Of a stretch of DNA of 64,000 bases, positions 1-64,000 are shown one piece after another (positions within the stretch are counted from its first letter, which is position 1; every line of letters begins with the position of its first letter). Location: the NCBI GenBank assembly GCA_013299045.1, contig JAAFJX010000018.1, forward strand, positions 1 to 64,000. The letters run 5' to 3'. The position numbers and the translations under genes were made by a program. The notes beneath the pieces are model-generated. The model did no database searches, had not been told where the DNA came from, and worked only from the letters and a program-made list of their open reading frames with translations. The stretch comes from Cytophagales bacterium (GTDB lineage: Bacteria > Bacteroidota > Bacteroidia > Cytophagales > Bernardetiaceae).

Positions 1-157
1 AAAGGGCCGGTGGGGGAAGTTGGGCGGTGTCCAAAAAGAAGACGGGTGCTTCACAGACCTTCACTTCTTGCGGTTCAGGGACTTTTTCTTTTTGGCAGCC
101 CAGCACAAAAGCCAGCACCCAAGGCAGCAGTCAGTAGGTTTTTAGGTTTTTCAACAT
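1..157 (-). pseudogene. N-terminal part of a lipoprotein gene with an early stop
   Basis: Reading the minus strand from an ATG at 157 gives MLKNLKTY, then a TGA at 131-133, then an open frame to the window edge that continues as a lipoprotein signal: a hydrophobic run ending in the lipobox-like VLGC, followed by a polar, proline-rich start of a mature protein (QKEKVPEPQEV). So the signal sequence of a lipoprotein is visible but its natural ATG is separated from it by a nonsense codon at position 9. Either the gene is broken, or it starts at a weak CTG/GTG codon, which would leave a very short signal peptide. The product is unknown because the gene leaves the window. Confidence 0.4.
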
Positions 158-292
158 AAAGTTTGCGTTTAATTTGAAATAAAAAGTAGTAGTAAGGTTG
201 TACTATGCCATGTTACTCGCAAAGGTAAGGTGTTTTTATCTGGAATGCACAAAAAAGCAAACACTAAATTTATTTTGGGGTGTCTAATTATC

Positions 293-393
293 TAGTTGTT
301 TCTTAAAAAGCATCTTTGATAGATGTGGGCTAAATTAAAGAAGGATAGTTTACCTATTTTGGAGATGCCTTATAGTCTTTTCAGGGAGAACTA
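293..393. repeat. Short remnant of the TA-flanked inverted-repeat element
   Basis: The left end TA-GTTGTTTCTTAAAAA and right end CTTTTCAGGGAGAAC-TA resemble the ends of the element found at 3730, 37683 and 48032, with several mismatches. Only about 100 bp lies between them, so this would be an internally deleted, decayed copy. The core palindromes of the long copies are absent, so the assignment rests on the ends and the TA flanks only. Confidence 0.35.
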
Positions 394-566
394 TCTATGC
401 CTTCTCTGATTCATTATCCAGATAGGTAGATGTATTCCATAATATCTTCCTCTCATTTCAAATGTTAGCAAGCTATAATCTTGCTTCCAGTGCCAAAATA
501 TGAAATTTGTTTGAGCTAGCAAAGAGGCATCTTGTTTTTCTTCTTATTATCTTAGAATAAAATCAC

Positions 567-574
567 TATCTTTG
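567..574 (+). promoter_or_regulatory. Promoter -7 box for proS
   Basis: TATCTTTG fits the Bacteroidota -7 consensus TAnnTTTG and lies 54 bases before the proS ATG. No strong -33 TTTG is obvious at the ideal spacing. Confidence 0.6.
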
Positions 575-627
575 CGGCTTAAATGTCCTAATATTGCGTT
601 TCAGCGCGATGTTTAAAAACAAATTCT

Positions 628-2109
628 ATGAGTCAGCAACTTGCAGTAACCAAACGCGCCGACGATTATTCGGCTTGGTATAACGAAATTGTCAAAAAAG
701 CAGAACTCGCCGAAAACTCTGCCGTGCGAGGTTGTATGGTTATCAAACCCTACGGATTTGCCATTTGGGAGCGTATGCAACGTATTCTGGACGATATGTT
801 CAAAGAAACTGGGCACGTAAACGCTTCATTTCCGCTCTTTATACCCAAGTCCTTTCTTACGAAAGAAGCTGCACACATAGAAGGTTTTGCCAAAGAATGC
901 GCCGTTGTAACGCACTATCGCCTCAAAAATGCGCCTGACGGCTCTGGAGTTATTGTAGACCCTGAGGCCAAACTTGAAGAGGAGCTTATTGTGCGCCCCA
1001 CTTCCGAAACTGTGATATGGAGTACCTACAAAAATTGGATTCAATCCTATCGCGACTTGCCTATACTCATCAATCAGTGGGCTAATGTTGTGCGCTGGGA
1101 AATGCGTACACGTCTGTTTCTGCGTACAGCAGAGTTCCACTGGCAGGAAGGCCACACCGCACACGCCACCGCACAAGAAGCCGTAGAAGAAACCCTTAGA
1201 ATGTTGGAAGTCTATGCAGATTTTGCTGAGAATACAATGGCTATACCTGTTATAAAAGGCAAAAAAACAGATAATGAACGCTTTGCTGGTGCTGTAGATA
1301 CTTACTGCATTGAAGCACTTATGCAAGATGGAAAAGCCTTACAAGCGGGCACATCACACTTCTTGGGCCAGAACTTTGCGCGTGCTTTTGATGTTAAATT
1401 TGCGACCAAAGAAGGTGGCCTAGAGCTAGTCTGGGGCACGTCTTGGGGAGTGAGCACACGTTTGATTGGCGCGCTTATTATGACCCACTCGGACGACGAA
1501 GGCCTTGTGTTGCCACCTCGCCTCGCTCCTACGCAGGTAGTCATTGTGCCCATTCATAAAGGCGAAGCGGACTTAGAGAGCATTGCAGAGGCCATTAAAC
1601 CACTTTTGGCAGAGTTCAAAAAAATGGGGATTCGCGTTCTATTTGATAAACGAGATACACTGCGTCCAGGCTTCAAGTTTGCCGAATGGGAGCAGAAAGG
1701 TGTTCCGATTCGGCTCGCTATTGGCGCACGCGACTTACAAAATCAGACGGTTGAAGTGGCGCGTCGCGACAACAAAACTAAAGAAACTAAGCCTTTCCAG
1801 AACATCGCCACGTACATACAAGTGTTGCTAGAGGAGATTCAATCCAATTTGTTTGAGCGCGCCAGGCTGTTCAGAGAAGGAAAAACAACACGTGTTGAAA
1901 ATTTTGAGGACTTTCAGAAGATTCTGAACGAAAAAGGGGGCTTTATTGCTGCCCACTGGGACGGCACCACCGAAACCGAAGAGCGCATCAAAGAACTTAC
2001 TAAAGCCACCATACGTTGCATTCCTTTAGATGCACAAGCGGAGAGCGGCCAATGCATTCTGACAGGAAAACCCTCGCAAAAACGTGTTTTATTTGCCAGA
2101 GCTTACTAA
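628..2109 (+). CDS. proS: Prolyl-tRNA synthetase, archaeal/eukaryotic type
   Basis: Class II aminoacyl-tRNA synthetase that charges tRNA-Pro with proline in the cytoplasm. The 493-residue length matches the short archaeal/eukaryotic type without the bacterial editing insertion. Visible signatures are RPTSETVIW near residue 122, the [14 protein letters not shown] segment near residue 166 (class II motif 2 region), the anticodon-binding domain from about residue 310 (VVIVPIHKG) and a C-terminal zinc-like domain that ends in the conserved tyrosine (LFARAY). The ATG at 628 follows a good promoter box and the family normally begins this way. The gene stands alone, with its own terminator. This ProRS type is usual in Bacteroidota, so it is not a sign of recent transfer. 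Confidence 0.97.
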
Positions 2110-2120
2110 GTACTAGTCCA

Positions 2121-2147
2121 TAAAAACCGTCCGCAAGGCGGTTTTTA
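2121..2147 (+). terminator. Rho-independent terminator of proS
   Basis: Hairpin with a TAAAAACCG/CGGTTTTTA stem extended by CC/GG around a GCAA loop (one bulged T), 11 bases after the proS stop, followed by a T-rich run. Confidence 0.85.
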
Positions 2148-2384
2148 TCCTTTTAGCATACAGGGGGCGCATTGCGTTGTATTTCTTTGGGCAAGCCGTC
2201 TTGTTGGCATAAATTCAGGGTTAGAACTTACCGTGATGCACAACCGCGCACCACACACAAAAAAAAAAAGCCACTACGCAAAAAGGAGGCCATGGATATG
2301 CTCTAAAATCATTTTTTTCTCTCAAATTTGTTCCCAAAGGCCATTACGCCATATTCTTTAATTCTACACCAAAAAACAAATAAC

Positions 2385-2894
2385 ATGCTACGCACCTTTT
2401 TAAATACACTTTTCTATACTGTTCTGACGGTTTTTATATTGTCTTCTTGTACTTACACGTCAGAGTATCCAATAGAAGAGAATGGTATTCCCATTAAACA
2501 AGAACTGCTCGGCAAGTGGGTGGACGCAAACGTGGGCGGTACAACAAAACCAAACTACATTCTTTTTGATAAGCAAAGCGATACCAAATACAAGATGCAG
2601 CGTTTTACTTGGAATGAGGCTGATAGCAGCTATGCAAGCCCAATGGAATACAATACGCATCTTACAAACCTAAAAGGGACGCTTTTTTTGAATGCAGAAA
2701 ATGGGGGCAGCTACACGTTCTATAAACTAGAAATGAGCGGTAAGCAAATCAAAATTTTTGGCGTTACGAGCAATATTGATGAGGAGTTTACGAGTTCGGA
2801 AGCCCTCAAAGCCTTTTTCTTGGAAAACAAAGACCGAAGTTTTTTCTATAACCAAGGCGAAGAAGTTTACACCAAGGAAGACGTAGTTCAGTAA
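2385..2894 (+). CDS. Hypothetical lipoprotein
   Basis: About 170 residues. The start at 2385 is chosen over an upstream in-frame codon at 2328 because it gives a proper lipoprotein signal: MLRTFLNTLFY, a hydrophobic core and the lipobox ILSSC with Cys22. The mature protein is predicted to be lipid-anchored. It has mixed polar sequence with several aromatic residues and reads like a small beta-rich domain (lipocalin-like calycins of Bacteroidota have this look), but I recognise no specific family. A strong terminator follows at 2899, so it is a single-gene unit. Function unknown. Confidence 0.75.
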   Translation: MLRTFLNTLFYTVLTVFILSSCTYTSEYPIEENGIPIKQELLGKWVDANVGGTTKPNYILFDKQSDTKYKMQRFTWNEADSSYASPMEYNTHLTNLKGTLFLNAENGGSYTFYKLEMSGKQIKIFGVTSNIDEEFTSSEALKAFFLENKDRSFFYNQGEEVYTKEDVVQ

Positions 2895-2898
2895 CCAG

Positions 2899-2940
2899 AA
2901 CTTATAGTAGCTGTACTTGAACAGTTACTATAAGTTTTTT
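2899..2940 (+). terminator. Terminator after the lipoprotein gene
   Basis: Perfect 11-bp stem AACTTATAGTA/TACTATAAGTT with an inner CTGT/ACAG pairing, followed by TTTTTT. It starts five bases after the stop codon. Confidence 0.85.
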
Positions 2941-3000
2941 GCCTAATAAGTATTAAGAATAAATTGTTTTAGATTAGTTTGCATCTCTGCCCCAAAAACT

Positions 3001-3210
3001 ATGGGAAGAGTTTTAACAATTAGCTTGACATCTGAACAAGAAACGGAGCTTATCCATCATCATAAAAAAAGGGATAATCATGTTTTACGACAAAGATGCC
3101 AAATTATTTTATTGAAGGCTTCTGGTCATAAAACGTCAGATATTTGCCAAATTGTTGGTATTAAAAGCCAAAACCAAGTTAATCGTTGGAAAAGACGCTA
3201 TAAAAATGAC
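3001..3210 (+). mobile_element. Truncated IS630-family transposase, N-terminal helix-turn-helix only
   Basis: The first 70 codons from the ATG at 3001 encode a helix-turn-helix domain of the type found at the start of IS630-family transposases (VLRQRCQIILLKASGHKTSD, then IVGIKSQNQVNRWKRRY). A complete transposase of this family would continue into a linker and a DDE catalytic domain; here the frame passes without a break into an unrelated membrane protein (ccmB remnant) at about 3210. This is therefore a 5' fragment of an insertion sequence left after a deletion. I see no convincing terminal inverted repeat upstream. Confidence 0.7.
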
Positions 3211-3719
3211 TATACTACTTTTGGTATTGCTGTTCTACTCTTTGCCGCATTCAATGCCATTGGTAAGAGTTTTGTAGAAGAAGCCGAAAGCAAAATGCTT
3301 TTCTCTATTTTGTTGTGAAGCCCGAAGCCCTCATTTTGGCCAAAATTCTCTATAATGGCCTCTTAATGGTGGCTATCGGTACGGCTGGACTAGGTCTTTA
3401 TGCGCTCGTTATGGGCTTTCCCGTGCAGGATATGTGGCTTTATCTGGCATTAGTCCTTCTTGCTGCTTTGGGCTTTTCTTGTATATTGACGCTCATTAGT
3501 AGCATTGCAGCGCAGGCAAGCAACAGTAGTACGCTCATGGCCGTTATTGGTTTTCCCTTAATTTTGCCTTTTTTGCTTCTACTCCTCAAAGCCTCAAAAA
3601 ATGCTTTAGACGGCCTTGCACGCTCACAGAGCCTCAATGAAATTCAAACCCTGACTGCTATTATTGTCTTGTCCTTAGCAGTGTCTATGCTCCTTTTCAG
3701 ATTTATTTGGCGAGGATAA
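3211..3719 (+). pseudogene. ccmB: ccmB remnant (heme exporter membrane subunit), 5' deleted and frameshifted
   Basis: Hydrophobic protein matching the C-terminal two thirds of CcmB, the membrane subunit of the heme ABC exporter used in cytochrome c maturation. Recognisable parts are LLFAAFNAIGKSFVEEAE, then KPEALILAKILYNGLLM, LTLISSIAAQASNSSTLMAV, LKASKNALDGLARS and a C-terminal FRFIWRG. The first part is fused in frame to the transposase fragment before it; a one-base shift near 3300-3312 then moves the reading frame, so the rest is only readable in the frame that opens at 3315. The N-terminal membrane helices are missing. No ccmA, ccmC or ccmE lies nearby. The gene cannot make CcmB; a functional copy, if any, must be elsewhere. 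Confidence 0.75.
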
Positions 3720-3729
3720 AGGCTATTTC

Positions 3730-4189
3730 GTCGTCCCTTAAAATACATCTAAGATATTTACTATCAGTAAATTAAACAAGTATTTCTACTTTAGAATATC
3801 TTAGATTTTAGCCTATTTTGTCAAAAAACTGGCAAAACCTCAACGTTTCTTGCGGCCTGCACTGCCTCGCATCAGACAAAAGCGAATGGCTCAAAGGTCA
3901 GAGGGTAAGATTTTCTGTGTTACCATGTTTTGTAAGAGAATGAATCAAAGAAAAAGCCATTCGCTGGTTTAGATAAAAAAAGCCTGTTTTTCATCTAAAT
4001 TGGCCTTTTGCGAGGCTTGATTTTTTTGCTATGCCCTGCGGTCGGAACTTTCAGCTCGCACTTCAGTGCTGCATCAAGGCAAAAAGTAGAGAGAAAGAGC
4101 CCCAAAAAATCATGAGAGTGTTCCTAAAGCAGATAAATCATATCAATCAATTGATGTGCTTGTTCTTGGCAGACTTTTTAAGGGACAAC
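3730..4189 (+). repeat. Inverted-repeat element, copy 1
   Basis: 460-bp element with ends GTCGTCCCTTAAAA and TTTTTAAGGGACAAC. TA follows the right end; the left flank is TC. The core holds nested inverted repeats: GCCTCGC (3864) with GCGAGGC (4010), AGCGAATGGCT (3881) with AGCCATTCGCT (3955), and TTTAGAT (3968) with ATCTAAA (3992). The core matches copies at 37683 (inverted) and 48032. No intact reading frame spans it. It looks like a non-autonomous, MITE-like element; the TA flank fits the IS630/Tc1-mariner superfamily, which duplicates TA. It lies directly after the ccmB remnant. Confidence 0.8.
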
Positions 4190-4264
4190 TAAATTAGACA
4201 AAAATTTGCACGTCTGTACCACACTTTGTAATGAAGCCCAAACGTGCAAATTCTTATACAGTGT

Positions 4265-6418
4265 TTAATTTTTCACAAAATCTTCAAAAAAAGTGAACAC
4301 TTTCTTCCAGAGGTGTGCCCGTTCACGCCCACCTACATTGTGGGGGTGGTTAGGATATGGAAAATAGTCTAAAACAATGTTCCTTTTGATGCACTCGTTA
4401 ATAAATGCGTCCGAATGCTGTGGCAAAACAACATCGTCTTGAAGGCCATGAATCAATAAAAGGCGATTTTTGAGCTTTTCGGCTTGTTTTATAAGATTTG
4501 TATTAGCAAAACCTTCAGGATTTTGAGTAGGCGTATCCATATAGCGCTCCGTGTACATGATTTCATACATACCCCAGTCCATAACAGGGCCGCCTGCTAC
4601 ACCCGCTTTGAATACATCTGGGTGGTTTAAGAGCAAATTCGTACTCATAAAACCACCAAAACTCCACCCAAAAACACCTATGCGGGCAGCATCTACATAA
4701 GCCTGATTGCGTAGATAATTGATGCCCTGTAGTTGGTCTTTTTTTTCAACTTCGCCAAGATTGCGATGTATGATGCTTTCAAACTTGAAACCTCGGTTCG
4801 CCGAACCACGGTTATCTAAGGTGAATACCACATAGCCTTGCTGAGCCATGTAGAGCATGAGCATATCTGCCCCGCCCAACCATGTTTCTGTAACTAATTG
4901 TGCGTGTGGGCCACCATAAACATAAAACATAACTGGGTACTTTTTACCTTCCTGAAAATTGGTAGGTTTAAGCAAACGGCAATATAAATCTGTTCCATCG
5001 TCTGCTTTAAGCGTCATCAATTCAATTTTTGGAATATCATATTCTGCAAGCGGATTGCTAGATGCTAAAATAGAAACCAAGCTCTTTTTTGAACTTGTTT
5101 CTACTATTTGAATCGTTCGAGGAACAGTTCTGGACGAATAACTGTCCAAAAGATACTTGCCCGAAGCGCTCATTTGCACACGGTGCGAGCCTGTTTCGGT
5201 GGTTAGGCGTGTACTTTTGCCAGTTTTGATATTTAGGGCGTAAGCGTGCTGTTCTAAGGGGCTAACCTCTGAACTGACATAAAAGAGGTTTTCTGCTTTT
5301 GTGTCAAAGCCAATTATATCATTTATAAGCCAGTTGCCTTGCGTGAGTGCTTTGAGTAACTGCCCATCGGTGTTGTAAAGGTAGAGATGATTGAAGCCCT
5401 CGCGCTCACTTTGCCAAATAAATTGATTCGGATTATTAGGCAAAAAAAGTAAACCATGTTCAGGTTCTACGTAACGCTCGTTTTTCTCTTCAAATAATTT
5501 CTTTATAAAAAGACCACTCGCTGCATCATACTGGTTTAACTGCAGGTGGTTCTGGTCGCGGTTCAGAATGGCAATATAAATGCTCCTATTATCTGGACTC
5601 CACGAAATATTGGTGAGGTATTGTTCTTTGGGTCCTTCTGTTTTCAGGTAAATCGTTTGGTTGGTGGCAGCGTCCCAAACGCCCACCGTAACATGATGGC
5701 TGGGGCTGCCCGCCATGGGATATTTTATAGGATTGTGTAATGCCGGTACGGACTTATAGCTCGTAAGCGGATAGTCGGCTACCATGCTCTGGTCCATACG
5801 ATAAAATGCGAGCTTCTGACCATCTGGCGACCAGAAAGTGCCCTTCACAATACCAAATTCGCTCCTATGAACAGCCTGCCCATATACTAAATTGTGGCTA
5901 CCATCTTTGGAAATAGGTAAAGCCTCACTACTGCCTTTAGGACAAACGTAGAGATTTTCATTGATAGTAAAGGCCCAATGCTTGGCGCTAGATGCCTCAT
6001 GATTGGCAGCATCTTCTGGTGAAACAGCGAGTTGTGTTACTTTTTTGACCTCCATGTTGTACTCCAAGAGGCGGTTGTCGTGCATAAAACTGAAAGTTTG
6101 TGCGTCTTGCCACTCTATGAAGGGCATATTGTTCAGAACGCTCATACCCGTAGGAAGTTTGTCGTTTAGCTCAGAGCTAGTGAGTATTACTTGAGCTTCG
6201 CCTCCCTTAGAGCTTATCTGAACCAAACTGCCAGTTTTAGGGTCGGTATATGTAACCACGTCCATACTGCCGCGCCATGCAGCGTCCCAAATATTAGTGG
6301 GGCGCAAACGTGGCGACACGAGTTCTTCTATAGTTAAATTTTTCTTTTGTGCACAAACGCTTTGCGTGAATAGAAACGCGATTAAGCTCAGCACAAGTGT
6401 TATCTTTTTTCTGAACAT
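4265..6418 (-). CDS. Dipeptidyl peptidase IV family (S9B) serine peptidase, exported
   Basis: Exported proline-specific peptidase that removes N-terminal dipeptides, expected in the periplasm or on the surface. The start at 6418 gives a clean signal peptide (MFRKKITLVLSLIAFLF ending SVCAQ) and a 717-residue protein; a longer frame up to 6460 would begin on top of the promoter box. The N-terminal half is the DPP IV beta-propeller (for example FWSPDGQKLAFYRMDQS) and the C-terminal third is the alpha/beta-hydrolase domain. The catalytic triad is visible: Ser586 in GWSFGGF, Asp at about 661 in HGLQDD and His at about 693 in NHPHNVGG. DPP IV enzymes are common in Bacteroidota for peptide use. It stands alone. 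Confidence 0.93.
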   Translation of the reverse strand: MFRKKITLVLSLIAFLFTQSVCAQKKNLTIEELVSPRLRPTNIWDAAWRGSMDVVTYTDPKTGSLVQISSKGGEAQVILTSSELNDKLPTGMSVLNNMPFIEWQDAQTFSFMHDNRLLEYNMEVKKVTQLAVSPEDAANHEASSAKHWAFTINENLYVCPKGSSEALPISKDGSHNLVYGQAVHRSEFGIVKGTFWSPDGQKLAFYRMDQSMVADYPLTSYKSVPALHNPIKYPMAGSPSHHVTVGVWDAATNQTIYLKTEGPKEQYLTNISWSPDNRSIYIAILNRDQNHLQLNQYDAASGLFIKKLFEEKNERYVEPEHGLLFLPNNPNQFIWQSEREGFNHLYLYNTDGQLLKALTQGNWLINDIIGFDTKAENLFYVSSEVSPLEQHAYALNIKTGKSTRLTTETGSHRVQMSASGKYLLDSYSSRTVPRTIQIVETSSKKSLVSILASSNPLAEYDIPKIELMTLKADDGTDLYCRLLKPTNFQEGKKYPVMFYVYGGPHAQLVTETWLGGADMLMLYMAQQGYVVFTLDNRGSANRGFKFESIIHRNLGEVEKKDQLQGINYLRNQAYVDAARIGVFGWSFGGFMSTNLLLNHPDVFKAGVAGGPVMDWGMYEIMYTERYMDTPTQNPEGFANTNLIKQAEKLKNRLLLIHGLQDDVVLPQHSDAFINECIKRNIVLDYFPYPNHPHNVGGRERAHLWKKVFTFFEDFVKN

Positions 6419-6459
6419 TTCGAGAGGTGTTTGATGTATATTAAACCATTCTAAAAGCA

Positions 6460-6467
6460 CAAAATTA
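6460..6467 (-). promoter_or_regulatory. Promoter -7 box for the DPP IV gene
   Basis: TAATTTTG on the minus strand (CAAAATTA on the plus strand), 42 bases before the chosen start at 6418. Its position argues against a start at 6460. Confidence 0.55.
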
Positions 6468-6638
6468 ACTAAGATTCCTTAACTTTAGCTTCCTTTTAGC
6501 ATTCCAAAGAGATATTTTTGATAAAATCAGGTAACACTATTACATTTCTTAATGTAGGTTATCTTTAAAGATGTTCCTACGCTGTTTCTTTGCATTGCTT
6601 TATAACCACAACTCAAACTTTAACAATATAAAAGCACC

Positions 6639-7169
6639 ATGACTAACACAAAATGGAACATTGACCCTTCGCACAGCGAACTTACTTTCAAAATAAAACA
6701 CCTTATGATGACCAACGTAACTGGCCACTTTGGTAGCTTCACGGGTTCGCTAGAAAGCAGCGGTGCAACGTTCACCGATTCAAAAGTGCAGTTCACTGCT
6801 CAAATTGCCTCTATCAACACTAAAAATGACCAGCGCGATGCTCATTTGCGCAGCCCAGATTTCTTTGATGCAGACAAGCACCCTAGCTTAACCTTTGTTT
6901 CAGAGCATTTTACTAGCAATGGTGGCAATGACTACAGCGTAAGCGGTATGCTGACGATTAAAGGCATCAGTCAGAAAATAGTGCTGGCAGCAGAATATGA
7001 AGGGACTCAAAAAGACCCTTGGGGGAACGAAAAGGTGGGGTTTAGCCTCAGCGCCAAAATAAACCGCAAAGACTTTGGTTTGAGCTGGAATGCGCCTCTT
7101 GAAGCGGGCGGCCTTTTGGTGGGCGAGGAAGTAAAAATTTCGGCTGAAATTCAACTCGTCAAAGCATAA
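6639..7169 (+). CDS. YceI family protein, cytoplasmic form
   Basis: 176 residues of the YceI fold, a lipocalin-like beta-barrel that binds polyisoprenoid-type lipids in characterised members. The usual opening W-x-ID-x-SHSE-x-F (WNIDPSHSELTF) is present at the N-terminus, followed by HLMMTNVTGHF and the D-x-R-D-x-HL segment (DQRDAHLRSPDFFD), and the C-terminal INRKDFGL-W. Unlike the second YceI gene at 47437 there is no signal peptide. The gene stands alone; a hairpin region follows. The physiological ligand is unknown. Confidence 0.92.
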   Translation: MTNTKWNIDPSHSELTFKIKHLMMTNVTGHFGSFTGSLESSGATFTDSKVQFTAQIASINTKNDQRDAHLRSPDFFDADKHPSLTFVSEHFTSNGGNDYSVSGMLTIKGISQKIVLAAEYEGTQKDPWGNEKVGFSLSAKINRKDFGLSWNAPLEAGGLLVGEEVKISAEIQLVKA

Positions 7170-7196
7170 TCATTGCAAAATTAAAAGCCTTACACC

Positions 7197-7245
7197 AACT
7201 GATGCGTATTTGCTTGCTCTATGAGCGGGTAGGTGTGCATCAGTT
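7197..7245. other. Inverted repeat between convergent genes
   Basis: AACTGATGC at 7197-7205 is repeated perfectly inverted as GCATCAGTT at 7237-7245, around a 31-base loop. It has no T run of its own and precedes the stronger terminator hairpin at 7252. It may be part of a compound 3' end of the YceI transcript. Confidence 0.45.
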
Positions 7246-7251
7246 ATTTGC

Positions 7252-7290
7252 AAAAAAGCCGTTTAGCTTTAAAACTAGACGGCTTATTAG
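7252..7290. terminator. Terminator between YceI and a convergent small gene
   Basis: AAGCCGTTTAG pairs with CTAGACGGCTT around a CTTTAAAA loop, with A-rich sequence on the left and T-rich sequence on the right. It could serve the YceI gene and also the end of the opposite-strand gene at 7341. Confidence 0.7.
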
Positions 7291-7340
7291 AATTTGAAAT
7301 TATAACTAAGCGATGCCGGTAGCATCTTTCCAGAAAAACT

Positions 7341-7547
7341 CTAGCATAGACCACGTTGGGCAGAGAAGTTTCGGCTAAGTGCATCGGCGTGTTCTGAACC
7401 GTACCGCGCCACAGCCCAAGTTTTGAGCTCGGCCACTTCTTGCTGCGAAGAAACCATGCTCAAACTCTTGCGAAGCTCCTTTTCAAAGAGAAATTTGTCA
7501 AAACTGACTTTTTCTAGTATCATTTTTTGGTATTCTAAGTAGCTCAT
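7341..7547 (-). CDS. Small hypothetical protein
   Basis: 68 residues from the ATG at 7547 (MSYLEYQKMILEKVSFD...). It is predicted soluble and helical, with the pattern KELRKSLSMVSSQQEVAELKTWAVARYG. Small helical proteins of this look are common in Bacteroidota next to unrelated genes, and I do not recognise a named family. A longer reading frame to 7676 exists, but its extra 43 residues are a hydrophobic low-quality stretch with no start context, so the short form is preferred. Confidence 0.55.
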   Translation of the reverse strand: MSYLEYQKMILEKVSFDKFLFEKELRKSLSMVSSQQEVAELKTWAVARYGSEHADALSRNFSAQRGLC

Positions 7548-7714
7548 AGTTGTTTTGCAATAATTTACGTAAAACCAACAAAACAGAGTAGTACAGATTG
7601 TGAAGGAAATAGATGAAAGCCACAAGCACTTCGTTATTTCTTTTGCAAAAAGACAAAACAAATTAGTTTTATGCAAGTTTATTTCGTCTATTTAACCAAA
7701 AATTAAGCTATTGT

Positions 7715-9181
7715 ATGATGATAACTATCTGTATGAACAAAATGTTGCAATTTTTGGCAGTGTTTTTTTGCATTTTGGGTTTATTTATTACAGAGTCTTT
7801 GGCTCAAAATGCAACCATCAATATCAAAAATAGTACTATTCCTTTAAACGATTTTTTAGAGCTTTCGGTTACACTTTCAGACGAAACGATTAAGAATATA
7901 GGGAGCTTTCCGGAGATACCAGGTTTTACTAAACGAGGCCGCACAAACTCTACAGAAACCTACTCTAACGGCACTACCTTGCAGATGAAGCACATCGTTA
8001 CGCAGAGCTACCAACCCAGTAAAGAAGGTACGTTCAGCATAAAGCCTTTTTCTGTGGCAGTCAATGGAAAAAATGTTAGCTTCAGAGGTGGTACGGTGCG
8101 GGTTGCGGGAGCGAGTCAGCGCAATGCCAGCGACCCATTTGCGGCATTTTTTGAGCTTTTTGATAACCGCCGCCTCAAAGAAATGGCCAACGTGAAGGCC
8201 GATGCTTTTTTTGCTATTACTTCCGACCGCAACGAAGTATATGTAGGTGAGGGCTTTACGCTAACAGTAGCTTTGTATGTAGCGCGAGCCAACCAAGCAG
8301 AAATGGGTTTTTATAAGGCTGGTGAGCAAATTGCAGAAATTTTGCAGGCCATACGCCCCAAAAATGTTTGGGAAGAAAATTTTGGCATCAGCGAGATTAT
8401 TCCCGAAGAAGTAACAGTAAATGGAAAACCATATAGGCAGTATAAGCTCTATCAAGGTACTTTTTTTCCTTATACCACTGAGGTCATCAAGATTCCAAGC
8501 GCTTCGCTTAAAATGATTCGTTATCAAAGCGCTTTTGGTGGAGTGGCGGGGAGCGAGACCATTATCTCTCTACCAAGCCCTGCCAAGCAAATTATTGTGA
8601 AGCCACTCCCCGCACACCCACTCCGCGACAAAGTGGCTGTTGGGATATTTCGTTTGCGCGAAAAAATCAAAAAAACGTCCTTAAAAACAGGCGAAAGCGC
8701 CCCTTATACCTTTCAAATTGAAGGACAAGGCAATATTTCGGCCATCAATGCCCCTGAACTCCACACCAACCCAAAATTGGAGGTTTTTCCACCCAGTACA
8801 CGCCAGCAGATTAACCGAAATAGCAATACAGTGTATGGAATGAAAGCCTTTACTTATCAGATTATTCCATCAGAAGCTGGCCAATACCCGCTCAACGAGC
8901 AGTTAGAATGGGTGTTTTTCAATACACTTACAGCGCGCTACGATACCTTACGCCCTGAAATTCGGCTTAGCGTGAGTGGTGAAAGTACAAGAAATAAATT
9001 AGTTAATTCTAACGATTTTGGCGAACTCAATGACCTTATCAGTCATGAGAGCAATCGTTTGCGCGGTGCTTCGCTAGATTTTATAGGCCGATTGGCTGTT
9101 AATTTGCTTATTGTTTGTTTGTTAGGTGTAGGTTTTTGGGTATATATGCGCCGCAGCAAGCAAGATGATAAAACAACCTAG
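7715..9181 (+). CDS. batD: BatD family protein (aerotolerance protein)
   Basis: Signal-peptide protein of 488 residues with one C-terminal membrane helix (LIVCLLGVGFWVYMRR). The body matches the BatD family: tandem Ig-like beta domains with VTLSDETIKNIGSFPEIPGF near the start and the recurring P-F-x-I-K-P type motif (GTFSIKPFSVAVNGK). BatD works at the inner membrane and periplasm with the von Willebrand-domain proteins BatA and BatB and the MoxR ATPase in Bacteroidota; the exact biochemical role is not settled. None of these partners is next to it here, which is unusual. The start may also be the in-frame ATG at 7733, which gives a tighter signal peptide. Confidence 0.88.
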   Translation: MMITICMNKMLQFLAVFFCILGLFITESLAQNATINIKNSTIPLNDFLELSVTLSDETIKNIGSFPEIPGFTKRGRTNSTETYSNGTTLQMKHIVTQSYQPSKEGTFSIKPFSVAVNGKNVSFRGGTVRVAGASQRNASDPFAAFFELFDNRRLKEMANVKADAFFAITSDRNEVYVGEGFTLTVALYVARANQAEMGFYKAGEQIAEILQAIRPKNVWEENFGISEIIPEEVTVNGKPYRQYKLYQGTFFPYTTEVIKIPSASLKMIRYQSAFGGVAGSETIISLPSPAKQIIVKPLPAHPLRDKVAVGIFRLREKIKKTSLKTGESAPYTFQIEGQGNISAINAPELHTNPKLEVFPPSTRQQINRNSNTVYGMKAFTYQIIPSEAGQYPLNEQLEWVFFNTLTARYDTLRPEIRLSVSGESTRNKLVNSNDFGELNDLISHESNRLRGASLDFIGRLAVNLLIVCLLGVGFWVYMRRSKQDDKTT

Positions 9182-9323
9182 CTGCTCCTCGCTAAGCTAA
9201 TGCACCAAAATAAGACGCTAAAACTTACTTTTAATGAATCAAGATGGCTTATATTTTTCTTGTAGTCATCTTGCTTTTATGTTTTTTTAACGCTTATTGT
9301 TTGGAAAAAGCCCATCAGTTTTT

Positions 9324-9331
9324 TAACTTTG
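9324..9331 (+). promoter_or_regulatory. Promoter -7 box for the LRR gene
   Basis: TAACTTTG fits TAnnTTTG, 79 bases before the ATG at 9410. Confidence 0.5.
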
Positions 9332-9409
9332 ACGCTTAGCAAGTAGCCTAACGGTCGCGTGCTTTTTGCTATACAGCCCATATTCTAATCCTATTTAATA
9401 GCAAATCAA

Positions 9410-10213
9410 ATGTATAAAACCTTTGTTTACATCGTTTTACTGTCTTTATTGACGCATAGCGCCCACGCACAGGCCACAAGCGATTGGTGGAAGACTAAGC
9501 TAGATGACTCCTGGCGTAATTATTTTGTTAAGAAGCATGGAATTAGCTCAAACCCAACAGTAGCAGAACTCGCCAAAATATCTGCTCTTACTAAAATAGA
9601 TTGCAACGCCTCCCAAATAAAGACGCTTGAGCCGCTTACTGTCCTTCGCAACTTGAAAGTTTTGCGCTGCGACCAGAACGCAAACATCAAGAGCCTTACC
9701 CCATTGGCTAAAATCCCAACACTTACCGAGCTAGACTGCTCAGAAACAGGCGTTGCGACTCTTACTGGTATTGAGGGGCTTACAAGTTTAACTATACTCT
9801 ATTGCCATCAGACACCTATCAATAATCTTTCGCCAGTAAGCAATCTCAAAAAATTAAAGATATTGGATTTTTCGGACACTAAAGTAGCAAGTCTTTTTCC
9901 TGTAAAATATCTAACTTCCTTAGAGTCTATGTTTTTTTCGCGCACCCCCATCACGAGCTTAGAGCCTATGAAAGGCTTAACGGCTTTACGCGAATTGGCA
10001 TTTTCGGAAACAAAAATTTCAAACATATTGGCTTTGAGTAATTTGCCTAATTTAACAGAGGTGGTGTTTACAAAAACTTTGGTGAGTCAGATATCGCCAC
10101 TTAAAGCCAATAAAAAACTGGCCATTGTTTTCTGCACGGAGTCAAAGGTAAGCGCGACGGAAGCCAGTGCGCTTAAAAAGAGCCTTCCTGTTTGCGAAGT
10201 TTTTTACGAATAG
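9410..10213 (+). CDS. Exported leucine-rich-repeat protein
   Basis: 267 residues with a signal peptide ending in SAHAQ and then a short helical cap (DWWKTKLDDSWRNYF). From about residue 60 there are roughly eight repeats of about 22 residues of the internalin-like type, for example LTELDCSETGVATLTGIEGL and LKILDFSDTKVASLFPVKYL. Such solenoids bind proteins, so a periplasmic or surface interaction role is plausible; no enzyme domain is visible. It is followed 23 bases later by prmC on the same strand, so the two may share a transcript, although a functional link is not evident. Confidence 0.85.
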   Translation: MYKTFVYIVLLSLLTHSAHAQATSDWWKTKLDDSWRNYFVKKHGISSNPTVAELAKISALTKIDCNASQIKTLEPLTVLRNLKVLRCDQNANIKSLTPLAKIPTLTELDCSETGVATLTGIEGLTSLTILYCHQTPINNLSPVSNLKKLKILDFSDTKVASLFPVKYLTSLESMFFSRTPITSLEPMKGLTALRELAFSETKISNILALSNLPNLTEVVFTKTLVSQISPLKANKKLAIVFCTESKVSATEASALKKSLPVCEVFYE

Positions 10214-10236
10214 ACAGAATCATTAACGCCATTATC

Positions 10237-11097
10237 ATGCTTCAGACACACATTGCTCTCAAAATCTTTTTAGAGGACATAAAGCAAACTCTTTTGCCGC
10301 GATATGCCGCTCGTGAAGCAGAGAATGTTGCTTTTGAACTTTTGAGGCATTTTTGGGGTATTACAAGAACCGATGTTTTGCTCAACAAAGCGCTGGAAAA
10401 TCCTGTAGAAAATGAGCTTTTGGTGGCGCTGGCAGCCATACAACAAGGTGTTCCACTTCAGTATGCTCTTAGTACAGCTTATTTTTCTGATTTAGAGCTA
10501 TTTGTCAATCATTCAGTATTGATTCCACGCCCCGAAACCGAAGAGTTAGTTTGCTGGATACACGAAACTCTTGCTGGCCTGCCACAACCAACTGTTATGG
10601 ATATTGGCACAGGAAGTGGCTGCATTGCCTTAGCTATTAAAAAGTTGATTCCTTCGGCCAATGTCTATGGTATGGACGTATCTGTTACTGCTATTGCAGT
10701 AGCTAAAAGGAATGCGCAGCAAAACAATTTGGCGGTTAATTTTTTGCAAGGCGATTTTCTTTATGATGATACTTTTGAGTACCCCAAAGCAGATGCGCTT
10801 ATTTCTAATCCACCCTATATTCCTTTGACAGAAAAAAACTTGGTTTCAGAGAGTGTTTGGCGTTATGAACCCCATTTGGCGCTCTTTACTACGAGCCAAG
10901 ACCCGCTCATTTTTTATAGAAAAATAGCCGAAAAAGCAACTGAGCTTTTAAAGCCCGGTGGTTGGATTCTGGTAGAAACCAATGAGAATAACAACGAGGA
11001 GGTAGTTAAACTATTCTTGGAAGCTCACTTAAAAAATGTAGAGTATAAGAAGGATATGCAGGACAAGAAAAGAATGGTGCGGGCTCAGTATGTGTAG
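10237..11097 (+). CDS. prmC: Release factor glutamine N5-methyltransferase
   Basis: SAM-dependent enzyme that methylates the glutamine of the GGQ motif in peptide-chain release factors. It has the helical N-terminal domain, the PrmC signature RPETEELV, the SAM-binding motif MDIGTGSGCIALAIKK and the diagnostic catalytic NPPY (SNPPYIPL). The start at 10237 (MLQTHIALKIF) is chosen over an in-frame codon at 10192 that would lie inside the preceding LRR gene; it gives 286 residues, normal for the family. It follows the LRR gene by 23 bases. Confidence 0.95.
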   Translation: MLQTHIALKIFLEDIKQTLLPRYAAREAENVAFELLRHFWGITRTDVLLNKALENPVENELLVALAAIQQGVPLQYALSTAYFSDLELFVNHSVLIPRPETEELVCWIHETLAGLPQPTVMDIGTGSGCIALAIKKLIPSANVYGMDVSVTAIAVAKRNAQQNNLAVNFLQGDFLYDDTFEYPKADALISNPPYIPLTEKNLVSESVWRYEPHLALFTTSQDPLIFYRKIAEKATELLKPGGWILVETNENNNEEVVKLFLEAHLKNVEYKKDMQDKKRMVRAQYV

Positions 11098-11149
11098 TAT
11101 AGTATGCTGCAAGATTTATCTCTGTGTTGTTATTCTTAGTCTCTTATAA

Positions 11150-11578
11150 CTACTTTGTTTTTGCTTCTTTCATTTCCAGAACAATTCGCGGATTAATGGC
11201 TTTCAGCGCATTGATAAAAGCTTTTTTTTCCTTTGGCGAAACTACGATGAGACTGCCCTCGTCATAATGAATTTCTAGTCTGTCTAGAGAGGCGGCAGGC
11301 GAACTCAACAAATTGCGGCTTTCACGAATGAGGGTTATAGAACTAATATCCAACGTTTTTTTGAACACAAAGCCTGCTTTTATTAATAGTCTTTGGTCGT
11401 GTATGCTGTAAGCGGTCATCATAAACAGATGAGTAATGAACGCACTAAGTATGCCTATTATGGCAAAGATAATCCAATTTTTTCCGTCTAATAAATTGAT
11501 TATCAGCACACCTATAAAAACAAGTGAAAGAGGGATAGCTAGTTCTAAGCCAATCTTTGAACGATAAGTAACAGACAT
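11150..11578 (-). CDS. Membrane protein with a bacterial PH-like domain
   Basis: 142 residues. Two hydrophobic helices near the N-terminus (about residues 13-30 and 35-55: IPLSLVFIGVLIINLL, IIFAIIGILSAFITHLFM) are followed by a soluble beta-rich half with YSIHDQRLLIKAGFVFKKT-type sequence. This layout fits the YyaB/bPH-type domain family of inner-membrane proteins with unknown function. It lies between prmC and gapA with gaps on both sides, so it is probably transcribed alone. Confidence 0.7.
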   Translation of the reverse strand: MSVTYRSKIGLELAIPLSLVFIGVLIINLLDGKNWIIFAIIGILSAFITHLFMMTAYSIHDQRLLIKAGFVFKKTLDISSITLIRESRNLLSSPAASLDRLEIHYDEGSLIVVSPKEKKAFINALKAINPRIVLEMKEAKTK

Positions 11579-11651
11579 GGCTGATTTTTTTTAGGAATTG
11601 AGAGTTTCTTTAGATTCAACTAGTCAATGTAATATTTGAAGTAAGGGGAAA

Positions 11652-11701
11652 AATAGGCAAATGCTTCCGTCTGCAAGAGCCAAAGAAGTAACTTGCCTAT
11701 T
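11652..11701 (-). terminator. Possible gapA terminator
   Basis: AATAGGCAA at 11652-11660 pairs with TTGCCTATT at 11693-11701 across a 32-base loop. On the minus strand the stem is followed by a T-rich run (TTTTCCCC). The long loop makes it a weak candidate. Confidence 0.4.
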
Positions 11702-11777
11702 CCTTTTAAATCTATCCACTGAACTTTTAGAGCTTCTCACTCAACAAGACAAATGGCTTCTGCAAAAGATTTGGCAA

Positions 11778-12785
11778 TTACATTTTTCCAATTTTAAGCA
11801 TTAAATCCAAAGTACGGTAAGCATAACCCATTTCGTTGTCATACCAGCCCACAACTTTGATGAGATTTCCATTGGCAAAAGTAAATTCTGAGTCAAAGAC
11901 ACATGATGCAGAATGGCCTATGATGTCTATTGAAACGATAGGTTCATCAGAATAAGCGAGTATGCCTTTAAGAGAGCCTTCCGAGGCCGCTTTCATAACC
12001 TTATTAACTTCATCTTTCGTTGTTTCCTTCTTCAAAAGAACCGTAAGGTCAGTCAGTGAGCCGTCTGGTACAGGTACACGCATAGCGCAACCATCTAGTT
12101 TTCCTTTAAGATGCGGCATAACCAAGCCAAGCGCCTTGGCTGCTCCGGTTGTTGTAGGTATGATAGAAAGCGCAGCAGCTCGCGCACGGCGAAGGTCGCG
12201 ATGTGAGCCGTCCAGTAGGTTCTGGTCAGAGGTATAGGCGTGTACGGTTGAAATGAAGCCTTTTTCTATGCCAAATGCGTCATCTAAGGCTTTTGCCATA
12301 GGTGCAAGGCAGTTAGTTGTGCAAGAAGCATTTGAGATAATTGCTTCTGTACCGTTCAGAATATGGTCATTGACTCCTAACACAACAGTAGGAATATCTT
12401 TGTCTTTGGCAGGAGCCGAAAGCACAACACGCTTAGCACCAGCCTGTAGATGTAGGCCGGCTGTGGCTTTATCCAAGAATTTGCCTGTTGATTCTAGCAC
12501 AACGTCAATGTTCATCTCGCGCCATGGTAGTTCTTCGGGTTTGCGGGTACTCAAAACTGGTATGCGGTGTCCATTAACAGTTATGGCGTTATCATCGGCT
12601 GTTATAGTGCCCTTAAAAACGCCAAAAACAGAGTCGTACTTAAACAAATGCGCACAAGCCTTTGCGCCAGAAGGCGCATTGATGGCTACTACCTCAGCGC
12701 CACCTTGCGCCAAAACAGCGTGCAAAACACAACGGCCAATACGACCAAAGCCATTAATGGCTATACGAACTGGTTTTCCAGACAT
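11778..12785 (-). CDS. gap: Glyceraldehyde-3-phosphate dehydrogenase, phosphorylating
   Basis: 335-residue glycolytic/gluconeogenic GAPDH. NAD(P)-binding INGFGRIGR sits at residues 9-17 and the catalytic Cys155 in SNASCTTNC. The position that holds the NAD-selecting Asp in classical GapA (AIND) is alanine here: residues 34-40 read AINAPSG. In the family, loss of that Asp goes with acceptance of NADP, so this may be a dual or NADP-preferring, biosynthetic-type enzyme; that is inference. It is monocistronic, with a weak terminator and a 305-base divergent region upstream. Confidence 0.95.
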   Translation of the reverse strand: MSGKPVRIAINGFGRIGRCVLHAVLAQGGAEVVAINAPSGAKACAHLFKYDSVFGVFKGTITADDNAITVNGHRIPVLSTRKPEELPWREMNIDVVLESTGKFLDKATAGLHLQAGAKRVVLSAPAKDKDIPTVVLGVNDHILNGTEAIISNASCTTNCLAPMAKALDDAFGIEKGFISTVHAYTSDQNLLDGSHRDLRRARAAALSIIPTTTGAAKALGLVMPHLKGKLDGCAMRVPVPDGSLTDLTVLLKKETTKDEVNKVMKAASEGSLKGILAYSDEPIVSIDIIGHSASCVFDSEFTFANGNLIKVVGWYDNEMGYAYRTLDLMLKIGKM

Positions 12786-13090
12786 CTTCTTCAGATATTA
12801 TTTTGTGTTGGTAAAAATATAGAAAACTCCGCAGCTCAAAGGCTACAAAGCGCTGCAAAAATAATTAAAAATGGCCATTCTTTAAATATTTGATAAAAAA
12901 ACGCACAATATTTATGGAATTCAGAAAGCATGGCAAAATTTGTGCTAAACAAATGAGGTGCATATTCAAAAAAATATTAGCTTTGTGCAATATGCCCAGT
13001 CCATTCAAAACCGACGACACCAAACATTAGTATTTATCAGCCTGTCTAGTAGATTTTATCTCTGCTAGCGCGTATTTATTACAGCTTGTT
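12786..13090. other. Divergent intergenic region gap / SpoIIE-type phosphatase
   Basis: 305 bases of AT-rich DNA between two divergent starts. It contains the promoter box for the phosphatase gene at 12978. I could not place a convincing -7 box for gap and see no repeats or RNA structure. Confidence 0.5.
12978..12985 (+). promoter_or_regulatory. Promoter -7 box for the phosphatase gene
   Basis: TAGCTTTG fits TAnnTTTG, 106 bases before the ATG at 13091. Confidence 0.5.
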
Positions 13091-15157
13091 ATGAGCATTA
13101 GAAAGTTACTATTCCTCGCTTCCTTTTCACTTGCCTTACTGCTAGGCCCAGACGTATCCGCACAGCCACAACAAGTTATAGATAGCCTCCGCAAAGTACT
13201 CCGCGGTATGCCAGATGATACCACCAAGGTCATGACTTTGGTCAAGCTCTCTGGCGCTTTACTGGCCGTGGATAGCAAGGAAGCCATCAATACAGCTAAC
13301 CGTGTTTTTGCACTTTCGCGCAAGCTAGGTTTTCCTAAAGGCGAACTCAATGCCTTTATGCACAAGGGTATGGCTTACTATGGTCTTGAAGATGACGGCC
13401 AGGCTCTCAAGTACCTTTCTGATGCAGTCATTTTAGCTCAAAAGTTGAATATTAAAAAGCCACAGGCTATGCTCTATGAATATTTAGGGCATATTTATAA
13501 ACGTCAAAGTGAGTTCAAAAAAGCAGAAAAAGCGAGTTGGCAGAGCCACCAGATTGGGATAGAACTCAAGGATAGTTTTATGATAATAAAGGCTTATTTT
13601 CTTTTGGGCAATGCGAAGTACGTCGCGCAGGAGTATGATTCTGCTCTGTATTATTTGAATTTATGCGAAAAGTTTTACGCAAAAAAAGATGCTCCTCAGA
13701 TGCGTCGTTTTGTATACAACGATATAGCTGCTACGCACGAAAAACTTGGTAACATTAAAGAAATGTTAGCCAATTTTGAAAAAGCACTGACCTTTATCGA
13801 TGATAGAAAATCGTATGATGCCTCTTTTATCATTTGTAATATTATAGGAGCAAATTTGGCAAATGGTAATCTGGCAGCAGCTGAAAAATACATGGCAGAA
13901 ATTGATACGGTGGCGCTTGGTTACAAATCTTATACCCTGAACGCCATGGTTTATGGATTAAAATCTGGTATAGCAGAAACAAAAGGCGATTTTAAAACAG
14001 CGCTTGAATATTCTAAACTCGCTCGTATCCAAAGCGATAGCTCCTTTACAGAGGCCAGAAAAACAGATATTGCGCGTGTGCAAGAAAGTTATGAAATTAA
14101 GCAGGCCGAAGAAAACAACCGACAACTAAAATTAAAACAAGAGGAAGAACTTGCTGACAAGAATAAAGTCATTTTTATTGTGGCGGCTATATTAGTTTTG
14201 GTCTTTTTGAGCGGCTTATGGCTCTTCAGAACCTACAAGATGCTTGGCAAAGCGCATGAGATTCTGACTGTTAAAAATACCGAAATTAACCAACAAAAAG
14301 AAGAGATTATCATGATTGCCGATAACCTCAAAGAGGCTAACCTTTCGGTAGAAACACAAAAAAATATCATCGAGCGCAAGAATAAAGACATTTTGAGCAG
14401 CATCAATTATGCAAGCCGCATACAAAACGCCTTGTTGCCGCCCAATAGGCTTTTTAAAGATACTTTTACCGATTTTGTGCTTTACTATAAACCGCGCGAC
14501 ATCGTTTCGGGCGACTTCTATTGGCTCAAAACCACCACCCACCCCGAAACCAACGAACCCGTTATCTATGTGGGCGTAGCGGACTGCACAGGGCACGGTG
14601 TTCCTGGAGCATTTATGACCGTCATTGGCCACGAACTGATAGAGCAGGTATTTACGAATATAACCTGGATTGAACCCTTGGCTGTTTTGGAACAACTGAA
14701 CGAAAAAATGGGAAAAACCCTAGACGCAGATTCCAACATGAAAGATGGTATGGACATTGCTTTCTGTCGCATATTGCCTCAAAGAAAGCGTTTGGACTTT
14801 GCAGGCGCACATCGCCCGCTTTTGTATGTGCGTCATGGAGAGCTAAATATTGTCAGAGGTGCAAAAGCCTCTATTGGTGGCCATGCGCATATTAAACTGT
14901 CTGACTTTGAACAGCATACCTTACAGATGCAGGAAAATGACATTTTTTATATGTATTCTGATGGCATCACAGACCAGTTTGGCGGCCCTCGCAATCGTAA
15001 ATTTGGTTCTCGTAGGCTCTATGAACTTATCCTCAAGCACCATGCGGGTAGCCTGAAAGAGGCCAAAGCTGAACTAGAGGAGAATCTTGAGAGATGGATG
15101 AAAGAGGGTAGAGAAAACCAAATTGACGATATGCTCTTCTTTGGCTTCAGATTCTAA
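13091..15157 (+). CDS. TPR sensor with C-terminal SpoIIE/PP2C-type serine phosphatase
   Basis: 688 residues with a clear order of parts: signal peptide ending in DVSAQ; a periplasmic region of about 300 residues built of TPR-type helical repeats (for example MAYYGLEDDGQALKYLSDAV); one membrane helix at about 357-376 (VIFIVAAILVLVFLSGLWLF); a coiled coil (about 385-440, ending NIIERKNKDILSSINYASRIQ); and a SpoIIE phosphatase domain with GDFYW near 475 and ADCTGHGVPGAFM near 497. Proteins of this design, common in Bacteroidota, resemble RsbU: an outside signal would be sensed by the TPR part and passed to a cytoplasmic phosphatase acting on a phosphorylated regulator. No partner anti-sigma or STAS gene lies nearby. 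Metal-binding Asp residues look intact. Confidence 0.9.
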   Translation: MSIRKLLFLASFSLALLLGPDVSAQPQQVIDSLRKVLRGMPDDTTKVMTLVKLSGALLAVDSKEAINTANRVFALSRKLGFPKGELNAFMHKGMAYYGLEDDGQALKYLSDAVILAQKLNIKKPQAMLYEYLGHIYKRQSEFKKAEKASWQSHQIGIELKDSFMIIKAYFLLGNAKYVAQEYDSALYYLNLCEKFYAKKDAPQMRRFVYNDIAATHEKLGNIKEMLANFEKALTFIDDRKSYDASFIICNIIGANLANGNLAAAEKYMAEIDTVALGYKSYTLNAMVYGLKSGIAETKGDFKTALEYSKLARIQSDSSFTEARKTDIARVQESYEIKQAEENNRQLKLKQEEELADKNKVIFIVAAILVLVFLSGLWLFRTYKMLGKAHEILTVKNTEINQQKEEIIMIADNLKEANLSVETQKNIIERKNKDILSSINYASRIQNALLPPNRLFKDTFTDFVLYYKPRDIVSGDFYWLKTTTHPETNEPVIYVGVADCTGHGVPGAFMTVIGHELIEQVFTNITWIEPLAVLEQLNEKMGKTLDADSNMKDGMDIAFCRILPQRKRLDFAGAHRPLLYVRHGELNIVRGAKASIGGHAHIKLSDFEQHTLQMQENDIFYMYSDGITDQFGGPRNRKFGSRRLYELILKHHAGSLKEAKAELEENLERWMKEGRENQIDDMLFFGFRF

Positions 15158-15163
15158 AACTCT

Positions 15164-15184
15164 CATTACAAAGAGCTTGTAATG
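15164..15184. terminator. Hairpin between convergent genes
   Basis: Perfect 8-bp stem CATTACAA/TTGTAATG with a five-base loop, seven bases after the phosphatase stop. It could end transcripts from either side, but it has no clear T run. Confidence 0.5.
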
Positions 15185-15218
15185 CAAAAACTCATTCAAT
15201 ACGTAATAGTGCTAAGCG

Positions 15219-16016
15219 CTAAATGCAATGTTTGAGCGTATTGCGCAACACACTTTCCAATTTATCTAGCGGAATCATGTTAGGGCCGTCTGAAAGTGCT
15301 TTGCTGGGGTCGGGGTGGGTTTCAAAGAAAAAACCTCGAACGCCAACTGCCGCCGCTGCTTGCGCCAAGTAAGGCGCATAACGATTGTCGCCGCTGCTTT
15401 TGGTTCCATCTCCACCTGGCTTTTGGACAGAATGCGTAACGTCCATAACAAGTGGATAGCCAAACGCCAGCATATCTACAACATTACGGAAGTCCACTAC
15501 CAAATTGTTGTTTCCAAAAGACGTACCACGTTCTGTAAGCATAATCTGTTTGTTTTGAGTATGTTCTAGCTTACGAACAACATTTACCATATCCCGCCCC
15601 GTCAAAAACTGTGCTTTCTTGACGTTCACTATTCGCCCTGTTTCGCCCGAAGCCAGTAAGAGGTCTGTTTGCCGCGCCAAAAAGGCAGGAATTTGAATAA
15701 TATCCACCACCTCTGCTACTGCTTTGGCGTGCCAAGTTTCATGTATATCCGTCGTAACGGGTAACCCAAAACGCTGCTTCACTTTTTCAAGGATACGAAG
15801 ACCTTTTTCTATTCCTGGCCCGCGGTACGCCTCTACCGAAGTACGATTGGCCTTATCAAATGAAGCCTTAAAAACATAGGTCATGTTGAGGCGCTCTGCT
15901 ATCTTTTGAACAGCCTCAGCAATTTCAAAAACATTGTCTTCGTTTTCAATGACACAAGGGCCAGAAATTAAAAAGACCTTGCTACACAGCTTTTGGTAAA
16001 GTGTTTCGGTTTCCAT
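15219..16016 (-). CDS. kdsA: 3-deoxy-8-phosphooctulonate synthase (Kdo-8-P synthase)
   Basis: Condenses arabinose-5-phosphate with phosphoenolpyruvate to Kdo-8-phosphate, the precursor of the inner-core sugar of lipopolysaccharide. The 265 residues carry the family landmarks [10 protein letters not shown] near the N-terminus, [21 protein letters not shown] and the C-terminal [16 protein letters not shown]. Lysine and histidine residues of the active site appear intact. It is alone here; kdsB, kdsC and waaA are not in the window. Together with the LpxL-type acyltransferase at 32856 it shows that the organism makes a Kdo-lipid A envelope. Confidence 0.96.
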
Positions 16017-16045
16017 AATCTTTTTTATATAACTTGATGAAGCGC

Positions 16046-16053
16046 CAAATTTA
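16046..16053 (-). promoter_or_regulatory. Promoter -7 box for kdsA
   Basis: TAAATTTG on the minus strand (CAAATTTA on the plus strand), 30 bases before the kdsA ATG. Confidence 0.5.
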
Positions 16054-16238
16054 GGAATTTATGCGTAATAAATTATCCTGTCGGTGCTTTTAAACTTGAC
16101 AGATTTAAGATGAAAAAAAATACTGATGCCTGATAAACACAAAACCTTCTGTTTCATTCTGCACAACCATTCTTTGGCTAAAACAACAAAAAAAACGATA
16201 TTTTTGATGCAGAAGCCTGTTTTTGTTAAACAAAAGTA

Positions 16239-16246
16239 TAGATTTG
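16239..16246 (+). promoter_or_regulatory. Promoter -7 box for the atypical ABC transporter
   Basis: TAGATTTG fits TAnnTTTG, 101 bases before the ATG at 16347. Confidence 0.45.
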
Positions 16247-16346
16247 TATGTTTTCTTGTGGGTTTTTATAGAAAGACACACCCCAAATTGCTATTTATTA
16301 TTTAGACAGTACTAACAAGACACTCTGCTTTGCTCAGTTTCTAATT

Positions 16347-18611
16347 TTGAATGCTATGCACACAAAACTAACTTACTTATATGCCAATGAAATTATATAT
16401 CAGATAGCAAGCAAATGGAGTTCTGGCCGCGAAGAAGCTATTTTTGAACTTAATTTGAATAATTTTGATACAGTTACAGTCAATGATTTTCAGGATTGGT
16501 ACACCTATTTGCAGGAACGCGCCGCCGATGTAAACATCTATTTTTTAGAAAAAGAATTTCAAGTAGAAGGGCTTTTAGATTTTCTGGTTTTTACGCCGCT
16601 GCCCGTTTTGCTTTTCAAAAAAACACCTACTGGCGCTATCCCTATTATGATTTGGCGCAACGTCAATGATAAAAAATTTTATAAAATTGAAAAAATACAG
16701 GAGCGTTGGCTCAGCCAAGAGATTGAAAGCATCGATGATTTTGCAGCCGACTGCATCAGTAAAATAGACCTTTATGAGCTTAGAACCAAAGAGAAAAGCA
16801 GCGCTCTCTATGTACTTGTGCCCATACGTGTAGAGCCTACTGTTTCGGATAAAAATATGTCAAAAGACAAATACTCAACGGTTCGTCGTTTGTGGTACTT
16901 GTTGCAAACAGAAAAGAAAGATATTGGCTATGTTTATATCTATGCCATAGTAGCGGGCTTGCTTTCTCTTACCTTACCGCTTGGTGTTCAATCCATTATC
17001 AACATGATTTCGGGTGGCCTTATACTCTCTTCAGTCATTGTGTTGATTACGGTAGTCATTGCCGGAACATCAATGAGCGGATTTTTACAAATTATGCAAA
17101 TGCGGATTGTGGAAACCATACAACAACGTATTTTTACCAGGGCTTCTTTTGAGTTTACATACCGAGTCCCCAAAATTAAGTTAGAGTCTATCGCCAAGTA
17201 CCATGCGCCCGAACTGATGAACCGCTTTTTTGATGTCCTAACACTACAAAAAGGCTTAGCAAAATTACTCACTGATTTGATTGCGGCAGCTCTGCAAGTT
17301 TTTTTTGGAGTCTTTTTATTAACATTTTATCACCCTTTTTTTGTGTTCTTTGGGGTTACTCTTTTAACAATCTTGGCGCTTATTTTTTGGATAACAGGCC
17401 CCAAAGGATTAAAAACAAGCATTGAAGAGTCTAATCATAAATTTGAAATTGCGCACTGGCTAGAAGAGCTCGCCCGAACCATGTCCACCTTCAAAATGTT
17501 GGGCAACACTTTTTATCCACTTAGCCGAACCAACCAATACGTAACCAAATATTTGCGTAAACGAAAACTTCACTTTGACGTTTTGGTTATGCAATACACC
17601 TCCGTAGTAGTTTTCAAGACCATCATAACGGGTGGTGTTTTGATATTGGGCAGTATTCTGGTCGTCAATAATGAAATTACGATAGGTCAGTTTGTGGCCT
17701 CCGAAATTGTCATTATCACTGTTGTTGCTGCCGTAGAAAAACTCATTCTGAGCATGGATAGCGTCTATGACCTACTTACTTCCACCGAAAAAATAGCCAA
17801 AGTAACTGACCTGCCTCTTGAAGAATATGAAAGTACCTTTCAGTTTGACAAGCAAGGCTTTTGGGTAAAAACACAGGATTTATCCTACACTTATCCTTAC
17901 ACCGAAAAAGAAATTCTTAAAAATATTACCGTAGAGGTATTACCCGGCCAGCACGTGGGCATTGTAGGCGCAGGCGGAGCAGGAAAAACTACACTGATGA
18001 ATGTTATCGTGGGGCTATATGGTGGTTACAAAGGTTTAATTTCATACAATGGGCTTTCTATCAAAGACTTAGATGTAAACAGTTTGCGCAACCACATTGG
18101 CGATAACCTCAACCCTTCAGAGGTTTTTGAAGGAAGTTTTATGGATAATATTACACTTGGCCGTAAAAACCAAACCCAGGAAGACCTTATCAAAGCCCTT
18201 GATATTGCGGAACTTACTGAATTTGTTTCCAATCTGCCAGACGGCATGAATACCAAAGTAATGGCGGGAGGCAAGAACTTGGCCTCACACATTATCAAAA
18301 AAATGATTCTAGCACGCAGTATGCTCGGCAAACCAAATCTTATGGTCTTTGATGCCTTTTTTTATAATCTTGACGGCGACTACAAACGCCGTATGCTAGA
18401 AAAACTTTTAGACAAATCCGTCTATAACTGGTCTGTTCTAGCAGTTTCACAAGACCCCATTTTTTTGAAACGTCTAGATAAAATTTATCTCATGAAAGAT
18501 GGCACAATCGTCAATAATGGCACTTATGACGAACTATTGAACGATGACTACTTCAAGAGTATTATTCCTAGCTTGTTTGAAGACCGCGACTCCAAGAGCA
18601 AACCAGCTTGA
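16347..18611 (+). CDS. Type I secretion-like ABC transporter with degenerate ATPase motifs
   Basis: 754 residues: a soluble N-terminal domain of about 175 residues that is not a recognisable C39 peptidase, five or six membrane helices (about 190-470) and a nucleotide-binding domain (about 510-745). The membrane part resembles HlyB/PrtD-type exporters. In the ATPase domain only the Walker A loop is intact (GAGGAGKTT from about residue 541). The Q-loop glutamine position is Asn589, the LSGGQ signature is replaced by LASHI (645-649), the glutamate after Walker B Asp669 is Ala670, and the H-loop histidine is Gln702 (VSQDP). It may bind but hardly hydrolyse ATP on its own. From memory, a Bacteroidota exporter subfamily shares this erosion and usually sits beside an HlyD-like gene; here no partner is adjacent. 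The start could also be the ATG at 16356. Confidence 0.85.
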   Translation: MNAMHTKLTYLYANEIIYQIASKWSSGREEAIFELNLNNFDTVTVNDFQDWYTYLQERAADVNIYFLEKEFQVEGLLDFLVFTPLPVLLFKKTPTGAIPIMIWRNVNDKKFYKIEKIQERWLSQEIESIDDFAADCISKIDLYELRTKEKSSALYVLVPIRVEPTVSDKNMSKDKYSTVRRLWYLLQTEKKDIGYVYIYAIVAGLLSLTLPLGVQSIINMISGGLILSSVIVLITVVIAGTSMSGFLQIMQMRIVETIQQRIFTRASFEFTYRVPKIKLESIAKYHAPELMNRFFDVLTLQKGLAKLLTDLIAAALQVFFGVFLLTFYHPFFVFFGVTLLTILALIFWITGPKGLKTSIEESNHKFEIAHWLEELARTMSTFKMLGNTFYPLSRTNQYVTKYLRKRKLHFDVLVMQYTSVVVFKTIITGGVLILGSILVVNNEITIGQFVASEIVIITVVAAVEKLILSMDSVYDLLTSTEKIAKVTDLPLEEYESTFQFDKQGFWVKTQDLSYTYPYTEKEILKNITVEVLPGQHVGIVGAGGAGKTTLMNVIVGLYGGYKGLISYNGLSIKDLDVNSLRNHIGDNLNPSEVFEGSFMDNITLGRKNQTQEDLIKALDIAELTEFVSNLPDGMNTKVMAGGKNLASHIIKKMILARSMLGKPNLMVFDAFFYNLDGDYKRRMLEKLLDKSVYNWSVLAVSQDPIFLKRLDKIYLMKDGTIVNNGTYDELLNDDYFKSIIPSLFEDRDSKSKPA

Positions 18612-18795
18612 GAGAGCACTCTAGCAAAAAAGAACAAAAGACACTGAGTCAAAAATCATGATGACCATCTTTTTTGTTTGATGCGGAGCAATCTGTATTC
18701 AATTCTAAGCTGGCTTTATCTTGGGTTTGAAGAAGACTACTTGGTCTCTCTTTCAGACAGATAACATCTTTGTCTAAAAAATTAACCCTCGTAAC

Positions 18796-19002
18796 TTAGC
18801 GCAAGAACAGCTTTTCTAGTTCTCGCTCTATCTCCTTCAAACGCGTAAGTATGGCTGGGTCGTCGGGGGTGTCTTTGCTAAAAAGCTCACGGCGTATGCC
18901 TCGCAAATACAACTTTGTGCTAATCAAGTTTTCTACGAGTGCGTCACCATTCCCAAACTTTTCCATGATTACATCAATATTTTGTTTTATCTGCCCTGCC
19001 AT
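18796..19002 (-). CDS. Small helical protein
   Basis: 68 residues from the ATG at 19002 (MAGQIKQNIDVIMEKFGNGD...), soluble, charged, with a C-terminal amphipathic helix (LTRLKEIERELEKLF) that could form a coiled coil. A promoter box lies 89 bases upstream and the gene is divergent from the XRE regulator at 19160. No family recognised; the divergent arrangement allows, but does not show, control by that regulator. Confidence 0.55.
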   Translation of the reverse strand: MAGQIKQNIDVIMEKFGNGDALVENLISTKLYLRGIRRELFSKDTPDDPAILTRLKEIERELEKLFLR

Positions 19003-19090
19003 ATCTTTTAGTTGTTTTTTGGTATCCTATTGCTTTTTTTCACAAACCATACCAGATAGCATCATCTTGTTAAAATTAGCATATTAAACG

Positions 19091-19098
19091 CAAATGTA
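19091..19098 (-). promoter_or_regulatory. Promoter -7 box for the small helical protein gene
   Basis: TACATTTG on the minus strand (CAAATGTA on the plus strand) in the 157-base gap between two divergent genes. Confidence 0.45.
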
Positions 19099-19159
19099 AA
19101 GAAAAAAACTGCCATATTTGCGCACTAGACTCTTACAGTTCCTATAATCAAAACGTACA

Positions 19160-19543
19160 ATGATACCAATCGGCCAAAAAATTGCCCGTGTGCGTGAAGC
19201 ACGTGGCTGGTCTCAAGAAGTTGTGGCAAAACAAATAGGGATTTCAGCTACATCTTATGCTAAAATAGAACGAAACGAAGTGGACTTGACTGTTTCGCGG
19301 CTTACCAAGATAGCAGAGGTCTTAGAGGTTGATGTTGTAACCTTTTTTTACGCCGGGGCTCCCATTGTTATTATCGGCGACAATAGCTCTCAGGCGCAAA
19401 CCAACAGCCTCTCCCAAGTTAGCAACCACTACATAGGGAATTTTGAAGCAGAACGTGAGGCTTATAAAGCGCATTTAGAAACTTTGCAGGCAGAGTTGGC
19501 CAGGAAAGATGCTATGATAGAAAAGATTTTAGCCAAAATTTGA
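19160..19543 (+). CDS. XRE-family transcriptional regulator
   Basis: 127 residues. Residues 5-60 form an HTH_3 (Cro/C1) DNA-binding domain (IGQKIARVREARGWSQEVVAKQIGI..., then KIERNEVDLTVSRLTKIAEVLEV). The C-terminal 30 residues form a charged helix (AYKAHLETLQAELARKDAMIEKIL) that probably dimerises the protein as a coiled coil. Proteins of this size and build are common single-gene regulators in Bacteroidota with unknown targets. It is divergent from the small gene at 18796. Confidence 0.88.
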   Translation: MIPIGQKIARVREARGWSQEVVAKQIGISATSYAKIERNEVDLTVSRLTKIAEVLEVDVVTFFYAGAPIVIIGDNSSQAQTNSLSQVSNHYIGNFEAEREAYKAHLETLQAELARKDAMIEKILAKI

Positions 19544-19631
19544 ATAGGGTTAATCGCTCAAATACGTCTTTTCTTCAAGTTCTATCAGATACAAACCCAA
19601 TTTCGTTTTTCTGCTTTTTATAAAAATTTGC

Positions 19632-19639
19632 TACCTTTG
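19632..19639 (+). promoter_or_regulatory. Promoter -7 box for leuS
   Basis: TACCTTTG matches TAnnTTTG perfectly. It lies 67 bases before the ATG at 19706, and inside a longer in-frame extension beginning at 19628, so the longer start is excluded. Confidence 0.65.
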
Positions 19640-19705
19640 CAGCCTAGATTACAAAAGCTCCACGAGTGCTTTACTCAAACGCATCAATCTGAATACAGTA
19701 AGGAT

Positions 19706-22489
19706 ATGGAATATTCGCCCGCTGACCTAGAAGCAAAATGGCAAGCCTATTGGCAAACACATAAAAAATACGAAGTCCGAGAGCTTGAAGAAAGCAGCAC
19801 AAAGCCGAAGTATTACGCCTTGGATATGTTTCCTTATCCTAGCGGCGCTGGCCTGCACGTAGGCCACCCGCTCGGCTACATTGCCTCAGACGTAGTAGCG
19901 CGCTATAAAAGACACTCCGGCTACAACGTTTTGCACCCCATGGGTTTTGACGCTTTTGGTCTGCCTGCCGAGCAGTACGCCATTGATACAGGCCAGCACC
20001 CAGCCATAACCACTGCTCAGAACATAGAAACCTACAAAAAACAACTCAAAAAAATTGGTTTTAGCTATGACTGGGCGCGTGAGGTTATTACGGCTGAGCC
20101 AAGTTACTACAAATGGACGCAATGGATATTTATGCAGCTTTTTCAGGCTTGGTACAATCAAGATGCACAAAAGGCAGAGCCTATCGCATCGCTTATTGCT
20201 ATTTTTGAGCAAGAGGGTAACAAAAACGTCCGCGCTGCACACAATGAGCAAACACCTGTTTTTAGTGCACAAGATTGGGCTAGTTTTGACGAAGCCCAAA
20301 AAGCCATGCTTTTGTTGAACTATCGCCTCACCTATCTGGCCGAGGCGGTCGTGAACTGGTGCCCTGCACTGGGCAGCGTTCTGGCCAACGATGAAGTAAA
20401 GGACGGTTTTTCGGAGCGCGGCGGCCACCCCGTAGAGCGCAAAAAAATGAAGCAGTGGATGATGCGCCTAACAGCCTATGCAGAGCGCCTTTTGGAAGGA
20501 CTAAATCATATAGATTGGTCTGATGCCCTCAAAGATATTCAACGCAACTGGATTGGCAAATCTTTGGGTGCGGAACTGGCCTTCAAAGTAGAGCACAACA
20601 ACTTAGAACTAACTGTCTTTACAACCCGCATAGATACTATTTTTGGGGTAACTTTCATTTCCGTAGCGCCCGAAAGCGAGCTAATAAGCCAACTGACCGC
20701 GCCCGCTCAAGCCCAACAAGTAGCTGATTACGTCCAGAAAGCGAAAAATAGGTCTGAAAGAGAACGCCAAGCCGATGTAAAAACGGTTTCTGGTGCATTC
20801 TTGGGCACTTATGCCATCAATCCTTTTACTGGTGAGCAAGTACCTATTTGGGTGGCAGACTACGTTCTGAGCGGCTACGGAACAGGCGTTGTGATGGGCG
20901 TACCTGCTGCCGACGAGCGCGACCACCGCTTCGCAAAGCACTTTGGCTTGCCTATACGCTGCATCATTGAGGGAACAGAAGACCTTGCCAATCCTACCGA
21001 GAAAAAAACTGGCTGCCTTATCAATTCTGGTTTTTTGAACGGCCTCCACCAAACCGAAGCCATACAAAAAGCGGTTGATTTTATACAAAAAAAAGGTCTT
21101 GGACAAGGAAAAATTAACTATAAACTCCGCGATGCCGTTTTTGGTCGCCAGCGCTACTGGGGTGAGCCGATTCCTGTTTATTACAAAAATGGCGCTCCCT
21201 TCCTGCTAGACGAAGCCAGTCTGCCGCTTGTTCTACCCGAAATAGACCAGTTCAAACCTACCGAAAGCGGTGAACCACCCCTAGCGCGTGCAAAAAGCTG
21301 GGAGCATCAGGGGCAGTACGCCTACGAACATACCACCATGCCAGGCTGGGCAGGCTCGTCTTGGTATTTTTTGCGCTACATGGACGCACACAATCAAAAT
21401 ACCTTTGTAAGCAAGAAAAAAGCAGATTACTGGGGCCAGGTAGACCTTTATATGGGCGGCGCAGAACACGCAACTGGTCATTTGCTTTACAGCCGCTTTT
21501 GGAATCTCGTTTTGTTTGACTTAGGGTATCTTAGCCATGCCGAACCCTTCAAAAAGTTGATTAATCAAGGCATGATACAAGGCCGCTCCAGCCTTGTTTA
21601 TAAAAGAAGAGATGCTGATATTTTTGTAAGTTATAAACTGCGCCAAGCCGACACTGCCAACGATTACCAAGAGTTGCACGTGGACGTTAGCTTGGTAAGC
21701 AACGACCTGCTAAATGTGGAAGCCTTCAAAAAATGGCGACCGGAGTATGAAAGTGCAGAATTTGTTTTGGACAATGGCAAATTTGAATGTAACTGGCAGG
21801 TAGAAAAAATGTCTAAGCGCTGGTACAACGTCGTTAATCCTGATGATGTCATTGCCCGCTATGGGGCAGATGCGCTTCGCCTCTACGAAATGTTCTTAGG
21901 GCCTCTAGAATACTCAAAACCCTGGGATACCAGTGGCATAGATGGTGTATCGCGCTTTTTGCGCAAGCTCTGGCGCTCCTGTATAGGCCGGGAGGGCGAA
22001 TGCTTGGTTGCGGAAGCAGAAGCCACCGAAAAAGAAAACAAAATACTTCATACGCTCATTAAGCGTGTGCGCGAAGACCTAGACCGTTTTAGTTTTAATA
22101 CAGTTGTCAGCAGCTATATGATTGCGCTCAATGAGCTGAATGCGCTTGAATGTAAGAACAAAATGGTTTTTGAGCAGTTTTTAATCCTGCTCTCACCTTT
22201 TGCGCCCCATATTGCCGAAGAACTTTGGCAGCGTTTAGGCCATAGCGAAAGCATTTTAGATGAACCTTTCCCTATTTTCGAGGCCAAGTACTTAGCAGAG
22301 AGTGGGTTTGAGTACCCTGTTTCCATCAATGGCAAGATGCGCGCTTCTATTTGGCTTGCCAATGGCGTTTCGGCAGAGGAGGCTCAAATCAAGACGCTAG
22401 CGCTAGAAAAAGTGCAGGCATGGCTTGATGGCAAAGCCCTCAAAAAGTGCATTTTTGTTCCAAATAAAATCATCAACTTGGTTATATAA
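19706..22489 (+). CDS. leuS: Leucyl-tRNA synthetase
   Basis: Class I synthetase that charges tRNA-Leu. From the ATG at 19706 (MEYSPADLEAKWQAYW) it has 927 residues. The HIGH motif appears as HVGHP near residue 51 and the KMSKS motif as KMSKR near residue 700, followed by WYNVVNPDDV. The CP1 editing domain (TTRIDTIFGVTF, then DERDHRFA) is present. As in many Bacteroidota, there is extra sequence before the zinc/editing region (around 155-205) and before the KMSKS loop (about 620-690). tyrS follows after 21 bases on the same strand, so the two synthetases are probably co-transcribed. Confidence 0.97.
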   Translation: MEYSPADLEAKWQAYWQTHKKYEVRELEESSTKPKYYALDMFPYPSGAGLHVGHPLGYIASDVVARYKRHSGYNVLHPMGFDAFGLPAEQYAIDTGQHPAITTAQNIETYKKQLKKIGFSYDWAREVITAEPSYYKWTQWIFMQLFQAWYNQDAQKAEPIASLIAIFEQEGNKNVRAAHNEQTPVFSAQDWASFDEAQKAMLLLNYRLTYLAEAVVNWCPALGSVLANDEVKDGFSERGGHPVERKKMKQWMMRLTAYAERLLEGLNHIDWSDALKDIQRNWIGKSLGAELAFKVEHNNLELTVFTTRIDTIFGVTFISVAPESELISQLTAPAQAQQVADYVQKAKNRSERERQADVKTVSGAFLGTYAINPFTGEQVPIWVADYVLSGYGTGVVMGVPAADERDHRFAKHFGLPIRCIIEGTEDLANPTEKKTGCLINSGFLNGLHQTEAIQKAVDFIQKKGLGQGKINYKLRDAVFGRQRYWGEPIPVYYKNGAPFLLDEASLPLVLPEIDQFKPTESGEPPLARAKSWEHQGQYAYEHTTMPGWAGSSWYFLRYMDAHNQNTFVSKKKADYWGQVDLYMGGAEHATGHLLYSRFWNLVLFDLGYLSHAEPFKKLINQGMIQGRSSLVYKRRDADIFVSYKLRQADTANDYQELHVDVSLVSNDLLNVEAFKKWRPEYESAEFVLDNGKFECNWQVEKMSKRWYNVVNPDDVIARYGADALRLYEMFLGPLEYSKPWDTSGIDGVSRFLRKLWRSCIGREGECLVAEAEATEKENKILHTLIKRVREDLDRFSFNTVVSSYMIALNELNALECKNKMVFEQFLILLSPFAPHIAEELWQRLGHSESILDEPFPIFEAKYLAESGFEYPVSINGKMRASIWLANGVSAEEAQIKTLALEKVQAWLDGKALKKCIFVPNKIINLVI

Positions 22490-22510
22490 AGCCAACTAGC
22501 TAATAAAAAG

Positions 22511-23791
22511 ATGAGTCAATTAATGAACGAACTCCGATGGCGAGGTATGCTGCACAACAGCACGCCCGAAACCGAAAAGTATCTGAATGGCGGTATGGGT
22601 ACAGGCTATATTGGCTTTGACCCTACTGCTGCCTCTTTGCACATTGGCAACCTTGCTACCTTGATGATGCTAGTTCAGCTGCAACGCGCTGGTCATAAGC
22701 CTATTGCATTGGCAGGAGGCGCAACGGGCATGGTAGGCGACCCTTCGGGTAAGTCGGAGGAACGTAAATTTCTGGACGAAGAGGTATTGCGCTATAACCA
22801 GGATTGTATTTCCGAACAACTGAAACAGTTTTTGGACTTTTCGGGGGCTAACGCTGCCGAAGTGGTGAATAATTATGATTGGTTTAAGAATTTTAATTTT
22901 CTGGATTTTTTGCGTCAAGTAGGCAAGCATTTGACTATCAATTATATGATGGCCAAAGATTCCGTGCAAAACCGTATAGAAACAGGCATTTCCTACACTG
23001 AGTTTACCTACCAACTCTTGCAGGGTTATGATTTTTACCACCTCTACAAAACAAAAAATTGTCGTTTGCAGATGGGTGGCTCTGACCAATGGGGCAATAT
23101 TACAAGCGGAATTGAACTCATACGCCGCAAAGAAAGCGCTGAGGCACACGCCATCACCTGCCCGCTCGTAACGAAAGCAGACGGTAGCAAATTTGGTAAA
23201 AGTGAGCAGGGGAATGTCTGGCTAGACCCCAAAATGACCTCGCCTTATCAGTTTTATCAGTTTTGGCTCAAGGCCAAAGATGAAGAAGCCCCCAAACTCA
23301 TTCGTGTTTTTTCGCTTCTTGGCCAAGAAAAAATTGCGGACTTAGAAAAAACACACGCAGAAGCACCACATTTGTTGCATTTGCAGCGCGCTTTGGCCGA
23401 AGATGTTACAGTGCGTGTGCATGGACGTTCGGCTTATGAAACAGCTGTCAAAGCCTCTGAAATTTTGTTTGGCAAATCTGCCATTGAGGAAATCAATCAG
23501 CTGCCAGAATCTGTGCTATTATCTGTTTTTGAGGGAGTTCCACAAATCAAAGTGGCGCGCGAAGAGCTTAGCAAGCAGCAGGATATGCAAGAATTTTTGA
23601 GCAATACGACCCAGCTTAAAATTTGTCCGTCAAAAAGCGAAGCCCGCAAACTGATTCAGAACGGCGGTGTGCGCATTAACAAAGAAAAAATAACGGATTT
23701 TGCAGCCATGCCTACCTTCGAACTCTTGCAAAACAAATACTTGTTGGTTCAGAAAGGTAAAACCAATTATTTTTTGGTAATAGCAGAGTAA
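22511..23791 (+). CDS. tyrS: Tyrosyl-tRNA synthetase
   Basis: Class I synthetase that charges tRNA-Tyr, 426 residues. Visible are the HIGH-type motif LHIGNL, the tyrosine pocket around [11 protein letters not shown] and [11 protein letters not shown], the KMSKS-type motif KFGKSEQGN and a C-terminal S4-like RNA-binding domain ([20 protein letters not shown]). It starts 21 bases after leuS, which suggests one transcript. It converges with rnc, whose stop lies 24 bases away. Confidence 0.97.
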
Positions 23792-23815
23792 AAACCTGTC
23801 ATCAACTTGCTTTGA

Positions 23816-24553
23816 CTACGAAATAAGCGCCTCCGAAGCACGCCGAGCAGCATCTTGTTCGGCTTTCTTTTTTGTAAAGCCGTGCCCTGTTGAAACAACT
23901 TGCCCATCTAACAGAACATTGACCTTAAACTGCCTTTCTTGCTTTGAATTACTGTCTTCGTGTGCCTCAAAACGTGCCATTTTGCCATTTTTCTGAGCCC
24001 ATTCTATCAGAATACTCTTGTAGTTGCTGTTATTTTGTACGGCATCTTCAACGCTAGCGTGCAATGCAAGCAACTTAACAATGATAAACTTTCTACAAAA
24101 ATCATAGCCTTTGTCTAAATAAACCGCGCCAACGAAAGCCTCCATAGCATCTCCATAAACGGATTTATTGTTATGATGCCCGCGTTTATTAGCCTCGTAA
24201 TCAATCAATTGGTCTAAACCAATTTTTCTTGCAAGCAAGTTCAGAGCCTCCCTGCTCACCAAGCGCGAACGCACTTCAGTCAGGAAGCCTTCGTTCTGAT
24301 ACGGATATTTTTTAAATAAATGGTCCGCCACCACTGCGCCTAAAATAGCATCACCCAGATATTCAAGCCTTTCATTAGACTCTTTGAACCCTAAATCATT
24401 TTCTTCGGCCACGGAAGTATGCGTCATGGCCAATTTATAAACACCCAAATTAGACGGCCTACTCCCTGTTATGGTCTTGACAGCCGCACTTAATTTTTTA
24501 TCTTGCTCGCTCTGCTGGCCTAAAAGGCGTTTTAGCAATTCAAAAAGCATCAA
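23816..24553 (-). CDS. rnc: Ribonuclease III
   Basis: Endonuclease for double-stranded RNA, needed for rRNA processing. 245 residues with the catalytic signature ERLEYLGDAIL (Glu and Asp ligands present), a second acidic site in YGDAMEAFVGAVYLD and a C-terminal dsRNA-binding domain (NYKSILIEWAQKNGK, ending KKKAEQDAARRASEAL). In many Bacteroidota rnc follows acpP and fabF; here those genes are not adjacent, and the gene stands alone next to tRNA-Thr. Confidence 0.96.
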   Translation of the reverse strand: MMLFELLKRLLGQQSEQDKKLSAAVKTITGSRPSNLGVYKLAMTHTSVAEENDLGFKESNERLEYLGDAILGAVVADHLFKKYPYQNEGFLTEVRSRLVSREALNLLARKIGLDQLIDYEANKRGHHNNKSVYGDAMEAFVGAVYLDKGYDFCRKFIIVKLLALHASVEDAVQNNSNYKSILIEWAQKNGKMARFEAHEDSNSKQERQFKVNVLLDGQVVSTGHGFTKKKAEQDAARRASEALIS

Positions 24554-24704
24554 ACAATTCGTTACGTATCTTTTTAATAAACTAGAATTCTGAACTAAGG
24601 GCGCATAAAGATAGCCTATTCTAACCTAAGAAACTATCTTTTTTTAGGTGTTTTTTATCCCTTTGACTAACAAAAATCATGATAAAAACTAAGCCATAAA
24701 AAAC

Positions 24705-24732
24705 AAAAACACCGCTTATCAACGGTGTTTTT
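24705..24732 (-). terminator. Terminator of the tRNA-Thr gene
   Basis: AAAAACACCG pairs with CGGTGTTTTT around an eight-base loop; on the minus strand it follows the tRNA directly and ends in a T run. Confidence 0.8.
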
Positions 24733-24733
24733 G

Positions 24734-24806
24734 AGCCTCCTATCGGGATCGAACCAATGACCTACTGATTACAAATCAGTTGCTCTACCAGCTGAGCTAA
24801 GGAGGC
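24734..24806 (-). tRNA. tRNA-Thr (anticodon UGU)
   Basis: 73-base cloverleaf on the minus strand. The acceptor stem is GCCTCCT/AGGAGGC with discriminator T, the D arm contains AGCTGGTAGAGC, the anticodon stem is ACTGA/TCAGT with loop TTTGTAA (anticodon TGT), and the T arm is ATTGG-TTCGATC-CCGAT. The CCA end is not encoded. It is a single tRNA gene between rnc and the GT9 region, with its own terminator. Confidence 0.96.
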
Positions 24807-25326
24807 TATTGCTGTATTGCGTTGCAAAATTAGCTACTTTTTTTGAGCCTGCAAATTTATTTAATATTTTTTTCTACTTTTTTATTATTTTTTTTGTGCG
24901 CCAGATGTCGCTAGGACTATTTCATAATTATTTATGGCTGATAGTAAATGATTTGCCTCTTTGAGTTTTGGCTGTTCGGTAGTGCACAAAAAAACAGGTA
25001 TTCATGCTTCAATAAACTTTGATGGATATTATTCTTTCTAAAATAACAAAAAATACCGTTTTTCTGACCGATAAACCCGTCCTCTTAGATTTACAAGAAG
25101 CATTTTTGTTTATCTTTGCAAAAATATGGGAGGTGTTTGTTAGGCGGTTGCTCATAGGATACACATAGTAAGGCGAGAATTACTAAGATTAGTGAAAGAT
25201 GCAGACTTTTTGATAAAAAATAAATTATTTATATGATGAAAAGTGCTAAAAATTTAGCAATTATCCCTCAACGCTAGTTTTGATGCTGTAAATACTAGGG
25301 AAGAATTAGGACTCAATTCAAAAAAA
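24807..25326. other. Intergenic region between tRNA-Thr and the GT9 gene
   Basis: 520 AT-rich bases. The promoter of the tRNA must lie in the first part and a promoter box for the GT9 gene is at 25111-25118. The 200-base leader after that box has no open frame and no riboswitch that I recognise. Confidence 0.5.
25111..25118 (+). promoter_or_regulatory. Promoter -7 box for the GT9 gene
   Basis: TATCTTTG, a perfect TAnnTTTG, preceded by a TTTTTG run. It would give a long leader of about 200 bases before the ATG at 25327. Confidence 0.5.
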
Positions 25327-26598
25327 ATGGCTTCTTTATGGCATAATTTTAAGCAACGAATAAAAATAGCTTTGCGTATTCGGCTTTGTTTATTAGTGGA
25401 TTTCCTTGTTATCTTGCTTGTTAGTAGGCAGATAAGCAACCCCAAGAAAGCACTCATTGTTCGTTTAGACGCTATCGGCGATTATGTTCTGTTCCGAAAC
25501 CTACTGACCGAGTTAGCCCAAAGCCCTTTGTATGGTGAGTACGATTTTTATTTCTGTGGCAATACAGTTTGGCGTGACTTGCACGAGTTTCTGGACGCGG
25601 GAATGTTCAAAAAATCGTTCTTTATTAACAGAAAAGCCTTTTTGGAGAATATGCGCTACCGTTGGGGCGTACAGTCAGAGCTGCGGCGCATGGGCTTTGA
25701 CTGGGTGCTTGAGCCTACACATTCACGGCTCTGGCTACTCGGCGATGCCCTTTGTAGGTGTACGGGCGCAGCCATACGCATAGCGGAAACAGGCAATACA
25801 GACAATACCGTTGGTAAAGAAAAAGCTCTTGCAGATGCTTTTTTTAGCCATTTTGTCAGTCCAAGAGGCTTGGTTACCCGTGCTCATAACCCTCCGCCCG
25901 ACACACGTGTTCTGTTTGAGTTTGAACGCAACAAACGGGTGGCGCAGCAGGCTTTGCAGCTGTTTATACCGCAAAGCGCCCCCTTTCTGACCCCAGTCCA
26001 AAGCCATCTGGTCAAAACCCTTCAAACAGATTATTTGAGAAAAAAAACGCTCAAAGCACCCTATATAGCTCTTTTTATAGGCGCAAGCGAAGCTTATAAG
26101 CGATGGCCAGTGGCGTTTTTTGCGGAAGTCGCTTTGCATTTATTGCAGAAAGAATCTGCCATGAGCCTCGTGCTGCTCGGAGCACCAGACGACACCACCC
26201 GCAACCAAGAATTAGTAGCTCTCTTGTCAGAAAAAGGGATAGTAACCGAAAAAACCTATGATTTGAGCGGCCAAACAACACTACCGGAACTGCTGGCGGT
26301 TATCAGTGGTGCTCATTTTTTGCTCACAAACGAAACCTCAGCCGTTCATTTTGCAGTACTAACGCAAACGAAATGCGTCTGTGTAGCCAATGGACGGCAT
26401 TTGGGACGGTTTTCGCCTTATGTCCCATCTCTGCCTTTTTTAAGCTATGTTTTTCCGCCAGCTATAGAGACCGAGATAAACAAGGCAGGGCTTCATGAAG
26501 CACTCAAAGCGGCTTATTGCCAATCTAATGGCCTACCCATCGCGTCTATAAGTCCACAAATTGTGCAAAAGAGTTCGGAAAGCGTTATCTTCAGTTAA
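25327..26598 (+). CDS. Glycosyltransferase family 9 (heptosyltransferase-like)
   Basis: 423 residues with a basic, amphipathic N-terminus. The Rossmann-like start of GT9 enzymes is clear (KKALIVRLDAIGDYVLFRNLL), followed by the second nucleotide-binding half (ALFIGASEAYKRWPVAFFAEV and LLTNETSAVHFAVL, the degenerate form of the family's NDTGxxH motif). Such enzymes add heptose or similar sugars from an ADP- or UDP-donor to lipopolysaccharide core at the inner face of the cytoplasmic membrane. Donor and acceptor cannot be read from the sequence. It is not in an evident sugar operon. Confidence 0.88.
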   Translation: MASLWHNFKQRIKIALRIRLCLLVDFLVILLVSRQISNPKKALIVRLDAIGDYVLFRNLLTELAQSPLYGEYDFYFCGNTVWRDLHEFLDAGMFKKSFFINRKAFLENMRYRWGVQSELRRMGFDWVLEPTHSRLWLLGDALCRCTGAAIRIAETGNTDNTVGKEKALADAFFSHFVSPRGLVTRAHNPPPDTRVLFEFERNKRVAQQALQLFIPQSAPFLTPVQSHLVKTLQTDYLRKKTLKAPYIALFIGASEAYKRWPVAFFAEVALHLLQKESAMSLVLLGAPDDTTRNQELVALLSEKGIVTEKTYDLSGQTTLPELLAVISGAHFLLTNETSAVHFAVLTQTKCVCVANGRHLGRFSPYVPSLPFLSYVFPPAIETEINKAGLHEALKAAYCQSNGLPIASISPQIVQKSSESVIFS

Positions 26599-26733
26599 TC
26601 AAAAAAGTGAACTCACCTATTGTATTCATAATACTTTTCTGTTTTCTAAAAAAATAAGATATTTGAGCAAACAAAAAAGCAACCTTTTGTTTTTAATAAG
26701 CATCTTAATATTAAAAGGAATAAAAAATCCGCT

Positions 26734-27546
26734 ATGAAAAAGATATTTGCTATTTGCGCCTTTGTCTATTTGAGCCTTGTTCTCTATGCTTGTACCTCTG
26801 TGCCACTAACAGGCCGCACACAGCTCAAAATGATTCCGCGCAGCGAAATACATCGCATGAGCTTTTCAGCATACACCAAGTTTTTGGGTAGCAACAACGT
26901 TCTTAATAACACGCCAGAGGCTATGTCTGTGCAGCGTGTGGGCTTCCGAATTAAGGCTGCCGTAGAAGCCTATATGAAAAGCCAAAAACTCGGCAATAAG
27001 ATTCAAGACTTTGCATGGGAGTTTAACTTGGTTTCTGAAAATACAGTAAATGCCTGGTGTATGCCTGGTGGCAAAGTGGCTTTTTATACGGGTATCTTAC
27101 CAATCTGCCAAGATGAAACTGGCATAGCGGTTGTTATGGGGCATGAGGTAGCACACGCTATCGCTGAACATGGCAACGAACGCATGAGCCAAACACTTAT
27201 GATACAAGGGCTTTTGATTGCTGGCAGTATAGCAGCAAACGTAGACCCTTCCTTTCTAAACGATTTGCTCTTGCAGGCGGCAGGTGTAGGTTCACAGCTG
27301 GGCTTGTTGGCCTTTTCGCGTTTGCATGAATCAGAAGCAGACCGCATGGGGCTTATCTTTATGGCTATGGCGGGTTATGACCCAGCAGAAGCACCTCGCT
27401 TTTGGGACAGAATGGCGCAGCAAAGTAGAGGGAGCAATGTTCCAGCCTTCCTTTCTACTCACCCTTCTAACGAAACCCGTATCAGAAAACTTAACGAGCA
27501 TCTGCCCGTTGCACAAGAATATTACAAACAATCCACTTTGCGTTAA
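26734..27546 (+). CDS. M48-family metalloprotease, lipoprotein
   Basis: 270 residues with a lipoprotein signal (hydrophobic run ending VLYAC, Cys20) and then the TSVPLTGR motif typical of LoiP/YggG-like periplasmic proteases. The zinc site is HEVAH at residues 137-141 with the third ligand in HESEADRMG near residue 205. It probably degrades misfolded envelope proteins from a lipid anchor. Its stop overlaps the start of the next gene (TAATG at 27544), so the two are translated together. Confidence 0.93.
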   Translation: MKKIFAICAFVYLSLVLYACTSVPLTGRTQLKMIPRSEIHRMSFSAYTKFLGSNNVLNNTPEAMSVQRVGFRIKAAVEAYMKSQKLGNKIQDFAWEFNLVSENTVNAWCMPGGKVAFYTGILPICQDETGIAVVMGHEVAHAIAEHGNERMSQTLMIQGLLIAGSIAANVDPSFLNDLLLQAAGVGSQLGLLAFSRLHESEADRMGLIFMAMAGYDPAEAPRFWDRMAQQSRGSNVPAFLSTHPSNETRIRKLNEHLPVAQEYYKQSTLR

Positions 27547-28331
27547 TGAGCTACCGCATCGCTTTGGTGGGTGCAGGGCGCGTAGCTTGGCATTTGGGCG
27601 CAGCTCTCATACAGGCAGGTCATCAGATAGTGGCGCATTTTGCCAGAAGAAAGTCTGAGCAAGCTGCTTTGTTTGCGCATTGGGGCGTATCGGAACAGAT
27701 AGCTCTACAGAAACCTGATTTTCGCAAAACCAATGCTGATTTGTTGCTACTGACAGTTTCAGATGCCGCATTGAGTGAACTTGAGCTATTATCAAACCCA
27801 AAAACCATCGTGCTACACACTTCTGGAAGTATGCCCTTGAGCATTTTAGCGCGTTTTGGGCGGCGAAGGGGCGTGTTTTATCCGCTACAAACTTTTTCAA
27901 AAGAAAAGAAAATTTCTTTTGAGGGAGTTCCTCTTTGTTTGGAAGCCGATAATGCCGAAGATGAGGCCATTTTGTTAGATTTGGCCTCGAGTTTGCTTAC
28001 TAAGCCTCAGCTTATGAGTTCGGAACAGAGACGCAACCTGCATCTAGCAGCAGTATGGGCTTGTAATTTTACCAATCATTGCTGGGCTATTTCAGAACAA
28101 ATTCTCAAAAAAGAGGGCTTTGAACTCAGCCTCCTGCATGGGCTGATAGAAGAAACTTTCCAAAAGATAAAGGTCATATCGCCACTTAGCGCTCAAACAG
28201 GCCCTGCCATACGTGGTGATTTGCTCACACAGCAAAGTCATTTGACACTCATGGCGCAAAGTCCTGAAGCGGCCAAACTTTATGCAGACTTGAGCGCACA
28301 TATTGTGTTCATGGCTCAAAATAAAGCATAG
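27546..28331 (+). CDS. Rossmann-fold protein with DUF2520 domain
   Basis: 261 residues. The N-terminal NAD(P)-binding fold starts at once (YRIALVGAGRVAWHLGAAL) and the C-terminal part is the all-helical DUF2520 domain (for example LHLAAVWACNFTNHCWAISE). The layout resembles pyrroline-5-carboxylate reductase and related short dehydrogenases, but the substrate is not known. It overlaps the M48 gene by one base (TAATG), which argues for co-expression. Confidence 0.9.
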   Translation: MSYRIALVGAGRVAWHLGAALIQAGHQIVAHFARRKSEQAALFAHWGVSEQIALQKPDFRKTNADLLLLTVSDAALSELELLSNPKTIVLHTSGSMPLSILARFGRRRGVFYPLQTFSKEKKISFEGVPLCLEADNAEDEAILLDLASSLLTKPQLMSSEQRRNLHLAAVWACNFTNHCWAISEQILKKEGFELSLLHGLIEETFQKIKVISPLSAQTGPAIRGDLLTQQSHLTLMAQSPEAAKLYADLSAHIVFMAQNKA

Positions 28332-28390
28332 CTTCGCACCAAACACTAGTGCTGCGAAGAGCTCCAAAGCAGTTCGTAAAAAAATTCATC

Positions 28391-28415
28391 TAGTCGTTCC
28401 TTAAAATACATCTAA
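28391..28415. repeat. Solo end of the inverted-repeat element
   Basis: TAGTCGTTCCTTAAAATACATCTAA copies the left end of the element at 3730, including the bases inside the inverted repeat (TACATCTAA). No matching right end or core follows, so this is a leftover end. Confidence 0.6.
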
Positions 28416-28467
28416 AGACCTGAAATCAGAATATCAACCAATTGGGGGTACTATTTTGACTCAGGGA

Positions 28468-28520
28468 AATTACAAAAAAAGCAGCACTTTCAATACAAGA
28501 TACAGCCTCTTTTGTAATTT
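28468..28520 (-). terminator. Possible sucA terminator
   Basis: AAATTACAAAA at 28468 and TTTTGTAATTT at 28510 form an 11-bp AT-rich stem with a long loop, 14 bases downstream of the sucA stop on the minus strand. Confidence 0.4.
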
Positions 28521-28533
28521 TCCTTAGCGCCTT

Positions 28534-31278
28534 TTATAGTTCTAAATCAAAAACGCGGGCAATAAGCTCATCTTGGTCTTTTTTATGGACTTTGTGGTAG
28601 CCTGTTGCGGGCGAAGCAGCCGAACGACGCGCTACCAGATGCCATTGCCAGCCTAAACGATAGCTCATTCGTAAAATATGCAGCCATGCGCCCATATTCT
28701 CAGGTTCTTCCTGCGCCCAACAAAACTGTGCTTTGGGATATTGTGCCTTAATCGCTTCAATTTGTCCTTGGGCAAACGGATAAAGTTGCTCTAAACGTAC
28801 AATGGCTACGTCTTTACGCTTCTCTGCTACTTGTTTTTCTTGCAAATCGTAATAAAACTTGCCAGAACAAAACACAACACGCTTTACTTTTTTCTTGTCT
28901 GTAATAAAAGTATCGGGCAAAACTTCTTGAAAATGCCCTTTGGTAAATTCGCTGATGTCCGACACACAGGCTGGGTGACGAAGCATAGACTTAGGCGACA
29001 TCACGATACAAGGCTTTCGGAAAGGCCACGCTAACTGACGGCGCAGCAAGTGAAAGAAATTGGCAGGGGCTGTACAATTAGCCACCACGATATTGTTTTG
29101 AGCTGCAAGCTGCAAAAAGCGCTCCGGACGAGCGTTAGAATGCTCTGGCCCCTGTCCTTCGTAACCGTGTGGTAGAAGCAACACAATACCATTCATACGC
29201 TGCCACTTGGACTCCGTGCTGGTAATGAACTGGTCTATCATAATTTGTGCGCCGTTGGCAAAATCACCGAACTGCGCTTCCCAAAGCACCAAGGACGACG
29301 GATTAGCCATTGCGTAACCAAACTCAAACCCCAAAACACCGTATTCGGAAAGCAAGGAGTTATAAATTTCTAATTTACCCTGTTTGTCCGTGCCTAAATG
29401 GTTCAAAGAATTGTGCATTTGCCCTGTTTCATGGTCTAGCAAAACGGCCTGACGGTGTGAAAAAGTGCCTCTACGCACGTCTTGGCCAGTAAGTCTTACC
29501 ATATTACCCTCTAGCATAATAGAACCGTAGGCTAAAAGTTCAGCCGAAGCCCAATTCAATTTTTTATCTTCAAAAAATTGCTTTTTTCTGTCCTGAAGTA
29601 CTTTTTCAATTTGCTTGAGAACCTTAAAATCTTTGGGAATGCTGTGCAATGCCTCTCCCACTTTTTGAACAACCATCTCAGAGATAGCCGTTTGAGGCGA
29701 TTTATCAAAGTCTTCACGCTTAGAGAAGCGCAAATCCTCCCATTCAGCCTCTAACTGATTGATAACGATGGGTGTAGCATTTTGCCGTACTTCATTGAGC
29801 AAGCTCTGCAAATGATTTCGGAGGTCATTTTCCATTTTATCTGCCACAGCTTTTTGGATAGAGCCATTCTGGCTTAGCTTTTCTACATATACTTTGAGCG
29901 GATTGCTGTGCTGGTTAATAATATTATAGAGCTTGGGCTGAGTGAATCGCGGCTCATCGCTTTCGTTGTGCCCAAACTTACGGTAGCAGACTATGTCCAC
30001 AAAAACATCGCGGCCAAACTTTTGGCGAAACTCAATAGCCAGCTTTGCAGCAAAAACAACAGCTTCGGGGTCATCACCATTAACGTGTATTTCAGGAGCT
30101 TCAATGATTTGTGAAATGTCTGTACAATAAATACTTGAACGTGCATCATCAAAGTCGGTCGTAAAGCCCACTTGGTTATTAATAACAAAATGCACAGTAC
30201 CGCCAGTGGCATAACCAGCCAGCTGACACATTTGCGTTACCTCATAAACAATACCCTGCCCGGCTACAGCGGCATCGCCATGAATGAGTATGGGGAGCAT
30301 TTTGCTGGCATCTCCTCCGTAGTAATGGTCAATCTTTGCACGACTAAAGCCCTCTACAACAGGATTAACGGCCTCTAAATGAGATGGATTTGGGGCTAGT
30401 TTGACCTTGAGTGTTCGGCCTGTCGGTGTTTTGATTTCCGAAGAGTAGCCCATGTGGTATTTTACGTCGCCATCACCCACTGTTTGGTCTAGCAAGGCTA
30501 AGCCTTCAAATTCTCTGAAAATAAGGTCATATGATTTGCGGAGCGTATTGGCTAATACATTCAAACGGCCTCGGTGCGCCATGCCAATCATAACTTCTTC
30601 TACGCCGAGGTCTGCCCCGTGTGTCAAAACTGCATCTAAGGCTGGTATGGTCGCTTCGCCACCTTCAAGAGAAAAACGCTTCTGCCCAACAAATTTGAGG
30701 TGTAAAAAGTTCTCAAAGGTAGTGGCCTCATTTAGTTTTTCTAATATGCGCAGTTTTTCGGCTGCTGGCGGCACGTAGTTAAGGTAATCGCGCTCAATTT
30801 TAAGCCTAAACCACTCTGAAATTTCAGGCTCTCTGATGCTCATAAATTCAAATCCAATAGGGCCTTCGTATATTTTTTTGAGCGCATCTATAATTTTAGA
30901 GAGGCTGGTTTTGCCCAAACCAAGCTCTTCGCCTGCCCAGAACTCTGTATTGAGGTCTTGCTCGCTTAAATTAAAATCTGATAAGTTTAAGCGGGCTTTT
31001 CTATCTTTGCGCGGTCTTATAGGGTTTGTCTTGGCTTGAAGATGACCACGTGAGCGATAACCATCTATCAGTTTTCGGACGTTTACCTCTTTTTGTAAAG
31101 ATTGCAAGTCCATAGCAGCGCTTGCTGCTGTGCCGTTCTTACCTTTGCTGGTTGTTTGAGAAAACTCAAAGCCGTCAAAAAAGAACTTCCAAGACGCATC
31201 AACGGCATCAGGATTTGTTTTGTAAGCCTTGTATAGCTCGTCTATGTAAGCAGACTCAGTGTAGTGTAGATGACTCAT
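28534..31278 (-). CDS. sucA: 2-oxoglutarate dehydrogenase E1 component
   Basis: Thiamine-diphosphate enzyme of the citric acid cycle that decarboxylates 2-oxoglutarate and passes succinyl to the E2 subunit. 914 residues, normal for OdhA/SucA. Landmarks: the short N-terminal E2-binding helix (MSHLHYTESAYIDELY), the RGHLQAKTNP segment, the E1 core motif RFSLEGGE and HRGRLNVLAN, GDAAVAGQGIVYE (ThDP site), the HNESDEPRFTQP segment and the C-terminal WAQEEPENMGAW. sucB and lpd are not adjacent; the acyl-CoA dehydrogenase gene upstream has its own terminator. Confidence 0.97.
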   Translation of the reverse strand: MSHLHYTESAYIDELYKAYKTNPDAVDASWKFFFDGFEFSQTTSKGKNGTAASAAMDLQSLQKEVNVRKLIDGYRSRGHLQAKTNPIRPRKDRKARLNLSDFNLSEQDLNTEFWAGEELGLGKTSLSKIIDALKKIYEGPIGFEFMSIREPEISEWFRLKIERDYLNYVPPAAEKLRILEKLNEATTFENFLHLKFVGQKRFSLEGGEATIPALDAVLTHGADLGVEEVMIGMAHRGRLNVLANTLRKSYDLIFREFEGLALLDQTVGDGDVKYHMGYSSEIKTPTGRTLKVKLAPNPSHLEAVNPVVEGFSRAKIDHYYGGDASKMLPILIHGDAAVAGQGIVYEVTQMCQLAGYATGGTVHFVINNQVGFTTDFDDARSSIYCTDISQIIEAPEIHVNGDDPEAVVFAAKLAIEFRQKFGRDVFVDIVCYRKFGHNESDEPRFTQPKLYNIINQHSNPLKVYVEKLSQNGSIQKAVADKMENDLRNHLQSLLNEVRQNATPIVINQLEAEWEDLRFSKREDFDKSPQTAISEMVVQKVGEALHSIPKDFKVLKQIEKVLQDRKKQFFEDKKLNWASAELLAYGSIMLEGNMVRLTGQDVRRGTFSHRQAVLLDHETGQMHNSLNHLGTDKQGKLEIYNSLLSEYGVLGFEFGYAMANPSSLVLWEAQFGDFANGAQIMIDQFITSTESKWQRMNGIVLLLPHGYEGQGPEHSNARPERFLQLAAQNNIVVANCTAPANFFHLLRRQLAWPFRKPCIVMSPKSMLRHPACVSDISEFTKGHFQEVLPDTFITDKKKVKRVVFCSGKFYYDLQEKQVAEKRKDVAIVRLEQLYPFAQGQIEAIKAQYPKAQFCWAQEEPENMGAWLHILRMSYRLGWQWHLVARRSAASPATGYHKVHKKDQDELIARVFDLEL

Positions 31279-31494
31279 AAATTAAATGGGCGTTCAAGAA
31301 GAAGCATATTGGCGAAGCCAATCAAGTCTAAACAACTATAAATTTATTGTGTATCTTAAATAAAGACAAATTTTGTTTGCAATTAGTTTAAGAAATGCCA
31401 ATAAAACAAGTTTTAAGGGACTAAAGAACAAAATAATGTTACAATTATTTGCTGAATCTATGTGCCTATAAAAAACTTTAGGCTGTAAAAATAG

Positions 31495-31526
31495 AAATGG
31501 CATTAGGTTTTTGCCCAATGCCATTT
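31495..31526 (-). terminator. Terminator of the acyl-CoA dehydrogenase gene
   Basis: Perfect 10-bp stem AAATGGCATT/AATGCCATTT with a 12-base loop; on the minus strand it is followed by CTATTTTTAC. Confidence 0.75.
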
Positions 31527-31552
31527 GCTTGACTATGAATTTGTTTACTGCT

Positions 31553-32692
31553 TTATTTGAGCACACTGCGCGAAATAACAATTTTCTGTATTTCAGATGT
31601 CCCTTCATAAATTTGCGTAATTTTAGCATCGCGCATGAGGCGTTCTACATGAAACTCTTTCACATAACCGTATCCACCGTGTATTTGCACGGCCTCAACA
31701 CTGGCCCACATGGCGACTTCGGAGGCATATAGCTTAGCCATAGCACCTTCCTTAGAAAAATCTTGTTTTTTGTCTTTTAGAGTGGCAGCCTGAAGGCACA
31801 GCAAACGTGCTGCTTCAATGCGTGTGGCCATGTCGGCCAGCTTAAAAGAAATGGCTTGGTGTTGGTGAATAGGCTTTCCAAAGGCTTTACGCTCTTTGGA
31901 GTATTTGAGGGCCAATTCATAAGAGCCAGAGGCAATACCTAAAGCCTGCGAAGCAATACCGATACGGCCGCCATTGAGTGTGTTCATGGCAAAATTAAAA
32001 CCAAAGCCGTCCTCGCCAATGCGATTTTCTTTAGGTACTTTCACGTCTGTAAACATGAGAGAGTGCGTGTCTGAGCCACGAATACCGAGCTTATCTTCTT
32101 TCTTACCAACAACAAAGCCAGGCATACCTTTTTCTACGATGAGGCAATTAATTCCTTTATGGCCTTTCGCTACATCTGTTTGGGCCATAACCAAATATAC
32201 ACTGGCCGTGCTGCCATTGGTTATCCAGTTTTTGGTGCCATTCAGGAGATAGTGGTCGCCCTTATCTTCGGCGGTTGTGCGCTGAGAGGTGGCATCGCTG
32301 CCAGCTTCAGGTTCAGAAAGACAGAACGCGCCAATAATTTCGCCTTTGGCCAGCGGTACGAGGTATTTGCGTTTCTGTGCTTCATTGCCGTACTTCTCTA
32401 AGCCCCAACATACCAAGGAGTTATTAACAGACATGGCTACCGAAGCAGAGGCATCAATCTTAGAAATTTCTTCCATTGCCAACACGTAGGATACACTATC
32501 CATGCCGCTGCCGCCGTATTCGGGGGAAACCATCATGCCCATAAAGCCGAGTTCGCCCATTTTTTTGATTTGCTCATGCGGAAACCTCTGATGCTCGTCA
32601 CGCTCGATAACGCCTGGTAGCAGTTCCTTTTGTGCAAATTCGCGAGCCGCATCTCTAACGGCAATTTGTTCTTCGGTGAGTTGAAAGTTCAT
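31553..32692 (-). CDS. Acyl-CoA dehydrogenase (short/medium chain type)
   Basis: 379-residue FAD enzyme that introduces a 2,3 double bond in acyl-CoA. The order is the helical N-terminus (LTEEQIAVRDAAREFA), the middle beta domain (AFCLSEPEAGSDA) and the C-terminal helices with the catalytic-base segment QIYEGTSEIQ, where the Glu sits at the position of short- and medium-chain enzymes. It resembles butyryl-CoA dehydrogenases of Bacteroidota. It probably feeds beta-oxidation or amino-acid breakdown. Single-gene unit with its own promoter box and terminator. Confidence 0.93.
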   Translation of the reverse strand: MNFQLTEEQIAVRDAAREFAQKELLPGVIERDEHQRFPHEQIKKMGELGFMGMMVSPEYGGSGMDSVSYVLAMEEISKIDASASVAMSVNNSLVCWGLEKYGNEAQKRKYLVPLAKGEIIGAFCLSEPEAGSDATSQRTTAEDKGDHYLLNGTKNWITNGSTASVYLVMAQTDVAKGHKGINCLIVEKGMPGFVVGKKEDKLGIRGSDTHSLMFTDVKVPKENRIGEDGFGFNFAMNTLNGGRIGIASQALGIASGSYELALKYSKERKAFGKPIHQHQAISFKLADMATRIEAARLLCLQAATLKDKKQDFSKEGAMAKLYASEVAMWASVEAVQIHGGYGYVKEFHVERLMRDAKITQIYEGTSEIQKIVISRSVLK

Positions 32693-32820
32693 GTTAAAAG
32701 CGGATTAAAATGTAGATGACCAATCAAAGATTGGGAAGGTTTTAGGCGAAAAGCAGCGCAGAGTGCTCATTATTTTTCGCTTATTGGTATCAACAAAATG
32801 TTTGGCAATAGGGTTTGATG

Positions 32821-32828
32821 CAAAAGTA
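32821..32828 (-). promoter_or_regulatory. Promoter -7 box for the acyl-CoA dehydrogenase gene
   Basis: TACTTTTG on the minus strand (CAAAAGTA on the plus strand), 129 bases before the start at 32692 and downstream of the preceding gene's stop. Confidence 0.6.
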
Positions 32829-32855
32829 GTTTTTTTTTATTAAATTAAAAGAAAA

Positions 32856-33737
32856 CTAAGATAAAAAATTGCGTTTGTGCTTCCAGCGCCTATGCGACCA
32901 CAGCCAGTAGTCGGGTTTTTCTTGAACTACCTTTTCTACTATGCTCATGTATTTTTGGGTAATTTCGCCAGCTTGTAACTCCTCGTAGTTAATGCCCAAA
33001 TCCCAAACGTCTATCAGATAATAACCGCGCTTCACCTTGCGGACATGACAATAAACCAGGGGTAGTTTGTACTTAATGCCATAGTGCTCTGGGCCATGTA
33101 AGCAAGCTGTATCTTGGCCTAATAGTTTTGCCCAAATTGCTTTTTCAATATTGGAGGGGCTTTGGTCTGCAGCCAACAAATACATGGCTGGCTTCAAGGT
33201 AGGTTCTGCAAAAAGTTTGGCAGTTTCTTGTATAGACGCAAAATGACAGCCCCAGTTAGCGCGTTTTTTACGAAAATAAGCATCTATCCTTTTGTTTGAT
33301 AAAGGTTTATACAAAACATGAGCTGCAAAAGGAACAAGCATGGCTGCTGTTTGCGCCCCCCACTCCCAGTTGCCATAATGAGCAGTAAGGCCAATGATAT
33401 TCTGGTTAGCCTTGAAGTATCTTTCGCTTATACTGTCAGGGTCGTTGATTCTGAAACGTTCTAGCAACTGCTTTTTACTCATTGTAAAACCTTTGGTGCT
33501 TTCAAGCGCTATATCGCAGAGGTGATGATAGAATCTTTTGGCGATGCCTTCTATTTCAGTGGCGCTATGATTCGGAAAAGCCGTTTGAAGATTGGCGTAA
33601 ACCACTTTTTTGCGGTAGCCAATGAGCTTAAATAACAAAAAATATAGGCCGTCCGAAAAAGCATAAAGGAGTGCAAAAGGCACAAGCCTTACGCAATTCA
33701 CGACAAGCAGAAAAAAAAGATAGGAAAGAAAGTGCAT
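32856..33737 (-). CDS. LpxL/HtrB-type lipid A acyltransferase
   Basis: 293 residues. An N-terminal membrane helix (FLLVVNCVRLVPFALL) anchors the protein in the inner membrane, and the acyltransferase domain has the HX4E-type catalytic pattern (TAHYGNWEW) seen in LpxL/LpxM relatives, plus LLAADQSPS and the C-terminal WLWSHRRWKH typical of the family. It should add a secondary acyl chain to Kdo-lipid A. Its ATG overlaps the stop of the upstream gene at 33737 (TGATG), so it is translationally coupled to the DUF5723 protein gene. Confidence 0.92.
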   Translation of the reverse strand: MHFLSYLFFLLVVNCVRLVPFALLYAFSDGLYFLLFKLIGYRKKVVYANLQTAFPNHSATEIEGIAKRFYHHLCDIALESTKGFTMSKKQLLERFRINDPDSISERYFKANQNIIGLTAHYGNWEWGAQTAAMLVPFAAHVLYKPLSNKRIDAYFRKKRANWGCHFASIQETAKLFAEPTLKPAMYLLAADQSPSNIEKAIWAKLLGQDTACLHGPEHYGIKYKLPLVYCHVRKVKRGYYLIDVWDLGINYEELQAGEITQKYMSIVEKVVQEKPDYWLWSHRRWKHKRNFLS

Positions 33738-35284
33738 CAGAGCTTGATTCTAGCGCCAAAAGACAAAGAAACTGTAGAGCCTATATTAGCAAACGGCGAA
33801 GCTAAAACACCTAAGTCAGAAGTTGCTACGCCTAGCTCAACTGTCTTTTTGAATGACTCATAAAAAACACCAAAAGGGAAATTTATAATACTCCCTTGGT
33901 TACCGCCCGTAGACAAGCCCGCAGATACACGCAAAATTCTGTTTGGCTTCAGGTCGCCACCCAAAGCATAGTAGGGTTTTGGCAAAGCGCCAGGCGCTTC
34001 ATTTTGTGGCAACATCACGTCCAAGCCAATATGAGCTGTTTTAAAAAACTCATAACTCACACCAACACGGAGCGTAGTGGGTAAGTCCACCGTAAAACGA
34101 GCCGCACCAGTTAAGCCGAGTGGCGTTTTTGTGCCACCAAAGCCTAAAAAGCCAGGATTAAAAGCCATCAAATTATAGGTATTGTAGCCAGGGCCAGTAA
34201 CTTGCGCGAGAGTGCCATCATTAATTTTAAAAGTATTTGCGTCCCAAGTTACACTGCCTATCTCAGTAAGAGCTACCCCAATAGATAAATTTTTCTTGAT
34301 AACCATATTCAAACCCACATCATAGCCGCGCCCGCGCCCTACAGGCTGAGGAGATGTATAAAGCCCCAGAAGATTGAACTGACTCTGAAAATCCTGAAAG
34401 TTGGGCGATTTTACAACGGAAGAATCTTGGCCTAAATCTAAACTGAAAGAGGGCGAGAAGGCAAAAATAGCATTAGAAAAGCGGTTTTCATCTGCACTCA
34501 AGTTGGCCAGCATCATGCCATTGATACGACGCACACCAGCGCCCAAGTGCAAATCAAAATTATAAGTATCTATCAATTTGCAGCCATAGGAAATGTTGTT
34601 TGTGCGATACCAAATCATACGAAGGCTGGACCCATTCATGATTTCGCCATAGTTTAGTGCTTCTGCTTCGGGCGTAAAGCCTGTAATAACCTTGTTACGT
34701 TGCTCGTCCGTCAGGTCGCCGCTTGGCAGAATAGCACCGGTATTTAGCTGCACGAACTTAAAATAAGGTGAATTATGCCCCAAAAAAAGAATGGAGGTTG
34801 TCAGTTCATTGAGGCTCACTGTTTGCGCAATTCTGTCGCTCACTTTATAGGCAATGCCGCCAAACCTACCAAGATTAACACCCAAGCCGAAAAGAGTGAT
34901 ATCGGCATCAAACCCATGTTGTTCGTTGGCATATTTGGCCACAGCCTCACGCTTTTCTTCTATGGACTCAAAAATAGGGGAAACTTTCTCGGGGCTTAAA
35001 AGCGGCTGGTTAGACTGCAACTGTTCAGTAAGGCTGAGGCTAGAAGAGAAAAAGCGAATATTAGGCTCAAAAAAGCCAAATGTTACACGAGGGTCTCGGA
35101 AACTTTTTTTAAGCCCTAAATTAGCGGGATTGATACCAATGGCCTGATAGTCTGTAGCAAAAGTGGTGGCAGCACCACCCCGACCTACCGCTGTAAAAGG
35201 TGTGTTGAGCTGAGCGTGTACATTTTGTAGCAACCCTGAAAGGGTAAAAAATAGGCTAAAAGCAGAAATAATGCGTACTACCAT
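33737..35284 (-). CDS. DUF5723-type outer-membrane beta-barrel protein
   Basis: 515 residues with a signal peptide (SAFSLFFTLSGLLQNVHAQ) and a body made of alternating strands ending in a C-terminal aromatic/charged strand (SLSFGARIKL), as in outer-membrane barrels. The opening GRGGAATTFATDYQAIGINPANLG matches a family common in Bacteroidota (FadL-like or DUF5723). Transport or structural function is unknown. It shares an overlapping stop/start with the LpxL-type gene downstream, linking it to the outer membrane. Confidence 0.75.
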   Translation of the reverse strand: MVVRIISAFSLFFTLSGLLQNVHAQLNTPFTAVGRGGAATTFATDYQAIGINPANLGLKKSFRDPRVTFGFFEPNIRFFSSSLSLTEQLQSNQPLLSPEKVSPIFESIEEKREAVAKYANEQHGFDADITLFGLGVNLGRFGGIAYKVSDRIAQTVSLNELTTSILFLGHNSPYFKFVQLNTGAILPSGDLTDEQRNKVITGFTPEAEALNYGEIMNGSSLRMIWYRTNNISYGCKLIDTYNFDLHLGAGVRRINGMMLANLSADENRFSNAIFAFSPSFSLDLGQDSSVVKSPNFQDFQSQFNLLGLYTSPQPVGRGRGYDVGLNMVIKKNLSIGVALTEIGSVTWDANTFKINDGTLAQVTGPGYNTYNLMAFNPGFLGFGGTKTPLGLTGAARFTVDLPTTLRVGVSYEFFKTAHIGLDVMLPQNEAPGALPKPYYALGGDLKPNRILRVSAGLSTGGNQGSIINFPFGVFYESFKKTVELGVATSDLGVLASPFANIGSTVSLSFGARIKL

Positions 35285-35406
35285 AGTTCAAATTGTTGCG
35301 CACATTAGAAATTGGTTTGGGCGTACAAACCATGCGCGAAATTACGCGCTATTCTCTATAAATCAAATTTATTTGCTGCTTTTGTCAGTAAACCCTCAAA
35401 AATAAC

Positions 35407-35436
35407 AAAGCAGCAAGATAAAAATCCTGCTGCTTT
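35407..35436 (-). terminator. Terminator of rpsA
   Basis: Stem AAAGCAGCA-GAT/ATC-TGCTGCTTT with small bulges, followed on the minus strand by GTTATTTTT. It lies about 40 bases after the rpsA stop. Confidence 0.8.
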
Positions 35437-35474
35437 ATTTTAACAAGCCTCAAAGTTATATCAATCAAAAAGAA

Positions 35475-37235
35475 CTAGTCTTTTTTGCTGTCTTTTTTGA
35501 GTTTTGCGAGTACTTCATTATCGCCTAATTTTTCGGCAGCGTTTTCGCTAGTAGGTGCATCATCGCCTTTTTCCGTTTTGGCTGGTTTTTTCTCTTCCTT
35601 CATGTAAGTAGCAGGATGAGAGAGAATAATGCGTTGTTCTTCTTTAGAAAATTCAACCACTTTGAAGTCAAGTGTTTCACCGATTTCAGCGCGCTCACCG
35701 TTTTCTTTGATGATGTGCTTGTTTCCAGCAAAACCTTCTACACCGTAAGGCAACTCCAAGTTAGCGCCTTTATCGTTTTTATTGACGATAGTCGCTTTGT
35801 GTTGTGTGCCAGGCACAAAGATAGTTTCAAAAGTATCCCAAGGATTTTCTTCTAACTGTTTGTGGCCTAGAGCCAAGCGGCGTTGCTCGATGTCCAACTC
35901 AAGAACTTTAACGTCCATTTCTTCGCCTATCTTGATAAACTCAGAAGGGTGTTTGACCTTTTTGGTCCAAGAGAGGTCTGAGATGTGAACGAGACCATCT
36001 ATACCTTCTTCCAACTCGAGGAAAAGGCCATAATTGGTGAGGTTACGAACCGTACCTTTGTGCTTGCTGCCCACTTTGTACTTTTCGTGTACGGCAGGGT
36101 TTGTCCATGGGTCAGTGCTAAGTTGTTTGATGCCTAACGACATTTTGTGTTCATCGCGGTCAATGGTTAGGACTGTTGCTTTTACAATATCCCCAATTTT
36201 GATGAACTCTTGTGGGTTGCGGAGATGCTGCGACCATGACATTTCGGAGACGTGAATCAAGCCTTCTACGCCTGGTTTGATTTCAAGGAATGCCCCATAG
36301 TCTGCCACATTAACAATACGACCTTCAATGATAGTACCTGCTGCAATTTCAGCGTTCAAAGAATCCCACGGATGAGCTTCTAGCTGCTTCATACCCAAAG
36401 AGATACGTTTTTTGTCATCATCAAAGTCCAGAACGACAATGTTGATTTTTTGGTCTAAGCCCAATACTTCGCTCGGGTGGCTTATGCGGCCCCAAGAAAT
36501 GTCTGTGATGTGAAGAAGGCCATCAACGCCGCCCAAATCTACAAACACACCGAAGTTAGTAATATTTTTAACAACGCCTTCAAGAACCTGACCGCGCTCG
36601 AGGTTGGTCAGAATTTCAGCACGTTGTTTTTCTAAGTCTTTTTCAATCAAAATTTTGTGTGATACTACAACGTTGTCGTTAGCGTAATTGATTTTTACAA
36701 CTTTCAACTCCATTTTCTTATCCACATAAATATCAAAGTCGCGAATTGGCTTCACATCAATTTGTGAGCCAGGCAGGAACGCCTCAATGCCAAATACATC
36801 AGCAATAAGACCACCTTTGGTGCGGCGCTTAATGATACCTTCAATGATTTTGTCGTTTTTGAGAGCATCTTCTATAGATTCCCATGCACGGACAGCTTTC
36901 GCTTTTTTGCGGGACAGCACAATTTGGCCAGCCACATCTTCTTGTTGTTCGATATAAACCTCAATCTGGTCGCCTACTTTGAGTTCGGGCAAATCGCGGA
37001 ACTCCGATAATTGAATCAAACCGTCTGACTTGTGGCCTATGTTCACGATGGCCTCACGCTCAGTAATGCCCACAACCGTGGCAAATACGACCTTACTTTC
37101 GCTAACAGCGCTAAGCGTTGTATCGTACATAGCCATCATTTTTGCTCTTTCGTCCGCAGAATAATCTCCGCCGAAACCCTCGCCCGTACCTTGAACATCC
37201 CAGGTATCAACTGCAATATTTAGCTTTTCGCTCAT
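35475..37235 (-). CDS. rpsA: Ribosomal protein S1
   Basis: 586 residues built of six consecutive S1 RNA-binding domains, each about 75-85 residues, several starting with a G-x-x-VKN-I-T-NFGVFVDL-type motif (for example EGVVKNITNFGVFVDLGG and KGTVRNLTNYGLFLELEE) and ending HISD. S1 helps mRNA binding to the 30S subunit. The C-terminal tail is acidic and lysine-rich (KPAKTEKGDDAPTSEN). A leader of about 165 bases separates the promoter box from the start. Monocistronic. Confidence 0.97.
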   Translation of the reverse strand: MSEKLNIAVDTWDVQGTGEGFGGDYSADERAKMMAMYDTTLSAVSESKVVFATVVGITEREAIVNIGHKSDGLIQLSEFRDLPELKVGDQIEVYIEQQEDVAGQIVLSRKKAKAVRAWESIEDALKNDKIIEGIIKRRTKGGLIADVFGIEAFLPGSQIDVKPIRDFDIYVDKKMELKVVKINYANDNVVVSHKILIEKDLEKQRAEILTNLERGQVLEGVVKNITNFGVFVDLGGVDGLLHITDISWGRISHPSEVLGLDQKINIVVLDFDDDKKRISLGMKQLEAHPWDSLNAEIAAGTIIEGRIVNVADYGAFLEIKPGVEGLIHVSEMSWSQHLRNPQEFIKIGDIVKATVLTIDRDEHKMSLGIKQLSTDPWTNPAVHEKYKVGSKHKGTVRNLTNYGLFLELEEGIDGLVHISDLSWTKKVKHPSEFIKIGEEMDVKVLELDIEQRRLALGHKQLEENPWDTFETIFVPGTQHKATIVNKNDKGANLELPYGVEGFAGNKHIIKENGERAEIGETLDFKVVEFSKEEQRIILSHPATYMKEEKKPAKTEKGDDAPTSENAAEKLGDNEVLAKLKKDSKKD

Positions 37236-37406
37236 TTAAATTGGGTGGATAATAAAAGTTTATCTATTGATTAACAGATTGTTACAATAAGTGTTTTCTG
37301 TTTTCAATATACAAACTTTCTTGGTGATTAGAATAAAACCATGTAAGTAGTCATGCAACTAACATTGCAAAGAGGTGATTTACAACGAAATACCTCTATT
37401 GCGCTG

Positions 37407-37414
37407 CAAATATA
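37407..37414 (-). promoter_or_regulatory. Promoter -7 box for rpsA
   Basis: TATATTTG on the minus strand (CAAATATA on the plus strand), 172 bases before the ATG, which leaves a long untranslated leader. Confidence 0.55.
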
Positions 37415-37646
37415 CTTATTCCAAAATAAATTTCAAAAATACAAACCTGAATTTTATCGTATTTTTTTGTGAGGTATCTTTAGTAAGCGTCTAAAATCAG
37501 GCATCTTGCATCAATTCTTTGTGGGCACGCGTTAGCTAACTCAAATTTTGTAGAATATGCTTCAGACGATGTTTAGATTTATGATAAAAGAGCTTTAAAA
37601 GAGAATCAAAAACTGATAGATTTTGACTTTCTAATTATCTGACAAC

Positions 37647-37682
37647 AAATACTTTAGATATATCTTAAGGCGCAGCCCAATA
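37647..37682. repeat. Second element end abutting copy 2
   Basis: AAATACTTTAGATATATCTT and the bases that follow (up to CCCAATAG) resemble the right end of copy 2 at 38084-38123 (AAATGCTTTAGATATATTTT ... TCAATAATAG). It ends where copy 2 begins, as if copy 2 had inserted at or beside an older element end. Confidence 0.45.
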
Positions 37683-38114
37683 GTCGTCCCTTAAAAAGTC
37701 GGCATAAGAACAAACACGTCAATTGATTTATATGATTTATCTGCTTTAGGAACACCCTCATGATTTCTGGGTGGTTTTTTTCTCTCTACTTTTTGCCTTG
37801 ATGCCAAAAGTAGCAAAAAAATCAAGCCTCGCAAAAGGCCAATTTAGATGAAAAAATAGCCTTTTTTCATCTGAACCAGCGAATGGCTTTTTCTTTGACT
37901 CACTCTCTTGCAAAACATAATAGCACAGAAAATCTCACCTTCTGACATTTGAGCCATTCGATTTTGTCTGATGCGAGGCAGTGCAGGCCGCAAGAAGCCC
38001 TTTAGATTTTGCCAGTTATTCGACAAAATAGGTTAAAACCTAAGAGATTTTGGAGATAAAGTGCTTGTTTAATTTACTGAAAATAAATGCTTTAGATATA
38101 TTTTCAGGGAAGAC
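37683..38114 (-). repeat. Inverted-repeat element, copy 2 (inverted)
   Basis: 432 bp with ends GTCGTCCCTTAAAAA and AGGGAAGAC; the left flank is TA, the right flank TC. Read on the minus strand it matches copy 1 along its whole length, including the GCCTCGC/GCGAGGC, GAATGGCT/AGCCATTC and CAGATGA/TCATCTA inverted repeats and the 3' segment with CATGAGGGTGTTCCTAAAGC. A 60-codon frame opening MSNNWQN runs through it but is not kept open in copy 1. Confidence 0.8.
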
Positions 38115-38243
38115 TCAATAATAGTTTTGCAAACAAAAACCTTAAAGTCCCTTTTAAGGCTAGAAACAAAAAGATAAAGAGCGGATTCCTACAAGCCTTA
38201 GCTTGGCGAAAACCACTCTTTTTAATCTGAGTAACTATTTTTT

Positions 38244-39344
38244 TTAGCGAACTGTTTTTATCTTGGCTATTGATTCAATACGTTTCATTGCGTTCTGAAT
38301 AGCCACTTCTTGTGCGTTGCGCTTTTCTGCAAAAGAGGTGTTCAGGATTTGCAGCGTGGCCTCATAAAGTCCTTCTGTTTTTTGCACTGCCCAGGCGCGG
38401 TCTAGCTTCTGGTATTCACGATAAACATTGATAACACCACCCGCATTGATGAGAAAATCTGGTGCGTAGATGATACCGCGCTTCATGCACTCGTCGCCAT
38501 GCTTTTTTTCGTCAAGTAATTGATTATTGGCACAACCAGCAATGATTTGTGCTTTGAGCACCGGGAGCGTTGTGTCATTGATAGTGGCACCAAGTGCACA
38601 GGGTGCATAAATATCCACGTCCAGCGCATAAATATCGTCAGGACGCACTACTTCCACTTTGTATTTGCTGGCTACTGCTTTGATGCGGTCTTCGTAAATA
38701 TCTGTGATGTAAATTTTACAATTTTCTTTGCTCAAATGTCCTATCAAGTGTTCACCAACGTTGCCCACACCTTGCAAAGATATTTTTTTGCCTTCAAGGC
38801 TGTCGCTCCCAAAGGCCTTTTGTGCAGCAGCCTTCATGCCCATATAAGTACCTAGCGCTGTAAAAGGCGAAGGGTCGCCACTGCCGCCCATGCTTTCTGG
38901 TTTGCCAGTAACGTGTTTGGTTTCCATGGCCATATACTCAATATCAGCGGTTTGCATACCCACGTCTTCAGCCGTTATGTATTTGCCGCTCAGGCTTTCA
39001 ACAAACTTACCAAAACGGCGAAGCAAGGCTTCTGTTTTATCTTTTCGGGCATTGCCAATGATAACCGCCTTTCCACCACCCAGATTAAGGCCAGCCACTG
39101 CATTTTTAAAGGTCATGCCGCGTGAAAGCCGTAATACATCGCGCACGGCATCGGCCTCGTTGGTGTAAGACCACATGCGTGTTCCGCCCAAGGCAGGGCC
39201 TAAAACGGTGTTGTGGACACCAATTATTGCTTTGAGGCCTGTGTTGGCATCATGGCAAAATACCAACTGCTCATGCCCCATTTGCTCTAGTTGCTCAAAA
39301 ACAGAGAGCTGGAGCGTATCTTGTCCTGATTTTAGTTCTACCAT
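38244..39344 (-). CDS. Leucine (branched-chain amino acid) dehydrogenase
   Basis: 366 residues of the Glu/Leu/Phe/Val dehydrogenase family, which oxidatively deaminates branched-chain amino acids with NAD. The N-terminal substrate domain has the catalytic-lysine motif GLNLGGGKAVI and the ALGGTRMW segment; the C-terminal Rossmann domain starts ISLQGVGNVGEHL. Length and motifs are closest to leucine and valine dehydrogenases. It could feed branched-chain keto acids to fatty acid synthesis or energy metabolism. Single-gene unit with its own promoter box. Confidence 0.92.
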   Translation of the reverse strand: MVELKSGQDTLQLSVFEQLEQMGHEQLVFCHDANTGLKAIIGVHNTVLGPALGGTRMWSYTNEADAVRDVLRLSRGMTFKNAVAGLNLGGGKAVIIGNARKDKTEALLRRFGKFVESLSGKYITAEDVGMQTADIEYMAMETKHVTGKPESMGGSGDPSPFTALGTYMGMKAAAQKAFGSDSLEGKKISLQGVGNVGEHLIGHLSKENCKIYITDIYEDRIKAVASKYKVEVVRPDDIYALDVDIYAPCALGATINDTTLPVLKAQIIAGCANNQLLDEKKHGDECMKRGIIYAPDFLINAGGVINVYREYQKLDRAWAVQKTEGLYEATLQILNTSFAEKRNAQEVAIQNAMKRIESIAKIKTVR

Positions 39345-39415
39345 TGGTCTTGGCTAGCACTTAATATTGATGAAATAAACAGAAAATATGATACTTTAAT
39401 GCCGAAAATTCGTTG

Positions 39416-39423
39416 CAAAGATA
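39416..39423 (-). promoter_or_regulatory. Promoter -7 box for leucine dehydrogenase
   Basis: TATCTTTG on the minus strand (CAAAGATA on the plus strand), a perfect TAnnTTTG 72 bases before the ATG. Confidence 0.6.
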
Positions 39424-39532
39424 TAATTTATTAATTTAGAAAACAATCTCTGTTAAAATTCTGTGAAGTTGGCGTTCATGTAAGCCTATAAAAGCACCAA
39501 AGCAACTCGACAAAAATGTTTCAGGCTTATTT

Positions 39533-41602
39533 TTATACTTTTTTTGCCAAGTCTAGAACGAAAGCATACTCCAAAGCCACTTCGCGGAGTCGTGCAAAAC
39601 GCCCGCTTGCGCCACCATGCCCCGCATCCATATTGGTATGTAGGAGCAGCATATTCTCATCGGTTTTGAGTTCACGGAGACGCGCCACCCACTTGGTGGG
39701 CTCCCAGTACTGTACTTGTGAGTCATGCAACCCAGATGTTACTAGCAAGTGTGGATAATTTTTGCGCTCTATGTTGTCGTAGGGCGAATAACTGAGCATA
39801 TAGTCATAAAAGATTGGGTCTTCTGGATTACCCCACTCGTCGTACTCGTTGGTAGTAAGCGGAATAGAGTCGTCCAGCATGGTCGTAACTACATCAACAA
39901 AGGGAACGTGAGCCACAATGCCGCCGTAGGTGTTGCCGTACATATTGGCTACCGCACCCATCAAAAGCCCGCCAGCGCTGCCACCAACGGCATAAATTTG
40001 TCCTTGGGCTGTGTATCTTTCAGCAATAAGGTGTTGCGCCACCGCCTCAAAATCCGAAAAACTATTCTTTTTATTCAAAAGCCTGCCCTCGTCGTACCAA
40101 AAGCGCCCCATCTCCTCGCCTCCGCGTATGTGCGCAATGGCAAAAATGAAGCCTCTGTCTAGCAAGCTGAGCCGCGCTGAACTGAAATATGCGTCCATAG
40201 AATGGCCATAAGCACCGTAAGCATACAAATAAATTGGTTGTGGCTGCTGGCGGTCAGTATTTTTATTGTAAACAAGCGAAACAGGAATGCGTGTACCGTC
40301 TTTGGCTGTGGCATAAATGCGCTCGCTGGTATAATCTTCTGCCTTAAAAGTGCCTAAAACCTCTTGTTGCTTGAGCAAAACACGTTTCTTTTGGGTCATA
40401 TCAAAAGCAAAAACCGAGCTTGGTGTGGTCAGAGAGCTATAGCCATAGCGCAGTTCTTGGGTATTGAAGTCTGGATTATAATGCAAATGAGCCGTGTAGG
40501 CTGGGTCGTCAAATTCTAAATAGTAATCTTGCGCATTTTGTGGCATAATTCGGATATGCAAAAGGCCATTTTTGCGTTCTGTAACCACCAAAAAGTGTTT
40601 GAAAATATCTATATCTTCTAGCAGAACGTCCGAACGATGCGGAATGACCTCCTCCCATAAGTTACGGTTGGCAATATCAACCATTTTGCAGCGCATAAGC
40701 CTAAAGTTTTTGGCTTGCCAGTTGGTTGTGATGTAAAAGTACTCTTCAAAGTGGCTCACGCCGTATTCGTGGTCGCGCTCACGCGGGATACACACAAAAG
40801 GCTGAAAATCGGCAACATTAGTTTGTGTAGGAATCAAGCGCACTTCCGTTGTAGTGGTGCTACTTAGGATAATGCCCAAAAACGCCTTTGATTTGCTACG
40901 GTAAATACCCGTGTAAAAACTCTCATCATCTTCTTCGTACACGAGCGTATCCTGTGCAGCCGTTTGGCCTAGGCCATGTCTAAAAATCTGAAAGGAGCGC
41001 AGCGTTTCAGGGTCTTTGCGAACATAAAACAGCGTTTGGTTGTCATGTGCCCACTCAAAAGAGTCGCCTTCTACGCCCTCTATGGCTTCGGTTAGCACCT
41101 CGTTTGTGAGCAAATTCTTGAAACGCACGGTGTAAATTCTGCGCCCTATGGTATCTTCTGCAAAGGCTATCCAGTTGTGGTCATCAGAAATGGCTATGCC
41201 GCCGCAATGGTAATAGCCATGCCCTTTTGCTCGCTCATTGAGGTTGAGAACAATCTGCTCTGGAGCAACCATTGTGTCTTTTTTACGCGCATGAATAGCA
41301 TACTCTGCACCTACTTCATAGCGCTGATAGTACCAAAAATTGTCCAGCTTGTACGGAACAGACTCGTCTTGTTCTTTAATTCTGGCTTTAATTTCTAGAA
41401 AAAGGGTCTCTTTAAAGTCTTTCAAATGCGCCATTTTTGATTCAGTATAGGCATTTTCAGCTTCCAAATAGGCTATGACTTCAGGGTTTTCGCGCTCTCT
41501 TAACCAATAAAAATGGTCTTGACGGCTGTGGCCGTGTGGTGCTTGAACTTCAAAAGGCTTCTTGGCAACTTGTGGTGGCAGTAATTTTTGAGTAACTGTC
41601 AT
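39533..41602 (-). CDS. ptrB: Oligopeptidase B (S9A serine peptidase)
   Basis: 689 residues, no signal peptide, so cytoplasmic. The N-terminal beta-propeller starts after PFEVQAPHGHSRQDHFYWLR, typical of oligopeptidase B. The C-terminal catalytic domain shows YAYGAYG, HIRGGEEMGRFWYDEG, the nucleophile in GGSAGGLLMG, a downstream Asp (LHDSQV) and His (DAGHGG). It cleaves short peptides after basic residues. The promoter box is only about 20 bases upstream, so the start is firm. Confidence 0.94.
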   Translation of the reverse strand: MTVTQKLLPPQVAKKPFEVQAPHGHSRQDHFYWLRERENPEVIAYLEAENAYTESKMAHLKDFKETLFLEIKARIKEQDESVPYKLDNFWYYQRYEVGAEYAIHARKKDTMVAPEQIVLNLNERAKGHGYYHCGGIAISDDHNWIAFAEDTIGRRIYTVRFKNLLTNEVLTEAIEGVEGDSFEWAHDNQTLFYVRKDPETLRSFQIFRHGLGQTAAQDTLVYEEDDESFYTGIYRSKSKAFLGIILSSTTTTEVRLIPTQTNVADFQPFVCIPRERDHEYGVSHFEEYFYITTNWQAKNFRLMRCKMVDIANRNLWEEVIPHRSDVLLEDIDIFKHFLVVTERKNGLLHIRIMPQNAQDYYLEFDDPAYTAHLHYNPDFNTQELRYGYSSLTTPSSVFAFDMTQKKRVLLKQQEVLGTFKAEDYTSERIYATAKDGTRIPVSLVYNKNTDRQQPQPIYLYAYGAYGHSMDAYFSSARLSLLDRGFIFAIAHIRGGEEMGRFWYDEGRLLNKKNSFSDFEAVAQHLIAERYTAQGQIYAVGGSAGGLLMGAVANMYGNTYGGIVAHVPFVDVVTTMLDDSIPLTTNEYDEWGNPEDPIFYDYMLSYSPYDNIERKNYPHLLVTSGLHDSQVQYWEPTKWVARLRELKTDENMLLLHTNMDAGHGGASGRFARLREVALEYAFVLDLAKKV

Positions 41603-41620
41603 ATTTTTTTATTTTCTGAG

Positions 41621-41628
41621 CAAATCTA
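41621..41628 (-). promoter_or_regulatory. Promoter -7 box for ptrB
   Basis: TAGATTTG on the minus strand (CAAATCTA on the plus strand), 18 bases before the ATG at 41602, which implies a very short leader. Confidence 0.5.
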
Positions 41629-41668
41629 TAAAATTCAAACGTTTATTTTGAGGCTTTTAAGTTGTATT

Positions 41669-42976
41669 TTAACACAAATCTCCATACAAATCAAAAGCTT
41701 GCACTTCCTTAATTTTCACTTGCGCGAAGTCGCCCAGACGCACATAATTCTCTGCTGAGACAAGGACTTCGTTGTCCACTTCGGGTGAGTCTGCCTCGGT
41801 ACGGCCTATCCAAAAACCGCTTTCTTTGCGGTCAAAAAGCACAGAATAAATCTTGCCTACCTTGCTTTGATTAATAACCAATGAAATATTTTCTTGCAAG
41901 CTCATGATGTCGGCAGCGCGTTCTTGCTTCACTTCTTCGGGCACGTTGTCTGGCATTGTAAAGGCGTGTGTGTTTTCCTCGTGTGAATAAGTAAAGACCC
42001 CTAGTCGGTCAAAACGCATTTTTTCAACAAATCGGAGCGTTTCCTCATGGTCTGCTTCGCTTTCGTTGGGGTGGCCTGCAATGAGCGTAGTACGGAGCGC
42101 TATACTAGGAATTTCCTGCCTGATGGTTTCTATGAGCGCCTCTGTTTTGGCGCGGGTAATACCGCGGCGCATAGCCTTGAGCATGGCATTAGAGCCTGTT
42201 TGGAGCGGAATATCCAGATAATTGCAAATATTTGAGCGCTCGCGTATAATGGGTAAAATTTCGAATGGAAAACTGGCGGGGTAAGCGTAGTGTAGACGTA
42301 TCCAAGCCAAGCCCTCTAAGTCCGAAAGGCGCAAAAGCAAATCGGCGAGTTGCCTTTTTCTGTAAATATCTATGCCGTAATAAGTGAGGTCTTGGGCAAT
42401 TAAAATGATTTCCTTTACGCCATTTTTAACAAGATTCTGAGCTTCCAAAACAATCTGCTCCATGGGCTTAGAAACGTGTTTGCCACGCATCAGCGGAATG
42501 GCGCAAAAGGAGCATGGACGGTCGCAGCCCTCACTAATTTTGAGGTAAGCGTAGTGCTTGCTTGTGGTGGTAAGGCGCTCTCCTAGTAAGTCGTGTCGGT
42601 AAGTGGCTTTAAAACGTTTGAGCAAAGCGGGGAGCTCCATGGTGCCAAACCAAGCATCAACTTCGGGAATTTCTAGGGCTAGTTCGTCCTTGTAGCGCTG
42701 CGAAAGGCAACCCGTAACATATAATTTTTTGATTTGCCCGCTGGTTTTGGCATCAGCGTAGCGCAGAATGGTATCGATAGACTCTTGCTTGGCTTTTTCT
42801 ACAAAACCACACGTGTTGATAACTATGACGTTGGCATCGTCATTTGTAGCTTCATGGGTGGCCGCTACGTTATTGCCTTTCAGTTGCGTCAGCAAGACTT
42901 CCGAGTCCACCAAGTTTTTGGAGCAGCCCAGCGTTACGATATTGACTTTGGTGGGGTTCTTCCCTTTTGTTTTCAT
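41669..42976 (-). CDS. rimO: Ribosomal protein S12 methylthiotransferase
   Basis: Radical-SAM enzyme that adds a methylthio group to an aspartate of ribosomal protein S12. From the ATG at 42976 it has 435 residues. Order: N-terminal methylthiotransferase domain with VTLGCSKNLVDSE, the radical-SAM cluster motif CDRPCSFC (Cys-x3-Cys-x2-Cys), and a C-terminal TRAM domain. An in-frame GTG at 43045 is rejected because it overlaps the promoter box. Confidence 0.95.
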   Translation of the reverse strand: MKTKGKNPTKVNIVTLGCSKNLVDSEVLLTQLKGNNVAATHEATNDDANVIVINTCGFVEKAKQESIDTILRYADAKTSGQIKKLYVTGCLSQRYKDELALEIPEVDAWFGTMELPALLKRFKATYRHDLLGERLTTTSKHYAYLKISEGCDRPCSFCAIPLMRGKHVSKPMEQIVLEAQNLVKNGVKEIILIAQDLTYYGIDIYRKRQLADLLLRLSDLEGLAWIRLHYAYPASFPFEILPIIRERSNICNYLDIPLQTGSNAMLKAMRRGITRAKTEALIETIRQEIPSIALRTTLIAGHPNESEADHEETLRFVEKMRFDRLGVFTYSHEENTHAFTMPDNVPEEVKQERAADIMSLQENISLVINQSKVGKIYSVLFDRKESGFWIGRTEADSPEVDNEVLVSAENYVRLGDFAQVKIKEVQAFDLYGDLC

Positions 42977-43044
42977 GGCCGAAAGACGATTTGGCTTTTG
43001 TTTTGTAGTGCCCAAATCCAGATTAGGGGGCATCAATGCACGCA

Positions 43045-43052
43045 CAAAAGTA
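43045..43052 (-). promoter_or_regulatory. Promoter -7 box for rimO
   Basis: TACTTTTG on the minus strand (CAAAAGTA on the plus strand), 69 bases before the ATG at 42976. Confidence 0.6.
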
Positions 43053-43123
43053 ATCTTTTTTTGGCTTAAAAAAATGTGATGACTGCATATTTATTCCCTT
43101 TTATGCACTATTCATCGGTCAAT

Positions 43124-44428
43124 TCAAGCAATGTAGGCTGTCTGTTTATTGAACACTGCCAAGACGCATCCTCTGAGTACACAGCCTAGAAGTGGGCTAT
43201 TCTGAGACCGTGAAAGGTTATTTTTGTGTGTCCACTCCCAAGTTTTGCTGGGGTCAAAAACAGTCAGGTTAGCTAATTCGCCTACACGAATATCTATGGA
43301 TTTTAGACCCATGGCTAGGCGGGCACGGTGTGTAAAAGCCGCTAGAAGTACCTCCAACGGAAGCCGCGGATAGGCAGCCATCGCCATAGAAAAGGAGGTT
43401 TGTGCAGCAATCATACCGAAGTGTGCCAAATCAAATTCTAAATCTTTGCTTTCAGGGTCTTGCGGTTTATGAAAGCTAGCAATAGCATCAATAGTACCAT
43501 CTTTTAGCCCTTCAATGAGTATATTTTGGTCGGCCAGTGGGCGCAAGGGTGGTTTTACCTTTAAATTGGTGTCATAACCGCGCATAGCCTCATGCGTAAA
43601 CATGAGCATATAAGCTGGTATAGAACAGGTTACTTTAAGTCCTTCTTTTTTTGCCTGACGAATAAGCGCTACCGCTGCTGCTGTTGATATACCAGCAAAA
43701 TGTAGTTGGCCGCCACTTTCTCTGAGAATGGCTAAGTCCCTCAGAATCATGGCCTCTTCTGCCAATGCGGGAAGCCCTTTAAGCCCCAGTGAGGTAGATA
43801 CATCACCCTCGTGCATTTGGCCATTCTCGGCTAGTTCACTGTATTCTGGTATTTGAATGATTCTGCCACCAAAACCGCTCACATAGCGCAGGCCTTTTTG
43901 CAACAAAAGGGCATTTCTAATGGGCTTAGAGCCGTCTGTAAAGGCCAATGCACCCTGTTCGTGCATATCTAAAAGCTCTGCAAGCTGTTTTCCTTCGAGT
44001 TGTTTTGACAGTGCACCCGTTGGCAACCAATCCACCAAGGGACTTGGATATTGCTTCATATATTGCACTTGCATTGCTGTTTGCACGATGGGCTGCGTGT
44101 TGGGCATCAGTACAAGTTGGGTAAAGCCACCAGCCATTGCCGCTATACCCAAAGACTCAAAGGTTTCGGTATGTTCTGAACCTGGCGCACCACCAAATGC
44201 GTGTGTATCTAAAAAACCTGCCGAAGCACACAAGTTAGCGCTTTCAATGACAAGCGTTTGGCTGTTTGGCACAATGGAATGAGGTGTTTCTATTGACTTA
44301 ATTACACCCGCTTCTATCAATACATCATAACGCAACTCACCAAAAAGCCCGTCTGGCGAAAAAATACGTACATTTTTAAGAAGAACACATTTTTTATCAC
44401 CATTAACCAAAGATTTATAACTCCTCAT
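43124..44428 (-). CDS. Dihydroorotase homologue, probably non-catalytic (PyrC')
   Basis: 434 residues with the amidohydrolase/dihydroorotase fold. The family opening is present (VLLKNVRIFSPDG, then GFLDTHAF), but the metal ligands are eroded: the D-x-H-x-H motif reads DTHAF (residues 74-78, second His lost), the PHH segment is PAY (271-273), and the ATDHAPH segment is ASFHKPQ (317-323, Asp lost). It is therefore unlikely to bind the normal zinc pair. Bacteroidota commonly carry such inactive PyrC' proteins, which in other bacteria support assembly of aspartate transcarbamoylase. A promoter box lies 23 bases upstream, supporting the start. Confidence 0.85.
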   Translation of the reverse strand: MRSYKSLVNGDKKCVLLKNVRIFSPDGLFGELRYDVLIEAGVIKSIETPHSIVPNSQTLVIESANLCASAGFLDTHAFGGAPGSEHTETFESLGIAAMAGGFTQLVLMPNTQPIVQTAMQVQYMKQYPSPLVDWLPTGALSKQLEGKQLAELLDMHEQGALAFTDGSKPIRNALLLQKGLRYVSGFGGRIIQIPEYSELAENGQMHEGDVSTSLGLKGLPALAEEAMILRDLAILRESGGQLHFAGISTAAAVALIRQAKKEGLKVTCSIPAYMLMFTHEAMRGYDTNLKVKPPLRPLADQNILIEGLKDGTIDAIASFHKPQDPESKDLEFDLAHFGMIAAQTSFSMAMAAYPRLPLEVLLAAFTHRARLAMGLKSIDIRVGELANLTVFDPSKTWEWTHKNNLSRSQNSPLLGCVLRGCVLAVFNKQTAYIA

Positions 44429-44450
44429 GTAGCAGATATTTTTAACGGTG

Positions 44451-44458
44451 CAAATTTA
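44451..44458 (-). promoter_or_regulatory. Promoter -7 box for the pyrC' gene
   Basis: TAAATTTG on the minus strand (CAAATTTA on the plus strand), 22 bases before the ATG. Confidence 0.55.
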
Positions 44459-44692
44459 ATTAAAATTCTTATAAACTAGCGCTCCTTTATACCCATAAAA
44501 ATCAAAGCTCATGCACTCAATAATCTTGTCTAGCGGTTTAATCATAAGCCCTTTTAAAAAGGCAAGTATGTGAGATATGGCGGAGTGCTGCCTGCGTGTG
44601 CCTAGTTCATAAGGCCATGCTATTCTCAATGCGTTCTTGGCGCGTCCCAGTTAATTTTGGCACAGAGCTCTAAAAAGGCTTATGATTTTTTG

Positions 44693-44700
44693 TACTTTTG
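44693..44700 (+). promoter_or_regulatory. Promoter -7 box for the alpha/beta hydrolase gene
   Basis: TACTTTTG, a perfect TAnnTTTG, 45 bases before the chosen ATG at 44745; it lies inside the longer frame that opens at 44682 and so excludes that start. Confidence 0.6.
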
Positions 44701-44744
44701 AACTCATTTTAGTTTCTTTGAGGAAAACTAAAACGTCCAGTCGT

Positions 44745-45443
44745 ATGACAAGTATGCTATTCTTACATGGCGCAACTGGCTCTGCAAAGCAGATGCAAGA
44801 TTTTCAAAATATACTGGGAACGCGCGTTACCCAGAGTTACTGCATAGATTTTAGCGGGCATGGTGCATCAGAAAGCATAGACGAGTTTTCTTTCACTCGT
44901 TTTGTTCACGATATAAAAGTTGCTCTGGATACTCACAAAATAGAAAAAGCTGTTTTGGTTGGTTACAGCATGGGTGGCTATGCGGCAATTTGTGCAGCTA
45001 TGGAAATGCCAGAACGTATCGAAGCGGTTGTCTGTTATAACACCAAATTTTTGTGGACAGAGGCTACTGCTGAAAGGCAGTGTAGAATGCTTGTTGCAGA
45101 AAAGATTAAAGAAAAAGTGCCAAAGTGGGCAAGCGCTTTGCAAAAGGAACACGGCGATAAGTGGGAAAGCGTCTTAGAAAAAACCGCTGCCATGCTTCGT
45201 AAGAATGCCTTGCAGAATTGGCTCTCCTTAGAGACACTAAAAACGGTGAGTTGCCCAGTTTTGGTAGGTGTAGGCGACCGCGATACGACTGCCGAAACAG
45301 CCGAAAACTTGTTAGTTGCGCAAACAATTCCCAAAGGGCAGTTTTTTGCTTTGCCAAATGCCTCACACGACCTCCGTGATGCGAATTTAGAGGTTATAGA
45401 ACTACTCGTTGAGCGGTTTCTGGCGCTGCATAACATTTTATGA
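44745..45443 (+). CDS. Alpha/beta-fold hydrolase
   Basis: About 232 residues from ATG 44745 (MTSMLFLHGATGSAKQM). The oxyanion HG motif, the nucleophile elbow GYSMGG, an Asp in GVGDRDTTAE and the His in NASHDLR form a complete triad. Length and sequence place it among small esterase/MhpC-like hydrolases, whose substrate cannot be told from sequence. No signal peptide, so cytoplasmic. Not in an operon: the next gene starts about 80 bases later and is a lipoprotein. Confidence 0.88.
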   Translation: MTSMLFLHGATGSAKQMQDFQNILGTRVTQSYCIDFSGHGASESIDEFSFTRFVHDIKVALDTHKIEKAVLVGYSMGGYAAICAAMEMPERIEAVVCYNTKFLWTEATAERQCRMLVAEKIKEKVPKWASALQKEHGDKWESVLEKTAAMLRKNALQNWLSLETLKTVSCPVLVGVGDRDTTAETAENLLVAQTIPKGQFFALPNASHDLRDANLEVIELLVERFLALHNIL

Positions 45444-45524
45444 ATTTCATAAAACCTTTGTTGCTTAATTGTAGTTTAAAAATAAGATTTTAGTTGTAAA
45501 AAATTGATTTTAAAACTTAAAGAT

Positions 45525-46034
45525 ATGTTACGTTCTGCTTATACTTTGTTTTTTTTGTTCGCTTTTGCTTCCTTTTTGAGCGGTTGCGAAGACATAACCA
45601 ATTCAAATAGCTCTAACACGCCTTTGCGGGTTGGTGAAATTATGGGCGATATTAATCGTGTTCAGTATCGCTTCACTAGCAAGGGACGCTTAACTGATGA
45701 TGCAACCAACTCCTATACACCCGCTGCTCGTTTTATCAATATGTATCGTGAACTGCCTTCGGGCACTTATGGGACTATTGTTTTGCGACTTGCAGATATT
45801 AATCTTGATGATTTGACGCTGCCACATACGCCTACGAAAGTGAAGGTAACTTATTCACCTCGCCCGAATGAACCTTATGAAGCTGCTGATTCGGGGGTAA
45901 CTATGCAAATTACCTCAAAAGATGGAGATATTCTTAAAGGCGTTTTCAGTTGTAACTTGAAAGCCAAAGGGAGCACTTCTACCGCTTATGAGCTAAGAAA
46001 CGGCGAATTTGCGATTCAACTTATCCGAAATTAG
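45525..46034 (+). CDS. Hypothetical lipoprotein
   Basis: About 169 residues from the ATG at 45525 (MLRSAYTLFFLFAFASF, lipobox LSGC). The mature part is a single beta-rich domain with the pattern YRFTSKGRLTDDA and a C-terminal YELRNGEFAIQLI. No family recognised. An in-frame codon at 45504 gives a longer N-terminus without a better signal and is not used. Confidence 0.7.
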   Translation: MLRSAYTLFFLFAFASFLSGCEDITNSNSSNTPLRVGEIMGDINRVQYRFTSKGRLTDDATNSYTPAARFINMYRELPSGTYGTIVLRLADINLDDLTLPHTPTKVKVTYSPRPNEPYEAADSGVTMQITSKDGDILKGVFSCNLKAKGSTSTAYELRNGEFAIQLIRN

Positions 46035-46455
46035 ATTCTGTTCTATTAAATCTTGGGCGCAAGGTGCGATTTTGCGCATAAAACTGACAAAATATGGCTT
46101 TACTCTCAACGTTTTGCCTAAGGGAATCAAGAGACAAATGCCTCTGGTCGTAATAGCCCAAGCGGCGATTTGCCTGTGTGTTTGAACATATCCTTTGTGC
46201 CTTTGGGTTTTCCTTGCTCAAAAAGACCGATGGCACAATCAATACACGTTAAAGGGACATGATTGCGCAACTTATTCCTAAAAACACAAATTAATTGATT
46301 GTACTCTATTGAATTGTCTGTTCTTAGGCGCTAAGCAGTTTTCTTTGCACGAATTCTAGGCCAGCTATGTTTTTTTACTTGTATTTTATTTTATTTTTTC
46401 CTTTATTGGCTCACTAAGTCAGTACATTTTCTTACATTTTTAAAAGGTTCTGTTC
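46035..46455. other. Intergenic region before the DUF5777 gene
   Basis: 420 bases. It contains a minus-strand frame (46021-46242) that has no start context or family likeness and overlaps the lipoprotein end. I see no clear promoter box for the next gene and no repeats. Confidence 0.45.
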
Positions 46456-47394
46456 ATGAATTGTTTGAAAATCAATATTTTAGTTGTTCTTTTTGTTTGT
46501 TCTATAAGATTGGTGCAAGCGCAAACAGCTGAAGACAGCCTGCTGAATAGTTTGCAGTCTTCAACGGAAAGCACGGAGCGTGTTCGTTATACTTTCAAAT
46601 CAACACGTATTATTAATTTGCACTCTAACGAAATGGCAGGGGTGGGGGCGCTTGTATTTCGTATTGCACACCGCTTTAGTGACGTGAGTGGTGGCCTTTA
46701 TGACTTGTTTGGCCTTGATGGTGCAAATATTCGTTTTGCTTTAGAGTATGGCATTTCAGATAGAATCATGGTTGGTTTGGGGCGCAACAATTTTTTAAAA
46801 ACAGGCGACGCACTTGTTAAAGTAGCACTATTACGACAAACCAAAGGGGAAAGAAATTTTCCTTTCTCGGCCACTTTTGTCAGCACCACCGCATTGATAA
46901 CGCAGAAAGCCTCCGACCCTACACGAAAACTGAGCCTCGCCAACCGTTTTTCTTACACCAACCAGCTCGTATTAGCGCGTAAGTTCAGTGAAGGCTTTTC
47001 TTTTGCCCTTGTTCCTTCGTGGGTACACGAAAATACTGTTCCGTTGGCAAGCGATATCAACGATATTTTTGCATTGGGAATGGGCGGGCGAATCAAATTG
47101 AACAAACGTGTCTCTTTGAATGGTGAATACATCTTCCGTATGCCGTCAGAAGCTGCTAATATTCAATACTATGCGAATAGTTTTTCTTTGGGTTTTGACA
47201 TTGAAACTGGCGGCCACGTCTTTCAGCTTCACTTCACCAACTCTGCTGGCATGACAGAAAACCGCTTTATTGCCTTTACAGACTCGCGCTGGTTTGGCCC
47301 CAAAGATGTTACAGTCAATGGGCTTACACAGAATTTGCAGCAGAATATCTTTTTTGGTTTCAACATAACCCGCGATTTTGCGTTAAGAAGATAA
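46456..47394 (+). CDS. DUF5777-family outer-membrane beta-barrel protein
   Basis: 312 residues with a signal peptide ending LVQAQ and a beta-barrel body. The segment STRIINLHSNEMAGVGALVF with HRFSD and IRFALEYGISDRIMVG is typical of DUF5777 proteins of Bacteroidota. Function unknown. The YceI gene 42 bases downstream is very likely in the same operon; in Bacteroidota such barrels often neighbour YceI proteins and cytochrome-like genes, which suggests an envelope lipid or redox role, but no cytochrome gene is here. Confidence 0.82.
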   Translation: MNCLKINILVVLFVCSIRLVQAQTAEDSLLNSLQSSTESTERVRYTFKSTRIINLHSNEMAGVGALVFRIAHRFSDVSGGLYDLFGLDGANIRFALEYGISDRIMVGLGRNNFLKTGDALVKVALLRQTKGERNFPFSATFVSTTALITQKASDPTRKLSLANRFSYTNQLVLARKFSEGFSFALVPSWVHENTVPLASDINDIFALGMGGRIKLNKRVSLNGEYIFRMPSEAANIQYYANSFSLGFDIETGGHVFQLHFTNSAGMTENRFIAFTDSRWFGPKDVTVNGLTQNLQQNIFFGFNITRDFALRR

Positions 47395-47436
47395 GTTGTT
47401 ATGAATTTCTTTCCTCTTTTAAACTTTTAATCAGAT

Positions 47437-47982
47437 ATGTATATGCAGAAACTCACCTTGTTATCGCTATTTTATTTCTTTGCGTGGGGCGCGTTTGCGC
47501 AACAAACCACGTTCAGTCTTGAAAACCCGGCCATACGTTTTTTTTCTGATGGCGCTATTGAAGATATAGACGCTAAGAACTTAAAAGCTGTTGGGTCTGT
47601 AGATGCAGCAGGCAAAAAGTTCGCTTTTAAAGTCCCGGTAAAGCAGTTTGTTTTCAAAAAGTCGCTCATGCAAGACCACTTTAATGAAAACTATATGGAA
47701 AGCGACAAGTATCCCGAAGCAAGTTTTGCAGGAACTATTGTTGGCGCATTTGACCTCAGCAAAGACGGAACCTACCCCGTAAGCGCTGACGGAAACCTGA
47801 CTATGCACGGCATAACACAAAAACGTGCTATTCCCGCTACTATCATCGTCAAAGCAGGAAAGGCTGCCCTAACATCAAAGTTTATTGTTAAGTTGATAGA
47901 CCACAAGATTAGTATTCCAAAAATTATGTTTCAAAAAATTGCGGAGCAGGTTGAAGTTACGATTAATTCTGGACTGAAATAA
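47437..47982 (+). CDS. YceI family protein, exported form
   Basis: 181 residues with a signal peptide ending AWGAFAQ, then a YceI lipid-binding barrel. It keeps the family's DHFNENYMESDKYPEASF segment (the version with N-E-x-Y-M) and the DGTYPVSADGNLTMHGITQ turn. It is distant from the cytoplasmic YceI at 6639 and belongs to the periplasmic type. It follows DUF5777 by 42 bases. The ATG two codons later (47443) is an alternative start. Confidence 0.88.
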   Translation: MYMQKLTLLSLFYFFAWGAFAQQTTFSLENPAIRFFSDGAIEDIDAKNLKAVGSVDAAGKKFAFKVPVKQFVFKKSLMQDHFNENYMESDKYPEASFAGTIVGAFDLSKDGTYPVSADGNLTMHGITQKRAIPATIIVKAGKAALTSKFIVKLIDHKISIPKIMFQKIAEQVEVTINSGLK

Positions 47983-48031
47983 TGTATCAGAATTAATAGA
48001 CTCTGTATGGCTTGAAGGGCCTTGTTAGATA

Positions 48032-48463
48032 GTCGTCCCTTAAAAACAGCTAAGATATTTACTATCAGTAAATTAAACAAGAATTTCTACTTTAAAATCT
48101 CTTAGTTTTTAGTCTATTTTGTCAAATAACTGGCAAAATTGTAAGGACTACTCGCGGGCTGCCATGCCTCGCATCAGACAAAAGCGAATGGCTCAAAGGT
48201 CAGAGGGTGAATCAAAGAAAAAGCCATTCGCCGCTGGTTTAGATGAAAAAAGATTGTTGTTTCATCTAAATTGGCCTTTTGCGAGGCTTGATTTTTTTGA
48301 TATGCCCTGCGGTCGGAACTTTCAGCTCGCGCTTCAGTTCTGCATCAAGGCAAAAAGTAGAGAAGAGAAGTCTATCAAAGGCCGTCAATATGTTCCCAAA
48401 ATTGGTGAGCCATTCTCCTTAAATTTAGCTTGCATCTATTGAATGTCCTTTTTAAGGGACGAC
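48032..48463 (+). repeat. Inverted-repeat element, copy 3
   Basis: 432 bp with perfect 14-bp inverted ends, GTCGTCCCTTAAAA and TTTTAAGGGACGAC, flanked on both sides by TA, the best evidence for a TA target duplication. The core matches copy 1 (GCCTCGC...GCGAGGC, GCGAATGGCT...AGCCATTCGC, TTTAGATGAAAA...TTTCATCTAAA) but lacks about 35 bases in the first loop, and its last 90 bases are unrelated to the other two copies. A frame starting MSNNWQN spans it. Confidence 0.85.
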
Positions 48464-48605
48464 TAATTAGAATCTGTCAAGATTTTAAGACATAGATTCG
48501 TATTCAGTATGTTTTGGCTACTTGGCATGGGTATGCCGTCAAAATCAAGCCTGATTGGTATGCGGTAAGCCTAGTAGATGGTTTTCTACTGTTTGGTAAT
48601 CCGCT

Positions 48606-48980
48606 TTAGTCATTTGAATCATTTTTTTGACTGTAAATGTATGAAGCAGCAAGTATGCCTAAGAATGCGAGTGGCATCATCATATAGCCAATATTCTTAT
48701 CGACACAGGCATGGCTTATAAAAGCAAAAATAAGTGTAAATCCTAATCCTGCGTAGGCCCATTCTTTAATGTTTCTAGGTGTTTTCGGATAGATAACAGC
48801 GACAACGCCAACAACTTTTGCTATAACAAGTGCGTAAGCAAAATAGTCAGGATAGGAAAGTGCCTTTGTTCCAACCGTCATATACTCTGGCGCAAAAATC
48901 CAGCAACTAATTGGCATAACTGCTTCCCACAGTGCAATGATGATGGTTGCAATCCAAAATATTATTTTATTCTTTTTCAT
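48606..48980 (-). CDS. DoxX-like membrane protein
   Basis: 124 residues with four predicted membrane helices, matching the DoxX_2-like family of small inner-membrane proteins with unknown biochemistry. Its ATG overlaps the stop of the SRPBCC gene by four bases (ATGA). It is the last gene of the arsR-SRPBCC-DoxX operon, a combination seen in several phyla and assumed to be a stress or small-molecule response unit. Confidence 0.8.
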
Positions 48981-49483
48981 TGTTTTATTTTTTTTAGGGT
49001 TAAAAGCAATGTTTCTAATTCGTTTAAGGTGGCAGTGAATCCTTCTTTGAAGCCCATTTCAAGCATTTTTTCCATACGTTCTTGGGACTCATTGTAAATG
49101 GAAACGCTCACTCTTGTCTTGCTACTTTCTTCGCTAAAATCCAAATCCCAATTAGAACCTGGAAGGAAAGGGTTTTCGTCTTTGTCAGCAAAAATGCTAA
49201 CATACTTAAAGTTGTTTTTGGGACTTATAGACGTATAGTCTTGTATATGCCAGCCTATCTCATTTCCATCAGGACTCACCATGGCATAAAATCTGCGGCC
49301 ACCTACTCTAAAATCCATTTTTATAGTTTTGGATTCATACGGTTTTGGTGCCCACCATTGGTCAAGCATTTCTTGTTTTGTAAAAGCGTCCCAAACAAGA
49401 GGAAGCTCTGCATCAAACTCTCTGATTATTGAAACCGAGTTGGTGGACTTATCAACCTTAAAGTCAAATTGTAAATTATTCAT
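48977..49483 (-). CDS. SRPBCC / AHSA1-domain protein
   Basis: 168 residues of the START-like SRPBCC fold. The AHSA1 signature [20 protein letters not shown] and [22 protein letters not shown] is clear, as is the C-terminal amphipathic helix. Such proteins bind hydrophobic ligands; no specific ligand is known. It overlaps the upstream arsR by eight bases and the downstream DoxX gene by four, so the three are an operon. Confidence 0.9.
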
Positions 49484-49794
49484 TTTTTAGGTTTTTAATT
49501 GTTGTTAATAAATTGTCTAATTGATTCAATCGGGTTTCCCAAATCTTACGAAATTGTTCTATCCACTTGTCCATTTCTTTCATTTTGTCAATTTCAAGAG
49601 AGTAATATATCTCTCGTCCTTTTTGCTCTTGCTTTACAAGTTCGCATTCTGTCAAAATTCGCAAATGCTTTGAAACTGCTTGTCGTGTTGAAGTTGTCGG
49701 CAATGGCGTTAGGTGTCATTACCTGTAATGCAACTAAGGCGATTATGGCGCGTCTTGTTGGGTCAGCAATTGCCTGAAGAACATCTCTTCGCAT
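49476..49794 (-). pseudogene. ArsR-family regulator, frameshifted
   Basis: Both halves of an ArsR winged-helix repressor are present but in different frames. The first half from the ATG at 49794 reads [18 protein letters not shown] and continues to NAIADNFNT; the second half, in the next frame, continues [19 protein letters not shown] and ends LKNE. A one-base change near 49680-49690 would join them into a normal protein of about 105 residues. The rest of the operon (SRPBCC, DoxX) is intact. Either the repressor is lost or this is an assembly error. Confidence 0.8.
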
Positions 49795-49828
49795 TTTGTC
49801 TATTTATTTTAATGCAGCAAATCGATTG

Positions 49829-49836
49829 CAAATATA
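49829..49836 (-). promoter_or_regulatory. Promoter -7 box for the arsR operon
   Basis: TATATTTG on the minus strand (CAAATATA on the plus strand), 35 bases before the arsR ATG. The palindromic half sites expected for an ArsR operator are not clear to me. Confidence 0.5.
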
Positions 49837-50003
49837 TGCGTAACTTTTTGGTTTCACATTTTTTTTCAACTTTCTTCAGAAGGTTAAAAATGGTAGTCAG
49901 AGCTGTTCTTTGTTAGATGTTGCTTTTGCCTAGCACCTTTTCTGCTTTTTCTAACACGTTGAACGACAGCTATCTTGCCTTCTTTTTAAATCAAAACAAA
50001 AAA

Positions 50004-50030
50004 AATCTGCTAGCGTACAACTAGCAGATT
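50004..50030 (-). terminator. Terminator of hpf
   Basis: Perfect 10-bp stem AATCTGCTAG/CTAGCAGATT with a seven-base loop, followed on the minus strand by a T run (TTTTTGTTTTG). Confidence 0.85.
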
Positions 50031-50071
50031 CATACAAGGCAATACGGGCAACAATGCGCAAAAGGCATCAA

Positions 50072-50377
50072 TTAGCCATTATTTTCTTGTTTGGTTTTAT
50101 ACTTTCTTAGTTGTCGGCGTAAGGCTTCAACTGAAGAGTCCGCGGCCGCTTCAAAAGAATTATCTATTTCTTTGGCTAGTAGGGTGGTGCCTGGGATGTT
50201 GAGCCTAATAACCACCACTTTGTTCTCGCGTGGATTATCGCTCTTTTCTAGGCGTAAAAACACCTCTGCATCAATTATCTTTGGATAAAAAACTTCAAGC
50301 TTTGCTAACCTTTCTTGTATGAAGGTTTCGAGTTCGGGTGTAGCCTTGAAGTGAATAGAATGAACTTTTGTTTCCAT
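50072..50377 (-). CDS. hpf: Ribosome hibernation-promoting factor, short form
   Basis: 101 residues of the HPF/RaiA family (HSIHFKATPELETFIQERL, then EVFLRLEKSDNPRENKVVVI). The short form lacks the dimerising C-terminal domain of long HPF and binds the 30S subunit in stationary phase. Monocistronic with a strong terminator. Confidence 0.93.
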   Translation of the reverse strand: METKVHSIHFKATPELETFIQERLAKLEVFYPKIIDAEVFLRLEKSDNPRENKVVVIRLNIPGTTLLAKEIDNSFEAAADSSVEALRRQLRKYKTKQENNG

Positions 50378-50541
50378 GAGCGCAATTTATTAAACAATGA
50401 ATACTGACTCAGAATAAGAAATTTATAGCCAATGCAATGTAGCTGCAAGAAATGTAAATGTTATTTTGGATATAAAAAAATATATTGCCAAAAAAATAAA
50501 AATATATTACTAAAATGTTAGGCAACGCTAAAATATGTGGC

Positions 50542-51162
50542 CTATTTTAAACCATTCTTCTTTTTAAATTCATCTAGCTGTTTGCGTTTAAGCTCTTTTA
50601 GTTTCTTTTCTTGCTCATCAATCCAATCAGAAAGTACGCGTTTACCGTCTGGATGCGCCTCGTCGTAGGGCTTATACGTTTGGCCATACTCCGCAAAAAG
50701 CTCGCGGTATTTATCTTCCAGAATAACAAAATTTTCAGAAATATTAGTTTTAAGGTCTGTTATTTCGGACTCTTCAGCCAAAAAAAGCGCTTCAATATTG
50801 GCCATTTCAGTCGCTTTGGTGCTATCTAGTTTTTTGGGAACGGTCGTTCCACTCGTAGAGGCAACAGCCTCACCTGTTTCGCTTTTATGTTCGTCGCCTT
50901 CTGTTAATTTACGAAGCAAAAGCTCTTGCCGCATGATACTAACCTGCTCTTGCTCTGGCAAAGACATTTCTGTCCATTTTTTTCCCATGTATTCGTACCA
51001 AGTCTCGGAACTAGTGGGATTTTCTTTTAATTTAGCCCAAATAGCAGGCTTCTTTTTGGGGTCATCAATGTATTCTGCCTCTTGCGCAAAAAGCTCCGAA
51101 GCAAAGAAAATAACCAACAAGGTGAGGCAAAACTTTAGCAATAATGGGAGCTTGCGTATCAT
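50542..51162 (-). CDS. Exported coiled-coil-rich hypothetical protein
   Basis: 206 residues with a signal peptide ending ELFAQ. The body is highly charged and helical (for example LSDWIDEQEKKLKELKRKQ at the C-terminus) with a central Ser/Thr/Gly-rich linker (VASTSGTTVPKK). No family recognised. Likely periplasmic. Its neighbours do not suggest a role. Confidence 0.65.
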   Translation of the reverse strand: MIRKLPLLLKFCLTLLVIFFASELFAQEAEYIDDPKKKPAIWAKLKENPTSSETWYEYMGKKWTEMSLPEQEQVSIMRQELLLRKLTEGDEHKSETGEAVASTSGTTVPKKLDSTKATEMANIEALFLAEESEITDLKTNISENFVILEDKYRELFAEYGQTYKPYDEAHPDGKRVLSDWIDEQEKKLKELKRKQLDEFKKKNGLK

Positions 51163-51506
51163 TGTTTCAAGAACAGATGTTTATGGTTTATAAAGCAAAA
51201 GAATAAAACATGGCCTCAAATATATAAATTTTCTTTTAAAGTGCCTAAACGTGGCGATATGTTTTTGTAAATAAGTGCTTTCATAGCGCTTGATTTAGAT
51301 TTTTCAGAAATCTCCCCGAATATTTTATGGCCACCTTGCCACAAAAGCTAGTTTGGTGAAGTATTTGTTGCTAATTTTGTAGGCCAATTTTGTTTAAATT
51401 GAAATGGCCATAAAGAATGCTTCTTATAAACGCTACGTTTAAGAAGAGCCAGATTACAGCCACTACTAGAATATCAGACGCAAAAGCATATACAACCATT
51501 GTTTTT
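51163..51506. other. Intergenic region before the GT4 gene
   Basis: About 340 AT-rich bases between divergent genes. A TAATTTTG box at 51372-51379 may serve the GT4 gene. I see no other feature. Confidence 0.45.
51372..51379 (+). promoter_or_regulatory. Promoter -7 box for the GT4 gene
   Basis: TAATTTTG fits TAnnTTTG, 128 bases before the ATG at 51507. Confidence 0.4.
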
Positions 51507-52628
51507 ATGAATATAGGTCTTGTGGTTAATTCTAGCTGGAATGCACTCAATTTCCGAAAAAGCCTCATTACGCATTTTTTGAACGAAGGGCATCATGTTA
51601 CCATCGTTGCGCCCGACGACGGCCACGCTGTGCATTTGCAAACGTTAGGTTGCTCTTTTGCACCACTTTCTATGAGCAATAAAGGCACGAATCCGCTGGA
51701 AGACCTCTGGTTAGTAAAGCAACTTTGTCGTATTTATAAACGTTGCCAGTTTGATGTGGTGTTGCATTACACCATCAAGCCCAATATTTATGGCAGCATT
51801 GCCGCCAAAATTTGCAATTTGCCTTGTATAAACAATGTTACTGGACTAGGAACGGTTTTTATACATGATAACATGGCTTCAAAAATTGCGCATTGGCTCT
51901 ATAAATTTGCCTTTCGGTTTCCTAAAGTAGTCTTTTTTCAAAACCCAGATGATAAGGCGCTTTTCTTGAACCGCAAATTGGTAAAGCCAGAGGTAGTGGA
52001 CTTAGTTCCTGGCTCTGGTATTGACACCGAACTCTTTAAGGCCGAATATTGCAACAGACCAATTACGCCTGAAAGCCCTTTTACATTTTTGATGGTAGCG
52101 CGCCTTTTGTTTGATAAAGGTATTGTAGAATACATTGAGGCTATCCGTTTGATGCGAAAACAAGGCTCTAATGCCAGATTTCAAGTTTTGGGAAAAGTTG
52201 AAATCCAAAAAGGTTTGGGGGTAACGCCCGAAATTGTCATGGACTGGCAAGACGAGGGCTTGATTGAATATTTGGGCAGTGTTTCGGACGTGCGTCCAAT
52301 TCTTGAGCAAGCAGATTGTATCGTGCTGCCCTCCTACCGAGAAGGAACACCAAGAAGTTTGTTAGAAGGCGCTTCATTGTCTAAACCCCTTATAGCCACC
52401 AATGTACCTGGCTGTATTGAAACTGTTATTGATGGCTATAATGGCTACTTATGTGAGGTGCGCAACCCTGAAGATTTAGCCAAAAAAATGTGGGCTATGA
52501 GCACGCTTTCGGACGAAGAGCGCCAAGAAATGGGGCAAAACAGCCGAAAACTCGTAGAAGAAAAGTTTGATATGCGCATCGTTATCAACAAATACGAAAA
52601 CGCTATCTACGATAAGGTTTATCTCTAA
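51507..52628 (+). CDS. Glycosyltransferase family 4
   Basis: From the ATG at 51507 (MNIGLVVNSSWNALNFRKSL) the protein has 373 residues in two Rossmann domains. The C-terminal half has the GT4 signature LVPGSGIDTELF, FLMVARLLFDKGIVEY and EGTPRSLLEGASLSKPLIATNVPGC. It is likely to act in capsule or O-antigen assembly; the sugar and acceptor cannot be told. The upstream in-frame start at 51417 is not used because it would add a low-quality N-terminus. It is followed by a degraded low-GC gene, not by other polysaccharide genes. Confidence 0.87.
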   Translation: MNIGLVVNSSWNALNFRKSLITHFLNEGHHVTIVAPDDGHAVHLQTLGCSFAPLSMSNKGTNPLEDLWLVKQLCRIYKRCQFDVVLHYTIKPNIYGSIAAKICNLPCINNVTGLGTVFIHDNMASKIAHWLYKFAFRFPKVVFFQNPDDKALFLNRKLVKPEVVDLVPGSGIDTELFKAEYCNRPITPESPFTFLMVARLLFDKGIVEYIEAIRLMRKQGSNARFQVLGKVEIQKGLGVTPEIVMDWQDEGLIEYLGSVSDVRPILEQADCIVLPSYREGTPRSLLEGASLSKPLIATNVPGCIETVIDGYNGYLCEVRNPEDLAKKMWAMSTLSDEERQEMGQNSRKLVEEKFDMRIVINKYENAIYDKVYL

Positions 52629-52640
52629 ACTTCATTTGCC

Positions 52641-53292
52641 ATGACAATTTTTGAAAAAGGAAACTACAAAACTGTACCCTCTGAATTTAGAACTTTTGGT
52701 ATTGCTTCGTTGGAAGAATTATCAAAATTCTAAGAAAAATTTGAGATATATGACACAGATACAACCATCAACGCTATTCGTGATGCCATCATTGCCAATT
52801 ATTTAGATTTTGACTTATTGAATTTTGACAAACACGGTTTTGATGCTAAAAAAAGCAAAATAGAGCATTTTTTAGAAGTAAAACAGTGCTCTGTTTCAAG
52901 TGAAAGTTGGGGAGGAACTTGGAACGACACCAACGAAGAAAAAGCACTTGCATTTAGTGATGATAGACTTTTTACAGTTGTGGCAGTTTGGAAAGGTGCA
53001 AGTGATTTGCAATTTATGGTTTATGGTCAAAATAAGGAACTTGGTTATCATCTATTAAATCAACAAAAAAAAACAAAATTTTGGTAAGATTGCTAATAAT
53101 ACTATTTTTGTATCAATTACGGAATTGGTACGAGATTTTGCCTTTGACATAATTTGCCCGATTGATAAAAATATTCAGTATATTATCAAAATTTTGGCAG
53201 CTTATGATAGAAACCTAATCCCACTCATTGATACTAATAATAAAAATAACTCTCTGAAAAAAAATTATAATGTTAAAACTATTTTCTCATAA
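52641..53292 (+). pseudogene. Degraded gene, possibly a nuclease-like protein
   Basis: A frame starting MTIFEKGNYKTVPSEF is cut by a TAA at 52731, continues open from EKFEIYDTD to a poly-A run near 53070, and then needs a one-base shift to go on (ANNTIFVSITELVRDFAFD) until 53292. Corrected, it would be about 215 residues. It holds the segment HFLEVKQCSVSS and an E-x-K pattern that could be a nuclease site, but I do not recognise the family. It overlaps the intact nuclease gene at 53270 by 23 bases. Low GC relative to its neighbours suggests transfer. Confidence 0.55.
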
Positions 53293-54235
53293 TAATCAAA
53301 GATTTCTGAAACAATCTGAAAAATCAGAAACAGACTTGAATAAATTTCTTAAAGAAAACTGGAAACATATTTTTCCTCAATTTACCATTATAACTAATGA
53401 GTTTAAGTTGGAGGGGAATGTTAGAAGTAGAGGTACGTCTGGAAGAATAGATATTTTAGCTTTTAATCCCAAAGTTAAAAAATTTATCGTTTTTGAATTA
53501 AAGAAAAATCAAGATAAGAATATAAGAGATCAAGCAAGTGATTATAGAGATTTTATTGAGGATAACTTTGCAGATATTTATTTGCAGGCAACCCAAAAAT
53601 ATGATATACAGTTACCAAAATACAGTGAAATAAGCAAAGAAAGTGTGGAAGTAGTGCTTATGGCAAAACAATTTAGCCAACCAGACATAGAAAAAGCAAA
53701 AAAGAGCAATGGAGAAGTTACGTTGATAAAATATTTCTGGTTTGAAGACGATTTGTTTTTGATTGATTATCTGAACAATGACCCCGATGATTTGCTCGAA
53801 GCACTAAACACAGAGAAAATAAAAAAAATAAAGGCTATCATTGAAAATAAAGCGGAGTCTACACTTTCTGAAACAGATATATTTTTTCATAAGTTTGACA
53901 AAAGTAAGCTATTATTTAACATATTTTTTAATTTTTTAAAAGAATTAAACACAGTCAAAGTTCAAGTAAATCAAAATACTGTTAGACTGTTTACTGAAAA
54001 AAATCATACATTTTCTGTTCTAAGATTTACTGGCAAGGGACAAAAAAAATCACTTTTACGTATTGATACAGACCTTAAAATAGACATCGTAGACGGATTG
54101 AAAATAGAAGATAGAATGAAAGAAGACGGGACATCAAAAGGTAGTATGGGAGTAGAACGGTATCAAGTTTATATTTCAAATGAAAATCAACTTGCAAACT
54201 TTATAACAGCCATAGAGCCTTTTATAAAATTGTAA
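53270..54235 (+). CDS. Putative PD-(D/E)XK endonuclease (DUF91/NucS-like)
   Basis: 321 residues, AT-rich. The N-terminal domain has a PD-(D/E)XK pattern: Asp61 in SGRIDILAF and Glu76-x-Lys78 in FELKK, the arrangement of NucS- and restriction-type nucleases. The C-terminal part (about 205-321) is a separate alpha/beta domain with NLAN-type sequence (QVYISNENQLANF), resembling DUF5655-like modules found next to such nucleases. No methyltransferase is next to it. It stands alone after a broken gene; role in defence is inference. Confidence 0.65.
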   Translation: MLKLFSHNNQRFLKQSEKSETDLNKFLKENWKHIFPQFTIITNEFKLEGNVRSRGTSGRIDILAFNPKVKKFIVFELKKNQDKNIRDQASDYRDFIEDNFADIYLQATQKYDIQLPKYSEISKESVEVVLMAKQFSQPDIEKAKKSNGEVTLIKYFWFEDDLFLIDYLNNDPDDLLEALNTEKIKKIKAIIENKAESTLSETDIFFHKFDKSKLLFNIFFNFLKELNTVKVQVNQNTVRLFTEKNHTFSVLRFTGKGQKKSLLRIDTDLKIDIVDGLKIEDRMKEDGTSKGSMGVERYQVYISNENQLANFITAIEPFIKL

Positions 54236-54388
54236 CTGCAATTACCCAAACGTGAAATTTGGGAGGATAGTTTAAGAGTATTAAAAAGTGATGCTCTGAC
54301 CTCGTTGTTTTAGCAATAAAAAAAAACGACCAATAACACTGATTGCCAAAATATGAACTTTTTTGCTGGGTTCTCGCTGTGTCAAACT

Positions 54389-55396
54389 CTATTCGTAATT
54401 TCTTGATTTCCAAACTGTTTTGCTAGGCCAATAGTAATAAGGCAGTAGCAAGCCGTACAAAAACATATTGTAAAATTCAAAACTTAATAGAGCAAACCAA
54501 TTAGGCCGGAGGTCTAGTTTTTTATGCAGAATGAGCAGAGAAAAGATATGTGCGCTGTATTTAACAACAAAAACTAGAGCGGCTAATTGGAAACTGTAAA
54601 CAAAAAAAAGAGGCCAAAGTAGCCATTGCAAGCTATTAAACAACAAAAAGAGACGTAAAAACCATTGAGATTGCATAGCGCCGTGCATCCAACGTTTGCG
54701 CTGTTGCAGCAAATTCTTCAAACCCAAAGTTGGCTCTGACCAAGCCAAGCAGTCTTTTTGGTATAAATTTTTGAACTGAAAGCCGCGCTGCGCCACTTGC
54801 TTAAAAAGCTCAAAGTCCTCTGTAATAGAAAATGGTATATTTTCATAACCACCCACTGCGGAATATGCTTTTTGGCTCACCAGCATATTGTTTCCCATTG
54901 ATGTTACAGCAAAACCGCGTTCAGAAAGCACATGAATCCAATACAGTGCCTGTTGCCATTCCAAGCTCTGCCATTTGGCCTGCAAATTCTTCGGTTTTAT
55001 GAGTGTAAGACCAGTTACAACAGCACAATGGCTCGTTTGCGGGTTCATTAAAGCCGAAAACCATGTAGGAGGAACGCTAATATCAGCATCAGTAATAAAA
55101 AAAAAGTCGCCCCGCGCCTCCTGCGCGAGTTGTGCCAAAACATTCGCTTTCGCTTTCAGATGGCGTACATTGTGGCTAATGTTCAGCAGCCTAAACTGAG
55201 GCCGGTTTTGTATCCATTCAAAAACAAGAGCAGCAGTATGGTCGGTAGAGCGGTCGTTGCCAACAAGTACCTCAATATCATAATCTGATTTTGAAATGGC
55301 TATTTCTAACGCATCAAGGCAGTTTATGATGTTTGCTGATTCGTTGCGAGCGGCAATTAACACACTTACGAGAGGCTTAGTAGAGTTGGCTTTCAT
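54389..55396 (-). CDS. Glycosyltransferase family 2, membrane-anchored
   Basis: From the ATG at 55396 ([20 protein letters not shown]) about 335 residues. The GT2 domain has the donor-binding D-x-D equivalent ([11 protein letters not shown]) and the ED segment of the catalytic base (SITEDFELF), then [11 protein letters not shown], followed by two or three C-terminal membrane helices. This design is like inner-membrane processive or lipid-linked glycosyltransferases. The first codons overlap the last 20 bases of the thymidine kinase gene, so the two are co-translated. Confidence 0.85.
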
Positions 55397-55988
55397 TTTT
55401 CTGCATTTCTTTGGCCTGCTGGAAGCAGCGCCTACAGCGCGGCTCATATTCATTCTTTTCGCCGAGCAGAACGCGCTCCTTGGCCTCAAGCAGCCTATGT
55501 GAATGCGAAGCTACTCCGCCACAAACCATGCAAATAGCATGAACTTTGGTAACAAACTCGGCTACACAGAGCAAAAAAGGCATTTGTCCGAATGGACGAC
55601 CCATAAAGTCCATATCCAAGCCCGCTACAATAACACGCTTGCCACGCCGCGCCAGTTCTTCACAAACAGGCACAATCTCCTCGTCAAAAAATTGAGCCTC
55701 ATCAATGCCAATAACCACAGCCTTATTGGCCAAGCGCAAAACATCGCGCGATGCCGAAACAGGTACTGAAGCGATAGATTTCTGGTCATGCGAAACCACC
55801 CGTTCAGCGTCATAACGCACATCTATACTTGGCTTAAAAATCAAAACATCTTGCTTCGCAATAATGGCACGGTTCAAACGGCGCAGCAGTTCTTCTGTTT
55901 TGCCCGAAAACATAGAACCACATATCACTTCTATCCAGCCGAGTTTGGGGCTTGTGTGAGCAGTATTCAGGTTAGGTTCAAGAAACAT
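55377..55988 (-). CDS. tdk: Thymidine kinase
   Basis: 203-residue enzyme that phosphorylates thymidine in nucleotide salvage. It has the P-loop [15 protein letters not shown], the DEAQFFDEE segment with the catalytic Glu, and zinc-binding cysteine pairs CMVC and CRRC in the C-terminal lasso domain. Its stop lies 20 bases inside the downstream GT2 gene, which suggests translational coupling of two functionally unrelated proteins. Confidence 0.95.
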
Positions 55989-56018
55989 GGTAGGGTGGGT
56001 GCAGTTTTTTTGTTACAA

Positions 56019-56060
56019 AAACCGCCGCCAAGCCCTTTATAGAAAGCCAGACGACGGTTT
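56019..56060 (-). terminator. Terminator of the saccharopine-dehydrogenase-like gene
   Basis: AAACCGCCG pairs with CGACGGTTT (one mismatch) around a long loop; on the minus strand it ends in TTTTTGTAAC, a T-rich run. It lies 26 bases after the stop. Confidence 0.65.
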
Positions 56061-56086
56061 ACTCTTTTAATTCTATGCCTCGCTTT

Positions 56087-57292
56087 TTAGTCTTCAAACT
56101 CCACAAACTGCCCGTCATTAACGTGTTCGTGCCAAGGCAAACCATATTTAGCAAGCTGCTCTAAGAAAGGGTCTGGATTAAATTCTTCTACGTTGTAAAC
56201 CCCCGCACGCATCCATTCGCCCGTCAGCATCATCATAGCGCCAATCATGGCGGGAACGCCTGTTGTGTAAGAAATGGCCTGTGCGTTTACCTCCTTAAAA
56301 GTTTCAGCATGGTCGCAGTTGTTGTAAATAAAGTAATATTGGGGCTTCCCATCTTTGATACCGCGAATATGACAGCCAATAGAGGTTTGGCCAGAATAAT
56401 TTTCGGCTAAAGAGGAAGGTTCAGGCAAAACTGCCTTCAGAAACTGCAAAGGCACAATTTCAACGCCATTGTACCTAACAGGGTCAATCCGCGTCATGCC
56501 CACGTTCTGCAAAACATTCAGGTGATTGATGTAGTTTTTTGAAAACGTCATCCAAAAACGTGCACGTTTGAGCGTAGGGAAGTTCTTTACCAAAGACTCT
56601 AGCTCTTCGTGAAACAACAAGTAAGAATCTTTACCGCCCACTTGCGGATAGTTGATAACGCGGTTAATCTCAAGTGGTTCAGTTTCCACCCACTCTCCAT
56701 TAAGCCAGTAGCGGCCATTTTGTGTGATTTCGCGTATATTGATTTCAGGATTAAAGTTGGTGGCAAAAGCCTTGCCATGATTGCCCGCATTGCAGTCCAC
56801 GATGTCCAGATGATGCATTTCGTCAAAATGATGCTTTTGTGCATAAGCCGTAAACACACCTGTTACGCCTGGGTCAAACCCGCAACCAAGCAATGCCATA
56901 AGGCCAGCCTCTTTGAAGCGGTCATGATATGCCCACTGCCATTTGTACTCAAACTTTGCCACGTCTTTAGGCTCATAGTTGGCAGTGTCCATGTAGTGCG
57001 TGCCTGTTTGCAAGCAAGCCTCCATGATGGTCAGGTCTTGATAGGGCAGGGCTACGTTAATGACCATTTTAGGTCCAAAACTTTTGATGAGCGCAACGAG
57101 TTCGGGAACATTGTCGGCATCAACGGCAGCAGTTTTGATGCGGTTTCCGCCCACTTCCGCAGCTATGGCATCACATTTTGATTTCGTGCGGCTGGCCAGC
57201 ATGATGTCTGTGAAGATATGCGAGGCCTGCGCGCATTTTTTCACAACAACATTGCCAACTCCGCCCGCACCAATGATAAGGACTTTACTCAT
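56087..57292 (-). CDS. Saccharopine dehydrogenase-family reductase, carboxynorspermidine synthase type
   Basis: 401 residues with an N-terminal NAD(P)-binding fold (KVLIIGAGGVGNVV). Length and the central GCGFDPGVTGVFTAYAQK region match the carboxynorspermidine/carboxyspermidine dehydrogenase branch used in the alternative polyamine pathway of many Bacteroidota, rather than lysine-pathway saccharopine dehydrogenase. The partner carboxynorspermidine decarboxylase is not in the window, so pathway assignment is inference. Confidence 0.85.
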   Translation of the reverse strand: MSKVLIIGAGGVGNVVVKKCAQASHIFTDIMLASRTKSKCDAIAAEVGGNRIKTAAVDADNVPELVALIKSFGPKMVINVALPYQDLTIMEACLQTGTHYMDTANYEPKDVAKFEYKWQWAYHDRFKEAGLMALLGCGFDPGVTGVFTAYAQKHHFDEMHHLDIVDCNAGNHGKAFATNFNPEINIREITQNGRYWLNGEWVETEPLEINRVINYPQVGGKDSYLLFHEELESLVKNFPTLKRARFWMTFSKNYINHLNVLQNVGMTRIDPVRYNGVEIVPLQFLKAVLPEPSSLAENYSGQTSIGCHIRGIKDGKPQYYFIYNNCDHAETFKEVNAQAISYTTGVPAMIGAMMMLTGEWMRAGVYNVEEFNPDPFLEQLAKYGLPWHEHVNDGQFVEFED

Positions 57293-57367
57293 GGTTGCAA
57301 ATTTTTTTAAGGATTATATAAAGTAACTTTGGGCTGCCATGCTAAGGTATGCTTTGGCAAGGCGTTG

Positions 57368-57375
57368 CAAAAATA
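57368..57375 (-). promoter_or_regulatory. Promoter -7 box for the saccharopine-dehydrogenase-like gene
   Basis: TATTTTTG on the minus strand (CAAAAATA on the plus strand), 76 bases before the ATG. Confidence 0.5.
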
Positions 57376-57578
57376 GTTTTTTTGCTAAAAGAAAAAGAGA
57401 TACTTACTATTTTTTTTTGTGGAACAGTATCCATCATCGCTACCTCTTTACCTTCATAGAGCTTCCTTCCCAAACCCTCTTATTACTTTACCACCAAAAT
57501 CCTTTGGCGTACTAAATTTTAAACCCTAATTTTACGGCTCTAATCCATACAAACACACCATACACCAGCACGCGCTGC

Positions 57579-60500
57579 ATGAGAATCTGTATTGCCTTTT
57601 TTTGTTTGCTTCTTGGTTTTTGCTCAGCCCTGCCGGCACAGGACATTGCTCCTTTTCTGGCAAGAGAGGAAGCCAAACAAGGACTTTGGGGTTATCAAGA
57701 TACTAAAAACGGACGTATTTTGGTTATGCCTCAGTACCATAGCGCCTCCTCTTTTCAGGAAGGGCTAGCGCGTGTATCTTTTTTTGGCAAATACGGTTTC
57801 ATCAATGCAGAAGGCAGCGTTGTTATTCCTCTTGTTTACGACGAACTGCTACCTTTCAAGGACGGTATTGCGGCAGCCAAGCTCAATGGCAAAGCTGGTG
57901 CTATCAATACCAAAAACCAAGTCATTTTGCCCTTTGAGTACGACCAAGTGCAAAGCCCAGCCGCTAAAAGAATAAGAGTACGCCAGAATAAACGCTTTGG
58001 CTATGCTGATTTAAGCGGGCAAATTGTTATTCCTATCATTTACGAAGCCGCCTCACCTTTTTCAGAGTTTGGCCTGGCGCTCGCCCAAAAAGACGACCAT
58101 TATGGCTTCCTGAATGCGAATGGCGAAGAAGTTATCCCTTTTATTTATGACGATGCACATGAATTTGATAAAAACGGCCTCGCACCCGTGCGCCTAGAAA
58201 CCAAATACGGCTGCCTCGATACCAAAGGCATTGCTGTTGTGCCCATTATTTATGACGAGCCTATTTCTTTTGTGCAGCAAACGGCCGTTGTCAGGCGCAA
58301 TGATGCCTATGGCCTTATCAGTTATAGGGGTAATGAAATCATACATACCAACTACCAAGCCGTTAAGCCTCTTTCGGAGGGCAAGATTGCCGTCAAAAAA
58401 AACGAGCAATGGCACTTTTTAAACCCTAGTGGCGCTATCCTTTTCAAAATGCCAGAGGGTTATGAACTTTACGAAACATTTGAAAATGGCTTGGCAAAAA
58501 CCTTTCTCAAGAATCATTTTGGCCTCATAGACTCTCTCGGAAAAACTATCCATGAGCCTGTTTTTAACGAAATATCAGAGTTTCAGAAAGGTTTTGCCAT
58601 TGTCAAAAAAGAAAAAAAATATGCCATAATAGGCCAGAATGGGCAGCTTTTGTGCCCATTGATTTATGACGATATGTGGCGCTCGGAGCGTACCAACTGC
58701 GTTTATGTGCGCAAAGGGCGTTATGTGGGCGCAGTTACTGCACAAGGCGCGGTGATTGCCCCACCCATCTATGACCATTGCGAGTTCTTGAGCCAAAAGC
58801 CCATTGCGCTGCTCGTTCAGAAGGGCAGTCGTTTTGGTCTTTACAATGCACTTGGAAAGTTGCTGCTGCCGCTGGAATACGAAGGCTTAGGAGCTTTAGA
58901 GAATAACCTTTTGGTAGTAACCGAGAACAATCAGATAGGGTGTGCGGGCATGAACGGAAAAATCATCATTCCACCTGCCTACGACCATCTCGCGGAGTAT
59001 TCCGACAAACATCTGGTGTTGGTAAAGAACGGCGCGTATAGTTTATATTCCCTGATGGGAAAGAAAGTTTTGCCCAAAACTTTCAAAAAGATTGTGCTGG
59101 CAAGCGTGCAGGGGCACTTTTGGGTAAATGAGAACGGCTTTTTTGCGCTGTTCTCGCCCGATGCAAAACCACTAACGCCTTTTGTTTATACAAAGGTGGC
59201 CGTGCAAAAGTTGAACTTCTTTTGGTGTCAAGCAGATTCTCAAACGCATTTTTTAAATGCAAGCGGACAGCGAGTAAAGTCTTTTGTGCAAGACATACTA
59301 CCAGACTTTGAACCATTTTTGTTGCCTTTTCTAAACGAAAACAACAAAGTAGGTTTTATGAACTGGCAGAATCAAGTGGTGGTTGCACCAGAGTTTTCAC
59401 AAGTATTGCCTTTTTCGGAAGGATTGGCACCCGTTAAAATTGGAGATTTTTGGGGTATGATAGACTCTTTGGGTGTGCAAGTATTGCCTTTTGACTATGA
59501 ACAAGTAATGCCTTCTGTAGGCGGAAGAATTTGGCTCAAAAAACCACGACAGGGCTGGATGTGTCAAACATTGCAAGGCATGAACATCAAAGTAGATAGA
59601 GTGGTGTCTGATGTTTTTTTTGATTTACAAACAAACTATCTTTGGTCTAAAGAGGAGAGAACTGGTAGATTTGGATTGCTCTCACAGGGAGTAGAGATGC
59701 ACCCTCATATTTTTGAAGGCGTGAGTGCTATGATGGCAAACAACCGACTTTTTGTAAAACTGAACGGCAAGTGGCAATACATCAACAGTGTGAATCAAAT
59801 ACTATTTACCAATTATGACGAAGTAGACTATGCTGTTTCAGGAAACTTCTATATTAAAAAAGTGCGTTTAGGCAATAAATTTGCATTCTTTGATTGTAGA
59901 GCAGAAAAGTTGCTTACTGATTTTGTGTTTGACAATGCGGGTTCTTTCCACTTTACTTTTAAAGGTTCAGACGGCCTTGTGGGTTTTGCAGAGCCTGAAG
60001 TAGCTTACGCAAAGGTTATGAAGGAAGGAAAGTGGGCTATTATTGACCTCAAAGCACGCCTTGTTACACAATTCGCTTTTGATGATATAGAACTATTCAA
60101 CAATGGTTTGGCTAAAGTTCGTTATAAGAATAAGTATGGTTACATTGATGCAAGAGCAAACCTTAAAATTGATTTCTTATACGACGAGGCTTCTAACTTC
60201 AAGAACGGTTATGCTTTTGTAAAACGCGATAAGCAATGGGGAATCATTGACTTGCAAGGAAAGTTTATCGTTGAGCCGCGCTTCGAAGATGTTATTTCTA
60301 CAAACCTGTCTAATGTAGTAGCCGTAACAAAGAACAATTTATATGGATTCATTGACCTTAAAAAAGGAATCTTGCCAACTAAATTTTACAATTCTACCAG
60401 TACTGTCTTCGTAGGAGGCTTGTTAGAAGTGGAGTCCAATGATTTAAAAGGATTTATTGATATTTATACAAAAGAAATTGTTGCGCCACAATACCAGCAA

Positions 60501-60746
60501 GTTAGTCATACAGAAGAGAGTCTTGTGGCAGTTAAAAAGGACAATCTTTGGGGTTTCATTGACAAGAATGGAGCAATAATCATTCCTTTTCAATTTGACT
60601 ATGCCGAGTCTTTTAACCACTTGAGCCAAGCGCCTGTTAAAAAGAAAGGAGAGCAATTCTTCATCAATCTAAAGGGAGAACGAGAGTTACCTAAGTCGGG
60701 CTGGTTGGATACTGATATTTTTGATAGCAACGACGAAGACTGGTAA
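57579..60746 (+). CDS. Large exported WG-repeat protein
   Basis: 1055 residues with a signal peptide ending SALPAQ and then roughly twenty WG repeats of about 40-50 residues each. The repeat pattern is a G-x-W/F-G-F-I/L-D/N turn followed by G-x-VVIPLIYDE (for example KYGFINAEGSVVIPLVYDEL and KWAIIDLKARLVTQFAFDDI). Such proteins fold as long beta-solenoids and are thought to bind proteins or glycans in the periplasm or on the surface. From about codon 600 the bases become clearly AT-richer and the repeats more uniform. No enzyme domain is visible. Confidence 0.88.
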   Translation: MRICIAFFCLLLGFCSALPAQDIAPFLAREEAKQGLWGYQDTKNGRILVMPQYHSASSFQEGLARVSFFGKYGFINAEGSVVIPLVYDELLPFKDGIAAAKLNGKAGAINTKNQVILPFEYDQVQSPAAKRIRVRQNKRFGYADLSGQIVIPIIYEAASPFSEFGLALAQKDDHYGFLNANGEEVIPFIYDDAHEFDKNGLAPVRLETKYGCLDTKGIAVVPIIYDEPISFVQQTAVVRRNDAYGLISYRGNEIIHTNYQAVKPLSEGKIAVKKNEQWHFLNPSGAILFKMPEGYELYETFENGLAKTFLKNHFGLIDSLGKTIHEPVFNEISEFQKGFAIVKKEKKYAIIGQNGQLLCPLIYDDMWRSERTNCVYVRKGRYVGAVTAQGAVIAPPIYDHCEFLSQKPIALLVQKGSRFGLYNALGKLLLPLEYEGLGALENNLLVVTENNQIGCAGMNGKIIIPPAYDHLAEYSDKHLVLVKNGAYSLYSLMGKKVLPKTFKKIVLASVQGHFWVNENGFFALFSPDAKPLTPFVYTKVAVQKLNFFWCQADSQTHFLNASGQRVKSFVQDILPDFEPFLLPFLNENNKVGFMNWQNQVVVAPEFSQVLPFSEGLAPVKIGDFWGMIDSLGVQVLPFDYEQVMPSVGGRIWLKKPRQGWMCQTLQGMNIKVDRVVSDVFFDLQTNYLWSKEERTGRFGLLSQGVEMHPHIFEGVSAMMANNRLFVKLNGKWQYINSVNQILFTNYDEVDYAVSGNFYIKKVRLGNKFAFFDCRAEKLLTDFVFDNAGSFHFTFKGSDGLVGFAEPEVAYAKVMKEGKWAIIDLKARLVTQFAFDDIELFNNGLAKVRYKNKYGYIDARANLKIDFLYDEASNFKNGYAFVKRDKQWGIIDLQGKFIVEPRFEDVISTNLSNVVAVTKNNLYGFIDLKKGILPTKFYNSTSTVFVGGLLEVESNDLKGFIDIYTKEIVAPQYQQVSHTEESLVAVKKDNLWGFIDKNGAIIIPFQFDYAESFNHLSQAPVKKKGEQFFINLKGERELPKSGWLDTDIFDSNDEDW

Positions 60747-60832
60747 CTCTTTATTCTGAAAGCTCTAATGCCCATTATTAAGGCAATAAACTGCCTTGTT
60801 ATATCTCTAAAATCCTTTAATAAACTTCTACT

Positions 60833-61555
60833 ATGACAAAATTAAGCGTGAATGTTAATAAATTCGCCACACTTCGCAATGCTAGAGGCGGTAATAACCC
60901 TAATTTGATTCAATGTGTGCAACGATGCCAGCTACATGGAGCACATGGCATTACTGTACACCCACGTCCAGACGAAAGACACATTCGTTACAAAGATGTT
61001 TTTGATATATTACCCTATATTACAACAGAATTTAATATTGAAGGCAACCCTAATTCTAAACAATTTATACAATTAGTCCTTGCAGCCAAGCCTACACAAG
61101 TAACTCTCGTTCCCGATGCCGATAATGTCTTAACATCAAATGCTGGTTGGGATACTATAAAACATAAAGACTTTCTTTCAGACATTATTGCCGAATTTAA
61201 AAGCTATAACATACGTACTTCAATTTTTATAGACCCACTTGAAAACCTTATTGAAGGAGCTGCAGAAGTTAAAACAGACCGTGTAGAACTATACACGGAG
61301 AGTTATGCCAATAATTTTTTAAGTGATAGACACAATGCTGTTAAAAATTATATTAAAGCAGCTAATTTAGCGAGTAAACTAGGTTTAGGAATCAATGCAG
61401 GCCATGATTTAGACTTACATAACCTTAACTTTTTTTGTGCATCTATTCCTAATTTATTAGAAGTTTCTATTGGCCACGCACTTGTTTGTGATGCACTTTT
61501 TGCAGGCTTAGAATCAACCATTAAAGCCTATCTTTCTGCCCTTAAACTGAAATAA
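60833..61555 (+). CDS. pdxJ: Pyridoxine 5'-phosphate synthase
   Basis: 240-residue TIM-barrel enzyme that makes pyridoxine 5'-phosphate from deoxyxylulose 5-phosphate and 3-amino-1-hydroxyacetone phosphate, in vitamin B6 synthesis. Landmarks are the start KLSVNVNKFATLRNARG, GITVHPRPDERHI, ITTEFNIEGNP, VTLVPDAD, ELYTESYAN and the C-terminal NAGHDLDLHN. The following GT2 gene starts one base after its stop, so the two share a transcript. pdxA is not in the window. Confidence 0.95.
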   Translation: MTKLSVNVNKFATLRNARGGNNPNLIQCVQRCQLHGAHGITVHPRPDERHIRYKDVFDILPYITTEFNIEGNPNSKQFIQLVLAAKPTQVTLVPDADNVLTSNAGWDTIKHKDFLSDIIAEFKSYNIRTSIFIDPLENLIEGAAEVKTDRVELYTESYANNFLSDRHNAVKNYIKAANLASKLGLGINAGHDLDLHNLNFFCASIPNLLEVSIGHALVCDALFAGLESTIKAYLSALKLK

Positions 61556-61556
61556 T

Positions 61557-62279
61557 ATGAGAGCAAAGCCCCTTGTTTCAATCATAACAGTTGTTAGGAA
61601 TGCAGCTTTGTCTTTAGAAAAAACAATCCAGAGTGTTGTTAAACAAAGCTACGAGTCAATTGAATATATCATTGTTGATGGTTTATCAACAGACAGTACT
61701 CTGCAAGTGATAAAGCAACATGATAAAAGTATAACACGCTGGATTTCAGAAAAAGATAAGAATCTTTATGATGCAATGAATAAAGGTTTAGCCTTAGCAA
61801 CAGGAGATTTTGTATGGTTTTTACACGCTGGAGATGTAATCCCTCATCATAATACTTTGCAGAATGCTATGCAAAATTATCAGCCTCATCATGATTTAGT
61901 CTATGGTGAGGCTTTGGTTTTAAAGTCTGACAATACTTTTGTAAAATGGCATAAGAAAGTTCCGCAGCAACTTGTTTGGCAAGACTTTAAACAAGGTATG
62001 GTAGTATGTCATCAGGCTATGCTAATAAAGCGTTCTGTTTCTAAAGCGTATGACTTGCGTTGGGTACTAGCAGGCGATATTGATTGGTGCTTGCGCTCTA
62101 TGAAAGACGTAAAGGCTAGTCTGTATGTTTCAGAAGTTCTTTGTTATTTTCAAGCAGGTGGTTTGTCTTCTAAAAAGAAGAAAGAGTCTTTAATAGAACG
62201 TTTTAATATTCTGAGACATCATTTTGGTTTAGTAGAAACATTATGGATTCATTTTAAACTTTTGTTTAAATCAATATAA
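61557..62279 (+). CDS. Small glycosyltransferase family 2 protein
   Basis: 240 residues, a single GT2 domain: PLVSIITVVRNA, SIEYIIVDGLSTDST and the WISEKDKNLYDAMNKG segment of WcaA-type transferases. It would build a surface polysaccharide but has no membrane part. It is AT-rich compared with the core genes. It follows pdxJ after one base and ends at a strong terminator, so the pair is a short operon of unrelated functions. Confidence 0.88.
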   Translation: MRAKPLVSIITVVRNAALSLEKTIQSVVKQSYESIEYIIVDGLSTDSTLQVIKQHDKSITRWISEKDKNLYDAMNKGLALATGDFVWFLHAGDVIPHHNTLQNAMQNYQPHHDLVYGEALVLKSDNTFVKWHKKVPQQLVWQDFKQGMVVCHQAMLIKRSVSKAYDLRWVLAGDIDWCLRSMKDVKASLYVSEVLCYFQAGGLSSKKKKESLIERFNILRHHFGLVETLWIHFKLLFKSI

Positions 62280-62314
62280 TTTTGTTATAATATTTTTATA
62301 CTTTGATATAAATA

Positions 62315-62345
62315 AAAAGAGTATTGTTATATGCAATACTCTTTT
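62315..62345 (+). terminator. Terminator of the pdxJ-GT2 operon
   Basis: Perfect 12-bp stem AAAAGAGTATTG/CAATACTCTTTT with a seven-base loop, then TATTTT, about 35 bases after the stop. Confidence 0.9.
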
Positions 62346-62350
62346 ATTTT

Positions 62351-62966
62351 AGATAAATAAGAACTTTATTTAATTATACGATAACTTTTTTTTAATAAAA
62401 AGTTATAGGTAAGTATTTATTTTATATACATTCAAATTACTTTTTAAAAGTAATTTATTGAACTATAGTTTTATTATATAAAAATTATAAATTGATTATT
62501 GATAACATATTATTGCTTAGTATAAAAAGAACATTGTTTTATTATAACAGTACATTTTTATATAAAAAAAGTCAATTAGCATAAAAATTAAGTACATGAT
62601 ATTTATTGAAAGTAATATTAACTAATGTATTCATTGCATGGTTATTTAAAAAGTTAGTATAGTCTTATGCTAAAAGTATTTTTTGTTGTGTAAAAATAAT
62701 ATTGATTTATGATACTTATAAATTGTTTTATGTAAATAGAATATGAATTTATGCAAATAGCATATTGCTTTGTGAAAATAGTATATGGATTTATGAAAAC
62801 AGCGTATGACTTTATGAAAACAGTGTATTGTCTTGTGAGAATAGTGTCTGGCTTTGTGAAAACAGTGTATGGCTTTGTATAAATATTATACTTAATAATA
62901 AAACCGCTGTCTTTATATAAGTATTGAGCCATTCTTTATATTCTGGAACACTATGAGGCACTTTTT
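62351..62966. other. AT-rich intergenic region
   Basis: About 600 bases with very low GC between a strong terminator and the DoxX-like gene. The last part is filled by the 21-bp tandem repeat array (62685-62894). No other gene is convincing here. Confidence 0.6.
62685..62894. repeat. Tandem 21-bp repeat array
   Basis: About ten adjacent units of exactly 21 bases, consensus close to TTTGTGAAAATAGTATATGGN; units starting at 62727, 62748, 62769, 62790, 62811, 62832, 62853 and 62874 are clear, those at 62685 and 62706 more diverged. The copies are imperfect. Because the unit is a multiple of three, a minus-strand frame (62654-62932) reads it as seven-residue repeats of the YTVFTKP type. No spacers separate the units. 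Confidence 0.85.
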
Positions 62967-63635
62967 CTATAATTTTTGTATTTTCTGCTTTTTTTGGCTT
63001 ATCAAAAACCATATAAAAGCTCCTAAGCCCAGCAAAAAGCAAGCACTTAGCTGGAATCTTAAATCATAACCTGCCCAATAGAAGCCAATAATGATGAGCC
63101 AAAAAACAAGCCCTAAAATTTCCCAATAAGGCTTCCGCATGAGGTCAAAAACAGGCACGCTGTGCTGCTTTTCTGTGCTGTAAGGCTTGATAAGAAACAG
63201 CCAGCGTTCTGCCTCCCATAAGAGTAAAAAGATGGTGGCTAAAAGCATAAGGCCAGTAATTATAGGCGTGCCCCTAAAATCGTAGGAAAGCGTGATAACG
63301 AAAATATTAAGAATCATACCAAAGAACATAGTAGCGCCGAGTGTGGCAAAGCGTTGCGTCATGAGCAAGCTCCCGGCCAGAAGTTGTACCCAGCCAATAA
63401 AGTTCCAATAAAGACCAGACTCTGCCATCACGCGAAAGAACAGTTGAAAAGGCTGTAGTTCGTCTAGGGGCGTGTTTTCTGTTGAGGCCACTGGTCTCGG
63501 ACTGAGCGCCAACTTATCCATACCGACAGCTGCCATAACAAAAGCTCCACCAATTAGGTAGCGCAAGTAGATTGTAAATATTTGCAGAGCAGTAAATTGC
63601 CTCAGGTAAGACACTAATTGAAGAAAAGATTTCAT
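62967..63635 (-). CDS. DoxX-like membrane protein
   Basis: 222 residues with about five or six hydrophobic helices, similar in layout to DoxX/TQO-subunit-like proteins (YLRYLIGGAFVMAAVGMDKL opening, GWVQLLAGSLLM). The biochemical role of the family is not settled. It is followed upstream on the minus strand by another membrane gene after about 60 bases, which may belong to the same unit. Confidence 0.72.
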   Translation of the reverse strand: MKSFLQLVSYLRQFTALQIFTIYLRYLIGGAFVMAAVGMDKLALSPRPVASTENTPLDELQPFQLFFRVMAESGLYWNFIGWVQLLAGSLLMTQRFATLGATMFFGMILNIFVITLSYDFRGTPIITGLMLLATIFLLLWEAERWLFLIKPYSTEKQHSVPVFDLMRKPYWEILGLVFWLIIIGFYWAGYDLRFQLSACFLLGLGAFIWFLISQKKQKIQKL

Positions 63636-63696
63636 GTTTATAATGCGCTTCTATTAAGTAAGGTAGCTGACCCCAGTAAAGCGACCATAACAAAGC

Positions 63697-64000
63697 CTAA
63701 ACCTTGAGCGGTGCTGGACTAAAGCATAATATAAAAACAAGAATAGAAAACCATGCAAGCACTTTTTGAGTAGATGTGAGCGGGCTTTCACGATAGGCAG
63801 GAGGGTGATAGAGCTTGGCTACACGGCCTACAAGCAAAGCCATAATCAGCCAGCCACTATAGCCGTCCGCATCTGCCCAAACCAAGCGCAAACAAAATTG
63901 CCCCATGAAGACCAACAGCGCCAAAACTGCTACTTTGCCTTTGTCCGTAGAAATTTCGTAGAAAACTAAAAAGAGATATGCGAGATAAAGCAAATTGCTA
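63697..64000 (-). CDS. Membrane protein, cut by the window end
   Basis: About 100 residues of a small protein with about three membrane helices (LAYLFLVFYEIS, VLALLVFMGQFCLRLVW, VLAWFSILVFILCFS). The frame is open to the last base on the minus strand, so the true start lies beyond 64000 or at a TTG near 63993. No family recognised. It could form a unit with the DoxX-like gene. Confidence 0.55.
   Translation of the reverse strand, partial: SNLLYLAYLFLVFYEISTDKGKVAVLALLVFMGQFCLRLVWADADGYSGWLIMALLVGRVAKLYHPPAYRESPLTSTQKVLAWFSILVFILCFSPAPLKV

Follow-up and report, generated by a model that had tools for sequence, protein, structure and literature searches.

The ATPase, which is normally the most conserved part of ABC transporters, is also their defining feature. 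Several described systems resemble the exporter family considered here, and each of them also differs from it. HlyB of type I secretion and the exporters PCAT1 and ComA share its domain order, its fold, and its HlyD–TolC operon; however, the family has lost the catalytic motifs of the nucleotide-binding domain (NBD), many of its members have also lost the C39-like domain, and one clade has lost the NBD itself; moreover, the family is linked to TetR-family genes, and a large secreted substrate was not noticed beside it. Heterodimeric exporters with one degenerate site, such as TM287/288, TmrAB, TAP, and BmrCD (reviewed in PMC7756269), have the type IV fold and the degenerate signature and catalytic residues in common with the family. 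Exporters of this type pair a degenerate site with a canonical one, whereas the family has one ABC gene per operon, so that a homodimer would carry two degenerate sites, and a partner subunit completing a consensus ATP site is absent from the operons. Transport by a bare transmembrane domain (TMD) has been described as well. NBD-deleted MsbA showed proton-coupled efflux in cells and in liposomes (PMC4979069), and LmrA-MD was reported to be a secondary-active translocator in which E314 of TM6 is important for proton and drug transport (PMC6155054). MsbA-MD and LmrA-MD are similar to the shortest proteins of the family, but they are artificial truncations, whereas those of the family are natural, occur in many species, and have dedicated HlyD and TolC partners. 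The MFS tripartite pumps of the EmrAB–TolC type (PMC8277102) also combine an ATPase-free inner-membrane exporter with an HlyD/EmrA-type adaptor and TolC; their inner-membrane part belongs to the MFS, whereas that of the family is an ABC-exporter TMD (PF00664), and the adaptor of the family matches the EmrA model TIGR00998 weakly (52.5 bits, cut-off 390.8). Searches of open-licence PMC papers turned up no description of a uniformly degenerate-NBD family, nor of tripartite operons whose exporter naturally lacks the NBD.

The window, i.e., the whole stretch of 64,000 nucleotides that was analysed, carries the gene of such a pseudo-ABC exporter on its forward strand at 16,356–18,611; the parts of the gene given below lie on this strand. 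Inspection of the sequence found the frame open from 16,347 to 18,611, with no internal stops or frameshifts. The ATG at 16,356, which gives a protein of 751 aa, seems a likelier start than the TTG nine bases upstream at 16,347 (754 aa). The protein consists of a C39-like N-terminal domain (16,356–16,841), a TMD with six TM helices (16,869–17,816), and a degenerate NBD, or pseudo-NBD (17,832–18,581), which is the least conserved part of the core. In Pfam, both ABC_tran (PF00005, 56.9 bits) and ABC_membrane (PF00664, 43.1 bits) were over the cut-off. The Walker A motif GAGGAGKTT (residues 541–549 in P0001 numbering, as for all residues below; 17,967–17,993) is intact. The Q-loop Gln is replaced by Asn589 (18,111–18,113), the signature LSGGQ by LASHI (residues 645–649; 18,279–18,293), the catalytic Glu by Ala670 (18,354–18,356), and the H-loop His by Gln702 (18,450–18,452). 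These four changes had been reported by an earlier, sequence-only reading of this DNA, and their positions in an intact ABC exporter frame were confirmed. The same reading named Walker A as the exception to the loss of nearly all ATPase motifs; Walker A is indeed kept, but it is not the sole survivor, as the Tyr of the A-loop and the Asp of Walker B (D669) are retained too. Four other type IV exporters of the same genome keep the LSGGQ signature (LSVGQ in one), the Q-loop Gln, the H-loop His, and the catalytic Asp/Glu.

The AlphaFold2 model of the window protein (pLDDT 84.8) is that of a type IV exporter. Its closest Foldseek matches are PCAT1 and HlyB, and HlyB aligns with the whole model over residues 7–737. 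When folded by itself (pLDDT 80.9), the N-terminal domain matches the peptidase domains of PCAT1 and ComA with Z scores of 9.5–9.6 and HlyB with 8.9; with Foldseek alone, the matches of this domain are weak (best E 0.011). The window protein thus has the C39 or C39-like domain of HlyB/PCAT exporters, which is missing in the short family members. None of the curated NCBIfam models for type I secretion or PCAT exporters was passed, the best being TIGR03797 with 193.5 bits (cut-off 709.4), and LssB giving 182 (693.1). On the basis of the HlyB-length alignment and the C39-like fold matches, the ancestry of the family is HlyB/PCAT-like.

The loss of ATPase motifs extends across the family. With the window protein as the query (E ≤ 1e-60), matches were found in 181 of the 241 genomes sampled from the order. 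A family profile (E ≤ 1e-100) matched 97 of 395 genomes across the phylum, and the named relatives belong to the Cytophagales, Flavobacteriales, Saprospirales, and Chitinophagales. An intact ATPase motif set was found in none of the aligned family members, and neither the window protein nor the census of its family shows the competent set that an ATP-driven ABC exporter requires. The motif census covered 157 core members. The Walker A Lys is present in 150 and the A-loop aromatic residue in 154, and the Q-loop Gln is present in only 6. At the fourth signature position, there are 7 Gly and 103 Ser, at the catalytic position 7 Glu and 110 Asp, and at the H-loop position 10 His and 73 Asn. A homologue from a congener, 83% identical over its full length, shares the LASHI-type site, DA, and SQD with the window protein, and the combination of E→A with H→Q is confined to this protein and that of the window. 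Other members from the window's bacterial family have Asp at the catalytic position and the H-loop His, and most members beyond it have Asp and Asn. Of the Bacteroidota subfamily with the same changes named in the earlier reading, the shared motif loss is supported, and the substitutions prove not to be uniform. The further proposal of that reading, that the loss is selected and does not represent decay, is supported by the family-wide pattern in Bacteroidota and beyond. In deep members from other classes, the Walker B Asp and the catalytic Glu are still present, in some together with the H-loop His, but the Q-loops and signatures are already altered. ATP hydrolysis is conceivable in these deep-branching proteins. 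They (L206, L208–L211) lie on a long branch whose place in the TMD tree is unsure, so the order of the motif losses is only suggested. In three homologues from Sphingomonadales plasmids, which are encoded in exporter–HlyD–TolC operons, even the Walker A Lys is gone.

Conservation within these proteins is inverted in comparison with a canonical exporter. The comparison used 19 genomes (171 pairs) in which the pseudo family occurs together with an MsbA-like canonical exporter. The identity in the pseudo family was 58.9% for the TMD and 42.3% for the NBD, as against 61.2% and 71.8% for the canonical exporter. The NBD was more conserved than the TMD in 0 of 171 pairs in the former and in 166 of 171 in the latter. 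Nearly all of the family-invariant columns of the alignment are located in the TMD of the window protein. The window protein and its congener are 91% identical in the TMD and 79.6% in the NBD; their synonymous sites are saturated (pS 0.76–0.78), so this pair gives no dN/dS and the claim is limited to strong protein conservation. As judged from these alignments, the pseudo-NBD is constrained, yet not as an ATPase would be.

Outside the window's bacterial family, the usual gene order is exporter (~550–780 aa)–HlyD–TolC, often with an adjacent TetR-family gene; in one operon set, Pfam confirmed HlyD, the outer membrane efflux protein, and TetR. No second ABC gene was found in the operon neighbourhoods of the family. 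The genome of the window encodes one HlyD and one TolC of the matching type, which are paired at C40:120028-122830 and unlinked to the exporter, and no other inner-membrane transporter was recognised next to this pair. A matching HlyD is present in 7 of the 8 genomes of the window's bacterial family, even if unlinked, and in 0 of 30 genomes without the exporter. The family has the dedicated adaptor and outer-membrane channel of HlyD–TolC tripartite systems. Within the bacterial family of the window (L045–L048, L348–L350), the operon is increasingly dispersed: in G080 and G052 the linkage of hlyD persists, and in G037 and G066 the exporter, hlyD, and tolC are separate from each other, with all three retained. 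The C-terminus of the partner HlyD (PIWYELWRQLNGFPPSL) is unusually conserved and rich in invariant W, P, and G residues (adaptor alignment A2, e.g., L195:7596-8951).

The short members of the family lack the C39-like domain, and a further group lacks both this domain and the NBD. The search of the phylum revealed homologues of ~335–360 aa that retain the TMD and stop where the NBD would start. This TMD-only form occurs in at least 67 species from three bacterial families (f12, 23 of 100 genomes; f10, 33 of 101; f23, 11 of 101). PF00664 was over the cut-off for three TMD-only proteins, and a PDB search by sequence with one of them gave no match. In all 51 TMD-only loci examined, the next gene downstream is hlyD, on the same strand and in most cases with an 8-bp overlap. 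The 26 longer loci all have the order TMD–HlyD–TolC, and none of them has an NBD gene within the operon. The single NBD near a TMD-only operon (L194:12019-12867) lies ~1.3 kb past tolC beside a 266-aa ORF; it was rejected, being missing from the other 25 loci. L266 was excluded as an NBD-less case, since its frame runs off the contig, and none of the five plasmid records examined contained a TMD-only case. In the TMD tree, the TMD-only proteins form one clade (bootstrap 100, SH-aLRT 99) nested in the pseudo-NBD family. The clade sits in f10, next to NBD-bearing f10 proteins, and the f12 and f23 copies fall inside it, apart from the NBD-bearing proteins of their own families, which implies transfer. 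The tree is best explained by a single loss of the NBD inside the pseudo-NBD family, followed by transfer into two more families. At the level of sequence, the operon of this derived clade demonstrably contains no recognisable ATPase, and its TMD, HlyD, and TolC are under strong constraint. The TMD-only form and the longer form can occur in the same cell, as genomes G073 and G139 each contain TMD-only frames alongside longer frames of NBD length.

In type IV exporters, the docking site of coupling helix 2 is in the opposite NBD. To follow the residues that are kept or released in the TMD, 165 NBD-bearing proteins were aligned with 51 TMD-only ones. In the TMD-only proteins, 5 of 6 ICL2/coupling-helix-2 residues (W371, E374, R377, F382, K383) are relaxed, and 10 of 11 coupling-helix-1 residues (E289, N292-RFFD, Q301, K302, K306) persist. 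The difference between the two helices (Fisher p = 0.002) is based on small numbers, and ICL2 also varies most in the control clade (3/7). Given the docking of coupling helix 2, the release of ICL2 fits a genuine loss of the NBD. The invariance of coupling helix 1 could reflect the docking of some cytosolic protein. A family-specific glutamate in TM6 (residue 453; 17,703–17,705), within the motif GQFVASE of the window protein, is kept regardless of the NBD: in the consensus GQ[FL]VA[SA]E, it is Glu in 164 of 165 NBD-bearing proteins (one D), in 51 of 51 TMD-only proteins, and in 6 of 6 deep members, and canonical exporters have I/I/I/L at this position. E453 and E314 of LmrA are both TM6 glutamates.

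These observations slightly favour the view that the window protein is the inner-membrane part of an HlyD–TolC-type tripartite exporter of HlyB/PCAT-like descent in which ATP hydrolysis is no longer the motor. It is quite likely that the window protein does not require ATP hydrolysis. Ion coupling specifically is put forward as a tentative proposal. In the envisaged course of events, the motor would have lost its catalytic residues family-wide, its gene segment would then have been deleted once, and the stripped version would have spread between bacterial families. A TMD dimer would work with HlyD and TolC as an exporter, and its alternating access may be powered by an ion gradient, most likely of protons, by analogy with NBD-deleted MsbA and LmrA. 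The invariant E453 would be a candidate coupling residue; alternatively, it could have a structural role. Members that have the pseudo-NBD may use it as a clamp with a structural or regulatory role, possibly with nucleotide binding retained, and the conservation of Walker A and the A-loop aromatic residue in the NBD-bearing Bacteroidota suggests that nucleotide binding probably matters there. The TetR-family gene that is often found beside the operon points to a small, toxic, or signalling molecule as the probable cargo.

The same conservation (Walker A Lys in 150/157, A-loop aromatic in 154/157, with the hydrolysis residues lost) would also suit a nucleotide-gated conduit or regulator similar to CFTR or SUR, in which ATP binding without hydrolysis opens or holds the HlyD–TolC path and substrates move downhill. 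A precedent for this idea is the ion conduction that ATP binding elicits in LmrA (PMC6155054). However, the TMD-only members have no nucleotide site, and the three Sphingomonadales members have no Walker A Lys; the ATP-binding channel or regulator of the sequence-only reading is therefore possible for the NBD-bearing members and fails as a general mechanism, and on the whole this explanation is unlikely. A somewhat poorer chance is given to an ATPase in trans, i.e., a separate NBD or canonical exporter half that docks on the TMD and powers transport. Genomes of this kind, including that of the window, encode many other ABC ATPases, and the TMD-only proteins, too, have an invariant coupling helix 1. 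Against this stand the release of the ICL2 residues, the operons with no second ABC gene, and the apparent movement of the operon between families without a linked NBD. The pairing with an active exporter half that had been suggested earlier is likewise not supported, as the operons have no second ABC gene and the derived clade has dropped its NBD entirely.

It is improbable that the NBD-bearing members retain a slow ATPase of unusual chemistry. The Asp at the catalytic position (110/157) and the altered signatures might allow it, and close genera of the window's bacterial family keep the Walker B Asp and the H-loop His, but in a homodimer, both sites would be degenerate at the Q-loop, the signature, the catalytic Glu, and usually the H-loop. 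Moreover, the catalytic and H-loop positions of the window protein are occupied by Ala and Gln, and the TMD-only members persist without any of these residues. The absence of so many canonical ABC motifs could also be the mark of a decaying pseudogene or of a sequencing or frameshift artefact. This explanation retains hardly any likelihood and was ruled out by the intact ORF, the family distribution (181/241 genomes of the order), and the protein constraint, with 79.6% identity in the NBD of the congener at saturated synonymous sites; in addition, TMD-only genes are found in single-contig assemblies. The thought that this copy alone might be eroded or frameshifted does not survive either, as its homologues show the same type of loss and its frame is open.

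Together, the motif loss, the single deletion, and the spread may, with some reserve, be taken to define a naturally occurring class of export machines, built on an ABC TMD that was turned into an ATP-independent, ion-driven pump within an HlyD–TolC system. Whether the TMD of an ABC exporter can act as an ion-coupled transporter has long been debated; so far, this has been claimed only from laboratory truncations of LmrA and MsbA, and native proteins make it testable. Tripartite pumps may gain a type of inner-membrane component beside ABC, RND, and MFS. The family is large and widely annotated as “ABC transporter ATP-binding protein”, although its conservation is inverted and it has a natural NBD-free end point, and genome annotations that list its genes as ATP-driven are probably in error.

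Some minor observations concern the distribution of the family. Certain genomes (G019, G097, G130, G133, G171, G073, G139, G183) hold two or three paralogues. Relatives are carried by two MAG contigs labelled Gemmatimonadetes (L132 and L145); L132 groups with the window's bacterial family, and the Lys of its Walker A is replaced by Glu. Mis-binning or transfer would account for the two contigs. The Sphingomonadales homologues are annotated in their plasmid records as ordinary ABC transporter proteins. LysR-family genes lie near the operon in two of these plasmids, and TonB receptor/esterase genes in the third (L321, L322, L323); these neighbours are possible hints at the substrate.
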